Position numbers and translations under genes: made by a program. Positions 1 to 64,000 of a stretch of 64,000 bases of DNA are shown here, one piece after another. Each line of letters begins with the position of its first letter. The first letter of the stretch is position 1. Source of the stretch: Petasospora fabianii (lineage: Eukaryota > Ascomycota > Saccharomycetes > Phaffomycetales > Wickerhamomycetaceae); NCBI GenBank assembly GCA_022641835.1, contig CP048715.1, positions 124,001 to 188,000 on the forward strand. Reading direction: 5' to 3'. The notes below the pieces were generated by a model. It saw only the letters and a list, made by a program, of their open reading frames with translations, had not been told where the DNA came from and did not search any database.

Positions 1-1640
1 GGGAAGGAAAGACGTCTTTCGAGACTGTTCTTGAAAGTCTGATCATCAGTCAGTATGTTTACACCACAGACACCACCAGATATCTCGACACATTGCTGCA
101 GAGCTTGACAAAGTGCTTCATCTGTAGTCACTTCATCTGATGTTTCGTACGCCTCCTTGTCTTGTTCTTTCTTTCTCTGTGGAAATGATCCTGAAGGGAA
201 TGCGGTATCATCACCTTGAAGCTTTTTTGGAAGACCTCTAATCTTATCAACTCCTGATCTGAGCGCAGAAGCACTCATCAGGGCAGACTGTGGACTGCGT
301 GCAATGTTGTAATCAAATTGTTTCAAGTCACGCAAGTCACCTTTACCATACCATAGATAGTGAAGTCTTGGACTGCAAGTGAAGTACTTGATTGCCTTAT
401 CTAAATCTGTGGTCAACACGTTTCGAGCAGCATTTTCGGAACCCAGCTTTCCTGAGATATCGTGAACTGTGGACTTGACAACCTTCTTCAGTTTATCAGA
501 TGTCGAATTCTTAGACGTGACTCTGAACAGTTTTTCAACGGTGATTGGATCTAAATACCATGTTCGAGTCAAGTTGTTGGCCTTTTGGAACTTTCCAACG
601 TTGACTCTAAAATTGAAATAGTTAAATGGCTCCTTTGGGAAGTCTACTGAAGCCATGTCAAGTCTGTAAAGACAACTTAGAACGAAACCCAAAATGGCAG
701 AGATTGTAGTTGGACCAAGAATTCCATCCTTAGGAATGGTTCCATAGTAGAGTGATCCAAAGAGATTCCACCAGTCCTTGATTTTGGCCTCTGTAATGTT
801 ACAAAGTAGCCCATCAACAAAGAGGGGATCTAATAGTTTGAAGTCAACGAGACATATCTGTATCAGTGTCACGAGTTCCTTCACAGCATACGGGATGTCA
901 ACCTTTGGATGTGTCTTGTAAATCTGCCTGAACTTATCCTCACAGGCATCAGAAGGTAAACACAAGAAAAGTGCTGATCTTCCACCACAGTTCATTCTTC
1001 GCAGATTGACGTTAACTTTAAAGAGATCCCACACATCTTCCACACGACCAGATGGGATGGGGATGAGGTTCAAGTGAGATGGGAATGATGAAAGGTTTGT
1101 GATGAACATGTAACCATGTTCTGTCTCTTTGAGCTTAGCACCGGAATTTTCAATCTCCTCAATGAACTTTGTGAGCTTATCGGACCATTGTGATGTATCA
1201 CGCGGTATACGTACTCTCCCCGCTTTAATCTTGTGTAGACTGTCACCGGTGTAGGAGGTGATGACTGTGGAGTACTGACGATCGCACGCCCATTGCTCAA
1301 CGATGTAGATTTCAAATCCGGTGATGGTGACATATTTGTAAACGTCCTTGGAGAAGATTGATTGAAGTGCCTGGAGATCCGGGAAGACATATGGAACCGT
1401 TTCAGTGGCTTCGGGTTCCTCGGACTCAGGCCTCGAGCCGTTGAGGGAGATATTTGAGTGGCTGAACTGTCGAACATGTCTCGTGAGGGGGGTATTGTTC
1501 GAAGACATGGTTTCTCCACCACGAGGTGAAGTGTGGTCTTCAAGTGTTGGGGTAAAGTTTGAGTGGATGTGTGTACCTGTCTTATGCTTAGGACTGTGTG
1601 GCGACTGCAGCGGTTCGACCTGCGACACTGACGGAGCCAT
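1..1640 (-). CDS. STB6-like (Sin3-binding family) protein, C-terminus outside window
   Basis: An open minus-strand frame runs from an ATG at 1640 to the left edge without a stop, giving about 546 residues. The first ~70 residues are Ser/Thr-rich and low in complexity. The conserved part starts near the YVFPDLQALQSIF motif and continues through segments such as FEIYIVEQWA and MNCGGRSALF. I recognise this pattern from the fungal STB2/STB6 family. In S. cerevisiae those proteins were found as Sin3 binders and are linked to the Sin3/Rpd3 histone deacetylase, but their biochemical role is poorly known. The gene diverges from VPH1 with about 380 bp between the two start codons. The family call comes from memory of motifs. 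That this is a real partial gene is clear from the long open frame and sensible protein composition. Confidence 0.62.
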   Translation of the reverse strand, partial: MAPSVSQVEPLQSPHSPKHKTGTHIHSNFTPTLEDHTSPRGGETMSSNNTPLTRHVRQFSHSNISLNGSRPESEEPEATETVPYVFPDLQALQSIFSKDVYKYVTITGFEIYIVEQWACDRQYSTVITSYTGDSLHKIKAGRVRIPRDTSQWSDKLTKFIEEIENSGAKLKETEHGYMFITNLSSFPSHLNLIPIPSGRVEDVWDLFKVNVNLRRMNCGGRSALFLCLPSDACEDKFRQIYKTHPKVDIPYAVKELVTLIQICLVDFKLLDPLFVDGLLCNITEAKIKDWWNLFGSLYYGTIPKDGILGPTTISAILGFVLSCLYRLDMASVDFPKEPFNYFNFRVNVGKFQKANNLTRTWYLDPITVEKLFRVTSKNSTSDKLKKVVKSTVHDISGKLGSENAARNVLTTDLDKAIKYFTCSPRLHYLWYGKGDLRDLKQFDYNIARSPQSALMSASALRSGVDKIRGLPKKLQGDDTAFPSGSFPQRKKEQDKEAYETSDEVTTDEALCQALQQCVEISGGVCGVNILTDDQTFKNSLERRLSF

Positions 1641-2021
1641 CCTAGATGGTTGCAGCAGTAAAAAGAAGAAAACTAGCTGGTCGTGATCCACTAAAGTAGA
1701 TGGTTAATCCTGTGGCGATTGAAGAAAACTCGTTCCGAAGTTCCAGGTGATGGGCAGATTGGTAAAGTGTAAGCGAACTGATACTGCCTCAAAAGGTGGT
1801 GTGCGGGTGTTATCGACCCTTTTTGTTTTAAAAGGTGAAGAATTCCGGTTTCTCCAGAAACGACTTAAATTCCGGATCTGGGCATTTCGCGAAAACCCAT
1901 TACGTATTGGGCTAGATCGAAGTATGAGAAGGCCGGTACCACCGTGTCACCTCCCGCTCGGTCATATCACCACGAAGAACGGCACAAGACCAGCACTGGA
2001 TTCTCCTCATAAATCAGCGCA
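1641..2021. other. Divergent promoter region, STB6-like / VPH1
   Basis: This 381 bp stretch separates the two start codons. The short open frames in it do not resemble a protein. I see no strong TATA box or repeat. Confidence 0.5.
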
Positions 2022-4677
2022 ATGTCCACAGATGAGGCAATTTTCCGTGAGTTTGTCAACTCCCAACTGGGGCGCCATTGCTGGGCAGAATCCTGTGGTT
2101 ACGCGGCTGTGGCACCCCTAACTGCTATCCTGTTGCCAATGGCCCAGCCAGACGAGCCATGGTAGCATATATGGTCCCTTTCCTATCATTGATTGCAACT
2201 ACTAACATTTATGTGCTTTAGGCTCTGCGGACATGTCGCTTGTACAACTGTACATCCCCTCCGAACTGGCGAGAGATGTCACACAGGCACTCGGTGATCT
2301 GGGAAACATCCAGTTCCTTGATCTGAACAAGGAAGTCAGTGCATTTCAGAGAACTTTCGTCAAGGAACTCAGAAGGCTCGATAATACCGAGCGTCAGCTC
2401 CGCTATCTCAATGGCGTCATCGAAAAGCAACACAACTTAATCATTGCACACAACCCGCTCCTGGTTCTTTCGCCGAATACTGTCTCGAACATTGAACAGT
2501 TGACTTCCGAGGTCAATGCTATGGAGGGAAGAGTGTCTCAGTTGGAGACATCATTTGAAGATCTGAATAAGAGACACTCAGGACTCATCGAACACAGATC
2601 TGTTCTCAACGTTTCCAGGTCATTTTTCGATAACAACATTGAGCACCAAGCTAGAATCAGTATAGATCAAGTCGATGATGCTCCTCTTCTCTTGGAGCAA
2701 GAGAGTCTCGAGGCAGGTATCCAGTTGTCCAATTTACAAGAACTTGCACTTAACTATGTTGTTGGTTCCATTCCAAGAGCAAAAGTGGATGTCCTGAATA
2801 AGATTCTCTGGAGAGCATTGAGGGGTAATTTATTCATGAACCATGCACCAATTGACGAACCAGTATTGGACCCACGCTCTGGTGAATTGGTTGACAAGGA
2901 CGCTTTTATTGTGTTCACACACGGTGAGCTGTTGCTGAACAGAGTTAGAAAGATTATAGACTCCCTTGATGGGCACGTTTACAGAGATATTCATTCCGAT
3001 GCTGACTTCTACCATCAGACCCTTCAGCAGCTCAACACACAAATTGGAGACTTGAATCAGGTCTTGGAGAGTACACACCAACAACTACATACTGAACTGT
3101 TTGTCATTGCTGATCAATTGGAGACATGGCAGGCCATTATCAGAAGAGAAAAGATGATATACACAGCATTGAACATGTTCAAGGATGGAAGTCGTGGTTT
3201 GGTATGCGAAGGCTGGGTTCCAACATCCGAAATTGATACAGTTAGAAACGTCTTGAGGGATGTGGAGGGATCCGGTCAGGCTGTGCTCACGCTCTTGGCC
3301 ACCAACAAGTCACCTCCAACATTCCACCGTACAAACAAATTCACACAAGCCTTCCAGTCCATCGTTGATGCTTATGGTATTGCAACTTACCAAGAGGTTA
3401 ACCCAGGTCTCGCCACTGTTGTCACTTTCCCATTCATGTTTGCCATCATGTTCGGTGATCTCGGTCACGGATTTATTGTTTTCCTTGTCGCCCTCACGTT
3501 GGTCCTCAATGAAAAGAGCCTCTTACATCAGAAGAAGGATGAGATCTTTGACATGGCCTTTAATGGCCGTTACATTATCCTGCTCATGGGTATTTTTTCC
3601 ATGTACACAGGATTACTCTATAACGATATATTCTCCAAGAGTATGACCTTGTTCAAATCCGGCTGGGAATGGCCAGAGAGCTTCAAAGAGGGCGAGACAG
3701 TTCTTGCAACGAAGGTGGGTAACTACCCAATAGGGTTGGATTGGGCTTGGCACGGAACTGAGAATAACTTGATCTTCACCAACTCCTACAAGATGAAATT
3801 ATCCATCTTGATGGGTTTCGTGCACATGTCTTACTCCTTCATGCTCTCACTTGTTAACTACAGACACAGACAATCCAGAGTTGATATCATTGGTAACTTT
3901 ATTCCAGGTCTCGTATTCATGCAATCCATTTTTGGTTACCTCTCATTTACAATCGTGTACAAATGGTGTGTTGACTGGATTGCTTTGGACAAACCTGCTC
4001 CAGGTTTGCTCAACATGCTGATCAACATGTTCTTGGCCCCAGGATCAGTCGAAGACGAGCTCTTTCCATTTCAGGCACCGCTGCAGGTAGTGCTCCTGCT
4101 CCTTGCTGCTGTGTGTGTCCCGACACTCCTGCTTTACAAACCAATGACCCTCCGTCGTCAGAATGGTAATGCCAAGGAGGCTGGGTATGCCAACTTGCAC
4201 GACATGTCACACAGCTCAACTGTCCTGGAGAGCGAGGAGAATGCTGGCGATGATTTCCTTGTCTCTCATTTCGAAGAGCCGGAAGAGTTCAACTTTGGTG
4301 ATGTGATGATTCATCAAGTTATCCATACCATTGAGTTCTGCCTAAACTGTGTCTCCCATACAGCTTCGTACTTGAGATTGTGGGCCCTTTCATTGGCTCA
4401 CGCGCAGTTATCCTCTGTGCTGTGGGACATGACTATCAGCAACGCCTTCTCTTCCTCCAACCCCGGATCTCCAGCACAAGTTATCAAGACTGTTATTCTC
4501 TTTGCCATGTGGTTCTGTTTGACAGTAGCTATCTTGGTTATGATGGAAGGTACCTCTGCCATGTTGCACTCGTTGCGTTTGCACTGGGTCGAGGCCATGT
4601 CCAAGTTCTTTGAGGGTGAGGGTTATGCCTATGAGCCATTCACCTTCAAGCACATCAACGAAGCTCCTGCTGAATGA
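2022..4677 (+). CDS. VPH1: V-type H+-ATPase V0 subunit a (two exons)
   Basis: Subunit a of the vacuolar proton pump carries protons through the V0 sector together with the c-ring. Exon 1 is 2022..2046 and exon 2 is 2222..4677, separated by a 175-nt intron with GTGAGT donor, TACTAAC branch point (2200..2206) and TTTAG acceptor. Splicing gives an 826-aa protein starting MSTDEAIFRSADMSLVQ, which matches the family N-terminus (yeast Vph1 has EEAIFRSAEMALVQ). Starting at the ATG at 2233 would lose these conserved 12 residues. The N-terminal half is cytosolic and partly coiled coil. The C-terminal half has about eight membrane segments. The essential arginine lies in YLRLWALSLAHAQLS (about R727) and a second conserved Arg is near R794. 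Only one such gene is visible, so whether it plays the Vph1 (vacuole) or Stv1 (Golgi) role cannot be told. Confidence 0.96.
2047..2221 (+). other. Intron of VPH1 (175 nt)
   Basis: Donor GTGAGT, perfect branch point TACTAAC at 2200..2206, acceptor TTTAG. It joins a codon split C|GC (Arg10 region) in frame and restores conserved residues. Confidence 0.93.
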
Positions 4678-4818
4678 TTCCCTGGTCAGATGTTTAAGAA
4701 TGGTACACATCTAGCATACGTTTTGTAGATTGCTGCCTTCTCTAGATATTCTTGTTTAACTCCTTACATACATTATGAAACTCATTGACAGGTGATGTAG
4801 ATGCATATAATTTTCCTT

Positions 4819-6228
4819 CTAAATAGAACAATGGGCTTCGCCTGTATCATGAGCTGCTTTCATCAAAGTTTGCGTTGAGGAGATGATCATCGTAGCGAAG
4901 CCAAATGCGATAGTACCCCAATATGGAAGCTTCTTCTTCCATGATTTTGTAGAACCTGTGATCTTCAAGTTACACATTGGTGGCAAGATGAATGCCATGA
5001 TGGAGGCAGCAACAGCACCAATGAGTTCGAACAGAGCACCAAGGTTACAAGTCAAAAGAGAGATACCCATTGTGATAAGGACAAGTATCGTGGTGAGAAT
5101 AATGTGGGCAGGTGTTGACAAATCTGGGGATTTTGGATGGCTTATATAGTACAAGTCTCTAAGAACGTCACGTAACACGAAGAGTTCGAGTGGATATGTC
5201 GTAACCATGTTAAAGCCGAAGCAGAAGCGGGCAATGTTGACGATTGGATCATCACCTGGGAAGTTGTTGAGAATATTACCTTTAGTCTTGTCTTTGAATA
5301 TGAGGAACCCGCCAAAACCAATGAGTCCAAGGGCAATCATGGACACGAAACAACTAGCGTGTGTTAGTTTGGCGAAACGATTTAAACTTGGATTTTTGAG
5401 AGAGTGGAAGATGAAGCTGGTGTTATGGTGGCATACGAGCGCAAATGAAATGACGGAAACACCTTGAAAGATTCTTGGTGTGATGAAAACGGAGCTCACC
5501 GACAGCTTACCACGAAGCTCACTTGACATCTGTGGTCCTCGTATCAAAACGATTATGATGATGACGGACATGCTGACAAGAGCGAGCGCACTCGCCTTTG
5601 CAAGTTTGGAGATGTCCTTGCTGAGGGACAGAGGAAAGGACACGCACATTGTTACCAGCACAATGATGACGTTTCTTCCAAAGAGAAACTTCAAGAATCC
5701 ATTATCTTTGTAGGAGGGGAAGAAAGATCGTAGAATATGGGGGAAAGTGTCTCCAATAATGATACAGAATCCTATAGCACCTCCGAATGCAAACAACGCC
5801 TGCGTCATTATGATGACAACCTTACCAGTCTTACCGAAACAGTACTCCACGGTATCTTGATACGTTGTTTTGCCTGAAAGCTTCAAGTTGATGACAATGA
5901 GTCGTATCGTAAAGTCCACAAGAATGGTCAATAGTACCAATGCGACAGCACCACCGACAAGACCACAGTTACTCATGGCAAACGGCGTTCCAATGGCACC
6001 GGCACCCAAAATAGAGTTCGCCATATTCATGAATGCCATTTTGAGGTTGGACTTATTCAACTTCTCCAGCTGGAAGGGCTCCACTTCCTGTTCGGGATCA
6101 GTGAGTCTGTCTTGCACCGCGTAGTCGAGCGACTCGAGGTCCGAGAAGTTGTCGAGCTCAAAGCTGAGACGATCGTCTGCATTGTCGTTGTCACGTTGCG
6201 GCACATTAGAGTATTTGGTCTGTGCCAT
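4819..6228 (-). CDS. AVT2: Vacuolar-type amino acid transporter, AVT2-like
   Basis: This is a member of the amino acid/auxin permease (AAAP, SLC38-like) superfamily. From the ATG at 6228 it encodes 469 aa, close to the ~480 aa of S. cerevisiae Avt2. The N-terminal ~65 residues are acidic and soluble. The first membrane helix carries MAFMNMANSILGAGAIGTPFA, the family's substrate-binding helix, and about ten more helices follow. The frame is open upstream to an ATG at 6390 (54 more residues). That extension is unlike the family and is probably 5' leader, although it cannot be excluded. The gene converges on VPH1 with 141 bp between the stops. It is followed upstream by FUN26 in the same orientation. 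Substrate and membrane (vacuole or ER) are inferred from the family only. Confidence 0.82.
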   Translation of the reverse strand: MAQTKYSNVPQRDNDNADDRLSFELDNFSDLESLDYAVQDRLTDPEQEVEPFQLEKLNKSNLKMAFMNMANSILGAGAIGTPFAMSNCGLVGGAVALVLLTILVDFTIRLIVINLKLSGKTTYQDTVEYCFGKTGKVVIIMTQALFAFGGAIGFCIIIGDTFPHILRSFFPSYKDNGFLKFLFGRNVIIVLVTMCVSFPLSLSKDISKLAKASALALVSMSVIIIIVLIRGPQMSSELRGKLSVSSVFITPRIFQGVSVISFALVCHHNTSFIFHSLKNPSLNRFAKLTHASCFVSMIALGLIGFGGFLIFKDKTKGNILNNFPGDDPIVNIARFCFGFNMVTTYPLELFVLRDVLRDLYYISHPKSPDLSTPAHIILTTILVLITMGISLLTCNLGALFELIGAVAASIMAFILPPMCNLKITGSTKSWKKKLPYWGTIAFGFATMIISSTQTLMKAAHDTGEAHCSI

Positions 6229-6478
6229 GGTAGACTTCCCGGATGTCAAAATTAGCATGTATTTCTTGGAGAGATAAAGAGCTGAGAGATGGCTGCGCTT
6301 GTATTGTAGGCAGCAGTTGATTTGCCCGTGATCAGATGGCAGGCCTTCCAGCGTTGCCGACACTCTAGTGTTGGAGGGAGAAAGCGCCATTCTACTACTA
6401 TACCAATGTCAGATACTTACATGCAGTGTTCATAAGATGGAAAATGCAGATTTATAGTTATGATCGCCAGAGGCCTGT

Positions 6479-7810
6479 CTAGCCTACCAATGGAACAAAG
6501 ATGTAGCTTAACACACTTCCGAGCAGGAGCCCAACACTCAAGAACACAGTACTGAAACCTCCAGCAGCTTCTTTCTCGTTATCTTCAACGTACGGACCAA
6601 CATTCATGAAGGCACAACTGAGAGAGTGGCCATTTGTGAAGCCAAATAGGAACTGAATGAGAAGGTAGAAGGTATCTGACTTAATCACAGCATGACCTTT
6701 CCTACTGTCAAGATTGCACATCAAGAGGAATGGGACAAAGACAAATCTCGCAATTGTGTAGACGAAAAGTTTGACATCGTTTGTGATGACGAGATTTTCA
6801 TAGCCACATGCAATACGACCTATGAGATCACCAATGTTCCAAACGAGGAATGCAAAAGGGATAAATATCGGGTCTGATGTGAGCTTCCAGTCTGTGTGGA
6901 CAGATGTCACGTTGGATGCAAATATCGGGAAGATTAGTGTAACCACAAATGCCATGACGATGGAGAGGACAATGAATTTCAGCTTGTTGAAGAGAGTCAT
7001 GAATGGAACATAGTTACTGTTCTGCTCACCAGAGGATGCGGTCGCCTCTTCGTCAGAAGTGGATGAAACACCTGGTTCACCATCGATTTTGTACGTCACC
7101 ACAAACAAGATACCTGCCAGCAGGGTGATGACACTTGTCATGGCAAAATAGATGACGATGCTTGCAGAACTTTTCTCTCTATGACCGGAGTAGATCAATT
7201 CCGAGATCATGAGCGAAAGCGATGGAAGGACTCCAGCAATGGCCTGCCCCACCATAGTTCCCTGAGCGTACTCCGGACCACGGACGTTTGCAAGCGCCAT
7301 ACAACCGTTCTGTTGGAGTGCCGTCCCTAAAGAACTGAGAAGAACGAGGAGCATGATGAACACGAAGTAGCTTGTGCTGTGTAGATTCGGATCGATGAGC
7401 TCGATGAGTGCTAGGATGACAAAACATGAAAAGTTGAGAGCGTTGCCCCTGAAGATTCTCTTGGAGTAGTTGGCATTCTGTCTCGTGGAGAGAACAGAGT
7501 TGAAGCACAGACTGGTAAGTGTGGATACAGTCATCATCGTAGACGAGTAGTTCTTTCCAAGTGGTGAGTCAGCTCCGAACTTGGCGATGAAGTAGCCTGA
7601 TGCGGAAAGGAAGCAATTCCACGGCCAGAGAAGGGCAACACCTAGCAAGAGGAAAGACGAGTAACGAAGCTGTGTCACTGTCAAAGTGATGCGTCCAACC
7701 TGGAGGAGGACGCGTTCTGGAACCACATGGTCGTGCGTGGATCCGTCTGGAGAGCCGTATCGGCTCAAGGACTCGTAGCGCGGGTTGTTGTCGGCGTCTT
7801 TCATAAGCAT
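6479..7810 (-). CDS. FUN26: Equilibrative nucleoside transporter, FUN26-like
   Basis: The 443-aa protein belongs to the SLC29/ENT family. A hydrophilic N-terminus of about 45 residues is followed by about eleven predicted membrane helices. The first helix carries ALLWPWNCFLSASGYF, the hallmark ENT motif, and a charged loop with acidic and Ser residues lies near the middle. In S. cerevisiae Fun26 moves nucleosides and nucleobases across the vacuolar membrane, and a similar place is inferred here. A second ATG two codons downstream would change little. It lies tail to head with AVT2, 250 bp apart. It is somewhat shorter than S. cerevisiae Fun26 (517 aa), mainly at the N-terminus. Confidence 0.88.
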   Translation of the reverse strand: MLMKDADNNPRYESLSRYGSPDGSTHDHVVPERVLLQVGRITLTVTQLRYSSFLLLGVALLWPWNCFLSASGYFIAKFGADSPLGKNYSSTMMTVSTLTSLCFNSVLSTRQNANYSKRIFRGNALNFSCFVILALIELIDPNLHSTSYFVFIMLLVLLSSLGTALQQNGCMALANVRGPEYAQGTMVGQAIAGVLPSLSLMISELIYSGHREKSSASIVIYFAMTSVITLLAGILFVVTYKIDGEPGVSSTSDEEATASSGEQNSNYVPFMTLFNKLKFIVLSIVMAFVVTLIFPIFASNVTSVHTDWKLTSDPIFIPFAFLVWNIGDLIGRIACGYENLVITNDVKLFVYTIARFVFVPFLLMCNLDSRKGHAVIKSDTFYLLIQFLFGFTNGHSLSCAFMNVGPYVEDNEKEAAGGFSTVFLSVGLLLGSVLSYIFVPLVG

Positions 7811-8234
7811 GGAGGCTCCCGTGGTATTTACGACGTGGAGAGCGATTGGTCTGAATATTTATATAAGCTGGCGTTAGGTGAGAACACGCCAGGTTCCAGG
7901 GCATCGGCGAATGATGATGTTTACTCAAATCGCAAGCAGAGCTTCCTCGAAGATAAGCAAAAGCGCGAGCAGAAACGGGTCGTCCCCTAAACAACGATCG
8001 TCGCTGCATTCAAACCTAGAGAAGCGAGCGCCTGGCTAGTGTAAGTCATAGGTGGAAAAACGTTAGCTATCATCTAAAGTGCCAACTATATCGATCATAA
8101 GCGAAGCAACAGCAGCAGCTTCAACTGAGTGTATCTCATCTACAAACTACTAGCTGCTTTAACACTACATTATTAGGACGTGGTAAATGCCATAGGAATT
8201 CGTAAGACGTGATTAAATAGCGTAGGCACACAGA
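7811..8234. other. Intergenic region, FUN26 promoter and ULP2 3' end
   Basis: 424 bp between two genes on the minus strand. It should hold the FUN26 promoter next to 7811 and the ULP2 terminator near 8234. No RNA gene or repeat is evident. Confidence 0.5.
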
Positions 8235-11200
8235 TTAGGAGGATTTAGGCATCATGACTGGTGCAGAACGTTTGGATTGGGATGCTGATTGATGATCAGA
8301 GTCGGAATCAATCACGACGCTGCCTTGACTAGTGGTCCTCTCTTGCCCCTGTGCTCCCTTTTTCTTATGAGGTCCTTGCCCATGGAAGCCATAACTGGAA
8401 AGGTCTTTCAGTAGACGCCGTGGAGTCGAGGGCACACTAGTTGGTGATCTAGCACCGTTGTCAGACTCGGGTGTCGTGTGGCCATTAGTGATCTCATGCT
8501 GGGAGAGATGTGACTTTTTATCCATCTTGTCCTTCTTTTCCTGCTTCTGCTTCCTAGCGTTCTCACTTTCACCTTCATCTGGGTTGACTTCTGAGGAAGA
8601 GCTGCCACTGGAATCAATGTCAACAACTTCGTTTTTAGCATCTTCTTGGGAAGCCTCAACTTGAAGTGTAACGGGACCAATCTTCTTCCAAGGGTTCTCA
8701 TCCTCAATGTATTCGATAGAGACCTTCCTGCCCAATTGATCATTAGACGGGGTAGTGCTCGACTGGCGCACCCCTTCCTCCACAGTATCTTCGATATCGG
8801 AGATTATATGCACCTCGTCTTTGTTCTCATTGTCACCAGCAGGCATATCCACCTGCTCAACTTGTGATCCCTCAGCCACATCCTTCTCGCCTGATACAAC
8901 CTGGTCATCAACATTGTTGTCAAAATTCAGCTGTATCATCCGTTCACGAGGCAGTAAACGGTTGGGTTCAACACTGACATTGTCATCATCATTAGCATTC
9001 TTGTCATCATCATCAGTAGCCCCAGAATCCACCTCGTCAAGTTTTGGGGACTCACCAGCAGAGGCACTCAATTCTAGTTCATTCATGTCATCCCCGATGG
9101 CATCAACATCATTGTCTGGTGAAGATTCCTCCTTTAAAACCTCTTGAGTACCATGAGGGGTGATCTGAGTCAGCTTTTGGTAGTTTCTTTTCGAGCGAGC
9201 TGCCTGGGAGTCCGGGATGAGAGAAGGGGTCAGATCCTCAGAGTTAGATGACTCAAGGAGAGGGCCTTGCTGGGTGTCATTGATCACCAAATCGTCAGAC
9301 TTGACAGATGATTCACCAACACCATCTGAGATGAGCTTGAAAGCATCATTTGCGAGTCTTCTCCGAGACAATTGATCCTCCACTTTGTTCTCGTCCTCAG
9401 CATTCACAGATGGAGTAGTATCACCCTTCTCAGTCTTTTCAACAGATGGCTCCCTTGAAGAAGAGCTGGAGTTCTTGGTAGTGGTAGCGGTTCCGCTTTT
9501 CCCACCTTGCTTGGACATATGAAACGTGTCAGCATCAGTGAACATAAATAAGTCTTCCTCGTCATCTTCTTCATCAGGCCCTCTCTTAGTATCCGCAGCG
9601 TCATCTCCCTCTTCCTCTTCGGGTGGAGCATCACCTCTGTCAATCATTTCCGTTTGAAGGTCTTTCAATACCGCTCTCAATCTACCTCTCCACCCATCTC
9701 TCTCCTTCTCCTTGAAAACAGCTCTGATCTCATTCCGTTTAGGCTTCTCCTGCTCCCAGATATTGATCACGTCATCATGGTTATGCAAGAACTTGAAGAT
9801 GTTATAAAGAACATGAATACCGCAGTCGTTAAAGTTTGGCTGTTTTGGAACTGCACCCACCTTGAATCTGAACCTCTTCGGTGAAATGCGTCTATTGTGT
9901 TTGTCAAGCATGTACTCAATGATGAAAGTTCTGATTGGGTTGATAATCTTTTCATGGTTCTGAGCAAGTGAGTCAAAGACATAGACGGTGCAGACCTCAT
10001 GGGGATCCTCCTTCAGCAAACCACGAAGATTGGTGACAATGGAACAGTACCAGTGGAGAGCCTCATTGATGGGAATGATTGCAAAGTCTTTCTCCATGAG
10101 GTCGATTTTGGAGACCCATCTTTTGATGTTCTCATAGTGTTGCTTGGAGGAGTTGAGCTTAGTGAAAAAAAATGTTGAAAATGCATGGAAGTCCTTCCTC
10201 GTGAGACTGCCCTCGTTTACTTTTTCGTCAGTGAAGTACTTCGTGAAGAAGTCAATCAAGGTGTCATTAACCCACTGTCTTGATTCCAGAGTACGATAGT
10301 CAGAATCACGGATGGTGAAAACGGATGAATCGGCGAATGTGTACTTGAGTGCAGGCTTGAATGGAACACGAGGCTGGCGCGTTTTTCTTGGAGGGGTAGC
10401 CGGTTGGATGTCATCGACGAGGATTGGTTCAAATGTGTCTTTCTGTGTTGATGATCTCGTCTGGCGTGAGGTTGCGAGGAGTTTTGTCTGATAAAATGCA
10501 TCTGGTGGCGTAGCTGGAGCTCTCGTAGTGATGTTGGAAGTTGTATTTTCGGATTTGGAGTCATCCTCCTCGGTGGTAAGCTGTGATTGGGAGCCTGGCA
10601 AGCTGACAACTTTACCCTTCTTCGTTTTGGCCATGCGAGGGTTCTTCAAAGAGGCAAAGTCTTTCTTCAGTTTGCTTACACGTTCTCCTTTCCTTATAAG
10701 ATTCTCAAGATCAACCGCATTACACTTTTCGATGGTCATCATGTTGGATTTGGTCTGCATTAAGCATTCCTTCCATATGGAGATGAATTTTTCCTGGTTG
10801 TTCTTTGAGACCTGGAGCTGGATATCTTTAAACCGGCTCTCCAGCAGCCTGCCTATCTTGAAGTGAATCACGGTATCAGCAAACTTGAGCGAATCAATGT
10901 CAGAAATGGCAATCTTTGTTAAGGTCTTGTCGTCGTCGGTGATGCGAGCTGTCTCAAAGTCCGTAGTGAACTCAAAGCGTAGTCCACCTTTATTGATGAT
11001 ATCCCTGAAGCCGCTTCCATAGTACACCTTAGATATTGGCAGTGAGACTCTAGTGTAGTCCACCACACTGGTTACACCTTTTTGGTAGTCATAGACCTCG
11101 AGTACCTTCTCCTTGACGATCTTGAAGTCGTTCATCTCAGTATCACTAAGAACAAGCTCCTTTTTCTTCGGATCTGGATATCCTGAAACGGATTCGAATC

Positions 11201-11552
11201 CTAGCACATCTGGCCCTGTCCTCCTCCTGTATATGCTTGGTACTGGGGGAGGCTTGTCAGGCTTGACCCAGTCATTCGATGACGGGTGGTCATTTAGGGA
11301 ATCGAGTCTGCTGTGGATGTCCTCTGTTGAGGGCGAACTCATAATGCGGTGAGAGTGGGGCGTGTGCTTTGACGGCGTGGATCTCTTCTGTTTCTTTGAT
11401 GGCGTGGTTTCATCCTTTGACCTGTGTAAGTGTGTTAATACGTTTGTAGCGCTAGGAGGCAGCCAAGGTGGAGAGATGACATACCCTAAGTTGTTCATGG
11501 GCATGTTCATGGCCATGCTCGTCTTGCGCTTCCGGGCCGAGAAAGCTGCCAT
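8235..11552 (-). CDS. ULP2: SUMO-specific protease Ulp2 (Smt4), C48 family
   Basis: The 1105-aa protein removes SUMO chains in the nucleus. The C48 cysteine protease domain spans roughly residues 400-640. The catalytic triad is visible: His500 in EALHWYCS, Asp527 in VYVFDSL and Cys577 in NFNDCGIHVL, with the oxyanion Gln571. The long N-terminal part carries basic nuclear-signal-like stretches. The C-terminal ~450 residues are acidic, Ser/Asp/Glu-rich and probably disordered, as in yeast Ulp2, where this tail binds SUMO and partners. Near the 5' end a 63-nt stretch (11422..11484) has donor GTATGT, TATTAAC and acceptor CACAG. It is a multiple of three without stops, so the protein is open with or without its removal. 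The gene diverges from ATP10. Confidence 0.94.
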   Translation of the reverse strand: MAAFSARKRKTSMAMNMPMNNLGYVISPPWLPPSATNVLTHLHRSKDETTPSKKQKRSTPSKHTPHSHRIMSSPSTEDIHSRLDSLNDHPSSNDWVKPDKPPPVPSIYRRRTGPDVLGFESVSGYPDPKKKELVLSDTEMNDFKIVKEKVLEVYDYQKGVTSVVDYTRVSLPISKVYYGSGFRDIINKGGLRFEFTTDFETARITDDDKTLTKIAISDIDSLKFADTVIHFKIGRLLESRFKDIQLQVSKNNQEKFISIWKECLMQTKSNMMTIEKCNAVDLENLIRKGERVSKLKKDFASLKNPRMAKTKKGKVVSLPGSQSQLTTEEDDSKSENTTSNITTRAPATPPDAFYQTKLLATSRQTRSSTQKDTFEPILVDDIQPATPPRKTRQPRVPFKPALKYTFADSSVFTIRDSDYRTLESRQWVNDTLIDFFTKYFTDEKVNEGSLTRKDFHAFSTFFFTKLNSSKQHYENIKRWVSKIDLMEKDFAIIPINEALHWYCSIVTNLRGLLKEDPHEVCTVYVFDSLAQNHEKIINPIRTFIIEYMLDKHNRRISPKRFRFKVGAVPKQPNFNDCGIHVLYNIFKFLHNHDDVINIWEQEKPKRNEIRAVFKEKERDGWRGRLRAVLKDLQTEMIDRGDAPPEEEEGDDAADTKRGPDEEDDEEDLFMFTDADTFHMSKQGGKSGTATTTKNSSSSSREPSVEKTEKGDTTPSVNAEDENKVEDQLSRRRLANDAFKLISDGVGESSVKSDDLVINDTQQGPLLESSNSEDLTPSLIPDSQAARSKRNYQKLTQITPHGTQEVLKEESSPDNDVDAIGDDMNELELSASAGESPKLDEVDSGATDDDDKNANDDDNVSVEPNRLLPRERMIQLNFDNNVDDQVVSGEKDVAEGSQVEQVDMPAGDNENKDEVHIISDIEDTVEEGVRQSSTTPSNDQLGRKVSIEYIEDENPWKKIGPVTLQVEASQEDAKNEVVDIDSSGSSSSEVNPDEGESENARKQKQEKKDKMDKKSHLSQHEITNGHTTPESDNGARSPTSVPSTPRRLLKDLSSYGFHGQGPHKKKGAQGQERTTSQGSVVIDSDSDHQSASQSKRSAPVMMPKSS
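11422..11484 (-). other. Possible in-frame intron in ULP2 (63 nt)
   Basis: On the minus strand: donor GTATGT, branch-like TATTAAC 12 nt before the acceptor, and acceptor CACAG. Removal keeps the frame and deletes 21 residues near the N-terminus. It could be spliced, retained, or alternatively spliced. Confidence 0.5.
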
Positions 11553-12005
11553 CGCTGCGAAAGAAGCAGAGTGTTCAGCGTGTAGCCGTGCTTTTTATGT
11601 GTAGAGCCTGTAGAAAGAAGCTGCCAGGTCGAAGGCTAAGGCGGGTGTTGTAGTGTCTGTTGTTGTTTAATGTAAACTGCCAAATCCGTACGGATGCTCT
11701 GTTTTTCGCGTTGTTGATCCGATGCGCTGAGTGGTAATGAGACGCTACTGAGTGTTTTCAAGGGACCATCTCTTCCGCTCGAGAATTATCAGATCTTACG
11801 ACTACAAAATGGATAGATAAAACCTGCTTTTTTAAGCGTGGCCTGCTTAATGGTGTGATTGTGCGGATCCTGGTGCTCTGTTACCCCGCGGAATTCATAC
11901 ATTACTGTTTCCTATAGCTGCCGCGATGAGAAAAGACGATCGAGATCACCAGCGAACTACAACCTCCTCCAACAAAGAAGGCTCACTACCACTTAATTCC
12001 CTCAG
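11553..12005. other. Divergent promoter region, ULP2 / ATP10
   Basis: 453 bp between the two start codons. No further gene or repeat is seen. Confidence 0.5.
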
Positions 12006-12932
12006 ATGCTGTCCTCATCTGGCCGTCTACTAACCTTGAGGGGCTTCTCTACGACCCACAGAGCTGCATTCATTGGCAAGTTCACCCAGCAGCTCGCTGC
12101 CACCAAGCCAAAACGCCATGTCGTCGAGACGCTCAACGTGCCCATTGGTCTCGAGAAGGCACCGGAGGTCACTGATAATCAAGGAGATATGAGATCCGTC
12201 ACTCAGAAGTTTAAAGACTTCATGGATAGGGACAAGAATAGATTGAGACAGAAGGAGCTCGAGAAGGAAATTGCCAAGTCTGGTATGTACGATTTATACA
12301 CTTACAGGAACACTAAGGGCAAGCTTTTCAACTCCCCGCCGGCATATTGGAAGTCAGAAAAAGCTCTGTACTTCCCAAACTTCCACGGTGAGGACCTTAC
12401 CTCATCCAAACCACGCCCTACACTCGATACACTTCTTGGTAAAATCTCAGTTGTCAGAGTTTTTACTTCACAGATGGGTGACAAGTCATCCCAAGGATTC
12501 TTCAAGACCTCAGAGGCGAACTACCTTTCTCCAGAAGGTTATACGCGGTTCCTTGAACTTTATCCAAAAGCTCAGATTATCGATATCAACATCACGGAGA
12601 ATGCTACAAAGGCTTTGTTTGTCAAAATGTCCAAGTCTAACCTTGCAAAGATGAACCACAAGGATAGAACCGATAAATACTTCATTGTTCCCCGTAAGAC
12701 GATTCCTTTGGATATCAGAGAGCAAATCAAACTGGATAACACATATGGTGGATTCATCTATGTCTTGGACCCAAGCATGAAGATCAGATGGGCTGTGTGT
12801 GGTGACGCTGAGGATAAGGAGAAGAATATGCTATGGAGAACGGTGAGAGGATTGCATAAAGAGCTAGCACAGGCTGTTGAAAAGTCCAAGCTTGATGAGA
12901 AAAACGCAGAAGAAGAACCTCAGAAGAATTGA
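12006..12932 (+). CDS. ATP10: Mitochondrial ATP synthase assembly factor Atp10
   Basis: Atp10 is an inner-membrane chaperone that binds newly made subunit 6 (Atp6) and helps build the F0 sector. The 308-aa product begins with a basic, Ser/Thr-rich presequence (MLSSSGRLLTLRGFSTTHRA). The conserved core includes the LLGKISVVRVFTSQ segment and the C-terminal GGFIYVLDPSMKIRWAVCGDA, where the family consensus is almost unchanged. Length fits the family (about 280-300 aa). It lies upstream of STU1 on the same strand with a 669-bp gap, so the two are separate transcription units. Confidence 0.92.
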   Translation: MLSSSGRLLTLRGFSTTHRAAFIGKFTQQLAATKPKRHVVETLNVPIGLEKAPEVTDNQGDMRSVTQKFKDFMDRDKNRLRQKELEKEIAKSGMYDLYTYRNTKGKLFNSPPAYWKSEKALYFPNFHGEDLTSSKPRPTLDTLLGKISVVRVFTSQMGDKSSQGFFKTSEANYLSPEGYTRFLELYPKAQIIDINITENATKALFVKMSKSNLAKMNHKDRTDKYFIVPRKTIPLDIREQIKLDNTYGGFIYVLDPSMKIRWAVCGDAEDKEKNMLWRTVRGLHKELAQAVEKSKLDEKNAEEEPQKN

Positions 12933-13601
12933 ATCAGATAGACCAATGTAAATACCTGTATATAAGGTGTATTACTATTCGTAAGTTGTCTAGCTATCAG
13001 ATCACGTCTCCCCAAGTAATGGTGTATGGGTGTTGAAGAACGGGAAATTGGTGGAGAAACCCTCACCTTGAACAGCATAAAGACTTTCGTTTCTAAACTA
13101 TGACATGAAGTTAAGCCGCCGAATGGTCCTTGAAGAGAGTAAGAACTCGCTATGATGCCCTTAGCGATGCGTTCCATGCCCTTTAGGGGCATGATGCCAG
13201 CTATTGGGCTAGCACTGCTGCTTTTTCTCAAGGATCGAAATCCTCGTTAGGCTGCCTTCCTAAGCCAATCGGGGTCTATCTACGGCGAATATTGACCAAT
13301 CGTACCTCTTGGATACGTGCACTGTATTAAGGGATGGCTGAGTAAGATCCATACTCACGCTATTAGTATAACACTGCGCAAATGTTAATGACATTGTAGT
13401 TCAATGGCCCGCCTAGGCACTCCCTAGGCTTTAATTGTCGTAACTAGGACAACCATCGAATCGCATAGGGCGCGAAAGACGCGAAAGTAAACAAAGCGCG
13501 GTCTCACATCCCACTTTGGCGTATCAACAAAAGAGCCGCGCTGCTAATTTCTCCTAGTTAAAGGACCGGCTCTCTATTGACCTGCCATTTACACACACAG
13601 G
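12933..13601. other. Intergenic region ATP10 - STU1
   Basis: 669 bp holding the ATP10 3' end and the STU1 promoter. Two CGCGAAA elements lie at 13471..13486. A short hairpin occurs near 13175..13195. No convincing ORF or tRNA is present. Confidence 0.5.
13471..13486 (+). promoter_or_regulatory. Pair of SCB/MCB-like G1/S elements upstream of STU1
   Basis: CGCGAAA at 13471..13477 and ACGCGAAA at 13479..13486 lie about 115 bp before the STU1 start codon. CRCGAAA is the core bound by SBF and ACGCG the core bound by MBF in yeasts. Function here is inferred. Confidence 0.5.
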
Positions 13602-16600
13602 ATGCTCGATCATACTGGTGACGAGATCTATATGGTGCTTTCGAGCGTCTCGTACGGTGAGTTACTCGTTTCCCGCCAGCGATATTGATGTCTCGAGCGC
13701 CGATATCGCTTTTCCCTGCCACACCAACTAGATAACTAACAACATGTCAGATAACGAGCAGAAATGTGCTATAATATCAGAATTGAAAGCTCACATTAAG
13801 AGAGACTTTGTCGACTTGTCACATGTCCCGCGCTACTTCGAAGCCTTGAAAGTTGCCAACAAGTCACAGGATTACAAACTCGCCTCTTTGGCTTTCAGCT
13901 CCACTTGTCATCTCGTCAAGAGAGTAGGGATGCAAGACCCCAACGCGCTCAGAGGTCCATCCAAGGTGGTGCTTCCCATCCTTTTCACACGGCTGATGGA
14001 CTCAAAGCTAATGTTTCAACAGCAGGCAAAGTCAACACTAGAGACCTTTTGGCTTGCTACTCCCACAATCGTGGAGGCTTACATTCGAGACTCTGCATTG
14101 ATCCATTCGAACCCAAAGATTAGAGCGGAGTCCATTGTCTTCCTCTCAGACCTCATTGAGCTGAACCGGAACTTCAACTTCTCATCGCTGCTTCCAAATT
14201 TGGTGAATCTTCTCGGAGATGACTCGGTTGATGTGGTCAAGAACACTGAGGTATTAATCCTTAAATATTACACTCTACACAAGAGCAAGTGTGGCGACCT
14301 TGTCAACGAGTTCAAGGGGCAGCATGTTGACTCCAAGAGAGCACTCAGACTCTTAAAGGAGATCGATGTACCGACGGCAAATGCTTACTCCACTGAGATT
14401 AAGGCCTCCAATTCAACATCCAAACCTACAATCGACACTTTCAACAACCTGCTACAAACTACGAGAAGAGCCCCACCAGCATCAAGGAACACTCAACTAG
14501 TATCTGCTCCTGTCAAGTCAACTACACAACCAGATGCTGTGAAAGATCTTTCAGACATCTTGGGTGAAATTCAAACGGCAAAGCTTGACGAGTCGTTGAA
14601 ACCAATCACGGTGAACTCTGCCAGTGAACTCAACCGTGAAATCGAGGGCTTGATTGCACCCTTTGCTGGTAAGGAAACAGAATTTAACTGGGGCAACAGA
14701 GAGAAGAGTATTGTAAGATTCAGAGGTCTTGTTGTTGGCAATGCTGAACAGTACCCTCATGAACTCGTCACCGCTACGCGTGCTATGCATGAGGGAATTA
14801 ACAAAGCCATTCTGTCTTTACGAACGACATTGTCATCTAACGGTTGCCAGCTTGTGAAAGAGCTTGCCATTTACTTGTCCAAATATCTAGATCCAATCAC
14901 CGAGAATTTGTTCACGCCCTTGGCTACATTGACATCAGCCACCAAGAAGATTGCGTCTTTGAACGCCTATGGCTCCCTCTGTGTCCTTTTGGTAAACACC
15001 AGCTTCAACAACCGCTTGTTCAATCACTGCTTTTCCCTTTATCAAGATAAGAACGTTCAACCAAGACTATACTCTTCCACTTTCCTTCATATCTTTATCC
15101 TCAAGCACAGCTCTAAGCTCGACCAAATTAACTTCGAAACCATCAACAAATGGATTGGCAAGGGTGTATCAGATCCTAGCACTACAGTGAGAGAGGCGAT
15201 GAGAACCACATTCTGGGCTCTACACAGAAAGTTCCCAGAAGTCTCTGAAGCGGTCTATGCCAAACAGGACACGAGTGTGAAGAAGGCACTTGAGAGGTGC
15301 AAACCACGTGGTGTTGAAGGTCCAAGCTCTAGAGCTCAAACCACCAGCAAGCCAGGATTGCCACAATTCGAGAGAAAGAGGCCATCAGTACGAGAATTTA
15401 TTCAGTCCAAGCGCGACAGGTCCACATCGGGCCCACAGCTGAACTCTGCTGCTGCCTCACCGCAGGTACATGAGGAGACAGCTGAGGAACCAACTGCAAG
15501 CGTTGAATTAGGAAGACCCGCCAGGATTGGTGTTCCGCAGCGTGTTCGTGTTTCAAGTGCTGGAGCTGCAACTTCGTCCAGTGCTCCACTTCAGAGAGTC
15601 CCATCTAAGGGATCGAAGCAAGACTCGGAGAGGCAACAGAGATGGTCGACCCTTGGCGCTGCTTCAAGAGATAACACAATTGAAGTCCAAAAGACGCCTC
15701 CTGTACCACAGCAGGCTAGGGAGGATAACGAGGTGGTGAGTACGATTGAGAAGATGAAAAAATGCCTTTCATCACCGCTGACAAGAGAGAGGGTCCAGGG
15801 AATCGAGATGCTAAAGGATTTGATATCCAGAAAAGTGGCACTTCCAGACATGTCCCAGATTTTGAGCAAACTTGTGATTTTAGATGCCATGCTATTGAAA
15901 CCTTTCTTATCTTCCCCTGAGTTCTGCCACTTAATGGATGTCACTTTGGCCATCAAGGTTCTTGCTGTTAACAAGGTGGGTGCCGATATACTCCTTGGTA
16001 ATATTGGTAACGAGCAGGTTGCTAGAGGATTGGTGACTCTTATTCAATCATTGGATACTCTTCAGTTTGAGAATGCCCCATCCACAATGTTCCATGTCAA
16101 GCATAAGAGTCTTTTCTTAGACTACTCTGTTCAGAACCTCTACAGGATTACGTCTGATGAAACATCCCAATTTGAGCCATCTTTGTTGAGTGATATTACC
16201 ACTGCTGTCTTCCCATTGTGCATCAGTGATTACCCAAGATACGACGAATTGATTGTCCAGCTCCACAGTTTGAATTCCGAGATATTCGATAGTGTGTTGA
16301 ACTCCAGCAGTGGTTATGTACAGGCCAAAATTGCTTCCATCTTGGAAGAATTCAAAGACGACATTGAGGAGAAGCATGTGGATGCTACTATCCCACTTGA
16401 ACTCACTATGATCAACCCATTCAATGTCAAAGGTTCATCCACTGCTACCGAGATCATATCTCAAAGAACGGATGATATGATGGATGTTGACCATCCAGAG
16501 GAAAAGCCAAACACAGACTTCATGAGTGATATTTTTGCTGCCAAGGACTCAAGAGAACCAACCAGGGACTTTACATTTGTTGGTCCCACGAATGTTGCAC

Positions 16601-17808
16601 AGAGGTTACTTCAGCATGACGAAGGTTATGACCTCAGTGACTCATCTCCAGAGCCTGATGCAGTGCCTGTCTCAGCACTGGCAGATGTCCCTTCACTCGA
16701 ACCAGAACAACCTCGCATGGGGTCGCCATTCCTGGATGCTCCACACGAGGCCGATGATATCATTGCTGATGATGTACTCCCAGTTTCCCACGAGGTGAAC
16801 GAAGATGCCACTCGCAACATCACGTCTCAAATCAATGGTATTCACATCTCACCACAGAAGGAGGAGTTCATTGTCCCTGATCGTAAGTCACTGACTGAGA
16901 TTATCCACAAGACGGACCCAATTTTCAACAGGACCAAGAAACACATTCAGATCTACGAAGATGCTCCATCAGTCACAAACGCTGAGCGCAAGTTGTTTGA
17001 TTTTGAGCTTTCAAGAGTTCAACAGATGAGTGATGAGGACGCTACAATTGCCCAAATTCTAACTCTAGTGTCGAAGTTCAACAATGATGATGTCGGGGCG
17101 AAGGAGATGAACACTGTTATCAAAGTCCTTCACCAGGCTATCAGCAAGGATGATGTTACTTCTTGGATGAAAGAAAGTGGATTCAAGACCATATTAGGAA
17201 GCGTCGTTAACTATTTCAACTCGAGTGTCAACATCACCAAGGAGTTGTGTTTCAAAGGATTGATTGTGCTCAAGGAGCTATTGATCATTGATGAGTTCTT
17301 GGATGGTGTGTTGAGCATTTCTGAGACGGTATCCATCTGGAACATCTTGATCATGGTTGTTGAAAACTTGAGAGATTTTAGAAACGCCATCTATGTTTCT
17401 GTTGAAGAGTTGGTTGATGATGTGATTAAGCTGGATGTTGGCGATAACAAGCAGGAGATATTGAAGAGTTGTTTGTTGAACCTAAAGGAGTCGGAGAGTA
17501 CGCTGTCCACGTCATTCTTGTTAGCAACGTTGACGAAGTGTATCGAGATTGAGAACTTGAGCTTGGATCAGATCAAGGAGATTGATTCTACTGTGTTCAA
17601 GTTTTTGACTCATGATGAGGTGGAGGTCAGAAGACTCACTATTATCACTTATTCCAAGTGCAAACGCAAACTTCAGCAGATTGATTTCAACACTCAAGTT
17701 ACGGTGAATGATAAGTTCAGTCTTTCAACTGAACATGCATACAATGAACTCTTTGCCAAGTTAAGCCTCCCACAGAGGAAGTTGGTGGATTACTACTGTG
17801 AGACCTAA
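13602..17808 (+). CDS. STU1: CLASP-family microtubule protein Stu1 (two exons)
   Basis: Stu1 binds microtubules and kinetochores, stabilises the spindle and promotes microtubule rescue. Exon 1 is 13602..13656 and exon 2 is 13751..17808. The 94-nt intron has donor GTGAGT, branch AACTAAC (13734..13740) and acceptor TCAG. The spliced product is 1370 aa and starts MLDHTGDEIYMVLSSVSYDN, resembling fungal Stu1 N-termini in which a short helix precedes the EQK...LKxHIKKDxVDLxxVPxYF motif. Reading from the ATG at 13744 alone would use a codon that overlaps the acceptor site. An N-terminal TOG-like HEAT domain (about 1-240) is followed by a second TOG region (about 320-530). A basic Ser/Pro/Arg-rich microtubule-binding stretch (about 530-700) and a C-terminal helical region come next. 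Identity is firm and the first exon is strongly supported. Confidence 0.93.
13657..13750 (+). other. Intron of STU1 (94 nt)
   Basis: Donor GTGAGT, branch AACTAAC at 13734..13740, acceptor TCAG at 13747..13750. It joins TAC G|AT AAC in frame. The downstream ATG at 13744 lies inside the intron. Confidence 0.88.
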
Positions 17809-17907
17809 TGACATATTATTTATGCCAATCTATGATTCCAAAGAAGTATTATAAGGTCTGTAGAAAACAAATATATGAAGCGTTGATAAATGTAAAGTAC
17901 TCGGATA

Positions 17908-19077
17908 TCATTTTCTTCTTAATAGCGGAATTGGATTGTGGAAAGACGATACTGGCCTCATACCAACACTCGCCGGCGCTCTAGCCAATCCTCCAACCTT
18001 CATATGTGATGATAGCCTTTGCGCTAGTTGCGAAGTTGCTGCTCTTGACTTGCCGGCGCGCAGCTGTGAATGGGGCAGCTGTTGCCCCTTTATTGCAAGT
18101 ATAAACTCATCTGACCTTGATGTCAATGAGTTACTAGCACCTGAGCCGTGTGACAATGCAGTATTTCCGATCCTGTGCGATGAGAGTGTCAGTGGTGACA
18201 ATGGAGGGTGTGAGCGCCCAGTACCAAGTTTTGCCCCCCTGGGTGCTACATGATGATGTGGTAGCGGTGAGCATCTCAAAATGTTAGTAGACTCAGCAAT
18301 CTTACCTTTCGTGAGATCCATTGTGCTTTCGTGTGAATCGTTTTCATTACGAGGGGAATACTTGAAATGGCTGAAGGCCGCCACCTCCTTTTGATGAGAG
18401 CTCTGTTTGACCTGATTGATAAAAGACTTGTTCATCAGCCTCTTCTTTGGTGGAGACTCAAGTACCTCTTCGAAGGACACGTCCCCCGTTAAATCTACCT
18501 TCCTCGGTTGCTGCTTCGGCTGATAATATTTAGACCGTGCAGATGTCTGGTTGGATCTCAACATCTTATTCTCCCTCTCCAACTCCTTTATGCGACTCTC
18601 CATCTCACTTATCTGCGAGATCTTCTCTTTAGCCCTTCCAAGCAATTCCTTTTGCTTGTTAACTTTCTCCACCAATTGGTTCACTACGGATGCTTGATAC
18701 TGGACTTTTTCTACCATACCACAGTACTGGAATTTAGCAGCGGCGAACAACTGTTCCACCTGTGTGGGAAAGGGGATGAAAAAGGGCTTAATCTCATCTG
18801 GAAGTCTGGCATCCACCTTAACAAGCGATACATTGGGAATGTTACAGGCGGCACAAACAGTCTTGGCATGCTGCAAGTCATGAGTATTTCGTGCTCCTGG
18901 GGATTGTTAGCACCAAAGATGGACGGGAAACACTGATCGGTTCAAGGTGTCTCATGTACCTCTGGAAGCGTGGTCTCTGCAGAGTAAATGTGCACAGGAT
19001 GTCAAATAGAGCTCCACCCCATTTTGAGGGGTTTCCTGGCACACACAACAGCAAACGTAGGGCTGACTAAAGTCCAT
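17908..19077 (-). CDS. ZIP3/HEI10-like RING-finger protein (two exons)
   Basis: Exon 1 is 19077..18960 and exon 2 is 18896..17908, split by a 63-nt intron with donor GTACAT, branch TGCTAAC and acceptor CCCAG. The spliced protein is 368 aa. Splicing assembles a RING finger: paired Cys near residue 10 (CCCVC), then SCAHLLCRDH, then CAAC at about residue 55, each exon giving half of the zinc ligands. After the RING come a conserved EIKPFFIPFP segment and a coiled coil (about 85-155). A Ser-rich basic tail follows. This order, RING plus coiled coil plus Ser-rich tail, is typical of Zip3/HEI10/RNF212, SUMO or ubiquitin ligases that mark meiotic crossover sites. Whether it is the Zip3 (CST9) orthologue or a closer HEI10 relative cannot be decided here. 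It converges on STU1 with about 100 bp between stops. Confidence 0.75.
18897..18959 (-). other. Intron of the RING-finger gene (63 nt)
   Basis: Minus strand: donor GTACAT (less usual), branch TGCTAAC at 18906..18912, acceptor CCCAG. It joins G|GA in frame and completes the RING zinc ligands. Confidence 0.85.
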
Positions 19078-19656
19078 GGCTGGGCGTCTAGGGGAAGGGT
19101 AATAGAGCACTTAGACGGTTTGATCACGGAGAAGAAGAAGAAGAAGAAGAAGAAGAAGTGGGTATTTGCCGCTGGGTCAAGGAAATTGCCCTGAGAATTG
19201 GTAGGCGCAACAAAACGTAAACAGTACTGCAAGAACTAGACTAATGGGACTACATAGTCTACCTAGGCTTCATAAATGAGTCTTGCATGGGGGAAAGTCT
19301 TGACACCCAGACTAGTGGTCTCCGGTAAAGGCTACCCCATGTCGTACTCATAAGTTGGGTACACGGCTCAAAGACGAGTCAATTGTAGCATGAGATGGAT
19401 TTTACAAGGCACTATTCATAGGCTCCATGCTGGTGACTTATACGCTCTTGGTTTTGAGTTTGTGCTCTCTTTGGACAATACGTGCCCATCCATTCGATAT
19501 GGTCTTATACGCTAGCCCCACATCAGTTTGGCCGGGATCGGTCCTCTGCGGCCCTTTCCGGGGACGCGACGAAAAAGTTGAAGAGTCACCGACACTTTCT
19601 CCCTCTCACAACATGTACAAGGGCTCTTTCCCTGGATAGCCAAACACACCACTGCA
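19078..19656. other. Divergent promoter region, RING gene / IDP1
   Basis: 579 bp. It contains a (GAA)n microsatellite at 19131..19158. The phenylalanine-run frame over it on the minus strand is an artefact of the repeat. Confidence 0.5.
19131..19158. repeat. (GAA)n microsatellite
   Basis: About nine GAA/AAG units in a row, roughly 55-80 bp upstream of the RING-gene start codon. Confidence 0.95.
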
Positions 19657-20976
19657 ATGCTTCGCCTTTCTTCCATCAGAAACCAGCTTAGAGCTCCAAT
19701 GCTCTCCCAGGCCCGTGGGTTCTCCATGTCCGCATCCCAGCTCGACAAGATCAAGGTCAAGACACCAATCGTCGAGCTCGATGGTGATGAGATGACCCGT
19801 ATCATCTGGAAGAGAATCAAAGACAAGCTCATTTTGCCATACCTTGACGTGGAACTCAAGTATTACGACTTGGGTATTGAGTCCAGAGATGCTACTAACG
19901 ACCAGATCACTGTCGACTCCGCCAACGCAATTAAGGAATACGGTGTCGGTGTCAAGTGTGCCACCATCACCCCAGATGAGCAGCGTGTTGAGGAGTTTGG
20001 CTTGAAGTCCATGTGGAGATCTCCAAACGGTACCATCAGAAATATTCTTGGTGGTACTGTCTTCCGTGAGCCAATTGTCATCCCAAGAATCCCAAGACTT
20101 GTTCCTGGCTGGGAGAAGCCAATCATCATTGGTCGTCACGCCCACGGTGACCAGTACAAGGCTACTGACCTTGTTGTTCCGGGTCCTGGTAAGTTGGAGC
20201 TCGTCTACAAGCCAACTGATGGCTCCGAGGCTCAGACCTTGGAAGTTTACGACTACAAGGGTGCTGGTGTCGGCTTGGCCATGTACAACACCGATGAGTC
20301 CATTGAGGGCTTTGCTCACTCTTCTTTCAAGTTGGCCATCTCAAAGAAGTTGAACTTGTTCTTGTCTACTAAGAACACCATCTTGAAGAAGTACGATGGT
20401 CGTTTCAAGGACATTTTCCAGAAAATCTATGAAGAGCAGTACAAGTCTGAGTTTGAGAAGCTTGGCATTTACTACGAGCACCGTCTTATTGATGACATGG
20501 TTGCTCAGATGGTCAAGTCTAAGGGTGGTTTCATCATGGCTTTGAAGAACTACGATGGTGATGTTCAGTCCGATATTGTTGCTCAAGGTTTCGGTTCCCT
20601 TGGTTTGATGACATCTGTTCTTGTTACCCCAGACGGAAAGGCATTTGAGTCTGAGGCTGCACACGGTACTGTCACCAGACACTTCAGACAACATCAGCAA
20701 GGTAAGGAGACATCTACAAACTCCATTGCTTCCATCTTTGCTTGGTCTAGAGGTATCGCCCAGAGAGGTAGATTGGATGGCACCGAGGACGTTGTCAAGT
20801 TTGCTAACTTGTTGGAGAAGGCCACTTTGGACACAGTTCAGGAGGATGGTATCATGACTAAGGACTTGGCTTTGGCTACTGGTAGATCCGACAGAGAGTC
20901 CTACGTCACCACCACTGAGTTCTTGGAGGCTGTTGAGAAGAGACTCAAGACTGAGATGGACAAGTCTAACTTGTAA
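19657..20976 (+). CDS. IDP1: Mitochondrial NADP-dependent isocitrate dehydrogenase
   Basis: The 439-aa enzyme oxidises isocitrate to 2-oxoglutarate with NADP+ in the matrix, supplying NADPH and 2-oxoglutarate. A presequence (about residues 1-25: [20 protein letters not shown]) precedes the catalytic core. The eukaryotic dimeric IDH hallmarks are present: [34 protein letters not shown] (substrate contacts), [13 protein letters not shown] and [11 protein letters not shown], which contributes to NADP binding. There is no C-terminal peroxisome signal (ends KSNL). With the presequence this points to the mitochondrial isoform rather than Idp2 or Idp3. Codon use is strongly biased, as expected for a highly expressed gene. 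Confidence 0.96.
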
Positions 20977-21230
20977 GTTTCTTGCAGTCGATCAAAAATA
21001 CATTGAGAAGTGAATTTATTAAAGGAAGGATATGACAAAGAAATGTTGATCCTTCAAATTGAGAAGAGTGAAGATGGATATTCACGAAGGGTTTTTTTCA
21101 CAAAGATGTTGCCGTCTCGAGTGATCCATCGAGGATCCAGAGGCGTGCAGTCACACCTACATGGGTTCATAGCAAATTAGGAAATGCTGGTCATAACACG
21201 TCTGATTTTACACTACACATTTGTAGCTGC

Positions 21231-21600
21231 TCATTTCTTGTTCTTTTTAATGTCTTCGTCTGACTCGAGATACTCCCAAAGGTAAATCAGACCGTAGTAG
21301 GTGGTGAATGTAACTGCCAGCACCTTGACGAGGGGCCCACCAAAGTCTTGGTAGAAAGCCCTCTGTTTTTAATTGTTAGTACCAGCCCCGACAGTAGGTT
21401 CTTTGCAGTTAACTCACATGTGGATTTACTTTCTCCTCTTCGTGTTGGTTTTTGTTTGACTGGTCCCGTGGCTGTATAGGTTGTGGATGTTGACCTTGCG
21501 AACTCGGCACCTTATTGGCGTTTAAGGCGGGTGTCAGTGTTCTGAAGCCCTTTGTGAGTGGCCCTCTGATCGTCTGCCTCAGCATAACGGATCTGAACAT
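21231..21600 (-). CDS. Small probable mitochondrial membrane protein (two exons)
   Basis: Exon 1 is 21600..21418 (61 codons) and exon 2 is 21362..21231. A 55-nt intron with donor GTGAGT, branch TACTAAC (21375..21381) and acceptor ACAG lies between them. The spliced protein is 104 aa. The first ~30 residues are basic with no acidic residue (MFRSVMLRQTIRGPLTKGFR), like a mitochondrial presequence. A polar Gln/Asn-rich linker follows. Then comes a FYQDFGGPLVKV segment, one membrane helix (VLAVTFTTYYGLIYLW) and an acidic then lysine-rich tail (ESDEDIKKNKK). The helix and its flanks look like a single-pass inner-membrane protein of a respiratory or ATP-synthase assembly factor. I do not recognise the family with certainty. 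It faces the 3' end of IDP1 and diverges from ISA2. Confidence 0.8.
21363..21417 (-). other. Intron of the small mitochondrial gene (55 nt)
   Basis: Donor GTGAGT, perfect TACTAAC, acceptor ACAG. One of the shortest plausible budding-yeast introns. It joins two complete codons (phase 0). Confidence 0.88.
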
Positions 21601-22034
21601 TTTGCGTGGGTTCTTCGACTGGGATTGGTGTGCTGCTTGTCGTTGTGGCTGGACTAGGTGAAATGTCTTTTATGCTTCGTGTCGTCGATTGTACACCAGG
21701 GCCGCGATGACAGAGATGATCTTGGACTTGGGCCACCTGCTGGGCTTTACGGGTCTTACAAACTGAAAGTTGGAGAATTAGACAAAATCATATATTCATC
21801 TATAAGCTGAAACCCTCGCAATAGCTCAAATACTTAACATCCATGGCCCAGTTGCTTAATTGGGCAGGCTCCAGGACACCCCCCACACATTCGTCAAGGC
21901 CACACCCGCGAATTCTCGGAGGGGATCGGTAGCGTATCACGGATTTGTCAAAGGTCACACACACCTTCTTCTTCCTTTGCCTCTCCTCTGTACTTATAGG
22001 ATATCGATCCTTTCACCGCAATTAACCATCAAAG
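21601..22034. other. Divergent promoter region, small mitochondrial gene / ISA2
   Basis: 434 bp. Short frames here are not convincing genes. No repeat or RNA gene is seen. Confidence 0.45.
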
Positions 22035-22643
22035 ATGATGCTGAGAAGTGCAAGAAGAGTACTACAACCGAAGTTGGGCCAGTTTTCCTCGCTGACTCGT
22101 ACACTAGCAATCCCACTCACCCATCACATTCAACTGCCGCTAACGAGGGCCAACTACACTACAGAAGCACCACAACAAGCTAAACGAACACGAGCTCCAA
22201 CATCGCTTTCTAATACTTCTCGCTCCTTTGGCGAGGCCCCAAAGCATCAGCTGAGAATTATAAACAAGAAGTTTGCGGACGATGGCAAGCTCCTCATTAT
22301 GGACATCTCTGATCGTGCAATTACCAAGCTTAATAACATTGCCCAGGAGGAGAACAATCCTGGTGTGGCGTTGCGTATCAGCGTTGAAAGCGGTGGGTGT
22401 CATGGTTTCCAATATAACTTGAACTTGAGCGATGTGAACACTAAGACTGATGAAGACTGTGTTTTTGAGAAGGGTGGTGCTAAGGTGATCATTGACGATT
22501 CTTCTTTGGGTATTTTACGAGAGAGTACAGTGGACTACACGACGGAGTTGATTGGGAGTATGTTCAAAGTGGTGGATAGTCCCTACATGGCTTCCAGTTG
22601 TGGCTGTGGATCCAGTTTCGACTTTGATTTTTCCAAACTGTGA
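22035..22643 (+). CDS. ISA2: Mitochondrial A-type iron-sulfur assembly protein Isa2
   Basis: The 202-aa protein has an N-terminal presequence (about 1-45, rich in Arg and Ser) and a C-terminal IscA/HesB domain (about 88-202). The three conserved cysteines are present: C122 in SGGCHGFQY, and C189 and C191 in SSCGCGSSF. These ligate iron or a cluster. Isa1, Isa2 and Iba57 together make [4Fe-4S] clusters for aconitase, lipoate synthase and others in the matrix. The CGCGSSF ending is closer to ISCA2/Isa2 than to ISCA1/Isa1 (CGCGESF). Two adjacent ATGs start the frame. It could be confused with ISA1, which is why confidence in the symbol is lower than in the family. Confidence 0.85.
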   Translation: MMLRSARRVLQPKLGQFSSLTRTLAIPLTHHIQLPLTRANYTTEAPQQAKRTRAPTSLSNTSRSFGEAPKHQLRIINKKFADDGKLLIMDISDRAITKLNNIAQEENNPGVALRISVESGGCHGFQYNLNLSDVNTKTDEDCVFEKGGAKVIIDDSSLGILRESTVDYTTELIGSMFKVVDSPYMASSCGCGSSFDFDFSKL

Positions 22644-22916
22644 TGACTCTGCTTCACGATGACGTTATGACCATACTTTACTTTGCATTACCGGACCTGG
22701 CTTTTGTTGCGCTAATACCAGCATTCGTGCTATTACAATACTATTCATTGTAGTTGCTAGTAGAATTATAGTTAATCGGATTACATCATGAAATACTAAA
22801 AGATAAGAGTACAGGCACCTTGTGGAACCAACAAGAGCTATGGGACACCCAAAAAGCGAGAGAGATTTAGAGTCGAAATGGTTATTGTACAGTGAAATGC
22901 AACACTTTTTAGGCCT

Positions 22917-23747
22917 TTAAAAGAGCAGTGCCATGAGACCAGCGCCAACAAAGGCACCGGTAGCGGCGTTTAAAGCCATACCTTCATCACTTGATGTGGC
23001 AGAGGAGAGCGCAGAGGTGGAAGTGGCAACGGCAGATGTTGAAAATGAAGTGCTGCGTGTGGTGGATGAGGAGCTGGAGTGTACAGATGATGAAGAGACG
23101 CTAGAGGATGAGGATTCCTCAGATGAAGATGACTCCTCGGAAGAAGAGGACTCCTCAGATGAGGAAGCATCGGAGGATGAAGATGGCTCCTCAGAAGAGC
23201 TGGAAGAGGACTCAAGATCTGACGAAGAGGAGCTTGAAATCTCAGCGGAGGAGGAAGAGGAGATGGACTCGATATCGGAAGATGATGAAGATGAGCTAGA
23301 AGGCTCGATTGAGGAGGAAGAAGAAGAAGAGGAAGAAGCGACCTCGGAAGAAGACGAAGATGAGGAGGAAGAAGAACTGGAGGAGGAAGAGGAAGAGGAA
23401 GATGAAGAGCTCTTAGAGGAAGACGATGCCTGGGAGGAGCTTGAGGACTTGGATGAAGACGAGCTCTTAGAGGAAGAAACGACGACATTGGCACCAACAG
23501 ACTTACAGTTAGAAGTGAAAGCGCTGTAGGCAGTATCAGCATCACCGGATGGACAGATGTTATCCAAACAGTTCTTTATAGCAGAAGCATCGTTGGAGCA
23601 GATACAGGCAACCTGGTTAAGTTGGGAGCAAGAATCCGACTTCTTGGTGACCTGGGAGGCACAGGCCAAGAGACATGCCGGTGGAGAAGCAGCGATGACC
23701 TGCTGAGCGAGAAGAATGAGGGTGGTGGAGAGAGTGAATGTCTTCAT
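22917..23747 (-). CDS. CFEM GPI-anchored cell-wall protein, CCW14-like (copy 1)
   Basis: The 276-aa product has a signal peptide (about 1-19) and a CFEM domain with the eight expected cysteines (PPACLLAC ... DSC ... ACIC ... NC ... IC ... NC, about residues 23-82). A long serine-only-like stalk follows, ending in a hydrophobic tail that fits a GPI signal (GAFVGAGLMALLF). The order and the motif PPACLLACxSQV match S. cerevisiae Ccw14/Ssr1, an inner-layer cell-wall glycoprotein that supports wall integrity. It lies 613 bp from a paralogue in the same orientation, so this is a tandem duplication. The acidic frame on the opposite strand is a shadow of the TCN-rich Ser codons. Confidence 0.88.
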   Translation of the reverse strand: MKTFTLSTTLILLAQQVIAASPPACLLACASQVTKKSDSCSQLNQVACICSNDASAIKNCLDNICPSGDADTAYSAFTSNCKSVGANVVVSSSKSSSSSKSSSSSQASSSSKSSSSSSSSSSSSSSSSSSSSSSEVASSSSSSSSSIEPSSSSSSSSDIESISSSSSAEISSSSSSDLESSSSSSEEPSSSSDASSSEESSSSEESSSSEESSSSSVSSSSVHSSSSSTTRSTSFSTSAVATSTSALSSATSSDEGMALNAATGAFVGAGLMALLF

Positions 23748-24360
23748 GGTTGGCCTGAGGTATTGTTAAAGAATGTGGGATGTCAGGTGAGAACAAACGA
23801 GTGAAACTCTAGGAAATGCACAGCTGTGAGTCGACAAGGTGTGTATAGTTGGAGAGTCTGTTTGTTTGTTTATTTGTTTGTTTTGGTTTCATCTCGAGAA
23901 AAGTCGGCTCGATCGTCGCGGATGATCTGGATCCTGCGTTGTCGTGGAGATCTGGCACCGCGCACGCTTTTCCATGGGGGGAAAAGTTTCACATTTGCAA
24001 CCACATGAGAAGATAAACTACGAGGGTGGGTGTCTAATGAAAGTGCAGATAAATAATATTTGGAAGCAAGTGTAGAAAGAGGATTCATCCATTCCAAGTA
24101 GTGGGTGAGCTCTCTCTGTCTGAAGACTGAGAAAATACCACTGGCATGAACGGCTCAGGGTATGCAGTCATCCAAAAATAGCGAGCGTTCCCTCGAGGAA
24201 TGAAGAGAAATGGGGGAAAGAGAATAACATTGATTCGTCAGAGAAGATCAAAAAAGGAAATAGGGTATCAAAAAATGAACAAGTTAAATGCAAATGTGAT
24301 GTGTGTGTTCTTGTATTTTTCTTTTCTTGTAATTGTATGCTGTTGTGTTGGCCCAATGGC
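23748..24360. other. Intergenic region between the two CCW14-like genes
   Basis: 613 bp holding the promoter of copy 1 and the 3' end of copy 2. A run of TTTG-type repeats lies near 23860..23885. No gene is seen. Confidence 0.5.
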
Positions 24361-25023
24361 TTAGAACAACAAACCGATGGCAGCAGCACCAACGAGAGCA
24401 CCCATTGGAGCGTTCAAGGCGGCACCGCCAGCGGTAGCAGTGGAGATGGTTGGGACCTCAGAAGCGGATGATGTGGCAGAAGAAGAGGTGGCCTCAGCGG
24501 AAGAGGTGATCTCGGAAGAGGAGACCTCGGAAGAAACTGGGGCAAGAGTGGTGGTGGCCTCCTTGGACGACTCGGAAGAGGTGGTCTCTGGGACCTCAGA
24601 GGAGGAAGAAGAGGAAGTTGAGGAGGCAACCTCAGTAGAAGAAGATGGAGCCTCGGAAGAAGAAGAGGAAGCAGCGGCAGCAGAAGATGAAGAGGAGGAT
24701 GAGGAAGAAGAAGAGGACGAGGAGGATGACTCGGCAGAGGAAGAGGACGAGGAGGAGGACTTGACCTCGGAACCGACACTGTCACAAGTAGACTTGAAAG
24801 AAGAGTAGGCGGTATCAGCATCACCGGATGGACAGATGGAGTCCAAGCACTGCTTCATGGCGGAGGATTCGTTCTCACAGACGCAGGCAATCTGGTTGAG
24901 CTCTGAACAAGAGTCGGAGGCCTTAATGACCTGGGAGGCACAGGCAAGGAGACATGCTGGTGGGGCAGCAACGACATGCTGAGCGAGGGCAGCGATGGCA
25001 GCGATAGTAGCGAATGACTTCAT
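24361..25023 (-). CDS. CCW14: CFEM GPI-anchored cell-wall protein, CCW14-like (copy 2)
   Basis: The 220-aa paralogue of the neighbouring gene has a signal peptide (1-19), an eight-cysteine CFEM domain (about 21-80), a Ser/Glu/Thr/Ala-rich stalk shorter than in copy 1, and a hydrophobic GPI-type tail (GALVGAAAIGLLF). The CFEM parts of the two copies are very similar (PPACLLACASQV in both, CPSGDADTAYS in both), while the stalks differ, as expected when low-complexity DNA evolves fast. It resembles yeast Ccw14 in length (about 238 aa). It diverges from MBP1 across a 780-bp region. Confidence 0.88.
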   Translation of the reverse strand: MKSFATIAAIAALAQHVVAAPPACLLACASQVIKASDSCSELNQIACVCENESSAMKQCLDSICPSGDADTAYSSFKSTCDSVGSEVKSSSSSSSSAESSSSSSSSSSSSSSSSAAAASSSSSEAPSSSTEVASSTSSSSSSEVPETTSSESSKEATTTLAPVSSEVSSSEITSSAEATSSSATSSASEVPTISTATAGGAALNAPMGALVGAAAIGLLF

Positions 25024-25803
25024 TGTTGTTAGTAGTATTGCGAACGAAAGTGTGTGTGCTGAAGTTGTGTATATCAGATCAAGTTAGCGGAAGAGTCTGA
25101 AAACATGAGATGGAAACTTTCAACAACAACCCGAGGGCTCGGTTCGAGATCACAAGGTTCGGTATGCCCACGCCATTTGGGCCTAAAACGTAAACATTCC
25201 TATTTTTGGCATATGTTGCGTAGATCTGGCCCATCGAGATTTTTCAAGTGTGGTGTCTGGGTGTTCTGATGTTTGTCTTCCGGGGGCATTGTGCACGTGC
25301 AGTTGTACGTACTAAAGACCCTCGGATGTGTTAAAGGTCTCCTTCTTGGTCGGTTGTGGACCATTAGAGATGGTTTGAGAGGGTTTGTTGTTATATTAAG
25401 ATGCCTGTTAGGACAGCACATGGATGAACGAGGTGATTCAAGATCCGTAAACTCGAGTGAACGTGTGTTCCCCCCAGCAAGCACAATCAGTCCAGGACGC
25501 GTTTTTCCCTTTCAGGCTAGGCAGCGAAAAAACAGCCCGGGTGACGCGTAGATCCATAACTCCCTAATACGTCTCTGTCAGTATACCACAACGACAACTG
25601 GGGTCAGATAGCTCTGCTACCACTTGCGAGATCACCTACATACACAGCGACTCTCAATCTTATTTTCAGCTGAATAAGGGCCCTGCTAAACCATTTTCAA
25701 CGCCATAATCAAGAGAAGCACTGACGCGCAGTGTCAAAACCCCCCAACTGTCATCGCTCCATCTCCACGCACACAGAAGCCCAATTCCCCTTGACGAGCA
25801 GCG
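25024..25803. other. Divergent promoter region, CCW14-like copy 2 / MBP1
   Basis: 780 bp with no gene. Two exact ACGCGT boxes lie at 25497..25502 and 25544..25549 on the MBP1 side. Confidence 0.6.
25497..25549. promoter_or_regulatory. Two MCB boxes (ACGCGT) upstream of MBP1
   Basis: Palindromic ACGCGT at 25497..25502 and again at 25544..25549, 255-307 bp before the MBP1 ATG. ACGCGT is the known binding site of MBF, of which Mbp1 is the DNA-binding subunit. Confidence 0.65.
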
Positions 25804-28074
25804 ATGTCTAATCCCCCCCTCTACATTGCCACGTACTCCAATGTGGATGTATACGAGTGCATGGTGGGAGATACCGCCCTCATGAGACGTGTCTCCGATA
25901 ACTGGATTAATGCGACCCAGATCCTCAAGGCTGCAAACTTCCCCAAGGCATCACGTACCAGAATCTTGGAGAAAGAAATTCAAACAGGTATTCACGAGAA
26001 GATCCAAGGTGGATATGGACGTTTTCAAGGTACTTGGATTCCCTTAGAGATTGCAAGACCGCTCGCCCATAAGTATAAGATAACCGATGCCATGGCTCCA
26101 ATCTTGACATATGTCCCTGACCCATACAACCCATTGGGGAAAAAGTCAAAAGGTGCTGGAAGTGGTGGAAATACATCTTCACAAAAACGTACGGACTCAG
26201 CGGCCAAAAAGCAGAAGTCTATAAAGGAGAAGAATATTGACTCTACGAGAAAGATGGCCCCATCAGTAGCGGATGGCTCATTCTGGCAGGCCAACGAACC
26301 ACCTCGCTACCAACAACCACAACAACCAAACTCCTATCCTCAGTACCATGCTCCACCTCCAGTGTTTGGTCAATATGGCCAACAGCAGCTTCACAATGGC
26401 TACTACCAACAGTCAGGGTACCAGCAGCCCCAGTATCTTCAAGAACAGCAGCAAGGTTACCCACAGCACCAGACACTAAGACCTCCAAATATGCCACAAC
26501 TATCACAACATACACAACATCACATCCCACAACAGCAAGCCTATCCCCGAAATGGATCCCAATCACAGGCCCAGCAGTCAAAACAGCAGCAGCAGCAGCA
26601 GCAGCAGCAGTTTGCCCCATACCAACAGCATAAGCAAAAGAACTCAAATGAGAATTGGTCTCAGGATGATGCAAACTCTACACAAATGGATGAAGCCATG
26701 GAATCGGATACATCAATCTCATCAGAGCATTCAGCGATGGCCAACATGGATTCTAAAAACGCTAGAAGCATGTACACTGACGCCTTAGTGCATTTCTTCA
26801 GCAATGAAACTGATGACGTCCCATTGGTGCTACTCCATCCACCTTCTGATTTCGATTTTAACGAGCCAATTGATGAAGAAGGTCACACCCCCTTGCACTG
26901 GGCCTCTTCCATGGCTTCACCAGCGCTTGTGGAACTTCTTCTCAAGAATGGCGCAGACCCACTGACCCCAAACGCTGCGGGACTCAACTGTGTTTCCCGT
27001 GCTGTCTTTTTCAACAACTCATACCAAAAGGGAAACTTCAACCAGATTGTCCAATTAATGAAGAGCTGTCTCTATACACCAGATAAGTCAGGCAGAACGC
27101 CTCTCCACTACCTCTGCGAGTCAACTCGTTCTAAGACCGCAATTGCCCAGTACTATCTCCAGACTATCCTTGATCAACTATCCCTCGGAAACGAGAATCT
27201 CATCACGATTGTTGCCAACCACAGAGACATCCAGGGAGATTCCGCTATTGACTTATGTATGCGTTCTGGTAACACTACACTCCTGGACTGTCTCAAGTCA
27301 TACGTCACAGGGACAGAATCTACTGCTCCAAACACCCCGGCCGTTACATCGATTCGTACACCGGGAACATTCAAAACCGACCTCGGTGACTTCACTGAGG
27401 AACCTGATAGCACGATCAATGACCGTACGGACTCTGTTAATGGTGATCATGACGATGCTGAGACGCCGGGTCCTGCAAACTTGTTTGTTCAAAGATTGCC
27501 TAAATTGCCCGTCGGTGAAGTCGGTGGTATGTTAACCAGCATGTTGAGTTCTCTCGCCGATGCATATGACACAGAGTTGAAGAACAAGGAGGAGGAAAGT
27601 GAACATACCAAGAGTGTCTTAGATAACCTGCAACAGGACCTTGATGCTACTGAGAGTCAGAACAGGGAGGTGTTGAGACAAATCGATAGTGGTTTGTCAT
27701 TGGAAGAATTGACATCTAACATTTCTCAACTTGATGAAGAGGCCTCTAAAAAGACTGATTCATTGATGAGAATCATGGAGAGAAGTCAAGCATTGAGCAT
27801 GGCCAAAATTGTTCTCAGAGAGGAATCTAGCATTGATCAAAGCTTTGTTGATAATGGCGACCAAATTCAACTTGCTTTTGAACTGACACAGTTGCAGGTC
27901 AACAGAACTCGTGTTATCGACACTATTATTCAGGAATTGGCTGTTCAAAACATCAACAACAAGATGAACAACTACAGAAAGTTGATTGCCTTGGCATGTG
28001 ATTTGAAGGCCGAGAACGTTGATGAGTTGGTTGACGAGATTGAGGCTGACTTGTTGACGACCATGAGTAATTGA
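25804..28074 (+). CDS. MBP1: MBF transcription factor subunit Mbp1 (APSES/KilA-N)
   Basis: The 756-aa protein is the DNA-binding part of the G1/S factor MBF (with Swi6), which drives DNA-synthesis genes through MCB boxes. The KilA-N/APSES domain covers about residues 5-110, with the signature WINATQILKAANFPKASRTRILEKE and GGYGRFQGTWIPL. A Gln-rich, low-complexity region (about 160-290) includes a run of nine CAG codons near 26584..26610. Ankyrin repeats span about 355-500 (EEGHTPLHWASSMASPALVELLLKNGADPL). A coiled coil and Swi6-binding C-terminus finish the protein. Overall it is closer to Mbp1 than Swi4. Two MCB boxes in its promoter suggest self-regulation. Confidence 0.92.
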   Translation: MSNPPLYIATYSNVDVYECMVGDTALMRRVSDNWINATQILKAANFPKASRTRILEKEIQTGIHEKIQGGYGRFQGTWIPLEIARPLAHKYKITDAMAPILTYVPDPYNPLGKKSKGAGSGGNTSSQKRTDSAAKKQKSIKEKNIDSTRKMAPSVADGSFWQANEPPRYQQPQQPNSYPQYHAPPPVFGQYGQQQLHNGYYQQSGYQQPQYLQEQQQGYPQHQTLRPPNMPQLSQHTQHHIPQQQAYPRNGSQSQAQQSKQQQQQQQQQFAPYQQHKQKNSNENWSQDDANSTQMDEAMESDTSISSEHSAMANMDSKNARSMYTDALVHFFSNETDDVPLVLLHPPSDFDFNEPIDEEGHTPLHWASSMASPALVELLLKNGADPLTPNAAGLNCVSRAVFFNNSYQKGNFNQIVQLMKSCLYTPDKSGRTPLHYLCESTRSKTAIAQYYLQTILDQLSLGNENLITIVANHRDIQGDSAIDLCMRSGNTTLLDCLKSYVTGTESTAPNTPAVTSIRTPGTFKTDLGDFTEEPDSTINDRTDSVNGDHDDAETPGPANLFVQRLPKLPVGEVGGMLTSMLSSLADAYDTELKNKEEESEHTKSVLDNLQQDLDATESQNREVLRQIDSGLSLEELTSNISQLDEEASKKTDSLMRIMERSQALSMAKIVLREESSIDQSFVDNGDQIQLAFELTQLQVNRTRVIDTIIQELAVQNINNKMNNYRKLIALACDLKAENVDELVDEIEADLLTTMSN
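26584..26610 (+). repeat. (CAG)9 polyglutamine tract in MBP1
   Basis: Nine CAG codons in a row inside the Gln-rich linker of Mbp1. Likely length-variable between strains. Confidence 0.9.
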
Positions 28075-28420
28075 ACTGAGAGGCGTCTTGGACGCACATA
28101 TTTTCCCTATAATCTCAGGCTAGCGGTACCTTTGAAATGACCTAAATACTAACTTTGAATGATCATGAACTTCTATGCTACATGCTACAACAGTAGATCT
28201 CGATGATCAATCACTGAAGCATCATATACATAAATTCTAAAAACCGAAGAAATACTATTAAAGTCGTCATGCAGCAAAGCTCCAACATAACCCATAAGTG
28301 ACTCAATCAAATCGTCCGTATCTATTAAGACACATATGTCAAAATGAGAAACTGTACTGGTCTTGAAGCACAATGAATGAGAGGTCGTCATGACATGCAA
28401 AAGGTTACACAAGAATTGGC
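28075..28420. other. Convergent intergenic region MBP1 / KAP123
   Basis: 346 bp between two stop codons. AT-rich, with no gene seen. Confidence 0.5.
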
Positions 28421-31400
28421 TTAAGCAATAACGCTAGCCAAAATCTCGTTCTGGGAAACAACGCCATTGAAGTTGGAGTTCAAGTATTTGAGCAACTCAA
28501 CAACATTGTTCTTGATTTCCGCACCATCAAATTGCTTAAGGGCGTCAATGTTCTCTTCTCTACCCAATGTGGACTCTCTTTCAAGCTTCTCGATCTCAGC
28601 CTGCTTCACAAATACGTGGGCAAAGATCTCAAGGACCTTTGGTGTGTACTGAACAATCTCCTGGTTACCAGAGTGGTAAAGCTTGATGAACAACTCAAAG
28701 ATTGGCTTGTTCTCTTCGAAAGCGATCTTCAATGGCAAGTGCTCAAACAAAGATGGCAAAACAACGTTCAATGGAGTAGCATCCTGGTGCTTCAAAGCCA
28801 ATCTGGCAACACATCCACAAGCGTTGGCGAAACCTCTGTTGACATTATCCTGGGTCTCCTCGTCATCTTCAGCAACATTAGCAGCCTTCTTCTCAACCTT
28901 GGACAACAATTGAGAAAGTGCGTTGAAGATAGCTGGGTATGTAGAGGAGTAGTCAGCCTGGCCGTAGAAGACCAAGACACCGACACCATAAGCGGCGTTA
29001 CCTCTGACCTCAACAGACTTGTCATTCTGGAGACGCTCAACGAGCAATTGGAGAAGACTGTCAGTGTATGGGTTGGCCTCCTTCAAACCAATCGAGATGT
29101 CAGCCAAAGCACCGACAGCAGTAATTCTCTTTGCCTTGTCCTTACCGGTAGCAGCAGTGGCAATGATATCCTTGAATGAGCCGAAGATCTGGTCGAAGTT
29201 TGGACCGAGAGCAGTAGCCAAAGCAACCAGCAACTCCAAAGCACTCTCGTACAAAAGAGAGTCAGACTCAGAAGAGTCGAGCTCTTCATCATCAGCAAGC
29301 TCCTCATCATCCAAGGTCTGACACAAGTGCTCGCCCTTGATGATGGTCATCAAGTCACCACAGAGCTTCTGAAGGTAGGAAGAGTCGCCATTGTCCATGA
29401 CGATGATTGGTCCATACTTAAACAGCAGCTCGGTGATGGACTCCAAGATGGCGGTAACCATGGCAAACTCGTACTCCTCTGGCAAACTTTCGATAGAAAG
29501 TGCTCTGGCCTGCTGAACAACAGCCAAGGTGTTGCTATCAATGTAAGAACCAGATGGAGCACCCTTAGGGAACTTCTTAGGCTGGAGCTGAGTGGACATC
29601 AAAGCGTCAGCAACCTTCCAAAGGGAGGTCAAAGCGGTCTCTCTCATACCATATGATTCCTTGGCCTGCTCGATCAAGGCAGTGACAGACTTTTCAACGT
29701 GTGGAATGAAGAGCTCTTTGGTACCAAGAGCCAATTCCGCGAGTGCAATGGCAGCAATATCCTTCTCGATAGTGATACCTGTGTGAACCTGGAAATTGTC
29801 CTGGAAGTCCTCCTCTTCACCAAGCTCGTTCTCGTCATCATCCTGTCCACCCAAAGCAAATTCCTCCTGCTCCAAACATCTGTAGATCTCAGGAAGAATG
29901 TTTGGCAAGAATGGTGCAAATTCCTTACCATAGACCTTAGCCATGTTTGTAATGAAGGCGAAACCAGACTCTTTCAATCTTGAATTGTCAGACTGGATGG
30001 CAGCGTAGGCAGCGTCGATCAATGGGGCAGCGAACTGACCGAACGTCTCAGACTTAACGGCTCTAGCCATAGTGGAGATGTTCTCGAAACTGAGAGCCCT
30101 CAATTCAATGTCATCATCAGACATACCTTCAATAGCAGCGGCGTCCTTGATGTATGGCTCCAAGGTCTCAATAGACTTGGCAAAGTATGGGATGAAAGAA
30201 GAACCAGCAGCGTAAGCGGTAGAACCAATAGCAGAGACAATAATAGCTCTGAGCTTGGAGTTCTCAGTGACTTGGAGCATGTGGAAAAGCTTGGTCATCA
30301 GTGGATCAATGTACTTGCTAACAGCCTCAACGGACATGTACTCAATCAAGACATCCAAAGAGGTACAGGCATACTTGTAGACGGTGGCGTGGGTAGCAGA
30401 GTCAATGGCCTCAATGAGCAATGGCAAAAGCTGCTCGTAGTACTTGGACATGTACTCCTTCAACTCAGAGATCAACTCAGAAAGTGATCTGAGAGCAGCA
30501 ACTCTCACAATAAGCTCTGAATCCTTGAGACCAGCAACAAGTGCAGTCATGATCTTCTCCAACTGAGTAGTGTAGTAATCTGGAGCACCAACGACAGCAA
30601 CACCCATGGACAAGACACCGGCTCTTCTCTCAAACTGGTTGGAAGAACCAAGCATGGCTGGGAGCTGTTCAAAGATGGTGTTAACAACCTGAGATGGTGG
30701 CAATTCAGAAGCAGAAATGGCGATAAGTCTGAGGGCCAACGAGGATGGATCGGACTCCTCGTTCTCGTTATCATCCTCCTCATCGTCAAGCTCAGCCTCG
30801 ATGTCAATCTCGCTAGATGCGATCTTAAGAGCAGCAAGAGTAATGTCTCTACCCAACTTTTTGCTAATGATTTTGTTCTTTCTGAAAGTGACAGCGGAAG
30901 AAAGGAACTGAATGGAGAAGTTTCTGATATCCTCGTCAACATCAGTGTTGAGGGCAATCTCAATCATGATTTGGATAAGACCAACAATGTTGTCACCAAG
31001 AAGCTTGGTATCCAAGAGCAGAAGATCGTTAAAGGTGTTGAAAACCATCTTGGCGTGGACAGAGTCACCAGCAGCGATGACCTCCTTGAGAACTTGAACC
31101 ATGGATGGAATGGCATTCTGAACCAAACCAGCAAGAGATGGGTTCTCATCAACAACACCTTCAGCAATGGCGGAGCAAACACCAAGACAGAGAACAGAAT
31201 AGATTCTGACATCAATCGAGGACTGGTCAGCAGCGGTCTTGGTGAACAACTCGATAAACGATCCAATGTTATTACCAATCTCTGCAATACCGCTCTCGAG
31301 AAGAGAAAAAAGAATGAAGACAGCTGTCTCCTTGTTCTGGACACTGCTATCATCAGTGGAGGCAGTAATCAAGATCTGGAAAATCTCAGTCCACTTACCT

Positions 31401-31753
31401 TTCTCGAACTCAAACTCAGCAATAGAAGGAATGATTCTAGCAATCTGATGACGGATGTTCTTGACGGATTCAGTGAAAGCGGTCTTCAAAATTTCATCCT
31501 TGATATGTGTGCGGGTTGCCTCATCAAGACTCTCCCAGTGCTTAGCAACAAGCTTTCTGGCCTCAACGGCAGCCAAGAAACGATTTTGCTCATTCTGGTT
31601 GGTCTGGACGATTTGAAGGAGAGCTGGAAGAGCGACTGGCTGGACATAGAACTCCGAAGAGAGCTTAGCAGTGGCAGCCTTAATCACGCTGGAGTCAGGG
31701 GTCGCGGCCTGAATAAGGAGCTGCTCAAGAGCAGCGACAAACTGGGAATCCAT
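28421..31753 (-). CDS. KAP123: Karyopherin beta / importin Kap123
   Basis: The 1110-aa HEAT-repeat import receptor carries ribosomal proteins and histones into the nucleus. From the ATG at 31753 it begins MDSQFVAALEQLL, matching yeast Kap123 (MDQQFLSQLEQTL), and conservation continues to the end (LLKYLNSNFNGVVSQNEILASVIA). The frame is open six codons further upstream only through a GTG, so the ATG is the start. An acidic loop (EAELDDEEDDNENEESDPSS) near residue 330 is shared with the family. Conserved blocks include FILFSLLESGIAEI and DNGDSSYLQ. The gene diverges from ALG3 across about 200 bp. Confidence 0.95.
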   Translation of the reverse strand: MDSQFVAALEQLLIQAATPDSSVIKAATAKLSSEFYVQPVALPALLQIVQTNQNEQNRFLAAVEARKLVAKHWESLDEATRTHIKDEILKTAFTESVKNIRHQIARIIPSIAEFEFEKGKWTEIFQILITASTDDSSVQNKETAVFILFSLLESGIAEIGNNIGSFIELFTKTAADQSSIDVRIYSVLCLGVCSAIAEGVVDENPSLAGLVQNAIPSMVQVLKEVIAAGDSVHAKMVFNTFNDLLLLDTKLLGDNIVGLIQIMIEIALNTDVDEDIRNFSIQFLSSAVTFRKNKIISKKLGRDITLAALKIASSEIDIEAELDDEEDDNENEESDPSSLALRLIAISASELPPSQVVNTIFEQLPAMLGSSNQFERRAGVLSMGVAVVGAPDYYTTQLEKIMTALVAGLKDSELIVRVAALRSLSELISELKEYMSKYYEQLLPLLIEAIDSATHATVYKYACTSLDVLIEYMSVEAVSKYIDPLMTKLFHMLQVTENSKLRAIIVSAIGSTAYAAGSSFIPYFAKSIETLEPYIKDAAAIEGMSDDDIELRALSFENISTMARAVKSETFGQFAAPLIDAAYAAIQSDNSRLKESGFAFITNMAKVYGKEFAPFLPNILPEIYRCLEQEEFALGGQDDDENELGEEEDFQDNFQVHTGITIEKDIAAIALAELALGTKELFIPHVEKSVTALIEQAKESYGMRETALTSLWKVADALMSTQLQPKKFPKGAPSGSYIDSNTLAVVQQARALSIESLPEEYEFAMVTAILESITELLFKYGPIIVMDNGDSSYLQKLCGDLMTIIKGEHLCQTLDDEELADDEELDSSESDSLLYESALELLVALATALGPNFDQIFGSFKDIIATAATGKDKAKRITAVGALADISIGLKEANPYTDSLLQLLVERLQNDKSVEVRGNAAYGVGVLVFYGQADYSSTYPAIFNALSQLLSKVEKKAANVAEDDEETQDNVNRGFANACGCVARLALKHQDATPLNVVLPSLFEHLPLKIAFEENKPIFELFIKLYHSGNQEIVQYTPKVLEIFAHVFVKQAEIEKLERESTLGREENIDALKQFDGAEIKNNVVELLKYLNSNFNGVVSQNEILASVIA

Positions 31754-31948
31754 GGTGGAAGGTCGAGGCACACCGTGGTTTCAAGCCGAGTATAAGGATG
31801 ATCAAAGGTTGTCCTCAAGCAGAATGTGGTACTCCAGACCGAACTCATCGCGTAGGATCAACAAAAAAATTTGGCGGTTCGGGCACGCAGGCACATCCGG
31901 ACACCTTATGCTATAGCATAGTCGATTTGTACTGGCCCAACGAGATCT

Positions 31949-33433
31949 ATGAGATGGGGTTTCCAGACTGATGAGGGGCACCAGCGTTCGACATTCCTCA
32001 CGATGCCATCAATTCCACAGGAGGCTGATACTCCAGAAGAAGTGAGACAAGAATCCAAGCCAGATCTCCCCGAGTTGACAGTTGCAAATCTGCTAGGTGA
32101 CCTCAAGACTGCTATTAACTTTCTTATCTTCGACCACGATGCCAATGTCTTCGTCATCCCTGTCTTGCTGATGGTGGAGTCCATCGCCTGCAAGGCCATC
32201 CAGTCCCATGTACCCTATACTGAGATTGACTACACTGCTTACATGGAGCAAATCAAGATAATTCAAAGCGGTGAACTCAACTACGACAACATTTATGGTG
32301 GCACTGGTCCTCTCGTCTATCCAGCTGGTCATGTTTGGATATACAGATTCATGCATTGGCTGACTCAAGACACCAAGTTCATGTCCCTTGGTCAAGGATT
32401 CTTTGGTTACTTATATGTTCTCAACCTTGCGGTTGTAATGCTGATATACTACAACATGCAGACCCCACCATGGGTCATCTACCTGCTTTCCATTTCCAAA
32501 AGGCTACACTCCATTTACATCCTCAGACTTTTCAACGATTGCTTCACCACTTATTTCGTTGTGTTGACTGTGCTCTCTCTTCAATATGCTGGTATTTACA
32601 AAAACTCACTAGCTAGCCTCTCCAAAGCAATCACGAACATTGGTGCTCCTTTGCTGTACAGTCTCGCTATCTCCATCAAGATGAACGCATTGTTGTACCT
32701 GCCAGGCTTCCTTCTGGTGACATATCTTTTGAATGATGCCAAACTTGTCTCGCTCATTACGCCACTGGCTGTTATTACATCTGTTCAGGCTATTGTCGGC
32801 TACGAATTCTTATTTAATGGTGCAGTGATCAGAGATGCATACCTGTCTGGTGCCTTCAACTTCAAGAGAAAGTTCCTCTACGAATGGACTGTTAACTGGA
32901 GATTCCTGTCTGAGGAAACTTTCCTTGATGTTAACTTCCACAAGTGTCTTTTAATTGCTCAGTTGGGTCTTCTCATCTTCTTCTTGGTCACTAAGTGGTC
33001 ATCCCCAAAGGTTTCTGGAAAGGCGCTCACCACGACTATCACCGACGCTCTTCAGATATTCAAGGCCAACATTTCTGACTCACATGCTATCAACAACCCG
33101 GTATCTGCTGCGCACTACATAGCTGGTGTTATGATGGCATCTAACTTCATCGGTGTCATTTGCTCCAGAAGCCTTCACTATCAGTTCCTTTCGTGGTATG
33201 CTTGGACCTTCCCATACCTTCTTTACTCAAGTGGTGCTAATGTTGTTGTGTGTGCGCTGGTAGCCGTTCTACACGAGTGGTGCTGGAATGTTTACCCATC
33301 TACGCCTCTCTCTTCTGGTGTGCTGCTTGGTATTAACCTGACGGTTCTGCTGGGATATTGGCTGTCCGTTGTTGACCTACCGTCCAAGGCTACATCCGAC
33401 GCGATTGAAAAGGAGAGTAAGAAGAATAAATAA
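31949..33433 (+). CDS. ALG3: Dol-P-Man alpha-1,3-mannosyltransferase Alg3
   Basis: Alg3 adds the first dolichol-phosphate-linked mannose to Man5GlcNAc2-PP-dolichol in the ER lumen during N-glycan precursor assembly. The frame encodes 494 aa from the first ATG. A second in-frame ATG at 32003 would give 476 aa and is closer to the family length (458 in S. cerevisiae). The polytopic protein carries YTEIDYTAYMEQI with the catalytic-loop acidic residue, YGGTGPLVYPAGHVWIY, SKRLHSIYILRLFNDCFTT and the C-terminal CSRSLHYQFLSWYAWT, all nearly identical to yeast Alg3. A lysine-rich end (EKESKKNK) fits an ER retention signal. Confidence 0.95.
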   Translation: MRWGFQTDEGHQRSTFLTMPSIPQEADTPEEVRQESKPDLPELTVANLLGDLKTAINFLIFDHDANVFVIPVLLMVESIACKAIQSHVPYTEIDYTAYMEQIKIIQSGELNYDNIYGGTGPLVYPAGHVWIYRFMHWLTQDTKFMSLGQGFFGYLYVLNLAVVMLIYYNMQTPPWVIYLLSISKRLHSIYILRLFNDCFTTYFVVLTVLSLQYAGIYKNSLASLSKAITNIGAPLLYSLAISIKMNALLYLPGFLLVTYLLNDAKLVSLITPLAVITSVQAIVGYEFLFNGAVIRDAYLSGAFNFKRKFLYEWTVNWRFLSEETFLDVNFHKCLLIAQLGLLIFFLVTKWSSPKVSGKALTTTITDALQIFKANISDSHAINNPVSAAHYIAGVMMASNFIGVICSRSLHYQFLSWYAWTFPYLLYSSGANVVVCALVAVLHEWCWNVYPSTPLSSGVLLGINLTVLLGYWLSVVDLPSKATSDAIEKESKKNK

Positions 33434-34011
33434 TCGCCTCATCGCTGTGGTGACTCGTAATTATATTGAATCATGATCAGCATCACCAGTAGCACGACTG
33501 ATTTCATGCATGTGATGGCCCTACGCGGGCCGTATCGAGCAGGTGATAATCCCTGCTATAATACCAACCCTTAAGTCAGCCTCTCTATTGCATGCTTTGA
33601 TCGACCGGCTGCTAACACATGTAGAAGTACAATAAATCAAAACGTGTAATTAACTATGAAAACAAAAGGTCGACCATAATATAGCCCACTTTTTAACGTT
33701 CACCAAAAGAAATAAACAAGACGACCGGGCGAGTAAGGGGGCCGCAGAAAGGTATGGTAGCCATTGTCAGAGAGACACGTGAGAAAACAACACACATTAC
33801 ATAACAACCAGTGAAAAGAATTCACAAAAGAGAAGGACAAGCAACAAGTGGAGGAAAAAAAAAACAAAAAAACAGACAATACCAGGAAAGGAACGAAGAA
33901 GATGTATAAACTAATAGAAAAGACAAGAACAATCATGACAGACATAACAGCAAAGGAGATCTACCCCTTAGACAGATGAGGAGTATCAACTGCTCATAAT
34001 CAAAACCCATA
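33434..34011. other. Convergent intergenic region ALG3 / FLO8
   Basis: 578 bp, A-rich on the plus strand near 33650..33950. It holds both 3' ends. No gene is seen. Confidence 0.5.
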
Positions 34012-36237
34012 TCACTCCGTAGCTTCAACACTGTCCCTCCAATAACTATCAAAGCCCATATCGGCACCGTCAGTATTGAGGAATGTTTCCAAGTTGAAGT
34101 TACCATCACCAGAAATCTCATTGGAGAAATCAGAAAGTGCAAAGTCAGGGTACAGATCACCACCCATCGGCTGAGCACCATTCATAGCATGGCCACCGAG
34201 GGTAACATCCGCCGCAAACACTCCCGTATTTGCATTCAGATCGTTTGAATCAGTAAGCATTATGTCACCGTTGTTGATGGCATTCTCAGAGTTTGGTGGT
34301 GTTAGTTGAGAAGCGTTGGATGGTGTACCATTCTCCTCCTTAATCGTCTTATTAGTCTGAGAGTTGTTGGTAGCGTTCTTTTTGGATGTGGCGGTACTGG
34401 CACTGCTTGAGGCACCCAAAGTCGTTGGTGGATTTGGCGTGAGCGGTGTTGTTGGTGTTGGAGGTTCGGAGTTGTTACCAGCTGCGGTGGCCTTCTTCCC
34501 CTTCCTTCTCGACACCACAGACTTCTTACGACCCGTTGCTGTACCTACTTGAGAGCCACTGACACCAGGAGACGCACCAGTTGGTGTACCAGCGGTCTTG
34601 GTGTTTTTTGGTGGCGGCATCTTCTTCTGCTTCTCCTTCTTAGATTCGGTTGGAGTGGAGTCCTTCTTCGACGTGTTGAGCATCTTCTTGTTCTCCCTTT
34701 CAAGTAACAACAACTGCATCTGGTAGTCGTGCAAAGCACCTGAACCATTAGACGAGGAAATGTTGTCCTTGTCAGTCTGCTGAACTAGTGGAGATGGCAT
34801 GTTGGCAGTCGAACCGCCGTTCTTGACGGAAACAGTCATTGGTGATGGATTATCACCATCTCTACCTGTGATTGGGGAACCTGACAGTGGTGAGTTCTTA
34901 TTGGACATGTCATCTCGTCTCTGCTTCTTGTTTGGGCTAGTACCACCTCTTTGAGGAACATTTGAGCCCTGTGATGGGGCCTGCTGCGGCTGACCAGTCT
35001 GATGGGCATAAGGGATACGTCCAGACATAGGCTGCTTGAACTGTTGCTGTTGCTGTTGTTGTTGTTGCTGCTGTTGTTGTTGCATCTGGATATACTGTTG
35101 ATGTCTCAATTGATTCATTTGAAATTGTGCCTGGACCTGTTGGGCACGGGCAAAGTTTGGAGGCATACCGCCCATACCATTAGCACCTGGAGCATTTCTC
35201 TTTTGGCCTGCAAAGAGCTGATTCTGTTGCTGTTGGAAGTGCTGTTGAACCTCTTGCTGTTGCTGAGATGGCTGGATAGCTTGTTGTGGTCCCATGGCAT
35301 ACGAGCCATCGCTGGACTGTTGGTTTATCGCAGTGGCACCCATTGGCTGCTGGAACTGGCCAAACTGACCAGGGTTCTGCTGCTGTTGAATCGGAAGCTG
35401 TTGGTTGAGAGCCATTGGAGTGCTGTTAGGACCAGCACTTACTGGTGTACCATTTGGAATGGCACTTACCGGTGTACCAACACCTGCACCATTAGCTGTG
35501 ATAGGTTGTTGTTGTGGAGCACCTTGGCTCTGTGGAGTTGGTGCACTGAGTGGGGGAGCACCAGATCCTGGGTGTGACTGAGAAGTAATGTTTGGATGTG
35601 GTTGTTGTGGAGTAGGCTGAGAGTGTGATAAAGGCGGTTGGCCCTGACCTGGTCGCTGTGGATGTGGGGAGTGCGACGCCTGCTGGGCCATCATAAGGGG
35701 CTGCTGCTGCTGTTGTTGTTGATGCTGCTGCTGTTGGATCATGTACTGTTGGATCTGTGGCTGGAGACCAGCGGCGGCAGCAGCAGCAGCTTGGGCATGA
35801 GCAGCATGGAAAGTTGAGTTGTGCAAAGCATGTTCCTTGTGTTGCCTGAGTAGCTGAATCTGGTAATATTGCTGAGCATTTTCGGAACCACCACGGTGTG
35901 TTCTGGCGTTGAAGACATCCCAAAAGATCTGCCACCATTCATAAAGAAAGCCTTGTGGAGCATCGAGAGAAATTGCGAGTGGTAACAGGTCCTTCTGCGG
36001 TGGACGTTTAACAGCCTTTGCTGTTGATGCACCAGTTGGTATATCAGCTTCTTTGATGAAACTCTGCGCAGTCCTGGAAAGAGATGACTTGATGAGGAAG
36101 TCATAAACGTATGCATTCAAAAGCTGTTTGGAGTTTGTGGATTTCAAATCATTGACGTAGCGATTATCTTGGCCGTTGCCCGTAAGATTAGAGCCACCTA
36201 GGCCACCTTTGTTCGGGCCAGACGGTTGATTGTTCAT
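34012..36237 (-). CDS. FLO8: LisH-domain transcription activator Flo8
   Basis: Flo8 works below cAMP/PKA to switch on flocculins, filamentous and invasive growth, and adhesion genes. The 741-aa product has a LisH motif at about residues 38-70 (LLNAYVYDFLIKSSLSRTAQSFIKEADIP), followed by the conserved LDAPQGFLYEWWQIFWDVFNARTHRG, which is the Flo8/Som1 hallmark. The middle is dominated by Gln runs and Pro/Ser/Thr-rich sequence. The C-terminus has an acidic, hydrophobic stretch (YPDFALSDFSNEISGDGNFNLETF) that looks like an activation domain. A GC/CAG-type repeat codes a long polyQ at 35041..35084. A very long 1.9-kb upstream region is typical of genes under complex control. Mss11 also has LisH, but the WEW-like hallmark fits Flo8. 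Confidence 0.87.
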   Translation of the reverse strand: MNNQPSGPNKGGLGGSNLTGNGQDNRYVNDLKSTNSKQLLNAYVYDFLIKSSLSRTAQSFIKEADIPTGASTAKAVKRPPQKDLLPLAISLDAPQGFLYEWWQIFWDVFNARTHRGGSENAQQYYQIQLLRQHKEHALHNSTFHAAHAQAAAAAAAGLQPQIQQYMIQQQQHQQQQQQQPLMMAQQASHSPHPQRPGQGQPPLSHSQPTPQQPHPNITSQSHPGSGAPPLSAPTPQSQGAPQQQPITANGAGVGTPVSAIPNGTPVSAGPNSTPMALNQQLPIQQQQNPGQFGQFQQPMGATAINQQSSDGSYAMGPQQAIQPSQQQQEVQQHFQQQQNQLFAGQKRNAPGANGMGGMPPNFARAQQVQAQFQMNQLRHQQYIQMQQQQQQQQQQQQQQFKQPMSGRIPYAHQTGQPQQAPSQGSNVPQRGGTSPNKKQRRDDMSNKNSPLSGSPITGRDGDNPSPMTVSVKNGGSTANMPSPLVQQTDKDNISSSNGSGALHDYQMQLLLLERENKKMLNTSKKDSTPTESKKEKQKKMPPPKNTKTAGTPTGASPGVSGSQVGTATGRKKSVVSRRKGKKATAAGNNSEPPTPTTPLTPNPPTTLGASSSASTATSKKNATNNSQTNKTIKEENGTPSNASQLTPPNSENAINNGDIMLTDSNDLNANTGVFAADVTLGGHAMNGAQPMGGDLYPDFALSDFSNEISGDGNFNLETFLNTDGADMGFDSYWRDSVEATE
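35041..35084 (-). repeat. Polyglutamine-coding repeat in FLO8
   Basis: About 14-15 consecutive Gln codons, a mix of CAA and CAG. Several shorter Gln runs lie on both sides. Confidence 0.9.
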
Positions 36238-37149
36238 GAGGAGAGCTGCGATAGGAAATTTCGGTGATATTCAAACGATATTCAAACCTCCCCTTTTGTG
36301 GATCGTTTGTGGAGAGTGGGCGACGGTGTTGGTATGCCAAACGTGGGCGATCAGCACGGATGGTGAGGCGTGTGGTGATGCTGAGGCCGAACAGAGAACG
36401 AGACGATTGGAAGCTGGCACTGAATGCAATTTCTGGAGTGTCTGTGGATAGCTTTACAGAACGTTGTCTCCTGTCCCGAGGAATATGCGTAGCAATGCCT
36501 TGAAGGGTATCACCAGTGCTGTGGTTATCGTAGCACAACTCTCTGGGTGAACGCGCGCTTAATGTCGTTGAAGGGTGAACAGTGGGCTGTAGTTGAGCTA
36601 TGGAGCGTGTAGGTTCCGTGTACCGTGGAGAGATGGTAGGTTGGCGGATGGAGCACGCTGTGCGTAGCGTATGTGAAGAATGGGCGGTAACGGGTGCTTT
36701 GTTGAAGATGGCGAGCTCTGTCTGGCGTGTAGGAGATTCCTGCGACCAAAATGGCGCTTTCGTCAAGTTTCGTTTCTTTTGCCAGCACGGGCAATTTTTT
36801 TGCAGTGCCTGGTTGACGCACGCACAGAAGCCGGCGCGCTCTAGGCAGGAACTGCGACACTCGCTATGCCGAGCTAGTGGGAAAACGACAGCGACCTACG
36901 CAGGAAATTATTTAATTCGGGGTAAGGGGCCGACAAGTAGCCCCCGTGTTCCTAGAAAAGACGCACATGCAAGCGACGCCTAAGCAAGACGAAACTTATT
37001 TTACCTTTGATAACCACTGTGGTTCATACAGAGGGCCTTGGTTACTGAACGTTCCACAGAGTATATCGCCAATAAACATAGGTATGCTTCAGCTCTTACC
37101 ATTAGTAAACTTACACATCTTCTCTCAGAACTACCCATGTGACGAAAAC

Positions 37150-37164
37150 AAAAAAAAAAAAAAA
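37150..37164 (+). repeat. Poly-A run (15 A)
   Basis: Fifteen adenines on the plus strand. Confidence 0.95.
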
Positions 37165-37499
37165 GATAAGGATTCTCAAGGGTGTGGGTGGCTGACTGGA
37201 TCCGCGTAGGGATTGACCAATCTTGCGACCAGCAACCACTTTTGTATACAACGTGATCACAGAGCAACTAGGGCTAGAGGAACAATCTAGCTAATATCAC
37301 CCAATAGGAAAACAAGCGCCACTAGTGTTATTGGTAATGCCCCGCCATCGAAACTCACTTTACTCACCCCTCCTTTCCCCTCTCCTGCCCAGGTTAGACA
37401 GGCCGGGTAAGTAGTGGTTCGGGCAGCAAACGAATGTCCGTTAACCTGTTTTCTCGACCAATCAAAATCGGGGTTCATTCACCGGCGTTCCCTCCTAAG

Positions 37500-37805
37500 G
37501 GCCCGCGCCTCGGTGGGAACCAACGTGTGAGAAAGTTGGGCGGCCCGACAGAGCTTAAGTGTTAAGGTGGGCGGTAGCCTCAATCGCAGAAGATGTCTCT
37601 CTCACAATACACGAACCACGAGTGGTCACCTTGAATGGACAACCTCATATCAGGGAGCGGAGGTTCCTGAAGCGGGCTGCTAGAAGATCAACGCCGGCAC
37701 CCGCATGAAGACAATAGGCTTGACAGCTGTACAAGCCGCCTTAACAGACGTTCTTGTTGCCCGCGGACAGCCAGCCTCAGTTTTTTTTTTTTTTTTTTTT
37801 TTTTT
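37500..37805 (+). ncRNA. Candidate structured Pol III-type non-coding RNA (unidentified)
   Basis: A GC-rich stretch in an otherwise mixed region has several small perfect hairpins (37520..37539, 37650..37670, 37717..37737) and ends directly in 25 Ts on the plus strand. Long T runs are strong Pol III stop signals, so a Pol III RNA of about 300 nt is possible. I looked for landmarks of SRP RNA, RNase P, RNase MRP and U RNAs and found no convincing match. Exact ends are guesses. Confidence 0.25.
37781..37805 (+). repeat. Poly-T run (25 T)
   Basis: Twenty-five thymines on the plus strand, the longest homopolymer in the window. Possible Pol III terminator. Confidence 0.95.
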
Positions 37806-38136
37806 GTCTTCACCAAAGACTTAATATAGATAAGAGTTGGTGATTAAGCATTATTTGGTTAGAAGCTACTGAATACACTCAGCCACTTGGACGATGAGGA
37901 ATTCTCACGCTCAAAAAAACGGCGGTTGACGTGCGTTCAAGATCTTCATGTGCTGTGCTGCGCTCAAGTGTTGGGCGGTTCTAAATGTCTGCACAAGCAC
38001 CAACCAGAGATACGAAACGGCTCATGGTCCCCAGAAATCTAGCCTACTGACGTAGTATGTAGTCAATTTTTTGTTTTTCGTTCTCAAAGAACACTTGGTT
38101 TTATTGGAATCTAGTGTTCATTATACGTCACCAACA

Positions 38137-40314
38137 TCAAGCATTCTCAACCACATTGGTGATGTCTTTCAAGGTTATTAGACCAACGAACAAGCCATCT
38201 TTGCAAAACATGACAAATCTAGGCTTCATCTTGAAGAAGACTTCAACAAGAGACGGCAATGGAATATCCGGACTTAGAATAATGTGATCATGTTCAACGA
38301 GGAACGACAATCGCTGCGTGTCGTCATCCATTCGATCATTGGCATCAAATGACACCAGTTTATGTGAGTTATAGCTCGACGAAGCGTGAATTCTGAAGTA
38401 CTCTTCCTGCAGATCGGATGTTCCGATCCATCCAACCAAGCGAGGCATATCTCTGCTCTTCAAGATCGGAACACCCTGGTATTTCAGGGCTGTGAAATGT
38501 TCAAGCTCGCCAACGGTAGGATGATCCTCGACGTAGACCACCTCGAGATCTTCCAGCTTTTTCATAACCTCCGAAGCTTTTGTCAGAGGCAATGGTCTGT
38601 TAACCTCAATTAGATATGGGTATCCAAAAAACTTGATCCATTGGTCATAACAATTGAGGGTATCGTACTTGTCGTTCGTCCAGCGAGCCACAATGACGGT
38701 GATCATGATAGGCAATACATATGACAAGGCACCTGTGAGCTCAAACACCGTAACAACAACCCACACCGTCATCTTAGTAGTACCAGCCAAGAAGGCCGCA
38801 GATCCAACAACAGCGTAGGCACCTGGTGAGATACATAGCTCTGGGGATGTGCTGCACATATCAGTTAAAAAGGGTGAAGACTGTTGCACTTTTTCCATGA
38901 AAATACCAAGAACACGGCCAAAGATTGCACCAATAGCCAAAGATGGCATGAGGACACCGGCAGGAAGTATCGTACCGAATGTGTAAGCCGTGAGGAGCGT
39001 AGCGACAACACCGCTAGTAATCAAGCTGGCAAGTGTGTATCCACCAGCAGCTGAACAAAGATCACCAACGACATTTTCATCTATAACATCACAGTCCTGA
39101 TACAATCTGCGAATGAGGACAGTCAAAGGTAATCTTGGGAAAACAAGGGGGTAACACACAACGGAGGTAACAAAGGCAAGGATGACAACCTCTAGCATTT
39201 CGTATTTAAGCCCGCTAGAGATGATCAGCTCCTTTCTCATTCTTGCAAATCTCATATTGAATTTGCTGAAGATTCTCCCGTAGAATCCGCCCATAACACC
39301 AAGCAGCACAAATCCTGGTAATTCCAGACCTAGCCATTGGTTATTCATTTCAACAAAAATGTTGATGCCCTCTTTAAACGCGTTAAGCACAACAACACCA
39401 GACATTGCACAGAAAAAAGAGATCCACATCTTGTCACTCGGACTGAAATAAGAGGTAAGCTGTTCGAGAGTGAAGATAACACCAGAAATTGGTGCATTGA
39501 ATGCAGTCGATATACCAGCAGCTGTGGCTGCAAGTAAAAGTTCACGTCTCTTAGCTTCATTTTGATCGAGCATTGGGAAGACCCTAATCAACATATCAGC
39601 ACATACGCATGCAATGTGCACAAGTGGCCCTTCCTTGCCAATCCAGAGATTGGCACTGACACCGAGGCCCAAGCCGAACAACTTCTTTATCATTGTCTTA
39701 TCGTTGAGAAAATCTTCCAGCACAACTCCACTAATAATAGTCTTCATCTCGGCAATACCAGAAGTCCTCACAAATGGAGCGTCTTTGACAATATATGCAG
39801 CAGAAGCAGCTAATATCACAGAAGTGAGAATGAAGACAAAATACTTGTAAAGGAAACTTCCAAATGCCGCTTCTGCAATACCTGTGACATCTGCCCAAGT
39901 AGCCCAGCTCTCGCAAACCGCCCTCTCCTTGACACCATCACCAATACCAGCGCAGCAGTGGCGCTTCGTGAAGTAGAACCCATCTCTGCAAATACCATCT
40001 TTGAGATCAGTGGCCCATTCGTAACTGTAATCAAGCGAGCTTGTGAGCACTCCAATAAGGGCACCTGTTCCGATCAATACAATCCATCGTGACATTTTTC
40101 TAATGTACTTGTTCCACATCGAGCTGTCATCTGATACAACCTTCAACTCTCGGTGACGCTCATATTCGTGGGCCCATTCAATTGAGTCGAGATGTTTGTA
40201 TGCCTTGGGCCGTAGTGAGACTTGATTAAGGGTAGTTGTGTCAGCGGAAAAATCATAGTTGATGATGGGGATACCATCCCATCGCGTGTCCGACATCGAT
40301 CGATAATCTCTCAT
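38137..40314 (-). CDS. GEF1: CLC-family chloride channel / exchanger, GEF1-like
   Basis: The protein is 725 aa from the ATG at 40314, with an alternative ATG at 40296. The frame is open to 40377 only through a GTG. It has about eleven to twelve helices of the CLC fold and two C-terminal CBS domains (about 590-725). The gating glutamate lies in WIGKEGPLVH, the proton glutamate in FTLEQL, the central tyrosine in SPGAYAVVG, and the selectivity loop reads RTSGIAEMK where many relatives have GSGIPE. These residues fit a Cl-/H+ exchanger of the Golgi, endosome or vacuole. Yeast Gef1 is needed for ion balance and iron/copper loading. The sequence looks more like the second fungal CLC subfamily than strict Gef1, so the symbol is less certain than the family. 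Confidence 0.8.
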   Translation of the reverse strand: MRDYRSMSDTRWDGIPIINYDFSADTTTLNQVSLRPKAYKHLDSIEWAHEYERHRELKVVSDDSSMWNKYIRKMSRWIVLIGTGALIGVLTSSLDYSYEWATDLKDGICRDGFYFTKRHCCAGIGDGVKERAVCESWATWADVTGIAEAAFGSFLYKYFVFILTSVILAASAAYIVKDAPFVRTSGIAEMKTIISGVVLEDFLNDKTMIKKLFGLGLGVSANLWIGKEGPLVHIACVCADMLIRVFPMLDQNEAKRRELLLAATAAGISTAFNAPISGVIFTLEQLTSYFSPSDKMWISFFCAMSGVVVLNAFKEGINIFVEMNNQWLGLELPGFVLLGVMGGFYGRIFSKFNMRFARMRKELIISSGLKYEMLEVVILAFVTSVVCYPLVFPRLPLTVLIRRLYQDCDVIDENVVGDLCSAAGGYTLASLITSGVVATLLTAYTFGTILPAGVLMPSLAIGAIFGRVLGIFMEKVQQSSPFLTDMCSTSPELCISPGAYAVVGSAAFLAGTTKMTVWVVVTVFELTGALSYVLPIMITVIVARWTNDKYDTLNCYDQWIKFFGYPYLIEVNRPLPLTKASEVMKKLEDLEVVYVEDHPTVGELEHFTALKYQGVPILKSRDMPRLVGWIGTSDLQEEYFRIHASSSYNSHKLVSFDANDRMDDDTQRLSFLVEHDHIILSPDIPLPSLVEVFFKMKPRFVMFCKDGLFVGLITLKDITNVVENA

Positions 40315-40600
40315 GACCCACCAATGTCGCAAATGAATAAGAAAGAATAAAGAGATGATGAGGGAAGATTGGTACACCGATCAAATATACTGCTTTAGAT
40401 ACACGATGTCACGAATAGACCCGCGCACACGTAGATCCAGAGATGTTCGGGTGTGTAATCGACGCCAAAATTTTGTAAACAAGGCGAAGGAAGAGCCAAC
40501 GACGACGGAGCATGAAGTCCCAGCCCAAGCAACTAACGACTCTTATAACAACCAAAAGAGGCTGTTAATCAACCCCTAAACATCAATCAACCCACTGACA

Positions 40601-41680
40601 ATGTCGTTCTTCGGAAAGCCAGCCGGTACGGCGAATGCCACACAGGGTACCGAGGCCGATCTCGCCAACGATATCATCGTTCAGAACCCACCAGAAGACT
40701 CCATCAGTGATATGGCTTTCTCTCCACAGGCTGAATTTTTCTCTGTGGCATCGTGGGATAAGAAGGTCCGTATATACGAGGTTTCCGCTAATGGTACAAC
40801 AGAGGGACGTGCCATGTACGAACACGATGCCCCTGTTCTCACAACAAGATGGACTGCCGACGGCACGAAAGTGATATCCGGTGGCTGTGATAAACAAGTG
40901 AAGCTCTACGATGTGCAAAGTGGACAATCGCAACAGATTGGTGCTCATGATGCCGCGGTAAAAAGTGTCAGATTTGTCGAGTGTGGTCCTGCTAATACAC
41001 CCGTTGTTGTTTCTGGTTCGTGGGATAAGACGCTCAGATACTGGGACACGAGAAGTCCAAATCCAATTGCAACGATACAACTACCAGAGAGGGTCTACGC
41101 CATGGACTCGTCACAAAAACTTCTTGTGGTGGCTACTGCCGAGAGACATGTCTGTATTATTGACCTGAACAATCCACAACAGATCTCCAAGCAGGCCATG
41201 TCACCGCTCAAATGGCAGACAAGATCGATTGCATGCTACCCAGCTGGTAACGGTTATGCTCTCGGATCTATTGAGGGAAGATGTGCATTCCAATACATTG
41301 ATGAAGGTGAACAATCCAACTACGGTTTTACATTCAAGTGCCACCGTCGTCAAGAAACAAAGGCCGGTCGTACAGAGAACCATATCTACACACTGAACTC
41401 CGTTTGTGCCCACCCACTTTACGGAACTTTTGCCACAGCTGGCTCCGATGGGTGCTTCCACTTCTGGGATAAGGACTCCAAGCACAGATTAAAGGGATTC
41501 CCATCTCTCGGTGGCCCAATTAGTGCTGCTGCCTTCAACAGAAACGGTTCCATTTATGCTGTTGCCGTCTCCTACGACTGGAGTAAAGGTCACCAATTCA
41601 ACACACCACAACATCCAAACCTCATCAGGCTCCACCCAACTAAGGATGAGGAGGTCAAGCAGAAGAACAAGAGACGCTGA
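40601..41680 (+). CDS. GLE2: mRNA export WD40 protein Gle2 (Rae1)
   Basis: The 359-aa seven-bladed WD40 propeller binds the GLEBS motif of Nup116/Nup98 at the nuclear pore and helps mRNA export. It begins with the short MSFFGKPA leader and the NDIIVQNPPEDSISDMAFSP segment typical of Gle2/Rae1. Repeats can be followed by SWDKKVRIYE, GGCDKQVKLYD, GSWDKTLRYWD and GSDGCFHFWDKD. The lysine-rich end (EEVKQKNKRR) is also typical. It diverges from the GEF1-like gene across about 290 bp. Confidence 0.95.
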   Translation: MSFFGKPAGTANATQGTEADLANDIIVQNPPEDSISDMAFSPQAEFFSVASWDKKVRIYEVSANGTTEGRAMYEHDAPVLTTRWTADGTKVISGGCDKQVKLYDVQSGQSQQIGAHDAAVKSVRFVECGPANTPVVVSGSWDKTLRYWDTRSPNPIATIQLPERVYAMDSSQKLLVVATAERHVCIIDLNNPQQISKQAMSPLKWQTRSIACYPAGNGYALGSIEGRCAFQYIDEGEQSNYGFTFKCHRRQETKAGRTENHIYTLNSVCAHPLYGTFATAGSDGCFHFWDKDSKHRLKGFPSLGGPISAAAFNRNGSIYAVAVSYDWSKGHQFNTPQHPNLIRLHPTKDEEVKQKNKRR

Positions 41681-42003
41681 TGAGATCGTACTTAATGAAC
41701 AAATCTTGTTAATTTCGCTTTGTAAAGCATGTAGCACACCCCAGATACTCACTTAACCCGTACACCAGTAGCGCTGCCATGACGTCAGGCACCATGGATC
41801 CGGAACTCTTCCGAATCAAGTGGAATTTGTTTGTTTGTTTCTTTTTCGCGCTTGAGCTGTTGCTCGGGAAGCGGCGGAAAGTCTCGAGGAATTCGCGCAC
41901 CACCTACGAAACGACCCTACTTTCTGCAAATCTGCCCTCCACAACCATCCTTGCGAAAGATCAAGTTCTCCAGAACCATACAAAAGACACACTTCGAAAC
42001 ACC
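41681..42003. other. Intergenic region GLE2 / Q/H-rich gene
   Basis: 323 bp with pyrimidine/TTTG-rich sequence around 41825..41850. The frame continues upstream from 42004 to an ATG at 41779, but this stretch looks like a promoter and leader. Confidence 0.45.
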
Positions 42004-42999
42004 ATGGTGGCCTCTGTCTCGCAGGAAGGCGCCAAGTGTGAGATGATCGTCACTCCTTTCGCTGGTCAACTCGAAGGTACGTTCTCTTTGTTGTGGGCTC
42101 AGAAGACCGCTGCTGCCCTAAGCAACAAGGCACTGGAGCCCACATTAACTACACCCCCACCTTCCACTGACTACTAACAGCCCACCGAAGAAATTGACAA
42201 GGCGCTCTTCGAGTATCGCTATAGCAAGCAGACTCAGCAGCACCAGTACGCCAATAATAACAAGTTTGGTGCCCATGTTGGTCAGCGCTCCCAGCAACGT
42301 CACAACAACCAGCTTCACCAGCATCAGCATCAGCATCAGCATCAGCATGGCCAGGGTCAACACCTGAGCCGCCAGTTCATGAATCAGCAGTCCTATCAGC
42401 TGCCTTACGTCCAAAAGCATCAGCATGTTATGATGGCAAGCCCATCTCCATCTCCTGTTACTCATCAGCAACAGCAGTATGGTAATCTGAACCAACAGAT
42501 GATGGTTCATCAGCACATGCATCAACAGGTTGTTCCACAGCAGGTCCATCAGATCTCTATGGCTCAGCCACAGCAGCAGCCGGTTTACGGCATGGGGGCC
42601 CACTCTGTTGTTGCTCAGTCTCCAGATAGTTTCCTTGAAGGTGTCGGCGGCTCCTTGTACTCCACCACCTCCAACAATAACAAGCTTGATGGTTTCTCCT
42701 TGAACCTGTCTTCTTCTATCTCTTCTGGTGCTGGATCTACGTCGTCATACTCATCTGCTGAGTACGAGATGCAAAATAAAATCTCGAACGTTGGTTATCC
42801 AAGTACTATCTTAGAAAGTAGCACGGGTGAGAGTAACAGCAACAACAGTTTCAAGGTTTCCCAGGACGGTACTGCCCGTCCTAACGAGTTTAATGTGGTT
42901 AACGAAGGAAATGTGTTTGAAAACTTCAACACTGTCACTAATAATTCTAATCGTGGTTGGTTGAACATCTGGGGAAGTGACATGTCTGTTTGGGGTTAG
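42004..42999 (+). CDS. Unrecognised Gln/His-rich protein (two exons)
   Basis: Exon 1 is 42004..42076 (24 codons plus one base) and exon 2 is 42191..42999. The 114-nt intron has donor GTACGT and a perfect TACTAAC (42172..42178). The product is 293 aa: a short conserved-looking N-terminus (MVASVSQEGAKCEMIVTPFA), then EIDKALFEYRYSKQ, then long Gln/His-rich low-complexity sequence with (CATCAG)n, a Ser/Asn-rich middle, and the C-terminal motif RGWLNIWGSDMSVWG. The acceptor must be the AAG at 42190. The first AG lies only one base after TACTAAC and would shift the frame. No domain is recognised. Composition suggests a regulatory or RNA/DNA-associated protein, but that is a guess. An upstream start at 41779 cannot be excluded. 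Confidence 0.68.
42077..42190 (+). other. Intron of the Q/H-rich gene (114 nt)
   Basis: Donor GTACGT, branch TACTAAC at 42172..42178, acceptor AAG at 42188..42190. The nearer AACAG at 42180 is too close to the branch point and is out of frame. Confidence 0.72.
42321..42349 (+). repeat. (CATCAG)n His-Gln repeat
   Basis: About five copies of CATCAG coding alternating His and Gln inside the Q/H-rich protein. Confidence 0.9.
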
Positions 43000-43531
43000 A
43001 GAGCGAAGACACCTCTTCCCACTCAACAGTTGTCTAAGGTTTGGTTTGTTTTTTTGTCTGATACATCACTGTCATATTGGTTGGTTTGTCTATTATTACT
43101 TATTGTCTCTTTTTCTTGTCTTTTGTGTCCTATCTTGAGGTCGGATGGGGTTATCCGTCGAATTGGGGGATGGTTATTTGATTTTTTTGTTCTACTGCAG
43201 TTGTTGTTCACTATACAAGGCCTGGGGAGAAACGTTTACTTTGTGTTGCTTTTGACACGTGTGTAGCTGCTCCTGATATCTTGAATATTGCTATATGTTA
43301 TGGCCAGAGCACTATCTTTTACGTCATCTTGATAACATGTCGCACAGTTGCATCAAAAGTTGTTCCAGGAAGGACCAGCACAGTGCTACTATGGTTTATA
43401 ATACAATACATAAGTGGTTTTTTGGTTTACCTCTCGGGTCCGTGATGTAGGTTGTGATTGAACTTTATCGTGTTAGACACTCCTCCTCTTAGGACATGTA
43501 CAGTTGTGCATGTCCTTCTCATGGGGCATAA
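43000..43531. other. Convergent intergenic region
   Basis: 532 bp between the Q/H-rich gene stop and the stop of the coiled-coil gene. T-rich on the plus strand (43045..43215). Nothing else is seen. Confidence 0.5.
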
Positions 43532-44206
43532 TCAGTGCAAGAAGTTGAGCTTTGGGAACCTCAAGTCTGTTTTGGAATTTGAAGGGATAACTAGATGAGG
43601 AAGGGCCTCAGTGAACTCGGTCCTTTGTCTTTTTGAGTTAGGTGCATGGGACAAACCTGACTGACAACTGGCCACATCTCTCTCCTCACGTAGGATGGAA
43701 CCTTCCTCATAAGGCACAGGTTGGCGATGAAATATGTTAGAACCTCCCAACTCTAGCAAACGGTTATCGGGAAGTAATAGTGACTTGTTATTGGGGTCAA
43801 AAATGCATCCGACCGACTCATGAATTGTCTGTTTAGCGCGCTTTAGTCGCCTGGTTATGTCTGAGGGGAGAAGCACAGTCTTTGTCACATTTGTTGAGGT
43901 GTTCAACGTATCTGTGTGACAATATGTCTCTTCAACCTTACATGTTGGTCGGTCATCAGTTAAATTGATCTGAAAAGATTGTGGGAGAACTGATTCGGTA
44001 AATGGCATTGAGTAGGTCCTACGGTCACTAGAGTGCGCTAAAGTGTTCCCTCCTTCAGAGCCTTCGAAAGTATAGTCTGAAGGGATAATCTGCTCTTGTA
44101 AAAAGTTTTGGATCCTAATCTCATGAAGACTTTGCTGATTCAACAGCTTTTGTTTGTTTCCCACTTCATTTTGAAGCAAGCGCAAGTTGTACTTCGTGAG
44201 ATTCAT
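43532..44206 (-). CDS. Unrecognised protein with N-terminal coiled coil
   Basis: From the ATG at 44206 the frame encodes 224 aa. It starts MNLTKYNLRLLQNEVGNKQK, a predicted coiled coil of about 40 residues, followed by a Ser/Thr-rich middle and a basic motif (DITRRLKRAKQTIHE). The C-terminal part is polar (RQRTEFTEALPHLV). I know no matching family. The frame is open upstream to 44264 without an ATG. A first exon ATGCT at 44561..44557 followed by GTGAGT, joined to 44264, would extend it to MLVLDWIGSKDQR in frame. However, that 292-nt intron lacks a clear branch point. Its promoter overlaps the 5' leader of NUP170. Confidence 0.55.
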   Translation of the reverse strand: MNLTKYNLRLLQNEVGNKQKLLNQQSLHEIRIQNFLQEQIIPSDYTFEGSEGGNTLAHSSDRRTYSMPFTESVLPQSFQINLTDDRPTCKVEETYCHTDTLNTSTNVTKTVLLPSDITRRLKRAKQTIHESVGCIFDPNNKSLLLPDNRLLELGGSNIFHRQPVPYEEGSILREERDVASCQSGLSHAPNSKRQRTEFTEALPHLVIPSNSKTDLRFPKLNFLH

Positions 44207-44525
44207 TATGGTATTGGAAAAGGTCTTGAGACGTTGATCCTTTGACCCAATCCAATCGAGCACACTCTACGCAGACTGGCAATAGTTACCCGATCATAAT
44301 GTACAGCCTGATTTCAGTCGAACTGATGAACACAAACTGAGTTAATGCACAGAGTCTGTTTATCCCTCGGTTCGAGGTAATGGTGGTGACGATTTCCGAG
44401 GGTGACCCTTCCGAAACCCGGTCAAAAAAAACATGTTCCAAGCCGAGCGTAGGTAAACAAGACATTTGATCTTTCCCGATATTCACGCCAATTGTGACAT
44501 TGTTGAGCCATTCAAAGGTTGCAAG

Positions 44526-47500
44526 AGTATGTTTTGCCCTTAATATCTTCACTCACAGCATTAGAGGTTGTTTCCTGGATGGGCCACTGTCCTGGGTGCA
44601 GCGATCGACCCAAAACTCGACGTGATGCCTTGAGCTGGATCTTGTATTTGAGAGCTTTCAGCCACTAACAAATAATAACAGTGTCCAAATTTTCGACTCC
44701 TTTCAAAGCCAATGGATTCGACCCCGTGGTGAACCAGTCACTGGTACCCGCGGCCTCCAAAGTCACTCCGTTGACTCCAAACAGGAACGATGTTCTAACC
44801 GTCACCAATGTTGACACCAATCAGCCTCTTGAGCTTGCAAGCAAATTCGTTGATGCATCACTCCTTCGTGATAAAATAACACCGGTACTGGAGGACAGTA
44901 TCTTCCATGGAAAGGCTGTCGACTACAACTTCAGTAATGATGTTGACGGCCTTGGTGCCCTGACTCCATTTGTTAAGCAAGAGTTGATCAACATCCCAGA
45001 TGAGATCCTCTCTCAGTACAACAAGGTTCAAACCGTGGGGTCCATGGGTATTTTCCCGGAGATCAACAGAGCGTGGGTGGTGATTGACAATAAGCTGATT
45101 CTTTGGAATCTCACCAGAACATCTGAGTTCCAGAGCTTTGAGGACATTCCACATACAATCTTGAAAGTTGAGCTCGTCAAGCCAAAACCAAACACATTCA
45201 CAGAAGCCATTAACTACCTTCTTCTGATTTCAACACCATCTGACATACACATCCTTGCTCTTTCATTTGCCAATAACAGTTTGGACCTCTACAACACACA
45301 TATGTCAGTTCCAGCACAAGGTCTCTCAGCCGATCACTTTGTCGTTTACGAAAAGACCGGGCAAGTTTTCTTCACTGGTGCCAGTGATGGTCTTAATATC
45401 TGGGAGTTGCAGTACTCCAACTCTGCCGACTGGTTCAATAAGAAATGCAACAAGCGTTGTTTGACGAGAAGCACAGTGTCGAGTTTGATTCCAGGATCAT
45501 CTCTTATTAATTCATTCTTGGGCAATGAACAGCACAATGAAGTTGTCACACAAGTCAAAATTGACAACTCCAGAGGAATTATTTACACGCTCACCAACAA
45601 GTCATACATCAGAGCTTACAAGATCACTGCCAAAGGCTCGATTGATTCCTCACCTGCATTGCTCCAACCATACCATATCTCAAGCTTTGCAAGAACCTCA
45701 TCAGCCAAGTCATCACCACTCCTTCACGGAAAGTATCTCCAAATTGTCAGTATCAGTGTTGTGACGGCCCTCGAAAGTAACGATCTCTATCTTGTTGCCG
45801 TCACTGTTGGAGGTTGTCGTCTTTATCTCAATGGTTCTTGTAACGCCTCCACCGTTTCTGAATTGAGATTAGAGAGTGTCAAGTTCCCACCTACCAAGGT
45901 GACTGAGGAGGAGATTGCTATTGAGCGTACTAAGTACAATGAGCAAGAAGCGACGAGATCCTCAACCCTATATGGTGGTCTCGCTAAGGACCATAAGGAA
46001 CTTCCTACAAAACTTTCATATCAGAAGAAATCTGGTGTCTTGCATAAGTCGTTGTCAGCAAGTACTATGATCTCCCCAGGTATTTTCTTTGATGTTGTTG
46101 AGAAGGAAGGTCAGGCAGACAACAAATTGTTTGTATCTGTGCCTGACTATGGTGTCTTGAAGTACCATGAAAGATCAACTGAGAATGCCACATTCCTGGA
46201 AGTACAAGGGAAGATCCATCAAATTGTGCCATTATCACCTCCTTTCAACGCCACAGATCGTCCAAGAGGTTATGCCAATGAGTTTGCCACTCAATACACA
46301 AAGGGAAGCTTTGAAGTTGCTGTTTTGACCAACTCCAGTCTTGTCGTGTACAGTTACAGAACTCCTGATCAGGTATTTGAGTCTATGACCGATGATCTGA
46401 CTCCGTTTGTCACAAGGTATGGTTTCCTTGAGGCCGCATCTACTGCTCTTTACGTTACTTGCAAGTTCAGTCTTCCAAAGACTATCAGAGCCAATGCCTT
46501 CAATTTCTTCACTGTTGGTATTCCAAACGTTGTGGATTTCAAGCCATCGTACAAGAAGATTGCATCTACTGGTTCGATGGTGACATCTGTGCTCACCATC
46601 GCCAACAACAGCAAGTCCGATGAAACTTTTTCATTCCAGAATGTGACGCTTTCACCAAGATTCTATGGTATTGTGACACTATTGGGTCGTCTGTTCCGTG
46701 ATGTGTGGGAGAAGAATGTCTTCCAGATCAGTAAGGATATCAAATACAACAAGGACAACACCATTGTCAAGACTTCGATTTTTGAGAATGAGTTCTTAGC
46801 TTCTGTCAACATCACCCAATCTGAGCTTGAATTTTTCCTCTCCTCTATCTCCGTGCTCAATGAGTTCTTCCAGACGTATGGTAACACCATTGCCTGCTTC
46901 GTTCCCCCATCGTTCAACAACCGTAACTTTGACAAGAGTGAGGAATTTTGTAACCAGGCTGAGAACATTGCCATCAACTCTGTGATTCGTCTTGTTATTT
47001 CGATGAAGGAGGCACTCTCTTTCCTCGTTGTGTTGATCAAGGAGGACACTGATGATACTGATGCTGCTGGTGATAGACTTAGGGGAGTTTTCAAATATCT
47101 ATCACTTGATGTTCAACAATCTTTGTCTAAGCTCACATTCAAGGATATCTTTGCACCAAACGACAACACCAAGAATTTGATCAAGGAGATTTTGTCTTCG
47201 ATTATTAACAGAAGCATGTCTCGTGGTGAATCTATTGAATACATCGCCAAGGGTCTTCAAGAGCGTTGTGGTACTTTCTGCTCGGCGAATGACGTTGTTG
47301 GATTCCGTGCGATTGAGCATTTGAGAAAGGCCAAGGAGATTGGATTCAAGGATTATGATGGATTAAATTATCATTTGAGTCGTGCGATTGAATTGTTTGA
47401 GGCAATCAACAATGAGATTAGTTTGGAGAAGTTGAAAGAGAGTATTGATATTATGGTTGGATTAAATGATTTCCCACGTGCAATCAAGTTTGCCCTTAAT

Positions 47501-48853
47501 ATCAGTGCCAGTATCGATCAAGGTAATTTAGCTGCTCAGTACAGTGCTGATGGTAAGTTGGCAAATGATGAGCGTAAGAAGTATTATGAGAAGAGAAGGG
47601 ACATTTTTGAGATTGTTTTCCAATTGCTTGTTCAAGTTGATAAGTTGGCATTGGAATCTAGTGTTAATCAGGAGCAAGAACAAGATGCTACGAGATTGTT
47701 TGATTCATCATTGAGTCCAGTTACTGACTTTGCCCAATTGCGTAACTTGAGTTATGATACTGCATTCAAGTTTGAAGATAAGTTGTTCCATTACGAGTTG
47801 TATGATTGGTTTATTTCTCAAGAGGTTAGTGAGAGATTATTGGAGATTGACACACCATATGTTCTTGGATATTTGGAGGAGAAGGCTGCTGGATCATTAG
47901 AGATTTCTGATATGTTGTGGATTTACCAATCTAAGAAGGAGAATCATTACCAAGCTGCATTGATTTCATACAATTTGGCATTGAGTGACTTTGCCATTAC
48001 ATTATCACAGAGAAATGAGTATTTGTCCAGAGCTATTGGTTTCTGCAATTGTACTAGATATCCAACAGAACGTCAACAAGTGATTCAGTTATCTACGATG
48101 ATTGAAGAAGTGTTTGAGGCTTCTAATATTCAGTATGATTTACTCATTGCCATCTCTAATGATAAAATCTTGAGTGATGGACAAAAAATTGAATTGATTG
48201 ATCAATTGGATGGTAAGATATTAACAGTTTCTGAATTGTTCAACGATTTTGCTAATGTGTTATCTTACCATGAGATTTGTTTGCATATCTTTAAGGCATC
48301 TGATTTCCGCAATTCTGAAGAGATTTTATCAAGATGGGATCAATTGTTTGAGAATGTCAAACAAACTATTTACACTGATTCTGGATTGCAATTAACAAAT
48401 TCTGAAGATGATGTTATATTGAATGGTACTACCGCTGAAAAATATGTTTCATTGTTAAGTGCCACTATCATCAAAATTGGTAAGAAACTTTCTTCTTCAG
48501 AATTTGTGTTCCCAGTTTCTGATTTGTTACCAATTGTTACCGGTTTGATTTATGATTTGGATGATGCTGATTCATTTGTATCTAAAGGTGCTATTGCATC
48601 TATCTTCTTAGAGTGTGGTATCACATTTGACAAGTTGTACTATTTACTCAAGGGTATCGTGGACACTAATGGTAATGATGCTAATGTTCAACATTACAAG
48701 GATGAGCTTGTGTTTGTGATTAAGAAATGGTATGATGAAGATAGAAGATTAAGGGAGATTATTGATAATGATGCTGTTAGAAACTTGACAGTGTACACAA
48801 GCCAGGGTGATCCGATTGCTAACTACATGAGTCGTACGGGTAATTCTGTGTGA
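44526..48853 (+). CDS. NUP170: Nuclear pore inner-ring nucleoporin Nup170/Nup157 (two exons)
   Basis: This inner-ring scaffold nucleoporin (Nup155 family) links the pore membrane, other ring members and chromatin. The coding frame in exon 2 starts at 44682 with TG TCC AAA, and no ATG precedes it. A 155-nt intron (44527..44681; donor GTATGT, branch CACTAAC at 44663..44669, acceptor ACAG) joins the A at 44526 to TG and so makes the ATG. The protein is 1390 aa, starting MSKFSTPFKANGFD. An N-terminal beta-propeller (about 60-480) carries NFSNDVDGLGALTPF and GIFPEINRAWVVIDNKLILWN. The C-terminal alpha-solenoid carries QERCGTFCSANDVVGFRAIEHLRKAKEIG. All are close to yeast Nup170. Codon use turns AT-rich in the 3' half. 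Confidence 0.93.
44527..44681 (+). other. Intron splitting the NUP170 start codon (155 nt)
   Basis: Donor GTATGT, branch CACTAAC, acceptor AACAG. Joining A (44526) to TG (44682) makes ATG. The exon-1 frame upstream holds no in-frame ATG after a TAA. Confidence 0.82.
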
Positions 48854-48860
48854 GAGGTCG

Positions 48861-48886
48861 CTGTGTCTGTGTCTGTGTCTGTGTGT
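48861..48886 (+). repeat. (TGTGTC)n repeat after NUP170
   Basis: About four TGTGTC units directly after the stop codon. Confidence 0.9.
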
Positions 48887-49820
48887 AATCTATAAAAGAA
48901 AAAGAAACAAGATTTGCTTAGTATTTTGTAATTAAGCTTAATTATGCTTATAATTGACATTGTTTTAAAATCCGTACCAATGAGTTTATTGTATTATGTC
49001 GGAAGCCAGAAGGCGGGAATTGAACTAGGGCCACACTGACACTCTAACCTATACATTACAACACAACGCATTAACACACACACACAATAGATTCAAGTAC
49101 AGTTGCTTGCGATATTTCACTTAATATGGCAACTACGGCTTTTAGAACGTAGTATTCTGCAGTATGCAAGAGTTAGACTGTGTTAAAAGCAAAAACTTGT
49201 ACTAGTACTAACAAATAAAACGGCATAAGTGGACATATCGGCGTTGCGCGCGCAAGAGGCTCTCTCATCGGCGGATGGCCGATAAGGGAATCTTGAAGCG
49301 GTAGGTAATTGATACATGATAAGTGGTGGGCCCAGGGTTAAGGGTTGGAAGGTTTAGGTATTAAATATTAATATTGATATTATAATAACTGTTATGATAA
49401 TTTGGTGGAAAGGATCTCTGTTAAGATCTGTGTATTGTATTGTAAGCACATGGCACCCCCTTAAACTAGAAGCGAAGCAAGCAATGCGGGGAGTAGTAAT
49501 TGTGTGGGCTGAGAGAGAACTGGCCGTGTTATGCTTGCTAATCAGTTTTGGTTGCTTGCGGTTGATTTCCGTTAGGCGCGTCCGAGAGCTGCATGTTGGA
49601 ATAGGACTGGTCAATTAATCTGGTATTTGATAGTGGTCAATTGTGTAGTAATAGTGGTATAGCTGTAGTATTAGTATTAGTATTCACTGTATTAATTGTT
49701 TTAAGTATTAATATTTCAGTATATTTAGTATAGTCTAGTTATTGTCCGTAGTGTATCTGTGTGAGGATTCCCCGCCCAATCTATGGCTTCATGCCGAACC
49801 CTGCCTCGGCTCACTCAGAC

Positions 49821-49918
49821 TGACGTCTGACGTCTGGCCCCGTCCAGATGACAAAATTGAACTCGCTGATTCGTTGACCCCACACCACACTTAAATGAGG
49901 GGCGGTGGGGATATATAA
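49821..49918 (+). promoter_or_regulatory. CTA1 promoter: two TGACGTC boxes, STRE, TATA
   Basis: TGACGTC at 49821..49827 and, directly next to it, 49828..49834 (CRE/bZIP-type sites). AGGGG stress element at 49898..49902. TATATAA at 49912..49918, about 77 bp before the ATG. Roles are inferred from known yeast sites. Confidence 0.55.
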
Positions 49919-49994
49919 CAACAACGTTTGCCCCCCCATCTCATTTCAGATCATCTCTCATTTTTACATACACACACACTCATAGATATCCACA

Positions 49995-51542
49995 ATGAGT
50001 AACAACAACAACAACAACAACGACTCTAAACCAACAGTCACAACATCTCAGGGATACCCTCTGCCAAACCCATTCGAGACCCAACGTGTGGGTAAGCACG
50101 GTCCACTCCTCCTTCAGGATTTCAACTTGATTGATTCGCTTGCTCATTTCGACAGAGAAAGAATCCCAGAACGTGTTGTTCACGCTAAGGGTTCCGGTGC
50201 ATTTGGTTACTTTGAAGTCACTGATGACATTACAGACATTTGTGGTTCCGCTTTCCTTGATACCATTGGTAAGAAGACTAAAGCCCTTGTTAGATTCTCT
50301 ACAGTTGGTGGTGAGTCTGGTTCCCCTGATGCTGCTAGAGACCCAAGAGGTTTTGCCATTAAGCTTTACACTGAGGAGGGTAACCTCGATTGGGTCTACA
50401 ACAACACTCCAGTGTTCTTTATCAGAGACCCAATTAAGTTCCCACACTTTATTCACACCCAAAAGAGAAACCCACAGACTCATTTGAAGGATGCAAACAT
50501 GTTCTGGGACTATATGGTTCAGAACCAGGAGGCTATCCACCAGTTTATGATTCTCTTCTCCGACAGAGGTACCCCAGCTGATTACAGACATATGAATGGT
50601 TACTCTGGTCATACTTATAAGTGGTCTAACAAGAAGGGTGAATGGTTCTACGTTCAGGTTCATCTCATTGCTGATCAAGGTATCAAGACTTTGAATAACG
50701 AGGAGGCTGGTCAAAAGGCTGGTGAGAACCCAGATCATGCTCAGGAGGATCTCTTTAACTCCATTGCTAAAGGTGATGCCCCATCTTGGACCGCTTACCT
50801 CCAAATTATGACTGAAGAACAGGCTAAGCAATTGCCATTCTCTGTCTTTGACTTGACAAAGGTTTGGTCTCACAAGGATTTCCCACTCCGTCGTTTCGGT
50901 AAGCTCGTTTTGAACGAGAACCCACAGAACTACTTTGCAGAGATTGAACAAGCTGCCTTCTCTCCATCCCACACTGTTCCTTACCAGGAGGCTTCTGCTG
51001 ACCCTGTCCTTCAATCCAGACTCTTCTCCTACCCAGATACTCACCGTCACAGACTTGGTGCCAACTATGCCCAAATCCCTGTTAACTGTCCATACGCTAA
51101 GACATTCAACCCAATCATCCGTGATGGTCCAATGTGCGTCAATGGCAACTATGGTGCTGCTCCAAACTACATCTCCTCTTTGGAAAACCCAGTTCAATAC
51201 ACCCCATACTCAAACTTCAACTACCAAGAAAACCAAGAAGTTTGGACAGGACCAGCACAGCCATTCCACTGGGCTGTTGGTGGTGATATCGATTACGCTC
51301 AGCCAAGAGCCCTCTACCAGAAGGTTTTGGCAAAGCAGCCAGGTCAACAAAAGGCCCTTGCTCACAACATTGCTGTGCACGTTTCTAACGCTGTTCCAAT
51401 CATTCAGGATAAGGTGTTTGAAGCATTCGCAAAGGTTGATCAGCAGCTTAGTGATGATATCAAGAAGGAGACTTTGGAGTTGAGCCCAAGAGAGAAGGGA
51501 AGCGGTAGTGGTTGTCCTTACCACAACTCTAACAAGTTGTGA
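49995..51542 (+). CDS. CTA1: Peroxisomal catalase
   Basis: The 515-aa haem enzyme breaks down hydrogen peroxide to water and oxygen. The catalytic His is H63 in RVVHAKGSGAFG and the catalytic Asn is in VYNNTPVFF (N136/N137). The haem-ligand Tyr is Y346 in RLFSYPDTHRHRLG. The C-terminus is SNKL, an NKL-type peroxisome targeting signal 1 variant, so this is the Cta1-type and not the cytosolic Ctt1-type enzyme. An unusual run of seven Asn follows the start. Codon use is strongly biased. The promoter has a TATA box, a stress element and paired CRE-like boxes, which fits stress or carbon-source control. Confidence 0.96.
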   Translation: MSNNNNNNNDSKPTVTTSQGYPLPNPFETQRVGKHGPLLLQDFNLIDSLAHFDRERIPERVVHAKGSGAFGYFEVTDDITDICGSAFLDTIGKKTKALVRFSTVGGESGSPDAARDPRGFAIKLYTEEGNLDWVYNNTPVFFIRDPIKFPHFIHTQKRNPQTHLKDANMFWDYMVQNQEAIHQFMILFSDRGTPADYRHMNGYSGHTYKWSNKKGEWFYVQVHLIADQGIKTLNNEEAGQKAGENPDHAQEDLFNSIAKGDAPSWTAYLQIMTEEQAKQLPFSVFDLTKVWSHKDFPLRRFGKLVLNENPQNYFAEIEQAAFSPSHTVPYQEASADPVLQSRLFSYPDTHRHRLGANYAQIPVNCPYAKTFNPIIRDGPMCVNGNYGAAPNYISSLENPVQYTPYSNFNYQENQEVWTGPAQPFHWAVGGDIDYAQPRALYQKVLAKQPGQQKALAHNIAVHVSNAVPIIQDKVFEAFAKVDQQLSDDIKKETLELSPREKGSGSGCPYHNSNKL

Positions 51543-55556
<4,014 letters not shown>

Positions 55557-55815
55557 AAACCAGGCTGGCCCTTTCATATATATATTTTATATATATTATA
55601 TCTCAGATATACACATCATCTTGCATACGACCAAAAGGCACATCGTAGATCACTAAAGTTATTGTGGGGTTGAAGCTCCCCAGCCCATAATTGTCTGCGC
55701 GAACGTGAAAAAAACATATCGACGTACTGCGTCAACACCCGGCTCATCGGCTCTCCACAACTTCTCCAAACTCACTGATTCTCAAGCAAACGACAAGCTC
55801 AAGTGGACCCAGATT

Positions 55816-57750
55816 ATGTCACGATCACCGACTTCGACGCTCGCGAGGGCGTTCAGAGACTACGTGGCCGTGTGCAGGGAGGCTGACTGGCACATACGAC
55901 CGATGCCACATCCCTCTCAAAGCACAACAATGCCATCTGCTCCAAGCCCCAAGAACCCCGACCCAGTGGAGACTAATGTGCTACAACAACCGCTTCCAGC
56001 CAGTATATCTCCGCCAACGATGCCGAAACTGGAAACGGGGACAAAGAGATCCCGCGAGGAGCTGCGGGCATTCATCGGGAAGGGATCCAACTTCCATCGT
56101 AACCAGGTGCAGCAGTACCTCAAGCCACTTGGGTATGCTAAGCTACAGAGGGCTCAGGATGTTAAGAAGGAGGAATACCCTGAAGAAGTTGCCCGGAAAC
56201 GTCACATTATCTCTAAAAGTCTTGAAAACTCGAGGTTTCAGTCATCCATCTTGCATCATCTTAACTCACGAAGCGTCCAGGAGATCATAGAGCTTCTTGT
56301 TGCAATAACGCCCCGGCCACGAAGTCGAGACGAACAGTCACCCATTTCTACCAAAGACACATCTTATCACCACAAGAGTCTAGGCAAACACGTCTACACT
56401 GAGATTCCTAAAATGGTGGACTTCTCAGACAACCCAGAGATGTTTGAAAAGTACATCTACCAACTCACACACTCCACTTTTCACTACAAAAATTCATCAA
56501 AGTTCGATGGTATCATTCCCAAGATCCTGAGGAACCTCTTCCATCCACTCAACACTCGTACGCTTCAAGTACGTACCACAAATTCTTTCAACTACCTTAT
56601 CCACTTCTTTGGTCGCAAACACGATTTTGCTACATGTCGTGAACTCCTAGTCCAGATGAGAATCGAGCATATCAAACCAAACACCACCACGTACAACCTG
56701 ATGCTTCGAAACCTTGTGCAACTACAAAAGATCCAACACATGTCCGATCCACTGAAGCTCGCACTGAAACACCTCACACAAATGAAGTCATCGAATCTTA
56801 AAGCGAACCTCACAACATGGAATACCATCTTCACCCTTCTTCCTGACGAACGCAGCAAGGTTCAGCTCACACAAAAACGTGCTGAGCTTAACATCCCGCC
56901 AGATGCAAATCACATCAATGCCATTCTTCAATACCTGATAAGGACCAGAGAGGCCACCACAAAGCAATTGTTGATGTATGTCAATGAGTTGGGGGTCCCA
57001 CTACAACAAAAGGCGATGCGTACCATCGTGCATCGCATGATCCACGAGCAACAGTTTAACGCTGCTTATAGGTTTTTAAAGTCATTGAAGGATCAGGGTG
57101 ATGCTATGAGACCAGGTGTTGAGGATCTTAACGCTTTCCTCGTCGAGTTTTCCTCGTGTAAAAGAGTGGATCTTTCCGTGGGGATGATTCACTCATTTGA
57201 AAGGGAATTTGGCGTGAAACCGGACTTTGACAGTTACAACCTTTTAATTAAAGCCATGGCTGTTGCTGGTCATTGGAAGGGCAAAGAAAAGACCTTGAAA
57301 GTCTTGTATCACAAGATGATGGTGGACCTAAAAGGTGTTGTCGCTGGGGATTACTGGTTGCTTCGTTTGAGATCAAGACTCAAATTCGTGTATGGCCATG
57401 ACAGGCTTGTTCTATCTTCAGAACTTACAGATGAAGAGAAGTCTCTGAAGGAAATGATTGAAAAGCACCATTTCACCAACAAGATCCCTATCTCGCTCGA
57501 TCTGAAGAAGGCTACACCAGAAATGAAGAAGACGTTCAAGGCCCTCGGCTACTATAAGTCCAGATTCACCAAGGCATCTCAATTTGAAGATAAAGAACTG
57601 ACTCAGAATAAGGAGAAAGCTAAGAAATATCGTCAAAAGATCAACACTATCTCCATTGATAATGCCATGGAGAAGAGAATCCCCTACGTTGAAGATCCAT
57701 ATGAGGCATTAAGAGCCGAATTGGTTCAACGCCGCATCCTGGATCGGTGA
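55816..57750 (+). CDS. Mitochondrial pentatricopeptide-repeat (PPR) protein
   Basis: From the ATG at 55816 the frame gives 644 aa. It carries PPR-type helix pairs such as FATCRELLVQMRIEHIKPNTTTYNLMLRNLV (about residues 270-300) and GVKPDFDSYNLLIKAMAVAG (about 470-490). PPR proteins bind organelle RNA, and fungal ones govern stability, processing or translation of specific mitochondrial mRNAs. The N-terminus is basic with few acids, fitting import. The frame stays open and protein-like for 37 more codons upstream to a GTG at 55705, with no ATG before the preceding stop. It may be Aep3-like or another of the rapidly evolving yeast PPR proteins, so no symbol is given. Confidence 0.78.
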   Translation: MSRSPTSTLARAFRDYVAVCREADWHIRPMPHPSQSTTMPSAPSPKNPDPVETNVLQQPLPASISPPTMPKLETGTKRSREELRAFIGKGSNFHRNQVQQYLKPLGYAKLQRAQDVKKEEYPEEVARKRHIISKSLENSRFQSSILHHLNSRSVQEIIELLVAITPRPRSRDEQSPISTKDTSYHHKSLGKHVYTEIPKMVDFSDNPEMFEKYIYQLTHSTFHYKNSSKFDGIIPKILRNLFHPLNTRTLQVRTTNSFNYLIHFFGRKHDFATCRELLVQMRIEHIKPNTTTYNLMLRNLVQLQKIQHMSDPLKLALKHLTQMKSSNLKANLTTWNTIFTLLPDERSKVQLTQKRAELNIPPDANHINAILQYLIRTREATTKQLLMYVNELGVPLQQKAMRTIVHRMIHEQQFNAAYRFLKSLKDQGDAMRPGVEDLNAFLVEFSSCKRVDLSVGMIHSFEREFGVKPDFDSYNLLIKAMAVAGHWKGKEKTLKVLYHKMMVDLKGVVAGDYWLLRLRSRLKFVYGHDRLVLSSELTDEEKSLKEMIEKHHFTNKIPISLDLKKATPEMKKTFKALGYYKSRFTKASQFEDKELTQNKEKAKKYRQKINTISIDNAMEKRIPYVEDPYEALRAELVQRRILDR

Positions 57751-57924
57751 ATTCTCCACTCATGTATAAATTTCGCATCTAATTAACGCATTTTACGACT
57801 TGATATACCCATACTTTTGGTTGTAGTCTAGCAAGAAGTTAACAAAGTAGTCAGATTTTTAAGGAAAACACTCAACACAAACCACAGCATGACTTCCGCG
57901 ATTGTAAAGTTTTGTCACTGTTTT

Positions 57925-58008
57925 GGAGGGTTGGCCGAGTGGTCTAAGGCGGCTGACTTAAGATCAGCTGGTGTTCTCACCGCGCGAGTTCGAACCTCGC
58001 ATCCTTCA
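57925..58008 (+). tRNA. tRNA-Leu (anticodon UAA)
   Basis: An 84-nt cloverleaf with a long variable arm, as in class II tRNAs. The acceptor stem GGAGGGT pairs with ATCCTTC, with G-U wobbles, and A is the discriminator. The anticodon loop CTTAAGA reads TAA at 57959..57961. The T arm GTTCGAACC serves as B box, and TGGCCGAGTGG as A box. There is no intron. Confidence 0.97.
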
Positions 58009-58017
58009 TTTATTTTT
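58009..58017 (+). terminator. Pol III terminator of tRNA-Leu
   Basis: TTTATTTTT directly after the tRNA 3' end. Confidence 0.8.
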
Positions 58018-58385
58018 GGATATTTGTGACTATTTTGGTCAAAGCATAATTTTTTTTGTTTATTTGAGTTTTACCTGGTTTGTTGCTTGTTTATAACTGT
58101 ATTGAACCGTTTATTTTCTGAACTGGGAACTATCAGCAAGTCTGGAGCCCCTTAGACTTCTCATGTCCATAAGCGGTTGCAGGTCAGCCCACCGCACTAA
58201 GAGGCATCTAGCATAAGGGTGGAGATGTCATATCGTCTCAACAGATTACTTTACATAGCTATGTTCTATTGACAATTTTAATTAAAAGTTCATCGGACAC
58301 GACTTAACAAAGTAGCAAACGTAACAGAATTCATAAAAATATACAAGGGCGCATACATATCGTAACAGTCATAATCTCACTCTAC

Positions 58386-60272
58386 TCAAGCGTTATGATC
58401 ATGATGACCATGTTCCGTACCCCTCTTGTGCATCATCTTGGAGTTGTTTTCAAAGTTACAACTAACAAAGGCATCTGCACCATTGTCAGCAAGCGAAGCG
58501 TAACAGGTTGTACCAGCGGCACAGGTTTGAACGACCCAACTTCCCCAGTTACAAATGGCAAACTGTCCCTCTGCGGAGCATGCCATTTCTCCGTGTGTAC
58601 AGGTGTCTGGAGAGCCAGCGAACTGACCAGCGGCGTACTGAGCGTTGAGGCAGGAGACGAGATCAGAACCCGAGAGGGAACCACAACCGGTGGAGACTGG
58701 TGTCGATGGGGAGGAAGTGGTGGATGTTGTTGAAGAGGAGGAGATAATGACGGTCTGCAAAGTCGACGAAGATGCTGCAGTGAAAGTGTTCGATGTGACC
58801 TCGTCAAATGAGGAGGAAACAGGAGAGGCAACTGGAGCGGCACTAGTTGTTTCAGATGTAGCTGGGGCTTCCGAAGTGGCAACGTCAGAGACGGCAGCAC
58901 CATGAGTAGAAGGGATGAGGTCGGTCTCAGTGGTGTGCTCGATGGCAACTGTACTGGTAGACTGAGCCTGGCTAATTGAGACGGTAGTTGTAGCTGAAGA
59001 AGGAGCCTGTGGTGGAACAACAGAAGAAGAAGAGGAAGTAGCGACGTCAGTCTGACCAGCATCAACTGAGGACGATGTAGAGGTCTCAGCAGTGGAAGAA
59101 ACAACTGGTGCAACAGCAGAGGAAGAAACAACTGGTGAAGCGTCAGAGGAAGAGACAACTGGTGCGATAGAGGAGGCAACAGATGTGGTGACAGCAGAGC
59201 TAGCAACGGCAGAAGAGGTAGCTTGGGTATTAGTGCTGGATGTGGTCAATGACGTAGATGAGGAAGAAGAGGAGGAAGAGGAAGAGGAAGAGGTAGTAGC
59301 AGCTGTGGTGGTATCAGAGCCAGAGAGACCGTTCAAAGCATCCTTAATGGCCTCAGCAAATGGCTCGCCATTGACAGTGTTTTTGAAGCCTTGAGAAGCA
59401 TCCCAAAGCATAACACCGCCAAAGTTGGAGTCTGATCCAATGGTATCAAGTGTAGATTTGATGGTGTCAATGTCAACGTAACCGGAACCAGCAGCTGAAG
59501 TAGAACCTGGAAGGCCCAAGTAGAGCTTGATGTCCTTGTTTGGAGAAGTGTTTTGAGCGTAATCGGTCCAAGTGTCCCAGTTGAAACTACCACCAATGGA
59601 GCAGTAGTTGTTGTAGAATTGGATGAAGGCAAAGTCGAATTCAGCCTTGGCCATGGCATCACCAACGGAAGCATCTGGGTAGACACATTGTGGGGCAGCG
59701 GACAAGTAATAAGACTTGGAACCTTTAGCGAAGTACTCTCTGAGCTTAGTAGCAAGAGCCGCATAACCTGTGTCTTCATTGTTTTCAATGTCGAAATCGA
59801 AACCGTCAATGACAGAATCACCGAAAGGACGTTCATCAGCGGAGCCTTCACCAAAGAGGTCCCACAAAGTACCTGCGAATTCCTCGGCTTCAGAATCGGA
59901 TGAGAAGCCGTAGGCGCCACTGGCACCACCAAGGGAGAGCATAACCTTCTTACCCAAACCTTGACATGTCTGGATATCAGCAGCGATCTTGTCACACTTG
60001 AGTAAACCGGAGGAAAAAGTGTCAGAGCATGCACCGGCAAAGTTAAGAGATGGAACGCCGTTTGTACCTGGGAAGGCTGTCATGAATGAGAGGATCATGA
60101 TGTCAGCAGCATCGGACTCACAGTATGTAGCGAGGGATTCCTGGGAACCAGCGGAGGCTTGTCCCCAATAGAGGGCAACGTTCTTGTTGGAAGAGGCATC
60201 GAATGCGGAGACGGTGGAGACGAAGCCAGTGAAAGCAATGGCCAATTGGGCCAAAGTTGAAGTGGTAAACAT
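58386..60272 (-). CDS. CTS1: Secreted endochitinase Cts1 (GH18 + CBM19)
   Basis: This chitinase cuts septal chitin so that daughter and mother cells separate. The 628-aa protein has a signal peptide (about 1-23) and a GH18 catalytic domain (about 27-315) with DGFDFDIEN at 156-164, where Glu163 is the catalytic acid. A long Ser/Thr-rich stalk (about 320-530), probably O-mannosylated, follows. The C-terminal chitin-binding CBM19-type domain (about 532-608; CGSLSGSDLVSCLNAQYAAG) has six spaced cysteines. A short His-rich tail ends it, without a GPI signal. The layout equals S. cerevisiae Cts1, which is under Ace2 control. Confidence 0.96.
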   Translation of the reverse strand: MFTTSTLAQLAIAFTGFVSTVSAFDASSNKNVALYWGQASAGSQESLATYCESDAADIMILSFMTAFPGTNGVPSLNFAGACSDTFSSGLLKCDKIAADIQTCQGLGKKVMLSLGGASGAYGFSSDSEAEEFAGTLWDLFGEGSADERPFGDSVIDGFDFDIENNEDTGYAALATKLREYFAKGSKSYYLSAAPQCVYPDASVGDAMAKAEFDFAFIQFYNNYCSIGGSFNWDTWTDYAQNTSPNKDIKLYLGLPGSTSAAGSGYVDIDTIKSTLDTIGSDSNFGGVMLWDASQGFKNTVNGEPFAEAIKDALNGLSGSDTTTAATTSSSSSSSSSSSSTSLTTSSTNTQATSSAVASSAVTTSVASSIAPVVSSSDASPVVSSSAVAPVVSSTAETSTSSSVDAGQTDVATSSSSSVVPPQAPSSATTTVSISQAQSTSTVAIEHTTETDLIPSTHGAAVSDVATSEAPATSETTSAAPVASPVSSSFDEVTSNTFTAASSSTLQTVIISSSSTTSTTSSPSTPVSTGCGSLSGSDLVSCLNAQYAAGQFAGSPDTCTHGEMACSAEGQFAICNWGSWVVQTCAAGTTCYASLADNGADAFVSCNFENNSKMMHKRGTEHGHHDHNA

Positions 60273-61782
60273 TACAGAGCGCTGTGGACCGGGGTATCAA
60301 GAGTGTAAAAGTTTAAAACAGCGAGCGATAGTTAAAGCGAAAGATGTGGAGTGAATCTGAAACAAAGGAATGACAGATAGTTGGAAGTATGGGGAATCAG
60401 ATTTTAGATGGCTCCTGTGCGTGTGAGAGTGTGTGTTAACGAATGGACTGGTTGGAAAGAGTAACAAAAGAAGCCGAATGACTGGGGGACAGACGAGCCC
60501 CATGGACGAGCAGGAGCCTTCCTTTATACGTTTCCCAACTTCCAAACGGCACATGTACCATGCTCAAAAGGTCGCTGCAAGAGAAACCTGCGGAGCGGTG
60601 GCTGGTAGGCGTACGCGGCGCGCGTCAGTGAAAACAAACAAAGAGGGATGAGTCCCTTGCATGCGGAGTTCACTTGGTCTCGGTCTCGGTCTTGAGGCTT
60701 TTAGTGGTTGTGATGGAAAGCCTACCCGCACTGGGCAAGCCCCTTCTATTCCGACATTAACTAGACTCATAAGCATGAATATCTCCAGAGAACCTACTAA
60801 AAACTACTCTCTTCAATTGACAACAAGCACCTTCTAATTAGCCTTAATAGAAACCGTGCCTGTTTAAGTGCCTGTCTGCCAAACTGGGCGACTGGGCGCG
60901 CGCGCGTCTGGGCTCTGAATTTTGTTGTGTTAATGGTGCGGGCACACCTAGAACTACGCGAGGCTGGCTCGGTAGCTCATCGCAGAGCATCACAGAGAAC
61001 CTCATTTGTTCTCTAGTTCCAGTTGGACGTCATGCTTGCTACGTTAGTCTGTCTGTCTCACCTAATGGTGCGTTTGCTGGCTCCATGAATGGCCCCACCA
61101 GCGGCAATCTCAGTCTTGACCCAAGATCTCTGACCGAGATCCTCCATGATCACCCATACAACACCTGTCAAAGTAGCCAATCCCCCATAGTCACGTACAT
61201 AGGCTATCCATTCACTATGAGACCTGATATTTATCTACTACTAATGACAAAACCGAGGTACCTTTTATATATCACGACGGTCGTCATCCCCATCACCCAG
61301 CCTTGTTATGTCCATCTCTAGCGTCGCCTTCATACACCCTTAGCCAGAACCCAGTGGGAAGAGCCGCTGATGTAAAAACTAACCACCAGCACGGCTCAGC
61401 TCCCAACACATTATTTCATCATCCGTCATATTTGCTCATGATTCTGGCCCGTTCCAAAACTCGGGTCCAAAACTATGCGATGCTCTGTCTATGGAGAAAG
61501 CCAGCCATCCTTAGTTGAAACGCGAACAACTATATGTATACTCAAACGTGGGGTCTCTCATCCATTGCGTAATGCTCAGCAGAGACAACTATGAGGTCAA
61601 CTGTGAAGATCTTCATCACAAGCAAGTCACTGGCTCCAGTGTGAGCTGAGCCCCATTCTACCACTCATAAGAAATTTCTACACCTTACATTTCTGTCAGT
61701 GTCACCTTATCACCATTGGGTGTTTGTTGATGCATGCAATTTAATAGTCAAATCCTAGTACTTGTATACTTCTCTCCTCTTC
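60273..61782. other. Gene-free region CTS1 / EFM7
   Basis: 1.5 kb between the CTS1 start and the EFM7 stop, both on the minus strand, so it is mostly CTS1 promoter. A short (CG)n alternation lies at 60896..60906. Small open frames (about 70-80 codons) carry no recognisable protein. No tRNA or repeat is found. Confidence 0.55.
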
Positions 61783-62544
61783 CTACTCAAACGTCAAGAA
61801 GAAAGAATAAACTCTTGATCTGACATCAGCAGTTGATGGATCCTCATCAGGGAACATTGGCTTCCATGTCACCAAGTCAATCTTGTCCGTCTTAAATCCA
61901 TACTCCTTAGCTGTCTCAAAGAATCCAAGGTCATCGTTCAAAAGCCATGGTCTATGCGGTGAAAACACAACAAGACATTTACCATCTTTCTCAAGCAAAT
62001 CTTGACAAGTCTTCAAAAGCTTATGGTGCTCAGAATGGTTGAAAACGAGATCCGACAAAATGATCAAATCAAACTTCTTGGTCTCATCACCATCACCTCT
62101 AATCTTCTCCAACAAAGGTTCGTAATCGTTACCCCAAATGTATCCCTCCACACTGACATCTTTCGACAACCCTTCTGCATGATCCACATTATATTGAATA
62201 TTGGATATCAGATCAGCATCAGGATAGTCTGTACACACAACCTTCTTTGGCTCATTATATCCACATATTAATGAGGGCAAAGCGGCAGCAGCACCAAGCT
62301 CTAGCACACATTTACCCTTAACGAGCTCCTCAGCATGCTTGTCCAAGTAATCAGCAGTGAAAATACCGGCATTCCACAAGAGGTGGCCCCAAAGTGGAGA
62401 GGAACCAACAAGACGAAGTGAGATTGTAGATGGTTGTTTGGTAGTCTTACGCTCGTATGAGGCAAAATGAGGCTCTGGTGCTGGTTTGTAGTAACCCTCG
62501 GGTTCGGCAAAGAGGTCTCCCGCTAGAGATTCTGTGTCTGACAT
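61783..62544 (-). CDS. EFM7: Protein N-terminal and lysine methyltransferase Efm7 (Nnt1)
   Basis: The 253-aa seven-beta-strand SAM-dependent methyltransferase acts in S. cerevisiae on translation elongation factor 1A, methylating its N-terminal Gly2 and the adjacent Lys3. The N-terminal [13 protein letters not shown] stretch is typical of Nnt1/Efm7. The SAM-binding motif I is [14 protein letters not shown]. Motif post-I contains VVCTDYPD. The active-site region reads [16 protein letters not shown]. The length equals the family (261 aa in yeast). It lies upstream of RPS30 on the same strand, separated by 405 bp. Confidence 0.9.
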
Positions 62545-62949
62545 GGTTGAATGTGGCTGGTCTTGCGCAGATCAGTTGTGCGCTGGATGTATCAACTTGA
62601 GATGAGCTTATTCAGTGTTTACCTCTGAAATTTTTCGGCTCTCGCTCTAGCTAGCACCTACCCACGGAACAAAGTCATTGAATCTTGTCGTTATACCTAC
62701 TGACTATTAGACAAGACCTATCTACCAATCTACGCTCAGAAAAGAAATCGAATAACAAAGTGTACAGTATATTAATTCATCAACAAAATGTCATCCTAGC
62801 ATCGTCTCTCCAAATCAACCAACGGAATAAAAAGATATCTAGCTTCTCCAATTGTTACACCCTAAGGCAGGAAGCTAAATAGCCCATCAGTGAAGAATAA
62901 CTCAGCAGAATAACAACCTCATCATCAAGAACGGTGGGAGTCAACAAAT
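62545..62949. other. Intergenic region EFM7 / RPS30
   Basis: 405 bp holding the EFM7 promoter and the RPS30 3' end. No gene is seen. Confidence 0.5.
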
Positions 62950-63634
<685 letters not shown>

Positions 63635-64000
63635 TTTGTGTTTAGTTTATATGTGGTAATCAAGAGACTAGACTATCGTATGCTTGGTGGCAGTTGACGA
63701 GAGTTTTCAGCTTTTTTTGTTCCCGCGGCTGGGCTCGCTCACTGCTCGCGAATCTCCTTCACTGCTAATGATTGGGGGTGGTGTCGGGATGTTTCGACAA
63801 TTTTGGTGTGAGTCGGTGCGAAATATGTCAGTTTCCACATTATTAAAAGAGTGCGCGCGAAAAGGGGAAGGCGCGAAAGCCCTTAGTAAAGTCACGTGTA
63901 TCATGCTATGCTGCCCTGATGATGTAGAGCAGAAGTGCGATAACGACTACTACACGCAAAGATGAGCCCCACAAGCAAGTGTCACAACGGAGTCCAGAGC
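63635..64000. promoter_or_regulatory. RPS30 upstream region (window end)
   Basis: GTCACGTG at 63891..63898 (E-box, Cbf1-type). CGCGAAAA at 63856..63863 and CGCGAAAG at 63872..63879. It probably also belongs to a gene beyond the window. Open frames here are not convincing. Confidence 0.45.

Follow-up and report, generated by a model that had tools for sequence, protein, structure and literature searches.

The NUP170 locus and its predicted intron

Positions 44526–48853 of the forward strand of the window, by which we mean the whole 64,000-nucleotide stretch of DNA analysed, carry a predicted gene for a Nup170/Nup157 homologue. Its 1390-residue product, with the N-terminus MSKFSTPF, matches NUP170 of S. 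cerevisiae (7n85) with a phmmer E-value of 0 and NUP157 with 2.2e-273. Two Pfam domains are found above the cut-off, PF08801 (Nucleoporin_N, 3e-101) and PF03177 (Nucleoporin_C, 5.1e-187), and together they place the protein in the Nup170/Nup157 (Nup155) family; a search of bacterial/archaeal and viral contig collections gave no confirmed relative. Five of the eight CTG codons lie at leucines of S. cerevisiae Nup170 and the others at A, F and P; none is aligned to serine, which speaks against the CUG-Ser clade. The features of the locus are:

43535–44206, minus strand: divergent ORF, first ATG at 44206, 320 nt from the split ATG
44526, plus strand: predicted first coding exon of a single base, supplying the A of a split start codon after a 5' leader (from the sequence and the joined frame)
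44527–44681, plus strand: predicted spliceosomal intron, 155 nt, phase 1 (GTATGT donor, CACTAAC, ACAG)
44527–44532, plus strand: predicted 5' splice site GTATGT, which includes an out-of-frame ATG at 44529
44663–44669, plus strand: predicted branch site CACTAAC, containing the TAA (44666–44668) that is the upstream limit of the contiguous frame
44678–44681, plus strand: predicted 3' splice site ACAG, the first AG past the branch site
44682–48853, plus strand: exon 2, the remaining NUP170 coding sequence including the stop codon (phmmer, Pfam)

The only Pfam match of the divergent ORF is below the cut-off (E 0.017). The NUP170 promoter presumably lies between this ORF and the split ATG, an interval in which no TATAWA is present on the plus strand. 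There is an A8 tract at 44424, and TTACCCG at 44286–44292 (plus strand) is, we assume, a Reb1-type site of the divergent promoter.

Inspection of the sequence confirmed the A at 44526, the GTATGT that follows it, CACTAAC from 44663, ACAG ending at 44681 and TG TCC AAA from 44682, all at the positions that an earlier note on this DNA had given. That note had also proposed that joining A to TG creates an in-frame ATG, and the joined frame, which starts MSKFSTPFKANGF, indeed runs for 1390 codons to a single terminal stop at 48851–48853. Its statement that exon 2 has no ATG is accurate only as far as codon 122 (45044), which is the first in-frame ATG of the contiguous ORF and lies within a conserved region. 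Alignment to the N-terminal regions of Nup170 and Nup157 of S. cerevisiae shows 27 columns ahead of codon 122 that are identical in all three sequences, and since a start at that codon would lose these residues, an upstream start is needed. The contiguous frame is open from 44669, after the TAA, and reads CAA ATA ATA ACA GTG TCC; the absence of any other in-frame ATG back to the TAA, as had been claimed, is true of this contiguous frame, but the claim overlooked alternatives produced by splicing.

The predicted intron has the GT-AG ends and yeast donor consensus of Saccharomycotina U2-type introns. On the evidence of the sequence, the best-supported gene model is one in which the NUP170 start codon is split A/TG, and we consider it probable that a 155-nt intron separates its first and second bases. 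We infer the use of the donor at 44527 by the cell, as well as the transcript start site.

Comparator introns and chance expectation

Four other likely introns were identified within the window and used as comparators:

2047–2221, plus strand: predicted intron of a V-ATPase a-subunit gene (VPH1/STV1 homologue), 175 nt, GTGAGT/TACTAAC; splicing completes the gene
21417–21363, minus strand: predicted intron, 55 nt, GTGAGT/TACTAAC/ACAG, joining two short ORFs
42077–42190, plus strand: predicted intron of a Gln/His-rich gene, GTACGT
63631–63148, minus strand: predicted 484-nt intron of an RPS30 homologue, directly after the ATG, with the junctions ATG/GTACGT...TACTAAC...ACAG/GGT

The V-ATPase gene (2022–2221, plus strand) gives the spliced product MSTDEAIFRSADM. 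Its intron follows the first base of the ninth codon, so that exon 1 encodes MSTDEAIF and the split codon is R; the Met of SADM (residue 13) aligns to S. cerevisiae Vph1 (3j9t) at its residue 14, and the highest-scoring match is the Golgi isoform (6o7u). Exon 2 of the RPS30 homologue matches Pfam Ribosomal_S30 (4.2e-28). The joined product at 21417–21363 is about 104 residues long, with a membrane segment recognizable by eye. At 42077–42190 an AG located 3 nt past the branch A must be skipped, and the next AG (GAAG) preserves the frame; Pfam gave no match for this gene on either side of the intron.

In the NUP170 intron the ACTAAC motif lies at a distance from the AG similar to that of these neighbours, with 13 nt from branch A to AG compared with 13–16 nt (16, 14, 13 and 13) in the comparators, spacings that depend partly on analyst choices: three of the introns came from a scan allowing up to 45 nt from branch to AG, the 21.4-kb intron from one limited to 10–18 nt, and acceptor 42190 was picked to keep the frame. 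The four comparators all have TACTAAC, versus CACTAAC in NUP170, and their donors are two GTGAGT and two GTACGT; none has GTATGT, and both differences count against the NUP170 model. Per sequenced hemiascomycete, the ACTAAC branch motif is reported in 66–100% of introns, according to the part of PMC2483917 available.

Several other sites were dropped as comparators. Four minus-strand candidates (34548, 25643, 25639 and 25312) had no convincing joined gene, and the signals at 13657–13750 (plus strand; GTGAGT, AACTAAC) have the ATG of their own ORF, at 13744, inside them. These last signals precede and span the ATG of a 1354-aa ORF, and splicing there would alter its start.

The bare set of motifs—GTATGT, ACTAAC within 600 nt and an AG 9–20 nt further—is not rare: a single occurrence was seen when both strands of the window were scanned, while 100 shuffled sequences contained 0.73 per strand on average. 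Once the donor must follow an A and the acceptor must precede TG, this average drops to 0.01 per strand (100 shuffles). Changing the limits to 700 nt and an AG at 10–18 nt adds one GTATGT set, at 25643 on the minus strand.

Alternative N-termini

Considering ATGs from 44209 onwards, thirteen GT sites in 44209–44649 would bring such a codon into frame with the coding sequence beyond the acceptor at 44681, and just two of these match GTRNGN: the GTATGT at 44527 and a GTAGGT at 44449. The second of these defines the principal rival, with these features:

44433–44448, plus strand: candidate exon 1, ATG TTC CAA GCC GAG C, encoding MFQAE
44449–44681, plus strand: candidate intron, 233 nt, GTAGGT donor located 78 nt (26 codons) upstream of the GTATGT, with the same acceptor as the A/TG model

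Here the start codon is an intact ATG at 44433, and the branch site as well as the acceptor is shared; the intron is in phase 1 and the product is MFQAELSKFSTPF, joined as MFQAE/LSKFSTPF. The split-start reading had been put forward in the earlier note without this rival. Both arrangements fit the sequence, the single-base A exon with the TG of exon 2 in the conserved frame and the exon at 44433–44448, whose frame is open and joined in frame.

Chance rates for the donors were obtained from 5000 dinucleotide shuffles of 44209–44640. An A followed by GTATGT occurs anywhere in 1.8% of these, a rate that counts for the split start. GTATGT paired with an in-frame ATG of any kind is found in 3.3%, and any GTANGT or GTGAGT with an in-frame ATG in 17.9%; GTAGGT with an in-frame ATG arises in 2.0%, a rate that counts against the upstream donor.

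Published donor data lean towards GTATGT. PMC2911113 gives it as the commonest donor motif among sequenced hemiascomycetes, and the four donors used most often in Yarrowia lipolytica are GTGAGT, GTAAGT, GTATGT (2.2%) and GTGGGT, with GTAGGT not among them (PMC13309789, available part). GTAGGT has a G at +4, a position at which shifts of preference within Saccharomycotina nearly always exchange A and U (PMC10581693, in the available part of which the share of G is not given); a +4 base other than A or T is nevertheless not foreign to the window, since C occupies this position in two of the comparators (GTACGT). How much GTATGT counts for in this species is itself uncertain, because none of the four comparators uses it and GTAAGT is named as the ancestral hemiascomycete donor in PMC4022394. 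The portion of PMC8496845 available has no donor frequencies.

The surroundings of the two candidate starts do not decide between them. The ATG at 44433 is preceded by the A8 tract and has an A at −3. A start-context score was built on 21 ORFs of the window, with the first ATG taken as the start and one of the 21 being the spliced VPH1 start; the scores of the two candidate NUP170 starts, −0.48 and −1.16, do not separate them. The median gene start scores higher than either, and of the 1270 ATGs in the window, 32% and 44% score as high.

Each model also finds a faint N-terminal echo in S. cerevisiae. The product from 44433 begins with MFQ, as does Nup170 (MFQSFFHNNG), but this likeness comprises three residues, was noticed post hoc and has no alignable neighbours. 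For the A/TG model, the Met of Nup157 adjoins a motif similar to that found here (MYSTPLKKR and MSKFSTPFK, respectively). On balance, we regard a start at 44433 as unlikely, though it is the main competitor to the split start. If the A/TG model holds and the leader extends that far, the ATG at 44433 would open a 7-codon uORF, MFQAERR, ending at 44456.

Both donors might also be used, with transcripts from upstream of 44433, spliced from 44449, giving MFQAELSKF and shorter ones, spliced from 44527, giving MSKF. The donors are a multiple of three nucleotides apart and both are in frame, and at least two such candidates are present in 1.8% of the shuffles; one real donor together with one chance donor would look identical, however, and we think this dual usage very improbable. 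A gene with no intron at all is very improbable. Translation would then begin at a non-AUG codon (GTG at 44681, or ATA at 44672 or 44675) or at codon 122, and the openness of the contiguous frame from 44669 would permit it; GTG and ATA are weak start codons in yeast, codon 122 is disfavoured by the invariant residues before it, and a complete set of intron signals would be left unexplained. Least probable of all is the use of some other donor, or a sequencing or assembly error masking the true start: the GTAGGT at 44012 joins in frame and likewise yields A/TG, but it requires a 670-nt intron and a leader within the coding sequence of the divergent minus-strand ORF, while nothing else disrupts the NUP170 frame, for which the nearer signals are enough.

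Expected consequences of the proposed split start codon and relation to known systems

In the A/TG model, removal of 44527–44681 would join A to UG and so produce AUG UCC, the start of the 1390-aa Nup170. In an RNA that kept the intron, the AUG at 44529, inside the GUAUGU donor, would read MFCP and stop, the AUGs at 44625 and 44712 would lie in other frames, and the one at 44579, although in frame, would run into the TAA within CACTAAC. Such an unspliced transcript would lack a workable start close to the conserved frame and should therefore yield no full-length Nup170; we infer that it would be non-productive, and possibly degraded. A split start would thus make translation of Nup170 depend on splicing, as the earlier note had anticipated.

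Dependence of this kind is not by itself evidence of special control, and it is common for an intron placed early in a coding sequence to render translation dependent on splicing. Beyond it, we found no sign of special regulation of NUP170. The predicted fold of the intron RNA is unremarkable (z 0.27) and Rfam gave no match at E-values up to 1 over 43900–45100, so a structured element is not supported. We give very little credence to the idea that Nup170 is tuned through splicing at its start codon, with the donors 78 nt apart as alternatives that yield two in-frame N-termini, the AUG of the retained intron diverting ribosomes and the whole sensing splicing capacity.

For annotation, the gene model has a direct consequence, as a procedure considering only ORFs would start Nup170 at codon 122 or call the protein truncated. 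NUP170 would add one example of the crowding of introns at yeast start codons, and would carry greater weight only if intron retention or alternative donors proved to alter Nup170 levels. Our literature search found no report of a NUP170 intron, which is weak evidence since most papers in subscription journals lie outside that search; the available part of PMC8476143 mentions neither 'start codon' nor NUP.

Introns within start codons have been described in other yeasts. Forty-seven genes of Y. lipolytica have a one-base first coding exon (PMC2911113), although a 2026 RNA-seq study of the same species gives a smaller number, 42, even when introns following the A, the T and the G of the start codon are pooled (PMC13309789). 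As in these cases, the predicted NUP170 intron follows the A of the ATG, is in phase 1 and lies near the 5' end of the coding sequence. The signals differ: Y. lipolytica mostly has GTGAGT and separates the branch motif from the acceptor by about 1 nt, whereas NUP170 has GTATGT and 10 nt from CACTAAC to AG. The Y. lipolytica study also used cDNA data (PMC2911113), whereas the NUP170 case is a prediction from DNA sequence.

Start codons and 5' splice sites are linked in another way in S. cerevisiae, in which ten protointrons have an AUG inside a GUAUG donor (PMC6726248). Splicing of those protointrons removes a start codon, while splicing of NUP170 would create one.

In K. lactis, E. gossypii and E. 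cymbalariae, RPS22B has an intron that is 'present after the initial A' (PMC4202332) and is described, in the part of that paper available, as a 5'-UTR intron that moved into the ORF. RPS22B shares with NUP170 the position of the intron after the A; it differs in being a ribosomal protein gene and in having a history traced across species. With the Y. lipolytica genes and RPS22B as precedents, the arrangement predicted for NUP170 would belong to a known class.
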